Positions 1 to 32,599 of a stretch of 32,599 nucleotides of DNA are shown here, one piece after another. Origin of the DNA: a virus; the IMG/VR virus record IMGVR_UViG_3300032820_000062, positions 1-32,599 of that record. One strand, written 5' to 3'. A program made the position numbers and the translations under genes. Within the stretch, counting starts at the first letter, position 1; the number at the start of each line of letters is the position of its first letter. The notes beneath the pieces are model-generated. The model did not search any database. It saw nothing but the letters and a program-made list of their open reading frames with translations, and was not told the origin of the DNA.

Positions 1-1
1 G

Positions 2-1069
2 CATGCGCAACCTGATGGTGAACTTGTTGACGTTATGGAAACGTCAACGGCGAACCGCCGGCAGCCGATGATTGTGTACCTGACGACTAGCGACTTCGAG
101 CGCGAGGGCTCTGTATGCAATGAGAAACACGGATATGCAACAAAGGTTCGCGATGGAATTATTGAAGTTCCCGAATTCTTGCCTTGCATCTTCGAAGCCA
201 AGCTTGACGATGACTGGGCCGACCCTAAAGTCTGGAAGAAAGCAAACCCGAATCTCGGAATATCGGTGTCAGAAGACTATCTCGAAAAGGCTTGCGCGAA
301 GGCGAAAGAGCTTCCGCGGTTCACAAATGAATTCAAGCGCCTTCACCTGAACCTTCGGACGGAACAGTCAGAACTCTGGATACCGCTAGACAAATGGGAT
401 GCCTGCAAATCTGAATACGATGCGGCAGACCTGGAGGGCAAGGAATGCTTCGCGGGTCTTGACCTGGCATCAACTAGCGATATCACCGCGCTGGTTCTGT
501 TGTTCCCGATGGGTGACGGCGAATTTAGAACCTTGGGTTTTTACTGGGTCCCTGAAGCGGCCATCGTGAAACGAACGACGCGCAACCATCCGTTCTACGC
601 AACTTGGAAAGAGGCCGGGCATATGCGTTCAACGCCTGGCGATATGACGGACTACGCTTTCGTCCGGAAGCATATTAACGAACTGGGTAAGCAGTATCGG
701 ATCCGGGAAATTGCGGTCGATAGGTTCTTCCAGGGCGCGCAGCTGTCGAACGAATTACAGGAACAAGACGGCTTTGAAGTCGTGGCGTTCGGTCAAGGTT
801 TCGCGTCGATGGGCGCGCCTTCGCTGGAGTTCGAGGGATTGGTTCGACGTGAAAAGCTTCGGCACAACGGCGACCCGGTTCTGCGTTGGATGGTGTCGAA
901 TATCTGCGTGAAGCGTGACGAAGCCGGAAACATCAAGCCCGACAAAAAGAGAAGCGGCGACAAGATCGACGGAGTTGTTTCGACGATCATGGCAATAGGT
1001 CGGGCAGCTGCCGGCATCAAGAAAGAAACGGCCAGCGTGTATGAAACGCGCGGCATGATCTGGATATAA
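2..1069 (+). CDS. terL: Terminase large subunit, C-terminal part (continues from the right edge)
   Basis: This is the 3' part of the DNA-packaging motor; its first ~196 codons lie at 31854-32441, joined through the circular overlap, giving a 551-residue protein, normal for HK97-type terminases. Codons are open from base 2, so the ATG at 35 is internal and not the start. This part has the end of the ATPase domain and the RNase H-like nuclease domain: GLDLASTSD (whole-protein residues about 348-356) holds the first metal-binding Asp, AVDRFF (D436) the second, and SGDKIDG (D519) the third. The enzyme cuts the concatemer and drives DNA into the prohead with the portal encoded 15 bp downstream. 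Family assignment (Terminase_1 type) is from motif layout and neighbours. Confidence 0.95.
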   Translation, partial: HAQPDGELVDVMETSTANRRQPMIVYLTTSDFEREGSVCNEKHGYATKVRDGIIEVPEFLPCIFEAKLDDDWADPKVWKKANPNLGISVSEDYLEKACAKAKELPRFTNEFKRLHLNLRTEQSELWIPLDKWDACKSEYDAADLEGKECFAGLDLASTSDITALVLLFPMGDGEFRTLGFYWVPEAAIVKRTTRNHPFYATWKEAGHMRSTPGDMTDYAFVRKHINELGKQYRIREIAVDRFFQGAQLSNELQEQDGFEVVAFGQGFASMGAPSLEFEGLVRREKLRHNGDPVLRWMVSNICVKRDEAGNIKPDKKRSGDKIDGVVSTIMAIGRAAAGIKKETASVYETRGMIWI

Positions 1070-1084
1070 GGGGCACGGTTCGAA

Positions 1085-2794
1085 ATGCCACAAGAGAAAT
1101 CAATCATCGTTGACGCATATGGTAAGCCTTACGAAGAACGGTCGAACGTGAAAGACCCTGCCGAATGGTTCTTGAACGCCGCAGGCGGTCAGCGAACGTC
1201 AAGCGGGGAACGGGTCACGCAGTCCGCCGCGTGGGCGCTGTCGGCGTACTTTGCCTGTATAAGCAACATATCGGAAGACATCGCCAAACTTCCGTTGCAC
1301 GTATACAAGCGCAAGGGTCGTGCGAAGACGAAGGCCACCAACAACGATCTTTACAGGTTGCTTCATGCTGCGCCGAATCCTGAAATGACATCTTTTAGCT
1401 TCCGCGAAACGATGGCGCAATACGCGCTTGCCTACGGTGACGCATATGCGGAGATACAGCGCAGCAAGGGCGGAAAGATTATCGCCATTTGGCCGCTTGA
1501 TTCGTCACGCATGAAAAAGGTTCGAGACGAAGGCGGCCGGCTGATCTATGTATACCATCGGGCGAATAATGAGATGCAGGGGTTCGACCCGGTGGACATT
1601 CTCCACGTTCACGGGCTCGGCGATTCGGGAACGTCTGGCGTTGCGTTGGTTGACGTTGCCCGCGAGGTTATCGGTTCTGCGTTGGCTGTGAACAAGTTCG
1701 CTTCGACGTTCTTCGGAAACGGGGCATGGATGGGCGGGATGATTTCTGTACCCCATGAGCTATCACCGAAGGCCCGGAACAACCTTGTTCATTCATTCGA
1801 GGAGCGCCATCAGGGCGCCGGAAAGTCTCATCGGCTTGGAATCCTCGAAGACGGCGTAGAATGGAAGGGTTCCATCGGAGTCGAACCGGATAAGGCGCAG
1901 TTGATCGAGGTCCAGAAATTCAAGGTAGAAGACATCGCCAGGCTTTTCAGAATGCCGCCGCACAAAATACAGATGATGGACGCCGCGACATACAGCAACA
2001 TTGAGCAACAGTCTATCGAATACGTTACAGATACCCTCATGCCTTGGCTATCCAGGTTCGAACAGGAGTTCGCGCGGTCCCTGTTCATTAGCGCTAACAA
2101 AAACCTTTTTGCAGAGTTCTTAGTAACCGGGTTGCTTCGTGGTGATTCGGTCAGCCGGGCGGCCTACTACCGCGAACGGTTCATGATCGGGACCATGAGC
2201 CAGAACGAAATCCGCGAGCTTGAAAACGAGAACCCGATTGGACCGGAGGGCGACACCTATTTCGTTCTTACGAATTTGTTGCCGCCAGGACAGACGCCGG
2301 CACCCGGCAACGGAAGCCGGGCTCGTCCGATTGGCGGGGAATCGGGCGACTTCCGCGTCAACATCGTCCGCCGGCTTGCCGCCGGCCAGCGGCCGAGCTT
2401 CGGCTCTATATTGCTACGCCTTTCAAACAATATGATCCTGAAATGCAACACAGCAAGGAAGCGTTCGCGGTTCGATGAATGGGCGTCTGGGTTGGCCTCA
2501 ACTGCCATGCAGTCGGCGCTGATTCACCTGTCGCCCTTCGTTGATGCGTTCGTTTTATCAGCGTGGCGCCTGGATTCTGATCAGCCCTTAACGGACTGTC
2601 CCAGGGAATTGGTGAGAACTATGAGCGGGACTATGGCCGAACGGTTCGGCGTCTGGATCGAAGGGTATGTTTCTCGCGGAACTAAGCCGACAAGTGACGA
2701 ACTGTGGTCGATGGTTGGCGATGAAATGGACGAACTTCAACAATTCACGGAAGGGCTTTTGGATGATAGACGAGACGATATACAGGAGGATTGA
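1085..2794 (+). CDS. Phage portal protein, HK97 family
   Basis: Forms the dodecameric ring at the capsid vertex through which terminase pumps DNA. The first ~410 residues follow the HK97 portal pattern: an N-terminal SAAWALSAYFACISNISED helix, LPLHVYKR, a wing region with DILHVHG, and the stem/clip region with IEVQKFKVEDIARLFRMPPHKI followed by SNIEQQSIEYVTDTLMPWL. The ATG follows terminase by 15 bp. At 569 residues it is about 150 longer than a typical HK97 portal; the extra C-terminal part (about 415-569) is helical-looking with an acidic end and is not part of the standard domain. Its 3' end overlaps the protease gene by 32 nt. Confidence 0.94.
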   Translation: MPQEKSIIVDAYGKPYEERSNVKDPAEWFLNAAGGQRTSSGERVTQSAAWALSAYFACISNISEDIAKLPLHVYKRKGRAKTKATNNDLYRLLHAAPNPEMTSFSFRETMAQYALAYGDAYAEIQRSKGGKIIAIWPLDSSRMKKVRDEGGRLIYVYHRANNEMQGFDPVDILHVHGLGDSGTSGVALVDVAREVIGSALAVNKFASTFFGNGAWMGGMISVPHELSPKARNNLVHSFEERHQGAGKSHRLGILEDGVEWKGSIGVEPDKAQLIEVQKFKVEDIARLFRMPPHKIQMMDAATYSNIEQQSIEYVTDTLMPWLSRFEQEFARSLFISANKNLFAEFLVTGLLRGDSVSRAAYYRERFMIGTMSQNEIRELENENPIGPEGDTYFVLTNLLPPGQTPAPGNGSRARPIGGESGDFRVNIVRRLAAGQRPSFGSILLRLSNNMILKCNTARKRSRFDEWASGLASTAMQSALIHLSPFVDAFVLSAWRLDSDQPLTDCPRELVRTMSGTMAERFGVWIEGYVSRGTKPTSDELWSMVGDEMDELQQFTEGLLDDRRDDIQED

Positions 2795-3530
2795 AGGCCG
2801 CGTCGGCTTTGCGAGAAGCGCCGCAGATTACCTTGCTGTCCTGGACGGGCCGCGCCGACAGATGGTTCGCCATCAGATTACACCGCGGGCCATGACGACC
2901 GTAACAGCAACGACCAGCGGGCCGGCTGTTATTCGAGACGACAGCCGCGACGGGCCGACAGAAGAAGCGCCAGACGTTCGAATAGCGGGCCATGCTGCTG
3001 TTTTCTATGATGGAACCCAGCGGACAGAATACCGCATCGGGGATGATATGGTTGAACGGGTTATGCCCGGCGCGTTTGATAGGGCAATTGAGGAAGGGCA
3101 CGACGTGCGCGGCGTCTTCAACCATGACAAGAATTTGATTCTTGGCCGGACGGCTTCTGGGACGATGACGTTAACCGTGAATCCAACGGGCCTACTGTAC
3201 AACATTAACCCGCCAGACACCCAGTCAGCCCGAGACGTTGTTACCCTGATCGAACGCGGCGACGTGTCCGGGTCGTCTTTCAAGTTCACTATCCGATCTG
3301 AGGACATGAAGCAGGAAGACGGGGCCCACGTGTTCGAAATTCGGGACGTGGACCTGTTCGACGTGGGGCCGGTGACGTTCCCAGCCTATGACTCGACAGA
3401 TGTTGAAATAGCGGAAGCCAAGCGCTGCGCCGAATTCTTGTCCAACAACAAAGCGGCCTTCTATGATCCTGAAGTGCTGCGGCGAGAATTACGGATTTCG
3501 GGCTTGACAACGTTCGGCCTAAGCTACTAA
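2763..3530 (+). CDS. Prohead maturation protease (HK97 / peptidase S78-like)
   Basis: Cleaves the capsid N-terminal delta region during head maturation. The ATG at 2763 is chosen because GGAAGGG (2749-2755) sits 7 nt upstream; the frame is open further up to 2667 but without a better site. The 255-residue product has a ~70-residue leader, then RIAGHAAVFYDGT, the catalytic histidine in GVFNHD (H121), the serine region GDVSGSSFKF (about 167-176) and DVGPVTFPAYDSTD (200-213), all hallmarks of the S78 fold. It lies between portal and capsid, as in HK97. There is no separate scaffold gene, in line with a capsid-fused delta domain. Confidence 0.92.
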   Translation: MIDETIYRRIEGRVGFARSAADYLAVLDGPRRQMVRHQITPRAMTTVTATTSGPAVIRDDSRDGPTEEAPDVRIAGHAAVFYDGTQRTEYRIGDDMVERVMPGAFDRAIEEGHDVRGVFNHDKNLILGRTASGTMTLTVNPTGLLYNINPPDTQSARDVVTLIERGDVSGSSFKFTIRSEDMKQEDGAHVFEIRDVDLFDVGPVTFPAYDSTDVEIAEAKRCAEFLSNNKAAFYDPEVLRRELRISGLTTFGLSY

Positions 3531-3533
3531 GAT
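3504..3533 (+). promoter_or_regulatory. Candidate promoter for the capsid gene
   Basis: TTGACA (3504-3509), an 18-nt spacer, and TAAGAT (3528-3533) overlap the end of the protease gene and face the capsid gene. The -35 is perfect and the -10 matches 4 of 6. A separate capsid promoter would fit the 257-nt gap downstream, but this rests on the motif only. Confidence 0.35.
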
Positions 3534-3549
3534 ATTGCGGGCAATAATG

Positions 3550-3688
3550 AAACTCCAGGTCGGCCCCGTATAGACAAATTGTTTAGACCGGCCACCTGAA
3601 GACGGTCCATCGTACACATAATAAACTCCAGGTCGGCCCCGTATAGACAAATTGTTTAGACCGGCCACCTGAAGACGGCCCATCGTAC
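3550..3688. repeat. Two 66-bp direct repeats upstream of the capsid gene
   Basis: Copies at 3550-3615 and 3623-3688 (offset 73 bp) differ at one base (T3606 versus C3679). Each contains an imperfect hairpin (AGGTcGGCC at 3557-3565 with GGCCACCT at 3590-3597) and, in its loop, the short palindrome ACAAATTGT. They fill most of the 257-bp gap between protease and capsid, which has no other gene. Possible roles are a doubled operator, mRNA stability hairpins protecting the capsid message, or a recombination/packaging site; the sequence does not decide. Confidence 0.9.
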
Positions 3689-3787
3689 CCAAAGGGCGCG
3701 GTCGCTGTTGGTTGTTCCTTTAAGAGACACCGGTTGCGTTCGCGCCCTTATTCTATGCGCGTGCAACCCTTTCAAGGACTTGAAACA

Positions 3788-5179
3788 ATGAAAACGATAC
3801 AAGAGCTTCGCGAGGAGCTTCAGTCGCTGACGGACAGGGCGAACGAAATCCTGCAAGCGGCCGACACTGAAAGCCGTGCGCTAACGGAAGACGAACGAAA
3901 TGGGGCTGACGACCTTTTGAAGCAGGCCGATGTAGTTAAGTCTGAGGTCGGACAGCGTCAGTCGGAAATCGACATCCGCGCCCGTGCCGCTTCACTGAAT
4001 GATCATGTTGACGATTCAACGCGCAGGGCTCACGATGGAAGCGTCCGCGTTGATGACGAACCCAATGTGATCGAATCACGCGGCAACATTTCCGTACGGG
4101 ATCGGTCAATGCCGGACTATGGCGGCCGGATCAAAGGGTTCGCGAACAAACGGCAAGCCTACGCCGGCGGACAATGGCTTCGGGCTGTCGTCACGGGTGA
4201 CGAACGCGCCCGCAGTTGGTGCCGCGATAACGGTATGGATATGCAAAGCCGCGCGCTCGGTTTAACCAATAACACAACCGCCGGCTACCTGGTCCCCGAA
4301 GAACTTTCAAGCGCGTTGATCAACCTACGCGAAGAGCGCGGCATTGCGCGCCGGTTCGCGAATGTTCTTCCAATGGGAACCGAGACCGTTTTGATTCCTC
4401 GCCGAACGGGTGGCGTGACGGCTTACGCGATGGGCGACAATCCATCAACAGGCGTCACGGCTTCCGATCCAACAGTTGACCAGATCGAATTGAATGCGCG
4501 GGTCTGGGCAGCATTGACTCAGGTTTCCAATTCGTTGATGTCCGCAGCTGTTATAAATGTCGCGAGCTGGTGCGCTGATGAATTCAGCTATGCGTTCGCA
4601 GACCGCGAAGATGAAGCGCTATTCAACGGTGACGGAACGTCAACGCATCACGGAATCTTCGGGATCACGCAGAAGCTTATGGACGGAAACCATAATGCTG
4701 GGCTGATTACAACGTCAGCCGGCGAGCTTGCTTTCTCAGATCTGACCTTTGCCCATTTCGAAACCGCAATCGGTACGCTTCCGCGGTACGCTGCGAACGG
4801 TGCGGCTTGGTTCGTTTCGCAGTTCGGCTTCGCTCGCGCTATGCAACGGCTCGCGGATACCGTGGGCGGAATGACGTTCAGCGATGTCGGCGCAGGGCTT
4901 GGCCCCAGCTTCTTGGGATTCCCGGTTGTCATTACGCAGGTAATGACCGCCGCAACCGGCGACTCGGCTAACACGGTTCTTGTTGTTCTTGGCAATCTGC
5001 GCCAGGGTGCGACGTTGGGCGACCGCGAAGGGTTCAGCCTACAGGTTCTTCAAGAGCGTTACGCTGAGTTCCTTCAGACTGGTTTGATGGCGACGACGGC
5101 CTGGGACATTGCCGTTCACGGGCTCGGCGACAATACAAACGCCGGGCCGATTGTCGGAATTGAAACTCCGGCCAGCTAA
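3788..5179 (+). CDS. Major capsid protein, HK97 fold
   Basis: Builds the icosahedral shell. The ATG at 3788 is preferred over the upstream in-frame ATGs because AAGGA (3774-3778) is well spaced and the protein then starts directly with a coiled-coil (residues 1-~75: MKTIQELREELQSLTDRANEIL...), the usual scaffold-like delta domain removed by the protease encoded upstream. The body has the HK97 capsid pattern: GYLVPEELSSALINLREERGIARRFANVLPMG, VTASDPTVDQIELNARVWAALTQVSNSLM, FADREDEALFNGDGTSTHHGIFGI and a C-terminal FLQTGLMATTAWDIAVHG. The length, 463 residues, is somewhat long for the family because of the delta domain. Confidence 0.95.
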   Translation: MKTIQELREELQSLTDRANEILQAADTESRALTEDERNGADDLLKQADVVKSEVGQRQSEIDIRARAASLNDHVDDSTRRAHDGSVRVDDEPNVIESRGNISVRDRSMPDYGGRIKGFANKRQAYAGGQWLRAVVTGDERARSWCRDNGMDMQSRALGLTNNTTAGYLVPEELSSALINLREERGIARRFANVLPMGTETVLIPRRTGGVTAYAMGDNPSTGVTASDPTVDQIELNARVWAALTQVSNSLMSAAVINVASWCADEFSYAFADREDEALFNGDGTSTHHGIFGITQKLMDGNHNAGLITTSAGELAFSDLTFAHFETAIGTLPRYAANGAAWFVSQFGFARAMQRLADTVGGMTFSDVGAGLGPSFLGFPVVITQVMTAATGDSANTVLVVLGNLRQGATLGDREGFSLQVLQERYAEFLQTGLMATTAWDIAVHGLGDNTNAGPIVGIETPAS

Positions 5180-5232
5180 CGCGCGGCCGTCTGTTTGATT
5201 AGTTTAAACCTTTTCGATTGGAGTGAATCAAA

Positions 5233-5664
5233 ATGATTCAAGCACAAAAAGGGCGCGACCAGGTGCTGCTGACGCCGCAGCTGGTGACCGATGCCGCGAC
5301 TGCTACGGCAAACATGGATTGCCGTGATGGCGATTATGCAACCATCCGAATAAACTTTGCAGCTGAACAGGCTGCCACGTCGGGCGATCCGACTATCAGT
5401 CTTCTGGAGTCGGACGACACCGTGGTCACCAATTTCACAACGGTCACCGCGAACATTACGAAGAACCTTGAGACGACGGGCATGGTTCGCTATGAAGTGG
5501 ACCTGCGCGGGCGCCGGCGCTATTTACGGCTTGCCATCACGGCGGCCACGCCCGACGCTGATATAACCTGTGGGGCAATCGGTACACTGTCGCGACTGGA
5601 CGAAGCGCCAGCGAATACAACCGATATGCAGTCCACGACATACGACACGGTCGTCATACTGTAG
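5233..5664 (+). CDS. Probable capsid decoration / head-associated protein
   Basis: A 143-residue protein with GGAG (5220-5223) 9 nt before its ATG. It is rich in short beta-strand segments and Thr, with a central VDLRGRRRYLRLAIT stretch and no membrane segment. I do not recognise a named domain. Small beta-rich proteins directly after the major capsid gene in HK97-type phages are often decoration or capsid-stabilising proteins, and that is the inference here. A minor head protein is the main alternative. Confidence 0.5.
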   Translation: MIQAQKGRDQVLLTPQLVTDAATATANMDCRDGDYATIRINFAAEQAATSGDPTISLLESDDTVVTNFTTVTANITKNLETTGMVRYEVDLRGRRRYLRLAITAATPDADITCGAIGTLSRLDEAPANTTDMQSTTYDTVVIL

Positions 5665-5733
5665 GTTCTCATCGGGCTGCCGTTGTCGCGTAGTTGCGGC
5701 AGCGGCAGCCCATCTTTTCACGAAAGGAAAAGG

Positions 5734-6888
5734 ATGGCCGTCAAGCTGAATCTGGGCGCAGGAAGTACCGATATCGAAGGGTTTCACCCATTAGATGCGA
5801 AGATGGGGCACGACGTGCGCCACCTTGAATACGAAGATGAATCCGTCGATGAAATCCGCGCTTCGCATATTCTTGAGCATTTCAGCTATCGTGAAGTTTC
5901 GTCCGTTCTGGGCGAGTGGCTGCGCGTGCTGAAGATGGGCGGCAAGATCAGGCTCGCCGTTCCTGACCGAGATTGGATTGATGCGCACCCCGACGACCCT
6001 GGCGCCGAAGCGTTCCTGATGGGCGGCCACGCTGACACGCTGGACGTTCACAAGTCCACGTTCAACAAGGCCAGGCTTTCCGACATCATGAAGCGGTCAG
6101 GGCTCGAAGAGATTAACGAATGGGAATCCGACCACAAGGACTGTTCATCGCTGCCGGTGTCGCTGAACCTGGAAGGCGTCAAGCGTCGAAGTGTCGTTGT
6201 TACTCCGAAGGCGCAGGACTTGAAGATTCGGGCGCTGCTTTCTATTCCGCGAATCGGGTTTAATGATCACTGGGGGTGCATTGTCGATTCGCTGGCCCCG
6301 TTCGGCATTCCGATCATGAGGTACACGACTGCATTCTGGGGGCACGGTATTCAATTGGGCCTGGAGGAAAGCTTGAATGATGGCATGGATTGGGTGCTAT
6401 GCCTTGATTACGATTCTATCTTTTCGAAAAAGCACCTTGACAACCTGATGGGCCACTTCGGCCGAAACCCTCAAATCGACGCCCTGGCACCGTTGCAGAT
6501 TGGGCGCAACCGCGAAGCGCCGCTGTTGACCATCAAAGGGAAGGACCGGCTTTCAGTTAGCAGCAAGCCGATCCAAGCAGATACAGCGCATTTCGGGATG
6601 ACGCTTATCAGAATGGACGCGCTTGCGGATGTCCCGAAACCGTGGTTCCACGGACGGCCGGCCCCTGACGGAACCTGGAGTGACAAGCGCCGCATCGACG
6701 ACGATATCTGGTTCTGGAAGCGATGGGCCGCAGCCGGAAAAAGTGTTTTTGTTGCAACCGATGTCCAGATCGGACACCTTGAATGCGTCGTCTCTGTATA
6801 TGATGACAAACTTGAAAAAACTTTTATCACGATGGACGAATGGCAAGACAAGCACCGGCCAGGCACGAACCGAAGGGGGGACGTTTAG
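5734..6888 (+). CDS. Two-domain SAM methyltransferase / GT-A glycosyltransferase fusion
   Basis: The ATG at 5734 follows the purine-rich run AAAGGAAAAGG; the open frame upstream has no site. Residues 1-~155 look like a class I SAM-dependent methyltransferase: motif I LNLGAGS (5-11), an acidic strand, SHILEHF (44-50) and a following LKMGGKIRLAVPD. Residues ~163-384 look like a GT-A glycosyltransferase: LLSIPRIGFNDHWGCIVDSL, the metal-binding DYD (225-227) in VLCLDYDSIF, a late IDDDIWFWKRW and a GH pair (347-348). It sits in the middle of the head operon, so virion-protein glycosylation with modification of the sugar is a reasonable inference; host-surface sugar modification is the alternative. 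Both domains are recognised from motifs only. Confidence 0.8.
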   Translation: MAVKLNLGAGSTDIEGFHPLDAKMGHDVRHLEYEDESVDEIRASHILEHFSYREVSSVLGEWLRVLKMGGKIRLAVPDRDWIDAHPDDPGAEAFLMGGHADTLDVHKSTFNKARLSDIMKRSGLEEINEWESDHKDCSSLPVSLNLEGVKRRSVVVTPKAQDLKIRALLSIPRIGFNDHWGCIVDSLAPFGIPIMRYTTAFWGHGIQLGLEESLNDGMDWVLCLDYDSIFSKKHLDNLMGHFGRNPQIDALAPLQIGRNREAPLLTIKGKDRLSVSSKPIQADTAHFGMTLIRMDALADVPKPWFHGRPAPDGTWSDKRRIDDDIWFWKRWAAAGKSVFVATDVQIGHLECVVSVYDDKLEKTFITMDEWQDKHRPGTNRRGDV

Positions 6889-7131
6889 ATGATGCTGAAG
6901 CTGTTGAAACCTTGGCGGCGGTTCAAGGCGGGCCACGTATTCGATCCACACCACAACGGGGTCGCAGATGCGTTGATCCGTAAAGGGTTCGCGGTCGCAG
7001 CTGACAGCGCGCCGGAGCGTCGCCAGGCACAACGAGAAGCACCGGAACCAATGGCCGCAGTATTCGACGCGGCACGCGATGCGATGGAACCAAAGCCCAG
7101 ACGGGCACGCAAGCGCACGACAAAGAGTTAG
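6889..7131 (+). CDS. Small basic protein of unknown function in the head operon
   Basis: An 80-residue protein whose ATG directly abuts the stop of the preceding fusion gene (an alternative ATG is one codon later), indicating translational coupling. Its N-terminus reads MLKLLKPWRRFKAGHVFD, followed by NGVADALIRKGFAV, a pattern seen in small proteins before head-tail connectors. The C-terminal ~20 residues are Arg/Lys-rich (PKPRRARKRTTKS), which suggests nucleic-acid contact. I cannot assign a function. Confidence 0.6.
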   Translation: MMLKLLKPWRRFKAGHVFDPHHNGVADALIRKGFAVAADSAPERRQAQREAPEPMAAVFDAARDAMEPKPRRARKRTTKS

Positions 7132-7142
7132 GCTAATATACC

Positions 7143-7745
7143 ATGTCGATATATGCACTGAATCAGACAACGGCGCCGGCAGCTGAACCGGTGACCGCCG
7201 CGGAAGCGAAGCTTCACGTCAAGCAGGATTCGGCCGCGGATGACGCCATTTTCACGCGGTTGATCGAAGCGGCACGGGACAAGGTCGAATCGGACACCGG
7301 CCGGCAGTTGATCACAGCTGACTGGACGCTGGGTTTGCAATCGTTCCCTAAAGAGATATTGTTTCCTTATCCGAAGCTGCAAGCCGTTATCACGCCTACC
7401 TATATCGACACGGCCGGCGATTCGCAGTCGCTGGCGGCATCCGTTTATCAGGTAGACGCCTTGTCTGAACCTGGCCGGATGCGCGAAGCGCACGGGCAAA
7501 CGTGGCCGGGAACGCGCGACGATTACAACGCGGTTTCTATAGTTTACCGATGCGGATACGGGCTGAGCGGGGCATCAGTGCCGGAAGGGTTGAAGCAGGC
7601 GATGCTGCTTTTAATCGGACACTGGTATGAAAACCGTGAAGCCGTGCTTGTTGGGACAATATCTAAAGAAATTGAGCTTTCCTATAATGCGCTTGTTTCC
7701 CCGTACAAAGTAGGGTGGTTGTGGTATGCGGTCGGGAACACTTAG
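7143..7745 (+). CDS. Head-tail connector protein (phiE125 gp8 / gp6-like)
   Basis: A 200-residue adaptor expected to dock under the portal after packaging. The N-terminal half carries the family pattern PVTAAEAKLHVKQDSAADDAIFTRLIEAARDKVESDTGRQL, and the C-terminal half VPEGLKQAMLLLIGHWYENREA, both typical of phage connectors of this type. No strong Shine-Dalgarno is visible at the ATG. The stop lies 20 nt inside the next gene, consistent with coupled expression of the neck proteins. Confidence 0.88.
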   Translation: MSIYALNQTTAPAAEPVTAAEAKLHVKQDSAADDAIFTRLIEAARDKVESDTGRQLITADWTLGLQSFPKEILFPYPKLQAVITPTYIDTAGDSQSLAASVYQVDALSEPGRMREAHGQTWPGTRDDYNAVSIVYRCGYGLSGASVPEGLKQAMLLLIGHWYENREAVLVGTISKEIELSYNALVSPYKVGWLWYAVGNT

Positions 7746-8061
7746 ACACCAAGTTCAGGTCTGGAAGAACGCCGAAACGCAGGACGCCGAAGGACAAACC
7801 ACCTACACGCCCGCGCTAGACGGTACGCGATGGGCGCAGGTGGAGCCCCTGACGGGCCGTGAATTCTTCGCAGCTGGGCAAATGGAAGCCAGGCACACTC
7901 ACCGGGTTCGGATGCGCTATTATGATTCGAGCTTGAATTCGGTTGATTATTACCTGGTCTTGATCGAAGGAACAAGAACGCTTCAAATCAATTCTGTTTC
8001 TGACATCATGGAAAACAATAGAGAAATTGAATTGATGTGTACGGAAGTCAAGGGGGCCTAG
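7726..8061 (+). CDS. Head closure protein (SPP1 gp16-like adaptor)
   Basis: A 111-residue protein matching the phage head-tail joining pattern: a basic start MRSGTLRHQVQVWK, then WAQVEPLTGREFFAAGQMEARHTHRVRMRYY and a closing ENNREIELMCTEV. It closes the connector so that packaged DNA is retained and offers the tail attachment face. It overlaps the connector gene by 20 nt, and its stop codon is directly followed by the next ATG. Confidence 0.88.
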   Translation: MRSGTLRHQVQVWKNAETQDAEGQTTYTPALDGTRWAQVEPLTGREFFAAGQMEARHTHRVRMRYYDSSLNSVDYYLVLIEGTRTLQINSVSDIMENNREIELMCTEVKGA

Positions 8062-8607
8062 ATGGCGCGTTTGTCACGAGAAGGGTTTGTCGACTTTAAG
8101 GTGGTCGGCGACCTTGAACTTGAAGCGGCCTTAAAAAAACTTCCGCTTGTTGCGCAAAAAAAAGTATTCCGCCCAGCATTAAGGGCGGCCGCGAGGCCTA
8201 TATTGGTTTCAGCGAAGGCCAGGGTACCTGTCAAGACTGGAAAGCTTCGGCGATCTTTGAGGGTGCGATCAATCAGAAGAACGCGGAAGCGGATTGGTGT
8301 CAAGGTCGTTTCGTTCTTTGTCGGCGAAGCGTTCTACGGTGGCCCGGTTGAGTTCGGCCACTTTGCTGGCAGGCGGACAAGGATTTCAAGGCGCAATCAA
8401 AGGAAAGGCCGGGCTGCCTCAAGCTTTGGCGAGACAAGGATATGGGTCAAGCCGCAGCCGTTCCTGCGGCCAGCCCTTGACGAAAATCGGGAAAGGTCGA
8501 AAGGAATACTCCGGAAGACAATACATAACAATCTTAACAAGGTTGCGAAACGGTTGAGCCGGAAGTCAACAGCACGGCTGCGTCGGGCAATCGGGAAGAC
8601 GGTTTAA
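8062..8607 (+). CDS. Neck / tail completion protein, HK97 gp10 family
   Basis: A 181-residue, very basic protein. The family signature is visible in LEAALKKLPLVAQKKVFRPALRAAARPILVSAKARVPVKTGKLRRSL and PVEFGH, with WVKPQPFLRPALDENRE near the C-terminus. It belongs to the head-tail interface set, between head closure and tail terminator. The start abuts the previous stop (TAG-ATG), and the stop overlaps the next start (TAATG). The Arg/Lys-rich insertion around residues 120-140 and the C-terminal tail are longer than I expect for the family. Confidence 0.85.
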   Translation: MARLSREGFVDFKVVGDLELEAALKKLPLVAQKKVFRPALRAAARPILVSAKARVPVKTGKLRRSLRVRSIRRTRKRIGVKVVSFFVGEAFYGGPVEFGHFAGRRTRISRRNQRKGRAASSFGETRIWVKPQPFLRPALDENRERSKGILRKTIHNNLNKVAKRLSRKSTARLRRAIGKTV

Positions 8608-9029
8608 TGGCATCCATCCGGTCAGATGTCCGCACGTACCTTCAAACATTGTCTTCGGTCACCGATCTAACCGGGGCTCGGGTTTACCCGATGGGCGCGC
8701 CGAACTCGGCTACGTTCCCATTCGTAACCGTAACGCGGGTCAGCTCTAACCATTATCACCACACGACAGACGCAACCGGATTAGTTCGTGACCGGATTCA
8801 GCTAAACGCTTTTGCATCCACAGCGATTTCTCTAAACAACGTATGCGAAGCGCTGAGGAATGCGATGGATACCTACCGCGGAACGATGGGGACTTCTACC
8901 GTGCGGAATTGCACGCTCGAAGATGAATCTGACGATTCAACTCCGCCAACCGATGGAAGCGACGAACTTGTGTACAGTACCCGGCAGGACTATTTTTTGT
9001 GGCGCACGGAAGCGGCGCCGACAGCATAA
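8607..9029 (+). CDS. Tail terminator / tail completion protein (DUF3168-like)
   Basis: A 140-residue protein starting in a TAATG overlap with the gp10-like gene. It has the expected shape of a tail terminator: an N-terminal helix (IRSDVRTYLQTLSSV), GARVYPMGAPNSATFPFVTVTRVSS, then RDRIQLNAFAST..LNNVCEALRNAMD. Such proteins cap the tail tube and stop its polymerisation. Position before the tail tube gene supports the call; the family name is from pattern and order. Confidence 0.75.
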   Translation: MASIRSDVRTYLQTLSSVTDLTGARVYPMGAPNSATFPFVTVTRVSSNHYHHTTDATGLVRDRIQLNAFASTAISLNNVCEALRNAMDTYRGTMGTSTVRNCTLEDESDDSTPPTDGSDELVYSTRQDYFLWRTEAAPTA

Positions 9030-9041
9030 GGGAAAAACGAA

Positions 9042-9431
9042 ATGGCTACCGACTTAGGGACAGGCGCAACGCTGACAGGCGCAGGGATTGACTCAACGTT
9101 ATTCGCTGAAATCCTGTCGATGGACTGGTCAGGGATAGCGCGCGAATCAATAGAGATTTCGCACATGGGCACGGCTGGCGGAAAAACGTTCATTCCGTCA
9201 GACCTTTATGATCCTGGCGAACTCGCGGTCGAACTGAACTTCGCGCAAGGATCAATCTTCGAAGTCGATGCTGCGCCGAATGCCGTTGTTGTTACGGTAA
9301 AGAACGGCGCGGCGACGAATACGTGGTCAGCTAACGGATTTATAACGTCTCTGGACTGGTCCGTTCCGCTGGAGGACAAGATGACCGCGAATGCTACAAT
9401 CAAATTCACGGATGAAATCACTGTTGGCTAA
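9042..9431 (+). CDS. Major tail (tube) protein
   Basis: A 129-residue protein with AAGGGA 9 nt before its ATG. The segment ARESIEISHMGTAGGKTFIPSDLYDPGELAVELNF is the characteristic core of lambda gpV/HK97-type tail tube proteins, followed by alternating beta-strands and a closing KMTANATIKFTDEITV. It polymerises into the tail tube around the tape measure. It stands between the tail terminator and the chaperone genes, the canonical order. Confidence 0.88.
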   Translation: MATDLGTGATLTGAGIDSTLFAEILSMDWSGIARESIEISHMGTAGGKTFIPSDLYDPGELAVELNFAQGSIFEVDAAPNAVVVTVKNGAATNTWSANGFITSLDWSVPLEDKMTANATIKFTDEITVG

Positions 9432-9454
9432 GTCATCAACACGAAAGGGACTTG

Positions 9455-9829
9455 ATGCCGCTTGAAACCAAGGACTCGATTCTGGTCATCGACGACCAGA
9501 ACGTGACCGCCCTGGATGTCCCAGAATGGAATGGGTCGGTATATCTTCGCGTTATGTCCGGAGAAGAACGTGACGAGCTGGAACGGTACTACTCAGACGC
9601 CAAGGAAAAAGGCCGCGGCTCTACGCCTGAAAACATTCGTGCGCGCGTGGCTTGCTTGACCCTATGCGACAGCCAGGGCGCCCGCCTGTTCGATAGCAAT
9701 GGCGATGTCCACGCGCTAGGAAGAAAGTCAGCCGCGGCGCTGGATAGAATCTTCGAACTTGCGATGCGCCTGAATCGCATCGGGGAACAGGACGTCGGAC
9801 AACTGGCGGGAAACTCAGAAGCCGCCTAG
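9455..9829 (+). CDS. Tail assembly chaperone, short (G-like) form
   Basis: A 124-residue soluble protein with an acidic helical middle (GEERDELERYYSDAKEK). The ATG at 9455 is used because AAAGGGA (9444-9450) is 4-5 nt upstream; the TTG at 9452 would be too close. The gene plays the part of lambda G: it binds the tape measure during tail assembly, and a fraction of ribosomes shift to the -1 frame near its end (heptamer at 9808-9814) to make a G-T-like fusion. The family is too variable to recognise from sequence, so the call rests on place and the frameshift. Confidence 0.82.
   Translation: MPLETKDSILVIDDQNVTALDVPEWNGSVYLRVMSGEERDELERYYSDAKEKGRGSTPENIRARVACLTLCDSQGARLFDSNGDVHALGRKSAAALDRIFELAMRLNRIGEQDVGQLAGNSEAA
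9808..9814 (+). promoter_or_regulatory. -1 programmed ribosomal frameshift site GGGAAAC
   Basis: Read in the frame of the upstream gene the bases are G GGA AAC, an exact X-XXY-YYZ slippery heptamer. Slipping back one base leads into the frame of the downstream gene, which is open across the site (LRSRLERRFWFKLAGHLG before its first ATG at 9868). Lambda G-T uses GGGAAAG at the equivalent spot. The zero-frame stop (TAG, 9827-9829) is 15 nt away. Confidence 0.88.
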
Positions 9830-10179
9830 AGCGGCGATTCTGGTTCAAGCTGGCCGGTCATCTCGGGATGACTGTTAAGGAAGCGCAGCGCCGGATTAAC
9901 TCCGACGAATTCGGGTGGTGGATGGCCTATGATCGCATCGAACCATTCGGAGAAGAACGGGCCGACTTGCGCATTGCGCAGCTATGCGCTTTGATTGCAA
10001 ACATCAACAGATCGAAAAAGTGTAAAAGTTACAAGGTGAAGGATTTCATGTTCGACTTTGAAGGCAAGGCTGACACCGTTGCGGATCGCCGGCAACCCCC
10101 GGAAGAAATGATTTCCATTTTTACAAGCTTTGCGGCAGCGCATAACGCTTTCCTGAAAAGCCGGAAGGGTGGCGCCTGA
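9814..10179 (+). CDS. Tail assembly chaperone, T-like domain made by -1 frameshift
   Basis: This is the extension part of the chaperone fusion; the whole product would run from 9455 through the slip at 9808-9814 to 10179, about 241 residues. The extension reads LERRFWFKLAGHLGMTVKEAQRRINSDEFGWWMAYDRIEP, the well-known lambda gpT/DUF4035-like pattern (FW..LA..LG.T..EA...I.S.EF..W.AY....P). Independent start at ATG 9868 would lose the FWFKLA part, so frameshifting is the better reading. The stop overlaps the tape measure start (TGATG). Confidence 0.85.
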   Translation, partial: LRSRLERRFWFKLAGHLGMTVKEAQRRINSDEFGWWMAYDRIEPFGEERADLRIAQLCALIANINRSKKCKSYKVKDFMFDFEGKADTVADRRQPPEEMISIFTSFAAAHNAFLKSRKGGA

Positions 10180-11636
10180 TGGCAATTGCCGGTTCACTTG
10201 GTGTCTTGGTTACGGCGAATACGGGGCGCTTCGATAAAGGCATGGACAAGGCCGGCAAAAAGGTTAAGAAGTTTTCAAATGTCGCGGGCAAAGCCAGAAA
10301 GGGCATCTCGAAGCTTTTCGCCCCGTTGTCAGCTGGGGCATCATTTGCAGGGATTGTGGCATCTCTAGGCGCCGCCGTTAATTCGATGGACGAACTGGCG
10401 AAAAGCTCCAGAAAACTAGGCATCGCGCCGGAGGCGCTGAAGGCGCTACAGTTCGGCGCGGAAGCAAGCGGCGTAGCGGTCAGCACGTTAAACATGGCCC
10501 TCCAGCGGTTTACTCGACGACTGTCTGAAGCGGCCAACGGAACAGGAGAAGCCAAGGCCGCACTAATAGAGTTGAACGTGGACGCTGAAGAATTGGTAAA
10601 GCTTCCGCTTGATGTAGCGCTGGGACATATTGCGGACAGCATGGCAGACCTGAGTCGAGAATCGGATCAGGTCCGACTCGCGATGAAGCTTTTCGACTCT
10701 GAAGGCGTGGCGCTGGTGAACATGCTTCGAGACGGAAGCGCGGGGATTAAAGCGTTTCACGCCGAAGCCGAAAAGATGGGAATCCTGTTTTCAGCGGAAG
10801 ACCTGAAGCGGGCGGAAGATTTCGCCAAGGCATGGCAGATGGTTATGGAAATCCTCAAGGCGGGTTTCACGAGAACCATAGTCATTATAGGGAAGATCAA
10901 GGAAGAGTTCAGCGCGTTCTGGCTTTCGTTTAAAGATCCAAGAAGGTCGGGCGAAATGCTTGACACGCGAATGAAGAGATACGCGCAGTCGACGAGCCAG
11001 GCGGCCGAGTCTTCGAGAACATTTAGGCGGCGAATGGAAGGCATGAACGCAGCAGCAGCGGCAGCGGCCAGCGGCATTGAGTATGTAGTCCCGAAGATTA
11101 AGGAGCTAACGGAGGCCGAGTTAGAAGCCAACAAAGTAGCGGAAGCGTCCGCTGTAAAAGTTTCTGATATCGTGGACAAGCTGAAGGAGGAACGGTTCGC
11201 CATCGGGAAATCGACGACCGAACTTCTGGACCACAAACTCGCTATGCTTGGCGCAGACAAAGCGACAAGGCGTTTCGCTGTTTCAATGCAGAATACCATA
11301 GAAACAACAAAGCGTCTTCGCATGGAGGAAGACCAAGCGGAGCAGAACGCAATAGCGCTTCGCCAGCAAGCGCTTTCCCGTGTTCGGAGTCTTGCCGGCG
11401 GATTACGAAAAAACCAAAGAACGGCGCCGAGTTCGGTTTCATTGATGCAAAGCCGCGAGCTTGTCGGATCGACTGGGTTAGGGCGAGACAAGGTTGCGGA
11501 TCATACACGGCTTACAGCCGAACGACTTAAGGAACTTATCGTCAAGGAAGATGTTTCCGAAAAGTTGATGCGCGAGATGTTGGCCGTTCTTCGGGACGCA
11601 AGCATTCTTACCGATAAAATCAAGGGTTTGAACTGA
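10179..11636 (+). CDS. Tape measure protein
   Basis: A 485-residue, mostly helical protein beginning GSLGVLVTANTGRFDKGMDKAGKKVKKFSN, the usual N-terminal tape-measure motif, with a hydrophobic Ala/Gly-rich stretch (about 45-70), the tape-measure segment ELAKSSRKLGIAPEALKALQFGAEASG, and long coiled-coil parts to the C-terminus. It sets tail length; at roughly 0.15 nm per residue a tail near 70 nm is expected, short for a siphovirus. It follows the chaperones directly and overlaps the next gene by one base (TGATGG). No lytic or peptidase domain is visible. Confidence 0.9.
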   Translation: MAIAGSLGVLVTANTGRFDKGMDKAGKKVKKFSNVAGKARKGISKLFAPLSAGASFAGIVASLGAAVNSMDELAKSSRKLGIAPEALKALQFGAEASGVAVSTLNMALQRFTRRLSEAANGTGEAKAALIELNVDAEELVKLPLDVALGHIADSMADLSRESDQVRLAMKLFDSEGVALVNMLRDGSAGIKAFHAEAEKMGILFSAEDLKRAEDFAKAWQMVMEILKAGFTRTIVIIGKIKEEFSAFWLSFKDPRRSGEMLDTRMKRYAQSTSQAAESSRTFRRRMEGMNAAAAAAASGIEYVVPKIKELTEAELEANKVAEASAVKVSDIVDKLKEERFAIGKSTTELLDHKLAMLGADKATRRFAVSMQNTIETTKRLRMEEDQAEQNAIALRQQALSRVRSLAGGLRKNQRTAPSSVSLMQSRELVGSTGLGRDKVADHTRLTAERLKELIVKEDVSEKLMREMLAVLRDASILTDKIKGLN

Positions 11637-12523
11637 TGGCCGTTGAATCTGTAAACAAGAAACGCGATTCGCGCAGCTATTCGCACGGCAGCGCAGGGCA
11701 GCAAGGTTCAGAGACTTACGTCGTTTTGATGGCATCAACCGCGGACATCGAATCGGAAATCATTTCAGTCACGTCAGAACAGGCCGGCCTTCCGCGGATC
11801 GGCGATTCGTTCGATGCAGGATCAAGCAACCTGCGCTGCTTCAATCGGAGAATAGTAAGAAGCAGTGATCGGGTTCACGAAGTCGAAGTGAGTTATGCGG
11901 CATCGTTCCCGATATTTCTAAACCCCCTTGCAACCGGCGAAACCGGAACGCCGTTCACAGAGCTGCCGAGGGTTAGATGGGCCCCGGTCAAGCTTCGTGA
12001 ACCAATTGATCGGACCACGGACGCAGAACCGCAGCCCATAGTGAACACGTCAAACGAGCCATTCGATCCACCAATCCAGGCGGACCGACATCTGGTCGGA
12101 TTGACGTTCGAGCGCAACGAAGAGCGGTTCGTTGCTTCCGATGTGATGGCCTACACAAACGTCGTCAATCGAGAAATATGGAACGGCTTCCCGCCGAAGG
12201 TCGTCAAGTGTGAAGGCATTAGCGGGGAACTTGTCCAACAGGACGCATATACGTTTTGGGTTGTCAGTTACGAATTCTTGATTGACTCAAAGCTAAAGCA
12301 TCAGGCGCGAGTCCTGAACCAAGGGTACCGCGAGTTCACAGGAGTGGACAAAGACGGCATTCCAAAGTTCAAAGAAATTCTGGACGAAGACGACAACAAA
12401 ATCACCCTTCCGGTAATGCTTGACCGCGCGAGCTTAGTTTTGACGGAAGGCCGCCGGCCGTACTGGCTGGAGTTCGACATTTACGAACAAGCATCGTTTT
12501 CGAAGCTGAACATAAAGCTTTAG
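11636..12523 (+). CDS. Probable distal tail protein, unknown family
   Basis: A 295-residue protein starting in a TGATG overlap with the tape measure stop. It is acidic and mixed alpha/beta, without signal or membrane segment. It has a notable PVKLREPIDRTTDAEPQPIVNTSNEPFDPPIQ stretch and a C-terminal VMLDRASLVLTEGRRPYWLEFDIYEQASF. I do not recognise a domain. Being the first gene after the tape measure, it takes the slot of the distal tail (Dit) or hub protein, and that is inference from order. Confidence 0.55.
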   Translation: MAVESVNKKRDSRSYSHGSAGQQGSETYVVLMASTADIESEIISVTSEQAGLPRIGDSFDAGSSNLRCFNRRIVRSSDRVHEVEVSYAASFPIFLNPLATGETGTPFTELPRVRWAPVKLREPIDRTTDAEPQPIVNTSNEPFDPPIQADRHLVGLTFERNEERFVASDVMAYTNVVNREIWNGFPPKVVKCEGISGELVQQDAYTFWVVSYEFLIDSKLKHQARVLNQGYREFTGVDKDGIPKFKEILDEDDNKITLPVMLDRASLVLTEGRRPYWLEFDIYEQASFSKLNIKL

Positions 12524-12541
12524 GGATTTAAGGATTTAGAC

Positions 12542-13468
12542 ATGGCGACGAACAGGTGGATCGGAACGACGAATGATTGGAACGTCACGGGAAACTGGTC
12601 TTTAGGCGCCGTACCGGTTGCTACGAACGACGTTGTCTTCGAAAACAATAGCCAGAGCGTGGCGGCAACATTGAATCAATCAGCCATTGCGCTGGCATCG
12701 TTAACGATAAAACAGTCCTACACGGGAACGATAGGCGTTGCGCCGACAGCCACGGCCGCACCCACATATCTTCAAGTTGATGCCGGCACGCTGGTCATCG
12801 GTGGTCACGACGGCGACGTTCGGCCGTCTGGGTCGCAGATGTTGCTGCTTGACCTGGGGTCGAATGCGCAGGTTGTTAGGATATACGATTCAGCAGATCA
12901 ATCAAACGATTCTAGTAAGATGCCTATCAGGCTACTGGGAACCAACAGTGCAAGCACGCTTGAGGTGTTTTCTGGCAAGGTTTCCATCGCGCAGGAGTGG
13001 CCCACGGAGTCGGCGCAATTTGCAACGATAGACGTTGCAGACAGTCGGTCAATCTTGCTGAGCACTGGCGCCGGTGTCACGCTGACAAAGCTCCGTGCAG
13101 CAGGAGGAAGGACATCTGTCCGCGCAGCTGGAACGACCCACGAATATTACGGCGGAGCCCATCAAGTGTTCGGGTCTTCCGCGATGACGACGCTAGAATC
13201 ATTCGGGGGCGAGTTGTCAACGTTCGGAACGTTTACGATTTCATCGGCAAACATGAACGGCGGCAGCCTTGTCAGCAATTCGACCGGGACAATCTCAACG
13301 TTCACGTTCGCAATGGGGGTTTCGCATGTCGATTTCTCAAAGATACCATCGGCGCGGACCATTAGCGCGCTGAGGTGGAACGGCGGCGCCGGGACGATTG
13401 TTTACAATGAGAATGTTACGGTGACAAGCATGCTGGCACCGACAGGAACGCGGTTCACTTCAGGTTGA
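12542..13468 (+). CDS. Beta-rich fibre-like protein, first of a tandem pair
   Basis: A 308-residue Ser/Thr/Gly-rich protein. It opens with RWIGTTNDWNVTGNWSLGAVPVATNDVVF, a W-x-G...DW...NW...P...D.V.F module found at the start of beta-solenoid adhesin-like proteins. The remainder is a regular run of short beta-strands (LEVFSGKVSI, LESFGGELSTFGTFTISS) with no charged helices, consistent with a beta-solenoid. It lies after the Dit-like gene, so a tail fibre or tip protein that meets the host surface is likely. It is a paralogue of the next gene. Confidence 0.55.
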   Translation: MATNRWIGTTNDWNVTGNWSLGAVPVATNDVVFENNSQSVAATLNQSAIALASLTIKQSYTGTIGVAPTATAAPTYLQVDAGTLVIGGHDGDVRPSGSQMLLLDLGSNAQVVRIYDSADQSNDSSKMPIRLLGTNSASTLEVFSGKVSIAQEWPTESAQFATIDVADSRSILLSTGAGVTLTKLRAAGGRTSVRAAGTTHEYYGGAHQVFGSSAMTTLESFGGELSTFGTFTISSANMNGGSLVSNSTGTISTFTFAMGVSHVDFSKIPSARTISALRWNGGAGTIVYNENVTVTSMLAPTGTRFTSG

Positions 13469-13481
13469 AAGGCGGTGACGT

Positions 13482-14363
13482 GTGGCGACGAAAGTTTGGA
13501 CGGGCGCGAAGGATTCAAACTGGGCGGATGCGGCGAACTGGAACCCGGCCGTTGTCCCTGTTGGCGGGGATGATGTTGTTCTGATTGATAACGATGTAGA
13601 CATAGATACCGGTCTAGATCAATCGCTGGTGACGTTGGCATCTCTGAAGATCGATGCAACATATCGCGGAAAGATCGGGACGATGACGGCCTACCTGCAA
13701 GTCGATCCGAATACCTGTTGGATAGGTCGATCAGATGGAACAGGTGAACCGACAGGCTCTACGCAGATCAAGCTTGACTTCGGTGCCGTTGCCGGCTGCG
13801 ATACGATTATCTATTCATCTTCTTCGGTGTCGGCAATGTCGAACTGCCCGCCCATTTGTCTGATCGGTGACCATGCTGCGCACGTATTTGAAATTCGATC
13901 GGGCAGCGTTGGTTTCGCGCTTGGCCCGCTTGAGACAAGTGAGTCTTGCAGCAGAATTCACGTCGGATTTGTGGGCGATAATTCCGCGGGGCCTGATGTT
14001 ATCGTAGGCGGCGGGATGACACCGGCCACGCTGGTCGTGAATTCTGGGAAGTGTAGTTACAACGGCCCGTCTCTGGCAACGGGGCGCTGCCACGGTGGCG
14101 AGCTGACCCTCGACACTATAGGCGCAGTAACGAATTTAACCGTCCGCGGCGGCGTCTGTTATCCGAACGCCTTCACCACGTTGACCGCGTGCAACGCTCA
14201 CGGCGGAATGACTGACTTCACGCAGACGGACGCAACGCGGACGGTGACGGCGATGAACTTCTACCGCGGCGGGTCGGTAAACTGGTCTGAATCTTCTGGA
14301 CGGTTTACTCTAACGAACGGCGTGATCCAGGAAGCGATGACGTTAACCGGGTTGGAAATCTAA
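13482..14363 (+). CDS. Beta-rich fibre-like protein, second of a tandem pair
   Basis: A 293-residue protein starting at a GTG, with AAAGGCGGTGA upstream. It repeats the layout of the preceding protein: VWTGAKDSNWADAANWNPAVVPVGGDDVVLIDN, then LVTLASLKIDATYRGKIGT...LQVD, which aligns with LASLTIKQSYTGTIGV...LQVD of its neighbour. The rest has diverged, and it contains several cysteines (CDTII, SNCPPICLI, ESCSRI, GKCSYN, GRCHGG) missing from the first copy. A duplicated and diverged receptor-side fibre gene is the likely reading. Confidence 0.55.
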   Translation: MATKVWTGAKDSNWADAANWNPAVVPVGGDDVVLIDNDVDIDTGLDQSLVTLASLKIDATYRGKIGTMTAYLQVDPNTCWIGRSDGTGEPTGSTQIKLDFGAVAGCDTIIYSSSSVSAMSNCPPICLIGDHAAHVFEIRSGSVGFALGPLETSESCSRIHVGFVGDNSAGPDVIVGGGMTPATLVVNSGKCSYNGPSLATGRCHGGELTLDTIGAVTNLTVRGGVCYPNAFTTLTACNAHGGMTDFTQTDATRTVTAMNFYRGGSVNWSESSGRFTLTNGVIQEAMTLTGLEI

Positions 14364-14365
14364 CG

Positions 14366-14959
14366 ATGGGTTCAGGGCTTGTCAGATTCGACGACGAAGA
14401 ACGCCGTGCGTTAATGGCCGTTCTTGCTTTATATACGGGCAAGCGGTTGACTGGCAATATGCCGGCCCGACGTTCGGTTCGTCCGTCTGGTGGTGGAATT
14501 ACCAAGGCCGTTTGGTTCCGGCTGATCACAGAAACATCCGGCGATTCAGGTTATTCCTCAGATTTTACGACCTGTCAATCTATCGACCCAAACGACTTCG
14601 GCAAACTGGCACCGGAGGAAACCCGCAAGATTGTTCGCATTGCCAAGCCGTCAGAACTGCGCCCGTCGGAATACGAAGGAAAGACGATAAACGGAATCCG
14701 GTACGAGCGTAGCCAAGCTGGACAAAGAACGGCGACCATTCCGGCTGATCCTGAAACTGAAGAAGAAATCCAGATCGTCGTCCCGGCGTACGTGCCGGGT
14801 GACGAAGACAATGGCTATCTCGGGTCCGCCATCCTGGCGGTCAAGATGAAGGGGACGGGGATTGTTTATGGAGACGACGACGAGCCGGTAGTGTGGCAGG
14901 AGATAAATCAGGGCCGCGCATGGGCGCAACTTACGGCGGAGTTTACGATTGCCCCTTGA
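14366..14959 (+). CDS. Tail-region protein of unknown function
   Basis: A 197-residue protein 2 nt after the fibre paralogue. Residues 1-40 are helical and basic (VRFDDEERRALMAVLALYTGKRL). Residues ~50-195 appear as a beta-domain with VWFRLITETSGDSGYSSDF near the start and VWQEINQGRAWAQLTAEFTIAP at the end. This resembles a structural adaptor of fibre regions, but no family is recognised. It overlaps the next gene by 40 nt. Confidence 0.5.
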   Translation: MGSGLVRFDDEERRALMAVLALYTGKRLTGNMPARRSVRPSGGGITKAVWFRLITETSGDSGYSSDFTTCQSIDPNDFGKLAPEETRKIVRIAKPSELRPSEYEGKTINGIRYERSQAGQRTATIPADPETEEEIQIVVPAYVPGDEDNGYLGSAILAVKMKGTGIVYGDDDEPVVWQEINQGRAWAQLTAEFTIAP

Positions 14960-16263
14960 GCGTTAAGTACAAGTCACCAGCATCGAACACTACCAACTCC
15001 GCTTTCGTCGAAAGCCGGATGGGTGATTCGCGCCTATTGGATAGTACAGTGATCAAGGGTGACGCGTACATGCTGTCAGCCTTTCTGATGGACAGCAAGA
15101 AAAGGAATTTGATTTGGGCGAACGCGCTAACCGGAAAAGTGAAGCGCATTAGGACAAGTCCAAGCGGTCACTACTATTACGACGTTTCGTCAACTGATCA
15201 AGGGTTCTTGTTCGTAGCCTCAACTACTGGAATCCAGCGATGGAGTTCTGATCTTGAAACAATGACCCACGAATTCGGCATTCTGCATCACCCTTATTTT
15301 GACGGCCTTGACTTAGACGATTGGGGCAGTTTCGGCTTTCCCAGTCTGCCGGAAAGTGTTTGCGCGCAGCCGGATGGGTTCGTATATTCGACATACTCTA
15401 GAGACTACGTTGCGAAACACACGTGGGACGGTGATCTGGTTTGGCTGACAAGGGCAGAAGGGTTGGACAAGTCTTCGAATGTCCGCATACAAGGCGGCTA
15501 TGGCCCACTGCAAGTTGATGAAGATCGAGTCTATATTTGCACGTCAGGCTATAAAAGCCCCAGCCGGCCGGGGGACGGTAACCCCCAGTACATAGCCTAC
15601 TCGCTTTCTTTGGTTGACGGTCACAAAACGGGCCGCATGGAATACGACGATTCTGATGGCCCTGTTTCGAGTGGATCGCAGAGGGGCCACTTCGTCCAGG
15701 TTTCTGGAAATCTCTTGTATGTATGGGAAGCCCGAAATCATGTCTTATGTATTTACAACAAGTATTACGGGGGGCGGCACCCAGCCCAACGCCAACCTTA
15801 CCCTCCTATACTTTTCTACCCGTATGGCATGCTCGCGACCGGCGGCGGTCTACTGATTGGCGGGGTCGATAACACAATCCACGGGCGGTCTAACCAGCCA
15901 AACATAATGGAATATCGTTCGGGTTCCTTTTCTACCTATTCCGTTTGGTTCGACGCTGGAGACGGATCGCCAGAAAGCATCTTTCCGCCCGAAGGCTATA
16001 CCGGAGCCGTTCAATATATGTGCGAAATAGATCCGCAGGCACTTGGGGGCGTGATCGCAACGAATCGGTTTAATCTAACGCCAGGGGCTATAGTCGGAGA
16101 CCACCCGAATGCAATTCACAGCAACACGACCGCATTCTTCCCGAACAAAAAAAGCCCAGAGCGCGGTGTGAAGCATCGTGATAGCATATGGCAGGGGCAG
16201 TATAATATCGGCGGGGTGCCCACTAGGGTCGGTAATGTGACATCTGTCCCCTATACCACATAA
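14920..16263 (+). CDS. Beta-propeller-like receptor-side tail protein
   Basis: A 447-residue protein. I use ATG 14920 with AGGG at 14910-14913; the in-frame GTG at 14893 has no ribosome site. The sequence shows repeated blade-like segments: GHYYYDVSSTDQGFLFVASTTGIQRWSSDLETMTHEF, DGFVYSTYSRDYVAKHTWDGDLVWLTRAEG, VDEDRVYICTSGYK, FVQVSGNLLYVWEARNHVLCIY and MLATGGGLLIGGVDN. The W-x-x-DG-x-x-x-W/V pattern recalls PQQ/WD-like propellers. It is the last gene of the tail block and probably the receptor-binding or tip protein. No enzymatic motif is visible. Confidence 0.5.
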   Translation: MGATYGGVYDCPLSVKYKSPASNTTNSAFVESRMGDSRLLDSTVIKGDAYMLSAFLMDSKKRNLIWANALTGKVKRIRTSPSGHYYYDVSSTDQGFLFVASTTGIQRWSSDLETMTHEFGILHHPYFDGLDLDDWGSFGFPSLPESVCAQPDGFVYSTYSRDYVAKHTWDGDLVWLTRAEGLDKSSNVRIQGGYGPLQVDEDRVYICTSGYKSPSRPGDGNPQYIAYSLSLVDGHKTGRMEYDDSDGPVSSGSQRGHFVQVSGNLLYVWEARNHVLCIYNKYYGGRHPAQRQPYPPILFYPYGMLATGGGLLIGGVDNTIHGRSNQPNIMEYRSGSFSTYSVWFDAGDGSPESIFPPEGYTGAVQYMCEIDPQALGGVIATNRFNLTPGAIVGDHPNAIHSNTTAFFPNKKSPERGVKHRDSIWQGQYNIGGVPTRVGNVTSVPYTT

Positions 16264-16274
16264 AGGGCGAAACA

Positions 16275-16544
16275 CTGGACGACCTTTTAATTGAAATTGG
16301 AAAACAGATTCCGAACCTGGCCGCGCTTATCTTTCTGGTCACCAAAGGGATTTCCGCATTCGAAAAAAGGGATCAGCTTTTGAGGAGTATAGGCGACGAA
16401 TGCCACAAGGTCCAGCGCGAAACCCTTCATTCAATGACAGAAAACGCGAAGGTCTTGGCCGTTGCCACCGACATCATAAAGGAATACAATGAAGAGAAAC
16501 GTGTGTCACGAATAGCGTTCAGCGAACGACAAGGGAAGGGGTGA
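16275..16544 (+). CDS. Small membrane protein, possible holin-like, with CTG start
   Basis: The frame 16275-16544 encodes 89 residues and fills an otherwise empty gap. There is no ATG/GTG/TTG near its 5' end, but a CTG at 16275 lies 7 nt after AAAGGG (16262-16267). The product begins LDDLLIEIGKQIPNLAALIFLVTKGISAFEKRD, one hydrophobic segment (about 10-27) followed by a charged, coiled-coil-like tail ending SERQGKG. This is the build of small phage lysis or membrane-anchor proteins. A later in-frame ATG exists but would drop the membrane segment. Start and function are uncertain. Confidence 0.45.
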   Translation: MDDLLIEIGKQIPNLAALIFLVTKGISAFEKRDQLLRSIGDECHKVQRETLHSMTENAKVLAVATDIIKEYNEEKRVSRIAFSERQGKG

Positions 16545-16547
16545 TCA

Positions 16548-16664
16548 GTGGTGGCCGGAGATAAGATTGGCCGAAGACCTCCGGACCCCGTGGTTCCGTT
16601 GTGGCTGATCTTCGCCGTTTTCGGCGTCGTAGTGTTCTCCGCGTGGTTGGTGTTTTCTAAATAG
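16548..16664 (+). CDS. 38-residue single-pass membrane protein
   Basis: This short gene starts at GTG 16548 (or GTG 16551) after AAGGGG (16536-16541). It encodes VAGDKIGRRPPDPVVPLWLIF.. and ends in ..WLVFSK: a charged N-terminal dozen residues and one membrane segment. It sits 3 nt after the previous stop, within the run of membrane genes, so a lysis-related role is plausible but unproven. Confidence 0.45.
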   Translation: MVAGDKIGRRPPDPVVPLWLIFAVFGVVVFSAWLVFSK

Positions 16665-16677
16665 AACGGGACGCGCT

Positions 16678-17307
16678 ATGAAGATGATAACGATCTTTCC
16701 GCTTGTTGCTTTTGTGGGCTGCGCTCAAAACGTTGAACCGATACAGACATCGGCGCCGACGCAGCAGATAGAAACCAAGACGGGCCAGCAGACTCCACAA
16801 GACCTGTCGGTTCATGGCCTACAACTTTACTTCCTGAACGGCCACGCGCCGTCCAAGCTGATCGACGGATTGACCTCTGGCCGACTCAGCGAAAATGAAT
16901 TGGCGGCCGCAACGCAGACACTAGAAAACGAAGTGGTCACGTTGAGCCAGTCAGGCCCCGGCACCCATACACAGAACATTAGCTTCACGTTCCAGTTATG
17001 GGGTGATTCGGCGTCAAGCGGTGCGCAGGCCGACAGCCGCGGAACGCAGCAAGCGGACGCGAACCAGAGAACCGAAGCGGTTCAGGACATTCGGGCCGCC
17101 ATCGAAGCCGCCGTCCAGCTTCAGGCCGCGCTTCAGGCGCAACAATCGTCCACGCAGGGCCAAGCCACCGAAGGGTCAACAGCGTCAACCACGTCAGCCG
17201 CGGAGTTCAGCGCGAAGCTTGACGCCGTCCTTGAATTGCTGCGGGGCCGCGAAGCTGATACTACGGGTGGCGAACCGGAAACCGGGACGGGCACCGATGA
17301 AGAATAG
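16678..17307 (+). CDS. Putative lipoprotein with Gln/Ala/Thr-rich tail
   Basis: A 209-residue protein. The N-terminus MKMITIFPLVAFVGC is a short signal with Cys at 15 in an FVGC lipobox-like motif, implying a lipid-anchored, periplasm-facing protein. Residues ~45-85 are ordinary (LQLYFLNGHAPSKLIDGLTSGRLSENEL), followed by a Gln/Ala/Ser/Thr-rich low-complexity region and an amphipathic helix (AAEFSAKLDAVLELLRGRE). No domain is recognised. A spanin-like lysis role or a surface/exclusion lipoprotein are both possible. Its last 11 nt overlap the next lipoprotein gene. Confidence 0.6.
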   Translation: MKMITIFPLVAFVGCAQNVEPIQTSAPTQQIETKTGQQTPQDLSVHGLQLYFLNGHAPSKLIDGLTSGRLSENELAAATQTLENEVVTLSQSGPGTHTQNISFTFQLWGDSASSGAQADSRGTQQADANQRTEAVQDIRAAIEAAVQLQAALQAQQSSTQGQATEGSTASTTSAAEFSAKLDAVLELLRGREADTTGGEPETGTGTDEE

Positions 17308-17503
17308 AAGACGGACTGTATTACAATGTACTACACTGGCCGCCCTGACGACGGGGGGCATTCTGGTAGGCTGTCGCGAGTTCGTGTTCGTGAAGGTCAT
17401 TTATGGGCCTACTGCGAGCGTTCAGGAAGATCGCGACGAACCGACCATAGATGAATTGATGGGCAGGAAAGGCGGAATTGATGCTGACGACAGAACCGAA
17501 TAA
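17297..17503 (+). CDS. Small lipoprotein (possible outer-membrane spanin-like)
   Basis: A 68-residue product from the ATG at 17297, inside the end of the preceding gene. It has a basic n-region (MKNRRRTVLQ), a hydrophobic stretch (TTLAALTTGGI) and a clear lipobox LVGC with Cys at 26; the mature part is short and acidic (about 42 residues). The Arg run followed by T-V-L-Q loosely resembles a Tat signal. Small nested lipoproteins at the end of phage lysis cassettes are often Rz1-type, but no partner Rz is evident, so the role is inferred only from size and place. Confidence 0.55.
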   Translation: MKNRRRTVLQCTTLAALTTGGILVGCREFVFVKVIYGPTASVQEDRDEPTIDELMGRKGGIDADDRTE

Positions 17504-17708
17504 GGCCGGCCGGCTTTCAAGTAGCCCAGCCGGCAAGCCGTTCCACAAGATGTCAACGTTCTGGTCAGGGCTGGCCCTGATCGTCACGGGCATCGGGAAG
17601 GGCTGGGCTGAGCAGAATATGCCGGGTGCCACGGAAGACCTAATAGGCGGGCTGAATTATCTGGCCCTTGCGGTTATGGGCTGGGGCATTCGTCGCCGGC
17701 TCGGCTAA
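17481..17708 (+). CDS. Small two-segment membrane protein, holin candidate
   Basis: A 75-residue protein from ATG 17481 (AAAGG at 17468-17472). After a polar N-terminus it has two hydrophobic stretches, FWSGLALIVTGIGKGW and LIGGLNYLALAVMGWGI, and a basic end RRRLG. Two membrane segments within 75 residues is the class II holin build. It is the last gene before the double hairpin that closes the late region, a normal place for lysis genes. No sequence family is recognised. Confidence 0.5.
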   Translation: MLTTEPNKAGRLSSSPAGKPFHKMSTFWSGLALIVTGIGKGWAEQNMPGATEDLIGGLNYLALAVMGWGIRRRLG

Positions 17709-17724
17709 CGATCCGGTCATGGAA

Positions 17725-17748
17725 GCCGTCGCCCTTCGGGGCGGTGGC
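17725..17748 (+). terminator. UUCG-capped hairpin after the late operon
   Basis: GCCGTCGCCC and GGGCGGTGGC form a 10-bp stem (with G-U pairs) around a TTCG tetraloop at 17735-17738. It lies 17 nt after the last late gene. No clean T-run follows, so it may protect the 3' end or act together with the next hairpin. Confidence 0.6.
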
Positions 17749-17761
17749 AACCTTCCTTTCG

Positions 17762-17799
17762 CCGGGGGCGGGGCTTGACGGTTCCGCCTCCGGTTTCTT
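17762..17799 (+). terminator. Rho-independent terminator closing the late region
   Basis: CCGGGGGCGG (17762-17771) pairs with CCGCCTCCGG (17784-17793) over 10 bp with one G-U, around a 12-nt loop, and is followed by TTTCTT. With the preceding UUCG hairpin it forms a double stop between the late genes and the early region. Confidence 0.75.
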
Positions 17800-17872
17800 A
17801 TGTTGCCGGAAGTCGCCCCGTTATTTTAAGGGTTGGAATATTCCAAAGCTTCAGGATCAGATCGAAGTCGCG

Positions 17873-18463
17873 ATGGATCGCTTTGAAATTGAAACGGCTG
17901 AAGCGGTTCGGGATTATACCCAGAAAATCGCCGGCCACCTAGGGCAAAGCCACCGGGGCGGTGCGATTAAGAACGCAACGAAAGAGGAATCGTCAGCGCT
18001 TCAGCTCGTCGGGTTCCTGGGCCAGTTGGCAGCGTGCAAGCATTTCAATGAATACCCTATTGCCAACATCGGGCGCAGCGGCTGTTACGATTGTGGTCCC
18101 TACGAAATACGGTCAACCACTCATAAAAGCGGGTGTTTGATTATTCACGACACCGAATCGGAAAGCCGAAAATGTGTTCTTGCTGTCGTCCATATTGATG
18201 ACGACAGAACCTCGGCAATCGTTCGATTAGTTGGCTGGATAACAGCCAAGGAAGGGCGAACGAATGAAAACCACCAGCGCGCGGTTAGGCTTGCCGTATA
18301 TTCTCACGGCACTTATTTCGTGACACAGTCCGACCTTCACGAATTGCACACCATAAATTACGACCGATTGTCATTCGCGCACGTAGAACGCCGGCAGGCA
18401 CCTGAGCCGGACGAATTGTCGCCGCCGTGGCACCCTATCCCAGGGCGGAAACGTTTTCACTAA
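17873..18463 (+). CDS. Unknown protein with restriction-nuclease-like core
   Basis: A 197-residue protein. The frame is open back to a GTG at 17744, but that lies before the terminator, so ATG 17873 is preferred (a weak GAAG lies 5 nt upstream). The middle reads GCYDCGPYEIRSTTHKSGCLIIHDTESESRKCVLAVVHID...RLVGWITAKEG, a D...E-x-R...strand-strand layout seen in phage PD-(D/E)XK-like proteins. The classical Lys is not obvious, so activity is uncertain. It stands alone between the late terminator and the replication promoter region. Confidence 0.5.
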   Translation: MDRFEIETAEAVRDYTQKIAGHLGQSHRGGAIKNATKEESSALQLVGFLGQLAACKHFNEYPIANIGRSGCYDCGPYEIRSTTHKSGCLIIHDTESESRKCVLAVVHIDDDRTSAIVRLVGWITAKEGRTNENHQRAVRLAVYSHGTYFVTQSDLHELHTINYDRLSFAHVERRQAPEPDELSPPWHPIPGRKRFH

Positions 18464-18490
18464 TAGAACTGGACGACGCAGGAAAGGCGG

Positions 18491-18519
18491 TTGACAGACC
18501 TGTTCAGTTCTGGTATTGG
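18491..18519 (+). promoter_or_regulatory. Candidate early promoter
   Basis: TTGACA (18491-18496), a 17-nt spacer and TATTGG (18514-18519). The -35 is perfect and the -10 is weak. The bases GGTTGACAG around the -35 also occur in the reverse complement of the origin iterons, so the initiator could bind here. Confidence 0.35.
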
Positions 18520-18526
18520 TTTCCCG

Positions 18527-18594
18527 TATGACAACCCTAAACGATAACGATGTTGAATAATGCCCTGGCCCGGTCCCTTCTATGGGTTGTCATA
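18527..18594. repeat. 11-bp inverted repeat upstream of the initiator gene
   Basis: TATGACAACCC (18527-18537) and GGGTTGTCATA (18584-18594) are perfect inverted copies 46 nt apart. Both arms contain CAACCC, the core of the origin iterons downstream. They can serve as paired operator sites or as an RNA hairpin in the leader. The remainder of 18464-18647 is AT-rich and without a gene. Confidence 0.8.
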
Positions 18595-18615
18595 GCCGGG
18601 TCGGGGTGTTTTATT
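18587..18615 (+). promoter_or_regulatory. Candidate initiator-gene promoter overlapping the inverted repeat
   Basis: TTGTCA (18587-18592), a 17-nt spacer and TTTATT (18610-18615). The -35 is inside the right arm of the inverted repeat, so a protein on that arm would block it. Start of transcription near 18622 leaves room for AGGGA (18636-18640) and the ATG at 18648. Confidence 0.35.
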
Positions 18616-18647
18616 GTCGGACAATGGAGTCCGCCAGGGATGGCGCT

Positions 18648-19421
18648 ATGTCAGATCGTCGGCCTTTTGTCATGATTCCTCTGGACATCATGGCAAGAAC
18701 TGACATAAGCTCAAACGCGAAAATGGTTTACGGTGTCCTGGCTTACCGTGCCGGGTCCAAACTTATTGCATGGCCCAGCATTCCGACCATTTCCGCAGAT
18801 GCAGGGACTTCGGGCAGTTCCATCCGTCGCGGAATTCGTGAACTTGTGAAAACCGGGATCGTGATTAAGCACCAATCAGCGGGACGGAATTCGAACCGAT
18901 ACGCGATCCAACCCTGTCAACCTGAACAGGTTCAACCCTGTCAACCTGGCGCGCAACCCTGTCAACCTGGCGCGCAACCCTGTCAACCTGACCCCCGAAC
19001 TATAAAAGAACAAGAACAAGAACGAGAACAAGAACCGGCGCCGCCGTGGGCGGCCGCCGAACCGTATCACCGGGGGAACGGATCGAAGCCAAGGCGGAAA
19101 CTACGGGCCTCAAAGTTGTCCGAATGGGATATCTGTTGTTCCGCCATGTCAGGCCCTGCCCTAAACACCGACGCCTTCAAAACTATCTGGATGGAGTGGG
19201 TCGACCACCGGCGCGAAATAAAAAAGCCCTTGACGCCAACATCTATTAAGCGTACAACAAAAATGCTGGAGCGATTCGGGCATGACCGCGCCATTGAATC
19301 CATAGGAAACAGCATCTCCAACGGTTGGCAAGGGTTGTTCATGCCAGACGCGGGGCGGAGCGACGATTCGCCGCCTCGTTTAACCGTTGACGAATTGAAC
19401 CGAATCACAGGGGATGACTGA
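18648..19421 (+). CDS. Replication initiator, lambda O-like, with internal origin
   Basis: A 257-residue protein from ATG 18648 (AGGGA 7 nt upstream). Residues ~8-86 form a winged-helix domain: FVMIPLDIMARTDISSNAKMVYGVLAYRAG, then AWPSIPTISADAGTSGSSIRRGIRELVKTGIVI, as in phage O/DnaD-type initiators. The middle (88-130) is low-complexity, QPCQP repeats and an E/Q run, because the DNA there carries the iterons. The C-terminal part (about 145-257) would contact the helicase loader. Lambda O has the same plan: HTH, origin inside the gene, C-terminal interaction domain. Assignment is from architecture, not from close sequence similarity. Confidence 0.75.
   Translation: MSDRRPFVMIPLDIMARTDISSNAKMVYGVLAYRAGSKLIAWPSIPTISADAGTSGSSIRRGIRELVKTGIVIKHQSAGRNSNRYAIQPCQPEQVQPCQPGAQPCQPGAQPCQPDPRTIKEQEQEREQEPAPPWAAAEPYHRGNGSKPRRKLRASKLSEWDICCSAMSGPALNTDAFKTIWMEWVDHRREIKKPLTPTSIKRTTKMLERFGHDRAIESIGNSISNGWQGLFMPDAGRSDDSPPRLTVDELNRITGDD
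18909..19036 (+). other. Replication origin: four iterons plus A/G-rich tract
   Basis: CAACCCTGTCAACCTG occurs four times exactly: 18909-18924, 18933-18948, 18954-18969 and 18975-18990 (periods 24, 21, 21, about two helix turns). Each iteron contains CAACC twice. Between the first two lies AACCTG-AA-CAGGTT. A strand-biased A/G-rich tract (about 19002-19036, GAACAA repeats) follows, like the unwinding region next to the lambda iterons. Location inside the initiator gene supports origin function. Confidence 0.8.
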
Positions 19422-19648
19422 TGACAAACCTGTGCATTGATTGCGGCACGAAGTTGACCCGAATCACGCGGGCACCATTACAACAGCAGCGTCGCTGCGT
19501 TGGCTGCTTTAAGCAGTTCAAGGTTTTGATGAATGACAGCATCCAACGAAAGGCGGGGAACGTATCCCAGTTTGTCCACCCACTTTCCCCGCGTATTCGT
19601 TGCAGGGCGGGGAAAACAAAGGCGAACAAAGAAAGGAATCAAGAGTAA
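19421..19648 (+). CDS. Small zinc-ribbon-like protein
   Basis: A 75-residue protein starting in a TGATG overlap with the initiator. CIDCGTKL (residues 5-12) and RRCVGCF (25-31) give two CxxC pairs 16-17 residues apart, a zinc-ribbon arrangement; the rest is basic. Probable nucleic-acid or protein contact in the replication operon. The function is unknown. Confidence 0.6.
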   Translation: MTNLCIDCGTKLTRITRAPLQQQRRCVGCFKQFKVLMNDSIQRKAGNVSQFVHPLSPRIRCRAGKTKANKERNQE

Positions 19649-20130
19649 TGCACGCGCGAGAAATGGTTGACTTATGCGAAACGTTCGAACGGCTGTGGCC
19701 GCGATGGTATCGAATCAAGCACGGAGGCCAAACCGAAGCGAACAGCGAAACAGTGCGGCAGATCAAGCGCATGTTTTCTCGGCATGGTCTGAAATCCGTT
19801 CTGGCTGCGGTTCGAGAATATTATGACCGCTGCGATTCTAAACGAACTTTCCGGCCGGATATGCAGGCCATCTTGTCGCACGTCAAGGGGGCGGGCGGAA
19901 CGCCAGACGAACGAGAATCTGCGTGGACGCCGGCAGACGAATCGGCCCTTGCGCACCATATTGATTTCTGGGCCAGCCGCGGCCAGTCAGCACCGAATCC
20001 GTCTGTCTGTTGTTTTGATGCCACTGGTAAAAATCTGCCGCCTGATTCAATTCGCGCGCTTGTAACCAGATCAATGATCGAAGCGGGCGCTAAAACACCG
20101 CACGCGATCCGTGAAGAATATAGCCGTTAG
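19648..20130 (+). CDS. Replication-operon protein, possible helicase loader
   Basis: A 160-residue protein; the ATG shares its A with the preceding stop (TAATG). It is helical, beginning MHAREMVDLCETFERLWPRWYRIKHGGQ, with IKRMFSRHGLKSVLAAVREYYDRC and RTFRPDMQAILSHVK. No Walker motif is present. Lambda-type phages place the helicase loader (P) right after the initiator (O), and the helical shape resembles small loader/anti-helicase proteins, but the function is guessed from location only. Confidence 0.5.
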   Translation: MHAREMVDLCETFERLWPRWYRIKHGGQTEANSETVRQIKRMFSRHGLKSVLAAVREYYDRCDSKRTFRPDMQAILSHVKGAGGTPDERESAWTPADESALAHHIDFWASRGQSAPNPSVCCFDATGKNLPPDSIRALVTRSMIEAGAKTPHAIREEYSR

Positions 20131-20133
20131 GCG

Positions 20134-20212
20134 GCGCGGCCCGCCGTCAAGACTGACCGGAAACAGCCTTGACTTAATTAGGATGCTCACCTGGACGGGC
20201 CGCGCTGTTTTT
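20134..20212 (+). terminator. Branched hairpin with T-run (terminator or regulatory RNA)
   Basis: GCGCGGCCCG (20134-20143) pairs perfectly with CGGGCCGCGC (20196-20205), followed by TGTTTTT. Inside the 52-nt loop is a second hairpin, GTCAAGACTG (20146-20155) with CAGCCTTGAC (20164-20173), one A-C mismatch. It lies between replication genes; partial termination or a folded RNA element are possible. Confidence 0.65.
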
Positions 20213-20224
20213 GCAAGGGAATCA

Positions 20225-20359
20225 ATGTTGTTAAAGATAACCAATACCGCGATGGGGTGCGGGTTGCTTCTGACCTGCCTCGACCCCGCCGTGATGATGT
20301 ACTACGTGGGGGGGTGGTTCCTGATGGTGATTGCCATGAAAGAGGGCGCGCATGGATAA
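20225..20359 (+). CDS. 44-residue membrane protein
   Basis: A small gene from ATG 20225 with AAGGGA just upstream. It encodes two short hydrophobic stretches (GCGLLLTCLDPAVMMYYV and GWFLMVIAM), enough for one or two membrane passes. Its stop overlaps the next ATG (gene at 20352) by 8 nt, so the two are translated together. The function is unknown; small membrane proteins in early phage operons often affect the host envelope or superinfection. Confidence 0.5.
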   Translation: MLLKITNTAMGCGLLLTCLDPAVMMYYVGGWFLMVIAMKEGAHG

Positions 20360-20558
20360 GTTGGATTTGTTTTTCCTTTGGATTGGGCTACCGCTGTGGA
20401 TCGGCGGGATGCTGATTTTGATTGTGCTATTGCACAGGATTTCACAGGGGCTTAGGGAACTGCTAGACAATGGGATTGGACATAATGTCGCAGAACAGAA
20501 AAGAAAACCGGCAGAACGCCGCCGGATCACGACCCGGAAGTCCGCGAACCCGCGGTGA
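20352..20558 (+). CDS. 68-residue membrane-anchored basic protein
   Basis: Starts inside the end of the preceding membrane gene. Residues 5-28 (DLFFLWIGLPLWIGGMLILIVLL) form a membrane segment, followed by an amphipathic helix and a strongly basic tail (EQKRKPAERRRITTRKSANPR). No family is recognised. Its end lies 4 nt before the exonuclease start. Confidence 0.5.
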   Translation: MDKLDLFFLWIGLPLWIGGMLILIVLLHRISQGLRELLDNGIGHNVAEQKRKPAERRRITTRKSANPR

Positions 20559-20562
20559 CGAG

Positions 20563-21498
20563 ATGACGAACGTCAAGCAGTCGTCAGAATGGCGTGACGA
20601 ATACTACAAAACCATCGGCGGGTCAGCTGCCGCGGTGTCGATGGGCGTCGATCCGTTCAAAACGCAAGCGCAATTTGCCCTAGAATGCCGGCACCCTGAC
20701 GCGCGCGATGACCTGTCCACCAAGCCGGACATTCGGCGCGGCGTCTTCCTTGAACCTATCGGCCGGCAGCTGATCGAGGAATTGACGGGCAACGAATGCA
20801 CGGAACACGCACAAGACGAATTCGTTTATAACACAGCGCACCCGTTCGCGCATGTACTGCCGGATGGATGGCTGCCCGGCCGGGAACCTGTCGAAATCAA
20901 ATGGCCGCGCCCGATGAAGTTCAATCAGATTTTAATGGATGGTCTGACTCAAGCGTACAAGCTGCAAGCGTACCACACGCTGGCGGTTACCGAAGCGCCA
21001 GTGTTGCATTTTGCGGTCTGTTGTTGCGTTACAATGCGAACGATATTCGTTCCAATCAGGCCGGACGCGAAGATTCAGTCGCGGCTGATGGAATCTGAAA
21101 AGCGCTTTCATGGTCGAATCTATTCGGGTTGGGAATTCGAACAAGATGCCGCGGAGCCAATGGACCTGCCCGAGATGGGCGGAGATCTTCATGTTATGGA
21201 TTCCGAAGCGGACGTGAACGCGGCGCGGTCGTGGATTGAAGCAGAACAGCTTACGAAAGAGGTTTCCGACCTGAAATACAATGCAAAGGAAAAGTTGATC
21301 GAAGCCGCTGGCGGTCACGGCCTGTTCGAAATCAGGGACAACGGCGTGGGGCTGTTGCGCGTTCACCACAAGGCCCATGCAGGCGCGTTGTCATTTGATG
21401 CTAAACGGTGTGTCGCAGAGAATCCAGAGATGGAGAAATACAAAACACGGAAGAAAGAATCGAAACCGTTCAAGGCTTTTATCCTGAAAGGATGGTAA
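20563..21498 (+). CDS. YqaJ-type exonuclease (phage recombinase)
   Basis: A 311-residue nuclease expected to resect double-stranded ends for the RecT annealase encoded next. Motifs of the lambda exonuclease/YqaJ fold are visible: SSEWRDEYYKTIGGSAAAVSMGVDPF at the N-terminus, RGVFLEP (E64), HVLPDGW (D101) and EIKWP (E111, K113), i.e. E...D...E-x-K, then a helix TQAYKLQAYHTLAV. I take ATG 20563; ATG 20485 in frame is possible but would overlap the previous gene by 74 nt. A C-terminal helical part (about 225-311) is typical. Confidence 0.87.
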   Translation: MTNVKQSSEWRDEYYKTIGGSAAAVSMGVDPFKTQAQFALECRHPDARDDLSTKPDIRRGVFLEPIGRQLIEELTGNECTEHAQDEFVYNTAHPFAHVLPDGWLPGREPVEIKWPRPMKFNQILMDGLTQAYKLQAYHTLAVTEAPVLHFAVCCCVTMRTIFVPIRPDAKIQSRLMESEKRFHGRIYSGWEFEQDAAEPMDLPEMGGDLHVMDSEADVNAARSWIEAEQLTKEVSDLKYNAKEKLIEAAGGHGLFEIRDNGVGLLRVHHKAHAGALSFDAKRCVAENPEMEKYKTRKKESKPFKAFILKGW

Positions 21499-21501
21499 CC
21501 C

Positions 21502-22737
21502 GTGACAGCAATTGTTCCCGTGAACGAGAAAACTAAGGAAGTCCAGGCGCTGATTAAAAAGCTCGCGCCGCGACTCGGTGGCCTATTGCCGAAGCACATG
21601 ACCGGCGAACGAATGGCGAGACTTCTGAATGCCATGATGTACACAACTCCAGAACTGACCGAATGTACAGAGATGTCACTGATTTCAGCTTTCGTAGAAT
21701 GTTCCGTCCTGGGCCTTGAACCTAATACCCCGATGGGTCACGCCTGGCTGATACCATACCACGACAAGAAAAGCGGGCAGACCGTGGCCCAAATGCAGAT
21801 CGGCTATAAGGGTCTGATGAACCTGGCGCTGCGTTCGGACAAGCTGTCGCGTATTACCGCGCGCATCGTATATAAAAACGATCAGTTCAAGATCGTTTAC
21901 GGCACGGAAGAAACGCTTGACCACGTTCCGCCCGCGCTGGGCCAGGACCGCGGGCCAATCGTCGGCGTCTATGCTGTCGCGTTCTTTGCCGACAAGACAG
22001 AAACGTTCGTATGCTTAAGCGAAGAGGAAGTGATGCAGTACAAGGGCAAGTCTCAATCCGGGGGGTCGAAGTTCAGCCCGTGGAACGATCCGCTGTTTAA
22101 GCTGTCGATGTATTTGAAAACTGCCGTCCGTCGGTTGGCGTGGATGCTTCCGATGGAAACCGAACTCGCAACGGTGATCGGTAACGAAGACAAGCGCGAC
22201 GCAGGCATCCGGCAAGAATTTGAACTTGAAATGATTGAAGCGGAATCGAAGCCGGTTGACGATGGCGGCGCGTTCAAGGAACGTGCCGAAGGAATTCAGA
22301 AACGGGCGCGACAGATGAAAGCCGAAGCGCAGCGGGTGGCAGACGCAGCGCAGCGGAAGGCGCAACAGGTGGCCGCGGTAACCGAACCCGCCACGGCAAC
22401 GGAAACGGCAACGGCAACCGCTACGGCTGAACCGCCTGGATTCGTAGCGTTTGAAGATATTCATCATGCGATGAAGACCGAAGGGCACCGCTTCACAACG
22501 CGCGCAGAATTCAAGTCGGCCGGCGAATTGTCCAGCACGAAAGCCGGCCCCGTCTGGAGGATGACGTTCTATAAGGGCGCGGTCGAGCGGACGTTGAACT
22601 ACTGGGCCGACGTTCTGCCCGATGGGCTGAACAGCGGCGAAACTTATGATATCAAAGCGAGCGTCGGAAAGTTGTACCGGAATGCGCCGTCCTATCACGT
22701 ATCCAAGGGCGGCGTAACTTTGGATTCAGGATTCTAG
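21502..22737 (+). CDS. recT: RecT-family single-strand annealing protein with extra C-terminal domain
   Basis: Starts at GTG 21502 with AAAGGA 9 nt upstream and is coupled to the exonuclease (3 nt gap). Residues ~10-240 match RecT: CTEMSLISAFVECSVLGLEPNTPMGHAWLIPY, QMQIGYKGLMNLALRS, GPIVGVYAVAFF and SPWNDPLFKLSMYLKTAVRRLAWMLP. After a charged helix (255-290) and a T/A/E-rich linker (about 292-311) comes a separate ~95-residue beta-rich domain (HRFTTRAEFKSAGELSS...GPVWRMTFYKG...YDIKASVGKLYRN) that RecT normally lacks. The layout suggests an OB-like ssDNA-binding module. The protein is 411 residues against roughly 270-300 for ordinary RecT. Confidence 0.9.
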   Translation: MTAIVPVNEKTKEVQALIKKLAPRLGGLLPKHMTGERMARLLNAMMYTTPELTECTEMSLISAFVECSVLGLEPNTPMGHAWLIPYHDKKSGQTVAQMQIGYKGLMNLALRSDKLSRITARIVYKNDQFKIVYGTEETLDHVPPALGQDRGPIVGVYAVAFFADKTETFVCLSEEEVMQYKGKSQSGGSKFSPWNDPLFKLSMYLKTAVRRLAWMLPMETELATVIGNEDKRDAGIRQEFELEMIEAESKPVDDGGAFKERAEGIQKRARQMKAEAQRVADAAQRKAQQVAAVTEPATATETATATATAEPPGFVAFEDIHHAMKTEGHRFTTRAEFKSAGELSSTKAGPVWRMTFYKGAVERTLNYWADVLPDGLNSGETYDIKASVGKLYRNAPSYHVSKGGVTLDSGF

Positions 22738-22748
22738 AAAGGCAGATA

Positions 22749-22976
22749 ATGGCAGAAAAGAAGGTCCGAGTGTGCGACGTGTGCGGCCGTGCGGTGACAG
22801 TGGTTGACCCTTGCAAGATCGTGATGACGGCAGACGGGGTGAACTTGGATACATGGGAAGCGGACTTGTGTGGCCGGTGCCAGAAGCGGGCATTTCGGTT
22901 TGTAGACAGGGCCATTCATGCGCCACGCTGGAAGGCAGGCGGCGCCGACGGACCGGAGCTGGCGACGAATGCCTGA
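22749..22976 (+). CDS. Small zinc-ribbon protein
   Basis: A 75-residue protein 11 nt after RecT, with GAAAGG upstream. CDVCGRA (residues 9-15) and CGRCQKR (41-47) form two CxxC pairs separated by a beta-rich middle, a typical zinc ribbon. Such proteins are common in phage recombination/replication operons, with unknown roles. Its stop overlaps the next start by 8 nt. Confidence 0.65.
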   Translation: MAEKKVRVCDVCGRAVTVVDPCKIVMTADGVNLDTWEADLCGRCQKRAFRFVDRAIHAPRWKAGGADGPELATNA

Positions 22977-23184
22977 CGTTCGGCGCAGTGTTCTGGATCA
23001 TTACCCGGCCGACTGCGTGGAAGTCGCGTGGAGAAAGTATTTTGCCCGCGACGACCGCGGGCCGCCTGACCTGAACGAAGTGCGGCGGTTGTGCAGAAAT
23101 GAATGGCTGCGCGTGATCAAGCGAAGGGTGAACCGTGGCAACAAAGCGAACCAAAACAAAACGAAGCGGCGTCGGGTCGGTTAA
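22969..23184 (+). CDS. Small basic protein, unknown
   Basis: A 71-residue protein from ATG 22969, inside the end of the zinc-ribbon gene. N-terminal MPDVRRSVLDHYPADCVEVAWRKYF, then a basic helix (LNEVRRLCRNEWLRVIKRRVNR) and a Lys/Asn/Arg-rich tail. Nucleic-acid contact is likely from charge. It overlaps the next gene by 50 nt in a different frame, which is unusually long even for this compact operon, so its C-terminus may be fortuitous. Confidence 0.5.
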   Translation: MPDVRRSVLDHYPADCVEVAWRKYFARDDRGPPDLNEVRRLCRNEWLRVIKRRVNRGNKANQNKTKRRRVG

Positions 23185-23551
23185 GGTTCGGACGATGTCA
23201 TCGCTAGAAGAACGGTTCTTGTCGAAATGGAAATCGCTCCAATCAGTCTGGCCTGACCCTGAACGCGAAGTCATGCTGTTCAAGCCGCGCCGATGGCGTT
23301 ACGATTTCGTCTGGGCAGATCAGATGGTGATCGTGGAGATGGAGGGCGGCGTGTGGTCTGCCGGCCGACACCTGCGGCCGTCGGGGTTTATCGCGGACGT
23401 TGAAAAGTACAACGCTGCCGCGGTTGGTGGCTGGGTTCTTCTGCGGTACACGGTTGACGACATCACCAAAAGGTCCGCGTCGATGTTGGGTCAGATCGTG
23501 GCGGCGCTTGCTAATCAGGATCCGTTGCAAGCGATAGAATTTCACCGCTGA
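23135..23551 (+). CDS. PD-(D/E)XK-like endonuclease
   Basis: A 138-residue protein from a GTG at 23135. After a basic start it has SSLEERFLSKW (helix with E25/E26), PRRWRYDFVWADQMVIVEMEGGVWSAGRHLRPSGFIADVEKYNAAAVGGWVLLRY: the Asp (D57), E-x-E (68/70), GG and GRH...D..K.N layout of the Vsr/DUF559-like phage nuclease group. In recombination operons these may process branched DNA or recombination intermediates; a role in host DNA degradation is also possible. It is the last gene before the plus-strand terminator. Confidence 0.75.
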   Translation: MATKRTKTKRSGVGSVKVRTMSSLEERFLSKWKSLQSVWPDPEREVMLFKPRRWRYDFVWADQMVIVEMEGGVWSAGRHLRPSGFIADVEKYNAAAVGGWVLLRYTVDDITKRSASMLGQIVAALANQDPLQAIEFHR

Positions 23552-23635
23552 TTCGAATGGGCGCCGGCGTGTTGCCGGCGAATGCTTGGCGGCTGCTTTA
23601 CTTGCTCGGGTTCAGCCGGCCGCCTGGGTACCGAT

Positions 23636-23671
23636 GGGCGCGCGGCTCTGGTAGGTCGCGCGTCCGTTTTT
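23636..23671 (+). terminator. Terminator of the plus-strand replication operon
   Basis: GGGCGCGCG (23636-23644) pairs with CGCGCGTCC (23657-23665) over 9 bp with one G-U, around a 12-nt loop, followed by GTTTTT. A further perfect 7-bp hairpin (CGCCGGC-GTGTT-GCCGGCG) begins near 23561. It faces the minus-strand terminator at 23679. Confidence 0.8.
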
Positions 23672-23678
23672 GTGAGCG

Positions 23679-23718
23679 CATAAAAAAAGACGCCGACCCC
23701 GAAGGGCCGGCGATCTTT
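23679..23718 (-). terminator. Minus-strand terminator, copy 1 of a 40-bp repeat
   Basis: On the minus strand, CGCCGGCCC-TTCG-GGGTCGGCG (one mismatch) is followed by TCTTTTTTT. It ends the minus-strand gene at 23736-24056. The same 40 bp recur at 24068-24107 with a single difference. Confidence 0.85.
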
Positions 23719-23735
23719 TAGTGTAACCATCCGAA

Positions 23736-24056
23736 TTACAGGCCGCAGGATTCGAGCGTGGTGATAACATCGGCCACGTCCGTGTCGCCGTTATCGTTCC
23801 AGCATTCGATTGATTCACCTGAGCAAGTGAACATCAACGATTTGCTGCCCAAGCGACGGCGTAACCTGTCGCGCCACAGCTTCACAAGGTCGGCCCGTTG
23901 ATTCGCGCAAAACTGAATCGCACCGGCTACGCAAACGCTGCGGCAATTCGGCGAAAAGATTTTGCACGGGTTGCCGTCTGCGTCAGCCGCGAACAATCCT
24001 TGCAGCCATCGACGCTGTCCGGTTTTGTACAATTCGCTCGGTTTTAATGTTTCCAT
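23736..24056 (-). CDS. DUF6197-like protein
   Basis: A 106-residue protein on the minus strand; the ATG at 24056 follows GAAAGGAC. It reads LKPSELYKTGQRRWLQGLFAADADGNPC, SVCVAGAIQFC and ESIECWNDNGDTDVADVITTLESCG. The pattern W-x-QG...C..GA......WND......V...L is that of the small DUF6197 family found in phages and plasmids, whose function is unknown. It is the last of three minus-strand genes and is enclosed by two copies of the same terminator. Confidence 0.6.
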   Translation of the reverse strand: METLKPSELYKTGQRRWLQGLFAADADGNPCKIFSPNCRSVCVAGAIQFCANQRADLVKLWRDRLRRRLGSKSLMFTCSGESIECWNDNGDTDVADVITTLESCGL

Positions 24057-24067
24057 GTTCGTCCTTT

Positions 24068-24107
24068 CATAAAAAAAGACGCCGACCCCGAAGGGCCGGC
24101 AATCTTT
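24068..24107 (-). terminator. Minus-strand terminator, copy 2
   Basis: Almost identical (39 of 40 bases) to 23679-23718. On the minus strand it follows the DUF932 gene, and its T-run runs directly into the ribosome site of the next gene (ATG 24056). Confidence 0.85.
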
Positions 24108-24127
24108 ATATAGGTGAAACGCCACGG

Positions 24128-25219
24128 CTAGTTGACCGCAGCAGAACAAATAGACTCCACCTCGTGAACGGTGTCCGACCATTCACCGCCGCCGGCGAAC
24201 TTGTCGACGGCGACTTCGAACGCGCGGGTCTTGATGTCAGCGCCCGTTCCGAACAGCGCCTGATTAGTTCGGGCGCTGTCGGTAGAACTCGGCTGGCGTG
24301 CATAATCAACGTAGCCGGTGACCGCGTTCCAGGCACCGAAGGCCGTCCCCTGCCGCGTGGGCAGGTCATGGCCTGGGCCGTTCCGCGATTCATCAAGGAC
24401 TCCGTTCCACTGGTTGATCCAATAGCCGGTAGGCTGCCCGGTCGCTTTCCACTTGTCCAGCGTGGCGCGACTTGGTGGCATCGCTGCCACGGCCAGACGC
24501 CAGACATCAGCGCGGGAAACCTTCACTTTCGCCAAGTCCCGCGCGACCTGTTCGTGCGACCGGATCGCACGGTCGGCAACATCCAACGCGGCAGAAATCT
24601 GGCCGAGTTGCGACTTCGTGTTGCCCTTGTGATTGATGCTGAACGACACCTGATCGTCAACATCGGCATCGAAACCGCGACGGGCCAGCGCGTACGTGTT
24701 GCCGCAGACGACGTAAACACTGCTGAACCCGCCCTGAAAGGCGGCGGTGGTATCGAACGAATTCGTCAGCAGCAACGTATTCAATCCGCGGTCATGCTGG
24801 TCAACGCTGAATTCACCGATGATGCCCTGAACCCAGCTTTTTTCACCGTTACCCAGAACGCCGGCCGTTATGATTCCGGCGATGTCACCGGAATCGATGA
24901 ACGGCCGCAGAAGTTCAAGCATCTGTTCGTTTTGAATAATTTCATAACGTTCAGACGCAGAGCCCAGCGGTTGCAGGGTATCCGTTCGAACAATTTGGAC
25001 GCCCCTGCCAGCGTGTACGGTTTCGTTTCCGTCGTCATCCGTGACGATGAACCCGCTCGGGAACTGTTCCGCGCGGAAATCCAGGCCGGCCAAGGCCTTC
25101 GCCGATTCGATGTCCATCAACTCATCGGAGCGTTGCCCGGTTCCGTGCCAGACAGGCACCCGGCCCCAAGCGGCCATCCTATAACGTCCATCAGCAAACT
25201 GATTCAAATTGGCTGCCAT
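24128..25219 (-). CDS. DUF932 / TIGR03299-like phage-plasmid protein
   Basis: A 363-residue protein; the ATG is preceded by GAAAGGG. Characteristic DUF932 pieces are present: VPVWHGTGQRSDELMDIESAKALAGLDF, RTDTLQPLGSASERYEIIQNEQMLELLRPFIDSG, LLLTNSFDTTAAFQGGFSSVYVVCGNTYALA and FSINHKGN. The family is widespread in phages, plasmids and mobile islands; its biochemical role is not established. It lies between two small genes on the minus strand, downstream of the structured RNA region, so it may depend on the RNA promoters. Confidence 0.88.
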   Translation of the reverse strand: MAANLNQFADGRYRMAAWGRVPVWHGTGQRSDELMDIESAKALAGLDFRAEQFPSGFIVTDDDGNETVHAGRGVQIVRTDTLQPLGSASERYEIIQNEQMLELLRPFIDSGDIAGIITAGVLGNGEKSWVQGIIGEFSVDQHDRGLNTLLLTNSFDTTAAFQGGFSSVYVVCGNTYALARRGFDADVDDQVSFSINHKGNTKSQLGQISAALDVADRAIRSHEQVARDLAKVKVSRADVWRLAVAAMPPSRATLDKWKATGQPTGYWINQWNGVLDESRNGPGHDLPTRQGTAFGAWNAVTGYVDYARQPSSTDSARTNQALFGTGADIKTRAFEVAVDKFAGGGEWSDTVHEVESICSAAVN

Positions 25220-25286
25220 GATTTTGCCCTTTCGTTAAAAGCTCCGAAACATTTATGCGCCCGCAGAAAAAGCGAACGCAACAAAC

Positions 25287-25538
25287 TCAAACGCTGTCGC
25301 GATCTTCCGCGCGATCTAATACGCTCCGCACGCCGTCCGATCCGACGTAAACTGAAAGCGCGTTCTTCAGATGTGAGCGAACAATCGAAATCGAACCAAC
25401 GTCCGACAATAGGATCGGCTCGTGTTCGCTGCGATCAATGGTCGTTCGGTTTAGAATCTGATACCGGATTTCGTCGATCAGCGCCGCGCAGTCGCGGAGC
25501 CCAACAAAATAGCTTTCTTCTGCTTTCGTTAGCTTCAT
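25287..25538 (-). CDS. Small protein, unknown function
   Basis: An 83-residue protein from the ATG at 25538, with GAAAGGAAG upstream. It is acidic/helical (MKLTKAEESYFVGLRDCAALIDEIRYQILNR...SIVRSHLKNALSVYVG). No family is recognised. It is the first protein gene after the long structured RNA, with its ribosome site only about 10 nt beyond the last RNA hairpin, so the RNA may be its 5' untranslated region or be processed away from it. Confidence 0.6.
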   Translation of the reverse strand: MKLTKAEESYFVGLRDCAALIDEIRYQILNRTTIDRSEHEPILLSDVGSISIVRSHLKNALSVYVGSDGVRSVLDRAEDRDSV

Positions 25539-25555
25539 GGTCTTCCTTTCTATAT

Positions 25556-26561
25556 GCCCGCGGCCAATTCCGCGGGCGGGTCGAGACAGCGCCCGATAGG
25601 GGCGGGTCGAAGGGCCACTTGCAGCTTCCGGTAAGCCTTCCGTTCGATTCGGATCAGTGATATGTTGCATCTATCTTCAGATGGGTCCAACCGTTTCCGC
25701 GAATTCTAGGACCGACTTGCCATTGCGAGCGGTGCCTTGTCCGGGCCGCCCCTATCAGACGCTGTCGTTTTTATGTGGTGCCGAATCGCAAGCCGCTTTC
25801 CGAGCTTACGACTCTGGTAGCTCTTCACCTTCAGGCCCGAAGGCCGTACTAACTCGACTACCCTAGCCCGCTGCGTCACGTCACGGACCTGGCTACAGTT
25901 GTCGGCCATTGCTGGCCGGTACTTTGTAGACCTGCTGGCTACCCGGTCTTTGCGTTGCCCGTCTACCCTGCCCTTTATCCCGTCGCCGGGAAGGCATGGC
26001 TGACCGGTCTACGAATCGGGGCTTACTAAGCCAGCCGATCAGTAAACCGCCCACTTGCTAGGGGTTGTTTTAACGTCGATAGGTGCTGCGCCGATCATCG
26101 TCCGCTCGTATCATCACCGTAGTAAACGGCTCCGAAGCGGCCCGCGATTCGGCACCACATTGTCTTGAGCGCCGAAAGCCACCGGCTATACGTTCCAGGT
26201 CTGATTTGTCCCGATAACGAAAAGCGGTCGAAGTTTCGCCTTTCGTGCAGCCGTTAGTCTGCGACGCCCCAGCGACAGGTAGCTATCACAGGTCGCCGGC
26301 TTTCGCCGTTGTCCTATGACTGGGAAATCGGAGGAACCTGTCAAGTTTTAGATTCAAATCAGATCGTCTTAGCTCCGACAAAAGCCGGTGCCTTTCGACG
26401 CTCAAGTTTTTTATTTCCTGACCCGCACAAAGTTCTTCGGGCCCCTTGGCTTGACCGGCTTCATTCAGCCGCCCACGCGCTTCGTCGCGTTGTTGTCCGC
26501 GTCGTCCGTGTTATTCAGTTTTAAAAGACCGTTTGGGTTTTGTTTCTTTCCCAACCTCACT
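25556..26561 (-). ncRNA. Long structured non-coding RNA (~1 kb)
   Basis: On the minus strand from the start predicted by the promoter at 26568-26596. There is no credible protein gene on either strand. Elements in RNA order: a ~150-nt leader shared with the short RNA; a 5' domain with GNRA hairpin CGGC-GAAA-GCCG (26308-26297); a 26-bp helix, fully paired with two G-U (26160-26135 with 25798-25773), enclosing many hairpins such as GTAGACC/GGTCTAC, GGCTT-AGT-AAGCC and GGCC-UUCG-GGCC; a 3' domain closed by a 21-bp helix (25766-25746 with 25605-25585); and a final perfect 8-bp hairpin (25577-25556). The 3' domain recurs in the short RNA with compensatory base changes. Size and phage context recall GOLLD/ROOL-type giant RNAs; family membership is not established. 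Confidence 0.85.
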
Positions 26562-26567
26562 ATACAT

Positions 26568-26596
26568 ATTATACAACATTTAAGATCGTTTGTCAA
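26568..26596 (-). promoter_or_regulatory. Consensus sigma70 promoter of the long ncRNA
   Basis: Reading the minus strand: TTGACA (26596-26591), 17-nt spacer, TATAAT (26573-26568). Both boxes and the spacing are perfect. The predicted start is near 26561, inside the repeated leader. Confidence 0.92.
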
Positions 26597-26649
26597 GTAG
26601 AATCTGGTTGGAATCACGATATTTTTAACACGATGTAGAATATAAAGTG

Positions 26650-27021
26650 ACGCTTTCTGGCGCCGTATATCCGCACGGCCCGAAGAACTTTGTGCGAGTC
26701 GACAACGCCCCGGCGGAGCGGGTTCGATAGGGCGGCTTATCCGCGTGGTGTGAGCCTTCCGTTTGATTCGGATCAGTTGAGCCCAACCGTTTCCGCGAAT
26801 TCTAGGACCGACTGACCAGCGGTAGCGGCCGCCTTGGGCGACCCGCCCCGCCGGGACGTTGTCTTTGGTTTATTTCCTGACCCGCACAGAGTTCTTCGGG
26901 CCCCTTGGCTTGACCGGCTTCATTCAGCCGCCCACGCGCTTCGTCGCGTTGTTGTCCGCGTCGTCCGTGTTATTCAGTTTTAAAAGACCGTTTTGGTTTT
27001 TGTTTCTTTCCCAACTTCACT
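26650..27021 (-). ncRNA. Short structured non-coding RNA (~0.37 kb), paralogue of the long one
   Basis: Minus strand, from the promoter at 27028-27056. It has the same leader as the long RNA but goes directly into the 3' domain. Its closing helix has 23 pairs (26863-26841 with 26723-26701) and differs in sequence from the long copy while keeping pairing. The inner blocks CGGTCCTAGAATTCGCGG... (26783-26813) and the 25-nt block at 26753-26777 are almost identical to the long copy, and a hairpin present in the long copy between them is absent. A 3' tail (26700-26677) is complementary to the leader over 24 nt and would close the molecule. The 3' end is approximate; no T-run is seen. Confidence 0.8.
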
Positions 27022-27027
27022 ATACAT

Positions 27028-27056
27028 ATTATACAACATTTAAGATCGTTTGTCAA
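27028..27056 (-). promoter_or_regulatory. Consensus sigma70 promoter of the short ncRNA
   Basis: Minus strand TTGACA (27056-27051), 17-nt spacer, TATAAT (27033-27028), identical to the promoter of the long RNA. Start near 27021. It diverges from the plus-strand promoter at 27229. Confidence 0.92.
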
Positions 27057-27228
27057 GTAGAATCTGACCAGATTCGTAATAAATACAATCTAAAGTTGCA
27101 CTGGAATGGGGTGGGGCGATTCCTGCCCCTTGGCGCATCGGCCCCGTCTATCCGGCCAACCTGGAATAGAACGGCACCCAGACGCGAGCTATGCGGCCCA
27201 GGTTCGACCGTGAACGATCCGGCCGCGG

Positions 27229-27257
27229 TTGATTCGGTCCATGCTGCTTCGTATAAT
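27229..27257 (+). promoter_or_regulatory. Promoter for a leaderless regulator mRNA
   Basis: TTGATT (27229-27234), 17-nt spacer, TATAAT (27252-27257). The ATG at 27264 is exactly 6 nt after the -10, so transcription should begin at or next to the start codon and no Shine-Dalgarno is present. Confidence 0.75.
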
Positions 27258-27263
27258 GCAGCC

Positions 27264-27515
27264 ATGAAGACAGAAGCAACAGCGACAGCGACAGAGCCAC
27301 CGACGCCAGCCGTAGCTCCGCGCGGTAGACCTGCCGGCAGAATCCATACCGCCAGGATGGATCTACGGTTACCGGTTGAACTCAAGCGCGCCGTGATCGT
27401 CATCGCCGAATCTGTCGGACTGCGCGAAGCGGATGTGGTACGCGAAGCGCTGCGCCACGCGGTTTGTGACGATGACGAACGCGAACGCCTGATTGCTCGA
27501 TTGCTCGACGATTAA
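27264..27515 (+). CDS. Ribbon-helix-helix DNA-binding regulator
   Basis: An 83-residue protein. The frame is open far upstream through the RNA repeat, but the ATG at 27264 fits the promoter and starts a sensible protein. Residues 1-31 are a flexible T/A/P-rich and basic arm (GRPAGRIHTAR); 32-37 MDLRLP is the ribbon strand, 38-52 and 54-67 the two helices (VELKRAVIVIAESVG, READVVREALRHAV) of an RHH/CopG-like domain; the tail is acidic. It likely represses a promoter nearby, either its own or the divergent RNA promoters about 170 bp away. Its own mRNA appears leaderless, as with lambda CI. Confidence 0.75.
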   Translation: MKTEATATATEPPTPAVAPRGRPAGRIHTARMDLRLPVELKRAVIVIAESVGLREADVVREALRHAVCDDDERERLIARLLDD

Positions 27516-27537
27516 ACGTACAACGCGGGCCGGTCAT

Positions 27538-27566
27538 TTGTCGTTCTTCCGTTCGTGTCATACAAT
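27538..27566 (+). promoter_or_regulatory. Promoter for a second leaderless mRNA
   Basis: TTGTCG (27538-27543), 17-nt spacer, TACAAT (27561-27566), with the ATG at 27573 again 6 nt after the -10. The geometry equals that of the promoter at 27229. Confidence 0.6.
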
Positions 27567-27572
27567 TGTAAC

Positions 27573-27866
27573 ATGGCGAGCACGTCCAGAGCGCTGCCGG
27601 TTCCGACCGAACCGTGGGATACCGAAACGAAAATTTCTCATCCCATGTTCGACGGGGAATTGTCGCCGCATTTCCACATGACAACCAGAATCAAAGGCTT
27701 GAGAATCGTTCAGGGTAGTGAACGGGTTGACCCGCTGTTTAGCGTCGTCGGGGGTGCCCCAATAGAAATCGAAGACCTTCGTGATCATGTTGTCATGACT
27801 AGCGCGGAATACGCGCGACTTCTGACCGCGGCAGGCGAACAACCCGCAGGTTCTATCGTTGGCTGA
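27573..27866 (+). CDS. Unknown 97-residue protein
   Basis: Starts at ATG 27573, placed by the promoter and by its lack of a ribosome site. Sequence: a Pro-rich N-terminus (MASTSRALPVPTEPWD), HPMFDGELSPHFHMTTRIKGLRIVQG, then IEDLRDHVVMTSAEYARLLTAAG. No domain is recognised. The regulated promoter and the place between the regulator and a beta-helix gene suggest an accessory or control role, but nothing more can be said. The stop overlaps the next start by 8 nt. Confidence 0.55.
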   Translation: MASTSRALPVPTEPWDTETKISHPMFDGELSPHFHMTTRIKGLRIVQGSERVDPLFSVVGGAPIEIEDLRDHVVMTSAEYARLLTAAGEQPAGSIVG

Positions 27867-28959
27867 TCCTTCAGACATTTTCGGCGGCGGGACCGGGACA
27901 GCGTTTGGGTACACTGTTCGATATGCTTCTGCGGTCGTTGCTGCCGGGGGAAACGGGACGACAAACTCGGTTACAGGCGGTGACGGAAATCGAGCCTGGA
28001 CAGCGGTTGAAGCGGCAGCGCAGGCGAGCGTGGGCCAAGTGGTTTTCTTCATGGATGACGGAGATTATACGCTCAGCGCGGCGTTATCTCCGTCCAACTC
28101 AGGCACCACAGCCAATTATATCGTCTGGGCAGGAATCGACAATCCGCACGGATCGAACAGCAACGGTGGTCAGCCAAAATTTGATCAGTCAGGCGGGGCC
28201 TATCTGGTTGGGAATTCGTCGGTTGATTACTGGTGGATTGAAAATTTTGAGTTTGCCAATCCTGCAGGATCTAGCTGTTTCCAACACGACGACTATAACA
28301 GGATGCACAATTGTTACCTGCACGGCTCGAACCAAACTAATCTCGTGGGCAGCATTCGCAACACCTATACGCATTGTCGGTCAGACGGTGCGAATTGGCG
28401 CGGGTTCGGCTATAATACTGGCTGCTGCGCGTATTCCTGCACGGCGACCGGTAACGGGCTCGAAGGTTTCAACATCACGTCGACGGAAAACTGGGTCGTC
28501 AACTCCATTTCGCACAACAACGGATCGCACGGGATCGAGTTCAATGGATATCAGGCCCACGTGCTCAATTGCACGGTGGACGGAAACGGGGGCAGCGGTG
28601 TGTTTCAGGATGCTGGTAGTGATTCTCTGGTCGTGGTTCGAAGCATAATAACAAACAACAGCGCTTATGGAATCAGGACCGATTCCTCGTCGTCTATTGT
28701 TATGAGCCTGGACAATCATTTCCATAATAACACAAGCGGGAATCTCGAGGGAACTGTGCCGAATGGGGGGCAGACAACAGGCGACCCGCTGTTCATGGAC
28801 TACGCCGGCGACGATTTCCGCCTGACTCCAGGCAGCCCAGCATCTAATCTGCAAATGGGGTCGCCGTTCGTCGCTGATTCGTGGGGGTCCAAGGGTGCGA
28901 TTCAAACGCGGCGCCCGATGCTGGTTCACTCGGGAACGCTGGCCGGGCTCAGAGGGTAA
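27859..28959 (+). CDS. Right-handed parallel beta-helix protein
   Basis: A 366-residue protein starting at TTG 27859. Repeated NC/NH-containing turns (MHNCYLHGSNQTNL, AYSCTATGNGLEGFNITSTENWVVNSISHNNGSHGIEFNGYQAHVLNCTVDGNGGSGVF, VVVRSIITNNSAYGI) are the rungs of a pectate-lyase-like beta-helix, ending with the usual DPLFMDYAGDDFRLTPGSPASN closure. The N-terminal ~60 residues may be an attachment part. Likely a tailspike or depolymerase-type virion protein, although it is encoded far from the tail module. Catalytic residues cannot be assigned. Confidence 0.75.
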   Translation: MADPSDIFGGGTGTAFGYTVRYASAVVAAGGNGTTNSVTGGDGNRAWTAVEAAAQASVGQVVFFMDDGDYTLSAALSPSNSGTTANYIVWAGIDNPHGSNSNGGQPKFDQSGGAYLVGNSSVDYWWIENFEFANPAGSSCFQHDDYNRMHNCYLHGSNQTNLVGSIRNTYTHCRSDGANWRGFGYNTGCCAYSCTATGNGLEGFNITSTENWVVNSISHNNGSHGIEFNGYQAHVLNCTVDGNGGSGVFQDAGSDSLVVVRSIITNNSAYGIRTDSSSSIVMSLDNHFHNNTSGNLEGTVPNGGQTTGDPLFMDYAGDDFRLTPGSPASNLQMGSPFVADSWGSKGAIQTRRPMLVHSGTLAGLRG

Positions 28960-28962
28960 CCT

Positions 28963-29496
28963 ATGCGGCAATTAGACAAGGCTTCAACGGGGAAGATCCT
29001 TTATTTCTTCGCACAAGATACTTCATCTGCAACCGGGGGTGGTCTGACCGGTCTGGCGTTTAATTCGTCCGGCCTGACGTGCTATTTCACACGGACCCAA
29101 GGGTCCGCGACAGCCGTTACGCTCGTAACCCAAACCGTGACGGGTTCGTGGTCTTCAGGTGGATTCGTGGAAGTGGACGCAACGAATCAGCCGGGACTTT
29201 ACCGGTTCGATCCGCCAGATGCCGGGCTGGCAACCGGTGCCGATTTCGTGTTTTTCTATTTTAAGGGCGCTACCAACCTGGCGCCCGTCATGGTCCCGAT
29301 TGAATTGATGGATATCAATGTGAGTGACAGAACCTACAATGAAGAGCTGTCAATTGAAATCGCCAAGCTACTTGACTGGAATGGAAGAATTGAGCCCGGA
29401 GAAGTTCAACAGGTTTCTGTTAATAATGTTGCCATTGCAATTGGGTACGCAGCCGAAGAAATCAGGAGCAGAGTCCAAGCGCTCGACCCTGAATAG
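28963..29496 (+). CDS. Probable virion-associated beta-domain protein
   Basis: A 177-residue protein 3 nt after the beta-helix gene. It reads TGKILYFFAQDTSSATGGGLTGLAFNSSGLTCYFTRTQGSATAV, then VEVDATNQPGLYRFDPPDAGLATGADFVFFYFKGATNLAPVMVPIEL, a compact beta-sandwich-like domain seen in phage tail and fibre clusters, and a C-terminal helix. With the preceding gene it forms an adsorption-type pair. The exact role is inferred. Confidence 0.55.
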   Translation: MRQLDKASTGKILYFFAQDTSSATGGGLTGLAFNSSGLTCYFTRTQGSATAVTLVTQTVTGSWSSGGFVEVDATNQPGLYRFDPPDAGLATGADFVFFYFKGATNLAPVMVPIELMDINVSDRTYNEELSIEIAKLLDWNGRIEPGEVQQVSVNNVAIAIGYAAEEIRSRVQALDPE

Positions 29497-29498
29497 AT

Positions 29499-29759
29499 AT
29501 GCCAGAGCAGCAGGAAACTGTGAAGCATTATTGCGTAAACCATCGCGAAGTCTTGGCGTTCGCTATGATGGAAAAGATCAGAAGCGGACAGAACGATTCA
29601 TACATGTACGTCCCTGTCTGTTGGGCTTGCTGGTGTGATTCTGAATTGAGTTCAATGCGTAAGTCAAAAAGCCAGAGGAAGAAGTGGTGCATGTGGATCA
29701 TCCAGTCGCTGCCCACTGATCAGGAAGGGGTTGACTATGGAGACGGAAATCCTTGGTGA
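29499..29759 (+). CDS. Small Cys/Trp-rich protein, unknown
   Basis: An 86-residue product starting 2 nt after the preceding stop, without a clear ribosome site. It contains HYCVNHREVL, VPVCWACWCDSE and KKWCMWIIQSL; the Cys/His spacing could bind zinc. It overlaps the next gene by 23 nt. The codon use looks ordinary, but I recognise no family and the start is not certain. Confidence 0.45.
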   Translation: MPEQQETVKHYCVNHREVLAFAMMEKIRSGQNDSYMYVPVCWACWCDSELSSMRKSKSQRKKWCMWIIQSLPTDQEGVDYGDGNPW

Positions 29760-29949
29760 CTCGCTGGCCGTGCTTCGAAAAGAGATGGCCCGAGTAAGGC
29801 GTGAACGCGACGAGATGGTGAAAGCGATGCGGAAGATCCGGGACAACAGCTTTCATTATTGGAACACTGAAGGCGTTTGCTACAAGGAGTGTGCGGTCTG
29901 CATTGCAGTCGATGCCTTGAAGGAATTCGAATTGTATGAGCAACGCTAA
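29737..29949 (+). CDS. Small coiled-coil protein with CxxxCxxC
   Basis: A 70-residue protein from ATG 29737, with a strong AGGAAGGGG (29722-29730) 6 nt upstream. Residues ~5-37 are a charged coiled-coil (LAVLRKEMARVRRERDEMVKAMRKIRD); then GVCYKECAVCIAVDAL gives a compact Cys cluster. The last bases overlap the following membrane gene. Function unknown. Confidence 0.55.
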   Translation: METEILGDSLAVLRKEMARVRRERDEMVKAMRKIRDNSFHYWNTEGVCYKECAVCIAVDALKEFELYEQR

Positions 29950-30106
29950 ACGCGATATGTACTTAGAATCGTTGGCACGCCGGAAGACCTGGGCCTATCG
30001 GTTCGGGCTGGTCTTGATCGGTGCCGTGCTGGGCGTGGCCGTGGCCGCTGCCGCCGGGAACCTTTGCCAAGACATCGGACGCTGGGTTGTCAACGTATTG
30101 AAATAG
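29936..30106 (+). CDS. 56-residue single-pass membrane protein
   Basis: From the ATG at 29936, overlapping the end of the coiled-coil gene. MSNAKRDMYLESLARRKTW, then the membrane segment RFGLVLIGAVLGVAVAAAA and a short tail ending DIGRWVVNVLK. Continuous reading without stop, the coupled start and the clear topology support a real gene. Function unknown. Confidence 0.5.
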   Translation: MSNAKRDMYLESLARRKTWAYRFGLVLIGAVLGVAVAAAAGNLCQDIGRWVVNVLK

Positions 30107-30116
30107 AGACTCGCCG

Positions 30117-30431
30117 ATGCCGAACGCAGTCAAGACGGATCGTCATAACCCTAAGCGGACGAATCGGCCATCAGACCGTCACCGCGGATCAGCGTCCAGC
30201 CGTGGGTACGGCGTGGTCTGGCGACGGGCTGCCCGCCGACACTTAAAACGGAATCCGATATGCGTGGGTTGTTTTCGAAAAAACATAATCGAGCCCGCGC
30301 GCGTGGTTGATCACATCCAGCCGCACGCGGGAAACTCAGAACGGTTCTGGGATGTCAACAACTGGCAAGCGCTTTGCATCAGATGCCACAACAGGAAGAC
30401 CGCGCGCGAAAAGCTGAGCCGTACAGGGTGA
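30117..30431 (+). CDS. HNH endonuclease of the packaging module
   Basis: A 104-residue protein with the full HNH zinc layout: CVGC (49-52), VDHI (D65-H66), the Asn in VNNWQALC (81-82) and CIRCHNRKT (87-95), after a basic N-terminus. In HK97-type cos phages, an HNH protein encoded beside the terminase genes is needed together with TerL for cos cleavage. The position directly before terS fits that role; a free-standing homing nuclease is less likely. Confidence 0.9.
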   Translation: MPNAVKTDRHNPKRTNRPSDRHRGSASSRGYGVVWRRAARRHLKRNPICVGCFRKNIIEPARVVDHIQPHAGNSERFWDVNNWQALCIRCHNRKTAREKLSRTG

Positions 30432-30648
30432 CAACATGATGGGCGAATCTACCCATAGCCGTTTAAACGCAGAAAACAGCGGTCGCCGATCATCCCGCAC
30501 CCCCATTATTAGGCTAAAAACGCAGGTTTCGGGCGGCAGGGTACCCCCATTTAAATCACTAGAACGAGGGTTCGCGGGACCGTCTATGCTGTTTGAGCAG
30601 ATTTTCTGCAAAGTTAACGTATGACAAAAAGTCTTGGATGGTGTTTTA
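30432..30648. other. Intergenic stretch before terS, candidate cos region
   Basis: 217 bp without a convincing gene (a 62-codon frame here has no ribosome site or recognisable content). It contains two blocks ending in ACCCCCATT (one in GCACCCCCATTATTAGG, one in GGTACCCCCATTTAAATC) about 50 bp apart, and a palindrome-like GGTACC. In HNH/TerS/TerL phages, cos usually lies in this position. I see no decisive cos signature. Confidence 0.35.
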
Positions 30649-31116
30649 ATGGAAAAGCGCGGCACTAAGCCGAAACCCTTAGCCGTTCTGCGGCTACGCG
30701 GGAAGGACGGAACGCGCGCCCGCGTTTCCGCCGACCTGCCGGCAAAGCCTGGCGCGCCAGAATGTCCGGCTTGGTTGTCGAAAAACGCAAAGCTCATTTG
30801 GGTTGACATGGTGAAGCGGACGGTGCCGCTTGGCATCTTGTCCCAACATGACCGGGACGCGCTCGCGGTTCACTGCGACGCGGTGGACGATTACGCCGCA
30901 GCCTGCCGCACGATTCAGCGAGAAGGGCTTACGGTTCAGGGCAAATTCGGGACGATTCCCCACGCGGCCGTGGCGATAAAGACCGCAGCGTTTTCACGGA
31001 TGTCGAAAACGATATCTTATTTCGGGCTGTCGCCGTCTTCGCGTGTCGGATTAGGGAAAGGCGCCAGGGTCAATGATGAAAAAGAATCCAAGAACGACTT
31101 CATGCAGACCGGATAA
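30649..31116 (+). CDS. terS: Terminase small subunit, P27 family
   Basis: A 155-residue DNA-recognition subunit. From ATG 30649 (GGATGG upstream) it opens MEKRGTKPKPLAVLRLRGKDG, the P27 signature, then PECPAWLSKNAKLIWVDMVKRTVPLGILSQHDRDALAVHCDAVDDYAAACRTIQREGLTVQG and HAAVAIKTAAFSRMSKTISYFGLSPSSRVGL, all family hallmarks. It overlaps the methyltransferase gene by 41 nt, which separates it from terL. Confidence 0.92.
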   Translation: MEKRGTKPKPLAVLRLRGKDGTRARVSADLPAKPGAPECPAWLSKNAKLIWVDMVKRTVPLGILSQHDRDALAVHCDAVDDYAAACRTIQREGLTVQGKFGTIPHAAVAIKTAAFSRMSKTISYFGLSPSSRVGLGKGARVNDEKESKNDFMQTG

Positions 31117-31897
31117 TCTTGTCCCGTACTATCAAGACGAGTCCGCGACGATCTACCACGGTGACTGCCTTGATGTTCTTGGCAAACTGGAATCATCAGG
31201 GGCGCGCATTGATGGAGTAATCACCGATCCGCCATACGCTTCCGGGGCGCGGACGGAAATGGGGAAGAAGTCGTCTGGAAGCATGTTGCGGGGGGGGAAT
31301 TGGGCAGACAAGCCGATCGAGAACGACCAGATGACGACCGCGGGGTTTGTGTGGTTTACTAGACAAATCGCGTTTTCGTGTAAGAACATGATGCCCGACG
31401 GGGCATCGTTCTTGTCTTTCATTGATTGGCGGAACTGGCCGAACATGCTAGGCGCTTTGGAGTCGGTAAACCTGCGCGTAAACAATATGATCGTTTGGGA
31501 CAAGGCAACGGGTGGACTTGGTAATGGGTACCGCGGTCAGCACGAATTGATCGTCCACGCTTCTAAGGGTGTTGCAGACATGAACCGCGACATTTACCAG
31601 ACTAACGTTATCCAGTGCGGTCGTGAGTCCAATGCTGCACACCCGTCACCGAAGCCGGAGCAGCTGATGCTGGCGCTGATGTCTGTTATGGTCAGAAAGG
31701 GCGACTTGATTCTTGACCCGTTGATGGGTTGCGGCCCCGTGTTAACAGCGTCGAAGTTATGGGGCGCCAAATCTATTGGTATCGAGATCAACGAACAGTA
31801 TTGCGAAATAGCGGCAAACCGGTTAACGCAAAGCGTTCTGGACTTTGAACGAAATGGCGAAACAAAACAAGAAGCCCATACCGAAGCGCTGGCTTGA
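31076..31897 (+). CDS. DNA methyltransferase, N6-adenine/N4-cytosine type (beta order)
   Basis: A 273-residue enzyme placed between the two terminase genes. Motif IV DPPY is at 51-54 and the SAM-binding motif I (LDPLMGCGP) at 213-221, i.e. catalytic motif before the SAM region, the beta-class order; HPSPKP (189-194) and IGIEINEQYCEIAANRL are typical supporting motifs. The target cannot be read. Solitary phage methyltransferases usually protect against host restriction; being translated with terminase it may mark DNA around packaging. The start could be ATG 31073 or 31076; its end overlaps terL by 44 nt. Confidence 0.93.
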   Translation: MKKNPRTTSCRPDNLVPYYQDESATIYHGDCLDVLGKLESSGARIDGVITDPPYASGARTEMGKKSSGSMLRGGNWADKPIENDQMTTAGFVWFTRQIAFSCKNMMPDGASFLSFIDWRNWPNMLGALESVNLRVNNMIVWDKATGGLGNGYRGQHELIVHASKGVADMNRDIYQTNVIQCGRESNAAHPSPKPEQLMLALMSVMVRKGDLILDPLMGCGPVLTASKLWGAKSIGIEINEQYCEIAANRLTQSVLDFERNGETKQEAHTEALA

Positions 31898-32599
31898 AGT
31901 GTTCGAATCGTTGCCCGGCTATGATCCGGTCGCCACTGCTGCGCCGGGCCATTGGTTCGACGTGACGAAAGCGGACCACGCCGCGAAGTTTTTCCCGTTC
32001 ATCTTGAAACACGTCAAGGGCGAAATGTACGGGAAGCCGTTCGACCTTCAGCCGTGGCAGCAGGCGGTCGTCGGTTGTCTTTTTGGTTGGAAGCGCGCAG
32101 ACGGTACGCGGCGTTACCGCGAAGTCTTCATCTTCATAGCTAGGAAGAACGGCAAGACGTGCTTCGCTGCCGGCCTTATCTTGTATACGTTGTTCTGCGA
32201 TAACGAAGCGGGCGCGGAAATCTACGGCGCCGCGTCTGAATACAAGCAAGGGTGCCTTGTTTTTGAACATGCGCGCGGAATGATTAAGCAAGAAGAAACT
32301 CTGTCGAACAGATGCCAGGTTTACAACGGTCAGGCGAAGGCGATCACGGTTGAAGAGACGCTGTCATCCTATCGCGTGGTATCTTCGGAAGCTTATAGCA
32401 AACATGGCTACAATACGCACCTGGCGGTCATCGACGAACTGCATGCGCAACCTGATGGTGAACTTGTTGACGTTATGGAAACGTCAACGGCGAACCGCCG
32501 GCAGCCGATGATTGTGTACCTGACGACTAGCGACTTCGAGCGCGAGGGCTCTGTATGCAATGAGAAGCACGGATATGCAACAAAGGTTCGCGATGGAAT
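31854..32599 (+). CDS. terL: Terminase large subunit, N-terminal part (continues at base 2)
   Basis: The ATPase half of the packaging motor. It starts at ATG 31854, inside the end of the methyltransferase gene, and is cut by the window edge. MAKQNKKPIPKRWLEVFESL leads to KPFDLQPWQQAVVGCLFGW, the Walker A-like FIARKNGKT (about 94-102), an adenine-side region and the Walker B VIDELH (192-197, acidic pair D194/E195). From 32441 onward the sequence repeats bases 1-159, so reading continues in the same frame at the left edge. Confidence 0.95.
   Translation, partial: MAKQNKKPIPKRWLEVFESLPGYDPVATAAPGHWFDVTKADHAAKFFPFILKHVKGEMYGKPFDLQPWQQAVVGCLFGWKRADGTRRYREVFIFIARKNGKTCFAAGLILYTLFCDNEAGAEIYGAASEYKQGCLVFEHARGMIKQEETLSNRCQVYNGQAKAITVEETLSSYRVVSSEAYSKHGYNTHLAVIDELHAQPDGELVDVMETSTANRRQPMIVYLTTSDFEREGSVCNEKHGYATKVRDG
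32441..32599. repeat. 159-bp terminal repeat of the contig (also at 1-159)
   Basis: Bases 1-159 and 32441-32599 are the same except A127 versus G32567, a synonymous Lys codon change in terL. The repeat lies wholly inside terL and its frame is continuous, so it reflects a circular assembly cut at an arbitrary point, not physical terminal repeats. Confidence 0.95.

Follow-up and report, generated by a model that had tools for sequence, protein, structure and literature searches.

The window analysed here, IMG/VR record IMGVR_UViG_3300032820_000062 taken at its full length (32,599 nt, linear, perhaps a fragment), is the record of a tailed phage that carries on its plus strand genes for TerL, the portal, a protease, the major head protein and RepO-like, RecE and RecT proteins. 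Between 27.1 and 23.7 kb a unit lies on the minus strand in the order promoter, S, promoter, L, an 83-aa ORF, a DUF932 gene, a terminator, a DUF6197 gene and a second terminator (Table 1). S and L had been proposed, in a preliminary description of this DNA, to be structured RNAs encoded by paralogous minus-strand genes, and our analysis bears this out: promoter and leader are about 98% identical over ~195 nt, and the 3' domains have a core of ~79 nt in common, interrupted in L by a 23-nt insert.

Table 1. Features of the S/L region and of the genes downstream of it, listed along the minus strand
Feature	Positions	Strand	Remarks
Perfect palindrome GAATCTG-GT-CAGATTC	27060-27075		just upstream of the S promoter
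S promoter, TTGACA-17-TATAAT	27028-27056	minus	12/12
S RNA	~27022-26660	minus	~0.36 kb
S leader	26903-27022	minus	two small hairpins
boxA of S, TCTTTTAAAACTGAAT	26972-26987	minus	40 nt after the -10 box
5' arm of S closing (leader-trailer) helix	26879-26902	minus	boxC-like TCTGTGCGGG at 26890-26881
S 3' domain	26701-26863	minus	closed by a 23-bp helix
S core motif	26750-26828	minus	near-identical to the L core motif
3' arm (tail) of S	26677-26700	minus	pairs 23/24 with the S leader, 24/24 with the L leader
L promoter, TTGACA-17-TATAAT	26568-26596	minus	12/12
L RNA	~26562-25552	minus	~1 kb
L leader	26407-26562	minus	arm 26443-26420 has no long partner inside L
boxA of L, TCTTTTAAAACTGAAT	26513-26528	minus	39 nt after the -10 box
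L domain II	26164-26406	minus	closed by a 24-nt near-perfect helix; z -6.6
L domain III	25773-26160	minus	closed by a 26-bp helix; z -7.4
L 3' domain	25585-25766	minus	paralogous to the S 3' domain; closed by a 21-bp helix
L core motif	25631-25732	minus	contains the 23-nt insert 25681-25659, which lengthens a hairpin
Terminal GC hairpin of L, without U tract	25556-25577	minus	next ribosome binding site follows closely
83-aa ORF	25287-25538	minus	directly downstream of L; no family match
DUF932 gene	25219-24128	minus	after the 83-aa ORF
Terminator	24101-24080	minus	after the DUF932 gene

The DUF6197 gene is bracketed by two near-identical strong terminators, the one listed in Table 1 and a second at 23712-23691 on the minus strand. 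At the other end of the unit the palindrome is a possible operator; upstream of the L promoter only one half of it remains. A divergent small-protein gene (27264-27515, plus strand), accompanied by a plus-strand promoter-like site, is weakly similar to repressors of the Arc/CopG type (PHROG E 0.014), and its product may act on the palindrome to control the S promoter.

All six inverted repeats scoring at least 14 in the 32,599 nt, as found by a strand-neutral scan, fall within 25585-26902, against a background of 25 of such score in 487 kb of other viral loci. The predicted folds have energies of -188 kcal/mol for S (z -10.3) and -440 kcal/mol for L (z -9.8). Considered by domain, the z-score is -12.2 for the S 3' domain with its closing helix and -4.4 for the L 3' domain, with domains II and III of L in between (Table 1), and the leaders alone are unremarkable (-1.7 and -0.5). 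A fold scan with a sliding window of 200 nt gave an outlier in S only, on both strands, the long helices of L spanning more than 200 nt and hence being invisible to it. Domains II and III are each represented by one sequence, and their structure is based on thermodynamics and on inverted-repeat statistics. The insert in the L core matches, at 22 of 23 positions, the plus-strand stretch 13643-13665 inside a phage gene (13482-14363; E 1.6e-4), and it looks like a short templated insertion.

Concerning the helix that closes the 3' domain, it had been reported that 21 pairs in L (25766-25746/25605-25585) and 23 in S (26863-26841/26723-26701) are formed, that both strands changed between the copies at pairs 5, 11, 12, 13 and 14, and that other pairs moved between Watson-Crick and G-U. 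On recheck the arms and the both-strand changes were exact, and the remaining shifts were located at pairs 10 and 17, where one side changed and G.U is involved. All 21 pairs of this helix remain paired in both S and L. Under a model of six independent changes per arm, five coinciding changes have P = 0.0017, and the pairs were all kept in none of 300,000 simulations; pairs 10-14 are contiguous, so that their changes were possibly not independent events. Template switching is able to make and correct stems in single events (PMC8794818), and one such event could explain the block at pairs 10-14. When the long helices are read on the minus strand, wobbles are G.U in nine cases and A.C in one (8 to 1, P = 0.02, if one S-tail wobble counted in two helices is dropped), which argues for selection on RNA, since a process acting on DNA only would give equal numbers. 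This strand bias is beyond what template switching accounts for. Moreover, the core between the arms is near-identical in S and L, and the surrounding arms diverged with their pairing kept. The earlier claim of direct evidence for selection on RNA pairing is thus upheld as regards the compensatory changes and the 9:1 excess of G.U, but it has to be read as a comparison of two copies in one genome, in which pairs 10-14 possibly arose by one template switch. Taken together, we consider it very likely that S and L are structured, paralogous phage RNAs.

We searched the region with Rfam models, including GOLLD, ROOL and OLE, and found no match at gathering score; with E values up to 10, three fragment matches appeared, far below the cut-offs. 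These sequence-structure models (no match, E up to 10) rule out GOLLD, ROOL, OLE and HEARO, and Rfam likewise rules out an origin from rRNA, group I/II introns, ribozymes or riboswitches; the bodies of the RNAs have no likeness to 16S, 23S or 5S rRNA in this search even at E 10. The whole 32.6-kb record has no tRNA gene. A protein-coding origin was also rejected, as the ORFs of at least 50 aa tested inside S and L had no PHROG match below E 0.2, and the reading frames of the region gave no protein family in this comparison.

No homologue of S or L was found in IMG/VR or in the phages, plasmids and genomes sampled. The comparison with phages and plasmids by blastn returned chance-level pieces only, and scanning IMG/VR for patterns taken from the core or the leader gave nothing convincing, although such scans need exact short matches and homologues differing by more than a few motif bases would escape them. 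One of these scans yielded 14 matches, which were rejected because they had no covariance-model match and the rest of the motif was absent. Following DUF932 through IMG/VR led to no convincing homologue, the DUF932 phages had no match to the RNA model, and the small gene that precedes DUF932 in these phages is not conserved in sequence. Relatives identified by TerL (in IMG/VR and genomes, at most 50% identity) had no convincing RNA match by DNA or by covariance model. The leader, compared with 398 Pseudomonadota genomes, gave two short matches, and neither stretch contained a boxA or the start of a 16S gene. ROOL, sought so that its upstream sequence might be inspected for boxA, was found in none of 199 Bacillota genomes. 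A scan of IMG/VR for promoter plus boxA produced 21 matches, mostly attributable to chance in AT-rich coding sequence, and Rfam found nothing in the 15 of them that were searched. It is likely, as the preliminary description had suggested, that S and L form a new RNA family, known from one genome.

The promoter scores in Table 1 are matches to the sigma70 consensus. Shortly after each promoter, as in antitermination leaders of the rRNA type, lies the 16-mer TCTTTTAAAACTGAAT, which we took to be boxA-like before testing it. The pattern TCTTTNAAAACTGAAT occurs twice in the whole record, both times in the S/L leaders, and never in shuffles (expected 0.00), all motif statistics having been computed post hoc, once the motif had been seen. 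The same pattern is present in 6 of 59 Verrucomicrobiota genomes, lying just upstream of the 16S gene in three of the six, and in 2 of 61 Bacillota and 1 of 60 Pseudomonadota genomes, in none of these at an rRNA gene; outside Verrucomicrobiota the 16-mer is rare, with about one match per 30-60 genomes sampled. Beside 16S the Verrucomicrobiota form is TCTTTGAAAACTGAAT (loci L106, L107 and L108, near position 1500). The phage boxA is a T form, one base off this G-variant, and the T form was found beside 16S in none of the genomes sampled; the one-base difference might be useful for host identification.

The gap between the -10 box and TCTTT, 40 nt in S and 39 nt in L, is 40 nt in E. coli rrnB P2, and in all three it contains a hairpin, which is weak in S. 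The phage boxA fits GYTCTTTAANA (PMC5725501) at 9 of 11 positions, this being the gamma-proteobacterial consensus. In another viral contig, L122, whose genome is GC-balanced, a TATAAT box and a TTCTTTTAAAACTGAA leader, together at 3779-3824, precede protein genes; this may be an antitermination leader of a phage. The boxA leader of S and L, a feature absent from the preliminary description, gives a concrete candidate mechanism for making the two RNAs.

Leader and tail of S pair in a 24-bp helix that closes the RNA, much as the leader-trailer helix cut by RNase III does in rRNA. The 5' strand of the S helix carries the boxC-like sequence UCUGUGCGGG. This agrees with boxC, UCUGUGUGGG (PMC10250234), at 9 of 10 positions; chance alone would give about one match as good as this in the whole record (mean 1.26), so that its position in the closing helix is the sole argument for boxC. 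In the L leader the corresponding match is 8/10, and its arm has no trailer in L. In E. coli rrnB the same scan found a helix that equals the S helix in length, 24 bp, and in its one G.U, which likewise falls on the middle G of GGG. The best partner in the genome for the L leader arm is the S tail, with every one of the 24 positions paired (-46.8 kcal/mol), one more than between the S leader and its own tail (-43.1 kcal/mol). This complementarity may reflect an interaction between S and L or a recent copying of the leader from S to L.

With moderate confidence we propose that S and L are a new phage RNA family made by rRNA-style antitermination and RNase III processing, a reading that derives from the sequence of one genome. 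As S and L are long and untranslated and carry the same signal at the same distance as rRNA, the simplest reading is that host Nus factors make them and RNase III releases them. Protection from Rho by Nus antitermination complexes of the boxA type has been described for rRNA and CRISPR RNAs, which are long and untranslated (PMC12691694). After initiation at the consensus promoter, RNA polymerase would soon transcribe boxA, and this would bring in NusB-S10 together with the other Nus factors; so modified, the polymerase could traverse the long untranslated RNA without being terminated by Rho. The 5' arm of S and the boxC-like sequence in it would be retained close to the polymerase until the tail has been made, at which point the leader-trailer helix would close and RNase III would cut it, freeing the folded core. 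The closing helices of the L domains would be handled likewise, and it should be noted that the helices, 21-26 bp long, are near-perfect and of about two turns, as is characteristic of RNase III substrates. The common core motif suggests a common partner, to which mature S and L would both present it. More tentatively, and with considerable doubt, the locus might be regarded as a phage pseudo-rRNA operon, in which two genes with the layout promoter, boxA, boxC, leader-trailer and second boxA would produce two non-ribosomal RNAs, the S tail (24/24) supplying the second strand of the leader-trailer helix of L, either in trans or within one joint transcript.

The continuity between L and the genes that follow it could also mean that L is a structured 5' untranslated leader, 1 kb long, of an ORF83-DUF932 operon, with a boxA resembling lambda nut and serving operon antitermination, domains acting as attenuators or stabilisers rather than as free RNAs, and S as a duplicated leader. 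No terminator separates L from ORF83, whose ribosome binding site follows immediately, the first clear terminator comes only after DUF932, and in contig L122 the boxA-like leader stands directly before protein genes. However, S possesses the same leader and core without a gene of its own, each copy retains its own perfect promoter, and 1 kb with three closed domains far exceeds any attenuator known to us, so we judge this explanation unlikely.

We regard as improbable that S and L assemble into RNA-only multimers or cages through contacts of the common core, even though phage origin and a size of ~1 kb recall GOLLD and ROOL, which form cages (PMC12286853), and the S core includes UAGAAUUCG, a conserved and mostly unpaired stretch that contains GAAUUC, a palindrome; the Rfam results, the lack of tRNAs nearby and the long, near-unbroken helices, which point to a modular fold, speak against it. 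Two strongly promoted transcripts with boxA, and helices in the size range of RNase III, would also suit decoys, abundant RNAs sequestering NusB-S10 (or, by their long duplexes, RNase III) and so turning the host from rRNA synthesis, but a conserved core and elaborate domains would be superfluous for a sponge and boxA is positioned as in functional leaders, which makes this quite improbable. It is very improbable that the inverted repeats reflect only DNA-level events (template switching, mobile inverted repeats) with no RNA role, as the single block at pairs 10-14 and the insert copied from a phage gene might suggest, given that the wobbles are G.U on the minus strand, nine to one, that the loop core is near-identical between copies whose surrounding helix diverged, and that promoters and boxA agree on the same strand.

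We know of no function for GOLLD, ROOL and similarly large RNAs of phages, and to our knowledge it has rarely been asked how phages produce long untranslated RNAs despite Rho. An rRNA-type leader on this pair of RNAs offers a direct, testable answer in one case, suggesting that the phage may borrow the bacterial machinery for making rRNA in order to make large non-coding RNAs. A search of phages for boxA followed by long closed helices is a route to further cases, and the compact S beside a full-size L would be helpful for structural work.

Among known systems, OLE resembles L in being a large RNA with a small protein gene immediately after it, but Rfam gave no match and the 83-aa protein belongs to no family found. 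Both GOLLD and ROOL occur in phages and prophages. GOLLD is often near tRNA genes; its cage is a 14-mer, and that of ROOL an octamer. Like S and L, GOLLD is large and carried by phages, and it combines a common 3' domain with a 5' part that varies more (PMC12286853); S and L differ from it in having no Rfam match even at E 10, no tRNA in the record, an rRNA-type leader and a mini paralogue alongside. With ROOL, which is phage-borne, elaborate and without a known protein partner (PMC12286853), S and L share these three properties, again with no match to the Rfam model. What links S and L to GOLLD and ROOL in these data is size and phage origin. Phage nut sites and the leaders of CRISPR arrays (PMC12691694) resemble the S/L leaders in having boxA outside rRNA, where it serves to take polymerase through untranslated or long operons, whereas in S and L boxA precedes closed structured RNA domains, followed in L also by genes. 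Compared with a bacterial rRNA operon, the bodies of the RNAs match no rRNA model in Rfam, boxA lies 97 nt from the boxC-like sequence in S and 22 nt from boxC in E. coli, and L has its own promoter and no trailer in cis. The order of elements, on the other hand, is that of the rRNA leader, with a promoter, then a small hairpin, then boxA at 39-40 nt from the -10 box; the closing helix of S has 24 bp and a G.U in the same place as in E. coli rrnB, and its 5' strand contains the boxC-like sequence; and, as in the rRNA operon, two RNAs stand in series with a boxA before each.

Follow-up and report, generated by a model that had tools for sequence, protein, structure and literature searches.

The 32,599-nt phage sequence analysed here as a single window (IMG/VR record IMGVR_UViG_3300032820_000062, positions 1 to 32,599) is predicted to contain two adjacent minus-strand genes, each for a large folded RNA. 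These appear, on balance, to be paralogous stable-RNA genes of the phage that are built like an rRNA precursor, with a boxA-containing leader followed by domains bracketed by long stalks. In the modelled folds, the 3' tail of the short RNA, in which the initial annotation saw a sign of regulated pairing or assembly between the two RNAs, most likely pairs back within the short RNA, as one strand of its long closing stem, and is not a joining device.

Promoters, leaders and downstream genes

The features of the transcription units are the following:
27028..27056, minus strand: promoter of the short RNA, TTGACA-17-TATAAT, 12/12 consensus positions
26973..26989, minus strand: rRNA-type boxA in the leader of the short RNA, GGTCTTTTAAAACTGAA, at about +32 from the predicted transcription start
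26568..26596, minus strand: promoter of the long RNA, identical to that of the short RNA
26533..26554, minus strand: boxB-like hairpin in the long leader, UUGGG...CCCAA, upstream of boxA, recognised by fold and sequence
26514..26530, minus strand: rRNA-type boxA in the leader of the long RNA, recognised by its position weight matrix (PWM) score
25556..25577, minus strand: 8-bp hairpin after the last domain, without a U-run
25287..25538, minus strand: small ORF downstream of the long RNA, with a Shine-Dalgarno-like AGGAAG
24128-25219: DUF932 gene after the small ORF

The two promoters are the only sites in the window that match the sigma70 consensus at 12 of 12 positions, and the motif GGTCTTTTAAAACTGAATAACA is located some 32 nt downstream of the predicted start in the RNA leaders. 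The closest relative of the phage TerL is a planctomycete sequence (L024, Phycisphaerae, 58%); accordingly, the 16S genes of Planctomycetota were taken for the boxA comparison. The host of the phage is probably a planctomycete. The TerL gene is divided between the two ends of the window (1-1069 and 31845-32597, in one direction), so that the contig, at 32.6 kb, probably represents a complete phage genome, circular or circularly permuted. Most of the fetched Planctomycetota 16S genes are preceded by a boxA (GNTCTTTGAMAA), for example, TGTTCTTTGAAAACTGAATAGCC (L120) and GCTCTTTGACAATTGAATAACTG (L122). With a PWM built from 23 such 16S leader sites, both RNA leaders rank first in the window at 17.67 bits, the next best site scoring 12.8. 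A score of this size is expected 4e-5 times within 80 positions; the window-wide maximum in simulations reaches 17.65 bits at the 95% level, so that the significance of the boxA rests on its position. At one strong position, the phage boxA departs from the rrn consensus, with T instead of G in TCTTTGA, and the same T is present in one Planctomycetota rrn leader (L135). Near the 5' end of each RNA there is a boxA that matches the one in rrn leaders of Planctomycetota, the likely host phylum; the two copies stem from one duplication. The boxB-like potential of the short leader is weaker than that of the long leader, at 4 bp.

The stretch from the last domain to the ORF at 25538 revealed no convincing terminator, and transcription may continue past the 25556-25577 hairpin into the next gene; the terminator-like site 3' of the short RNA (26664-26649) is weak and not above chance expectation. 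The small ORF and the DUF932 gene are probably the remainder of the long-RNA transcription unit and, given the lack of a convincing terminator, the long transcript may double as the leader of the DUF932 operon. In an extreme version of this relationship, the hairpins would be nothing but a regulatory 5' leader of that operon, involved in attenuation or processing; the short RNA would be a copy of it located upstream, and the locus would make no functional RNA in free form. We consider this unlikely. It is true that the ORF at 25538 is on the same strand as the RNAs, with no clear terminator separating them, and that promoter-boxA leaders precede protein genes in other viral contigs (L156 and L175), but three stalked domains and a conserved core, spread over 1 kb of untranslated leader, are far more than is needed, and DUF932 genes at 33 loci elsewhere have no such RNA.

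The tail and the closing stalks

The two RNAs consist of the following elements:
26879..26902, minus strand: leader strand, the 5' strand of the outer closing helix of the short RNA
26864..26878, minus strand: A-rich single-stranded linker between the outer and the inner helix, AGGAAAUAAACCAAA
26701..26863, minus strand: rod domain of the short RNA, with the inner stalk 26863-26841/26723-26701 and the conserved core 26830-26735
26677..26700, minus strand: tail, the 3' strand of the outer closing helix, GACUCGCACAAAGUUCUUCGGGCC
26420..26443, minus strand: leader strand of the long RNA, a duplicate of 26902-26879
26164..26406, minus strand: H1 domain of the long RNA, closing stalk 26406-26383/26187-26164, 24 bp
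25773..26160, minus strand: H2 domain of the long RNA, closing stalk 26160-26135/25798-25773, 26 bp
25585..25766, minus strand: H3 domain of the long RNA, stalk 25766-25746/25605-25585, 21 bp, a paralogue of the short-RNA rod
25576..25582, minus strand: tail remnant GACCCGC, 7 nt, complementary to GCGGGUC (26426-26420) of the long leader

The complementarity of the tail to both leaders, on which the initial annotation was based, is real. Over 24 nt, the tail (26700-26677) forms 22 Watson-Crick pairs with its own leader (26902-26879), together with the A-C mismatch already described and a G-U pair that had not been mentioned; with the long leader (26443-26420), there are 23 Watson-Crick pairs and one G-U. 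The strict helix scores are 19 and 23, respectively, whereas 40 first-order-Markov simulations of the 1.48-kb region never exceed 14 and the rest of the window never exceeds 12; of the unrelated stretches on both strands of the window, the one that best fits the long leader forms 20 of 24 pairs, counting G-U. The fit to the long leader, described as even better, indeed includes one more Watson-Crick pair and no mismatch, but this is due to a single difference between the leaders, C 26890 in the short and U 26431 in the long one. The leaders are copies of one sequence (a 148-nt block with 94% identity), and the promoter, leader and first approximately 150 transcribed nucleotides differ between the copies mainly by 3 substitutions and 1 indel, located before the linker. 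Because the leaders are duplicates, the match of the tail to both of them is a single observation.

The tail adjoins, without a gap, the 3' arm of the 23-bp helix 26863-26841/26723-26701 and is, therefore, predicted to be the 3' strand of a continuous closing stalk. When the short RNA is folded, the two helices combine into a stalk of about 47 bp that is interrupted on its leader strand by an A-rich bulge of 15 nt, and the rod closed by the tail has an MFE of -167 kcal/mol (z -9.8). Pairing of leader and tail in cis within the short RNA is strongly supported by this model. The suggestion that the short RNA circularises its ends is not exact, as the predicted start precedes the leader strand by some 120 nt.

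All five closing stalks of the locus are 21-26 bp long, with scores of 19-24 as opposed to the simulated maximum of 14, and the flanks around the folded bodies thus exceed the 17 bp taken as the minimum for such stalks (PMC10250234). The kinship of H3 with the short-RNA rod did not form part of the initial annotation. The cores of the short RNA and H3 share long identical blocks, AGUCGGUCCUAGAAUUCGCGGAAACGGUUGG and CUGAUCCGAAUCrAACGGAAGGCUyAC being common to both. Among the 21 pairs compared between the inner stalk of the short RNA and the H3 stalk, 5 show double compensatory changes and 2 one-sided changes, and none is broken; when the arms are swapped between the two stalks, only 17 of the 21 pairs form. 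These compensatory changes are direct evidence of selection on an RNA helix, albeit read from the sequences of one paralogue pair. The claim that the long RNA has no matching tail holds only in part, since GACCCGC follows H3 (25582-25576) at the position homologous to the tail, although this remnant is only 7 nt long, and its 7-bp pairing with the leader, when forced, is 1.6 kcal/mol above the MFE. Together, the paralogy of H3 and the tail remnant suggest that both RNAs share one plan, in which the outer helix is long in the short RNA and short in the long RNA. Read on the plus strand, the core (25641-25652; also 26760-26771) is CCGTTCGATTCGG, which resembles a tRNA T arm, probably by chance.

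Capture of the tail by the long leader, in trans or, in a read-through transcript, in cis, as part of a regulated switch or a heteromer, is energetically possible and yet, in our view, improbable. The duplex with the long leader is the more stable one (-46.8 compared with -43.1 kcal/mol for the own leader), the short RNA and the long leader gain about 7 kcal/mol when folded together (-215.1 vs -208.2 kcal/mol apart), the MFE structure of the read-through RNA pairs the tail with the long leader, and the latter has no full partner inside the long RNA. This heterotypic preference, however, amounts to the one C/U difference between near-identical duplicated leaders; the rod of about 47 bp holds the tail on its own leader, which is transcribed first and adjacent to it, and the long leader has partners of its own in the 7-nt remnant and a local 6-bp hairpin (probability about 0.7 for the isolated strand 26420..26443). 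With the tail pairing in cis and the leaders duplicated, there is no complementarity beyond duplication and cis structure that would point to a trans antisense RNA. Nothing further was found in favour of regulated pairing between the two RNAs; the boxA leaders and the uniform stalks favour folding and processing of a precursor instead. That the inverted repeats act as DNA (an origin, packaging or recombination site), with incidental RNA folding, is highly improbable despite their concentration at one genome site, given that two consensus promoters with boxA drive transcription through them and that the paralogous stalks retain or gain G-U combinations, at pair 8 (U-G) and pair 10 (C-G to U-G), that form pairs in RNA but not in DNA.

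Searches for relatives and boxA-led operons in other phages

Homologues of the RNAs were not detected by blastn against phages and plasmids, by a search of GTDB genomes with a 20-nt core, or by blastn and a covariance model in 392 Planctomycetota genomes, where the single weak matches in L112 and L290 were judged to be due to chance; core-motif patterns in IMG/VR gave only protein-coding or chance matches. Anchoring the search on RecT and DUF932 did not lead to any related phage. In an unrelated viral contig (L156, 2-805 and 878-959), a boxA-led early operon is located directly 3' of a DUF932-like gene, and its boxA (GGTTCTTTTAAAAC) is almost identical to that of the phage. The link to DUF932 hinted at by this contig was rejected, being absent at 33 other DUF932 loci.

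Combinations of promoter and boxA are found at 54 places (30 independent) in viral contigs, compared with 48 (19) for a reversed boxA. Six of the independent places start tRNA operons (1 of 19 for the reversed boxA), and 7 places are associated with long helices (again 1 for the control). This enrichment is suggestive only and not significant by count. Stalks around tRNAs show no general excess in the boxA-led tRNA operons, where long stalks mostly surround non-tRNA elements. Several phage tRNA operons with a perfect promoter and boxA at their start include non-tRNA elements that share a conserved stalk, CCATATTGAArCACAyT...ArTGTGyTTCAATATGG; the bodies inside this stalk, about 60-137 nt long, are unrelated. 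An Rfam scan of L159, L169, L194 and L201 reported only tRNAs. The stalked tRNA-operon elements are located as follows:
L194, reverse complement: 7734, 7935 and 8307
L181: 823 and 1044
L169: 778
L159, reverse complement: 1414
L201, reverse complement: 6098

Proposed pathway and known systems

Under the rRNA precursor-like organization that we favour, each RNA would be transcribed from an identical consensus sigma70 promoter, and the boxA within the first 50 nt or so would load the host NusB/S10 antitermination complex, enabling the polymerase to traverse a highly folded, untranslated stretch of about 0.35 to 1 kb. The complementary flanks that bracket every domain are computed to form closing stalks of 21-26 bp. 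Once transcribed, the tail would pair in cis with its own leader, like the leader-trailer helix of pre-16S or pre-23S rRNA, and RNase III could then cut the stalks and free the domains; the fit of the tail to the long leader would be a by-product of the leader duplication. The most likely guess is that the domains are structural or protein-binding RNAs that are abundant during infection. More generally, it is conceivable, if still speculative, that phages run stable-RNA operons via the host rRNA route, with boxA antitermination and leader-trailer stalks, and so produce abundant non-ribosomal structural RNAs; the present locus would then be an orphan multi-domain example, and the stalked elements in boxA-led phage tRNA operons would be another. 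If this is right, an odd complementarity turns into the testable claim that large folded phage RNAs follow the leader-stalk logic of rRNA, the escape of a long untranslated RNA from Rho is explained, and promoter, boxA and stalked domains make up a signature with which phage RNAs could be searched for beyond sequence similarity.

Precursors of rRNA start with boxA, followed by domains closed by long leader-trailer helices; such a helix, which RNase III cuts, must span at least 17 bp for active 30S subunits to form (PMC10250234). The phage locus resembles these operons in its consensus promoter, the boxA in the leader, the long closing helices of each domain, and a repeat of the leader set ahead of the second unit; in the long leader, the hairpin precedes boxA, as does boxB in rrn. 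It differs in having several 21-26 bp stalks within one RNA. Derivation of the bodies from rRNA, suspected from short look-alikes, was rejected, the best match to Planctomycetota 16S/23S scoring 22.6 bits, below the shuffle median; the locus encodes no 16S, 23S or 5S rRNA, and the likeness is one of layout.

Among other systems, a retron or DGR RNA was discarded, since there is no reverse transcriptase in the Pfam matches of the 44 window proteins or the 25 listed PHROG families. Large ornate phage RNAs, such as GOLLD and ROOL, the latter of which can equal 16S rRNA in abundance (PMC12286853), are likewise long, highly folded, non-coding and phage-borne, but the present locus has long near-perfect stalks, and there is no tRNA in the window. 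GOLLD/ROOL-type families gave no match at E up to 1 in the window or up to 10 in the locus, and covariance models of the large RNAs in Rfam (GOLLD, ROOL, OLE, raiA etc.) gave no convincing one. Lambda-type nut sites and Nus-dependent phage leaders share a boxA and a hairpin just 3' of an early promoter, whereas in the locus the hairpin comes before boxA, as in rrn, and the transcript is mostly untranslated folded RNA. The phage tRNA operons of L159, L169, L194 and L201 have the same promoter-boxA start and non-coding elements with stalks of 15-21 bp, but differ in sequence and mainly contain tRNAs.
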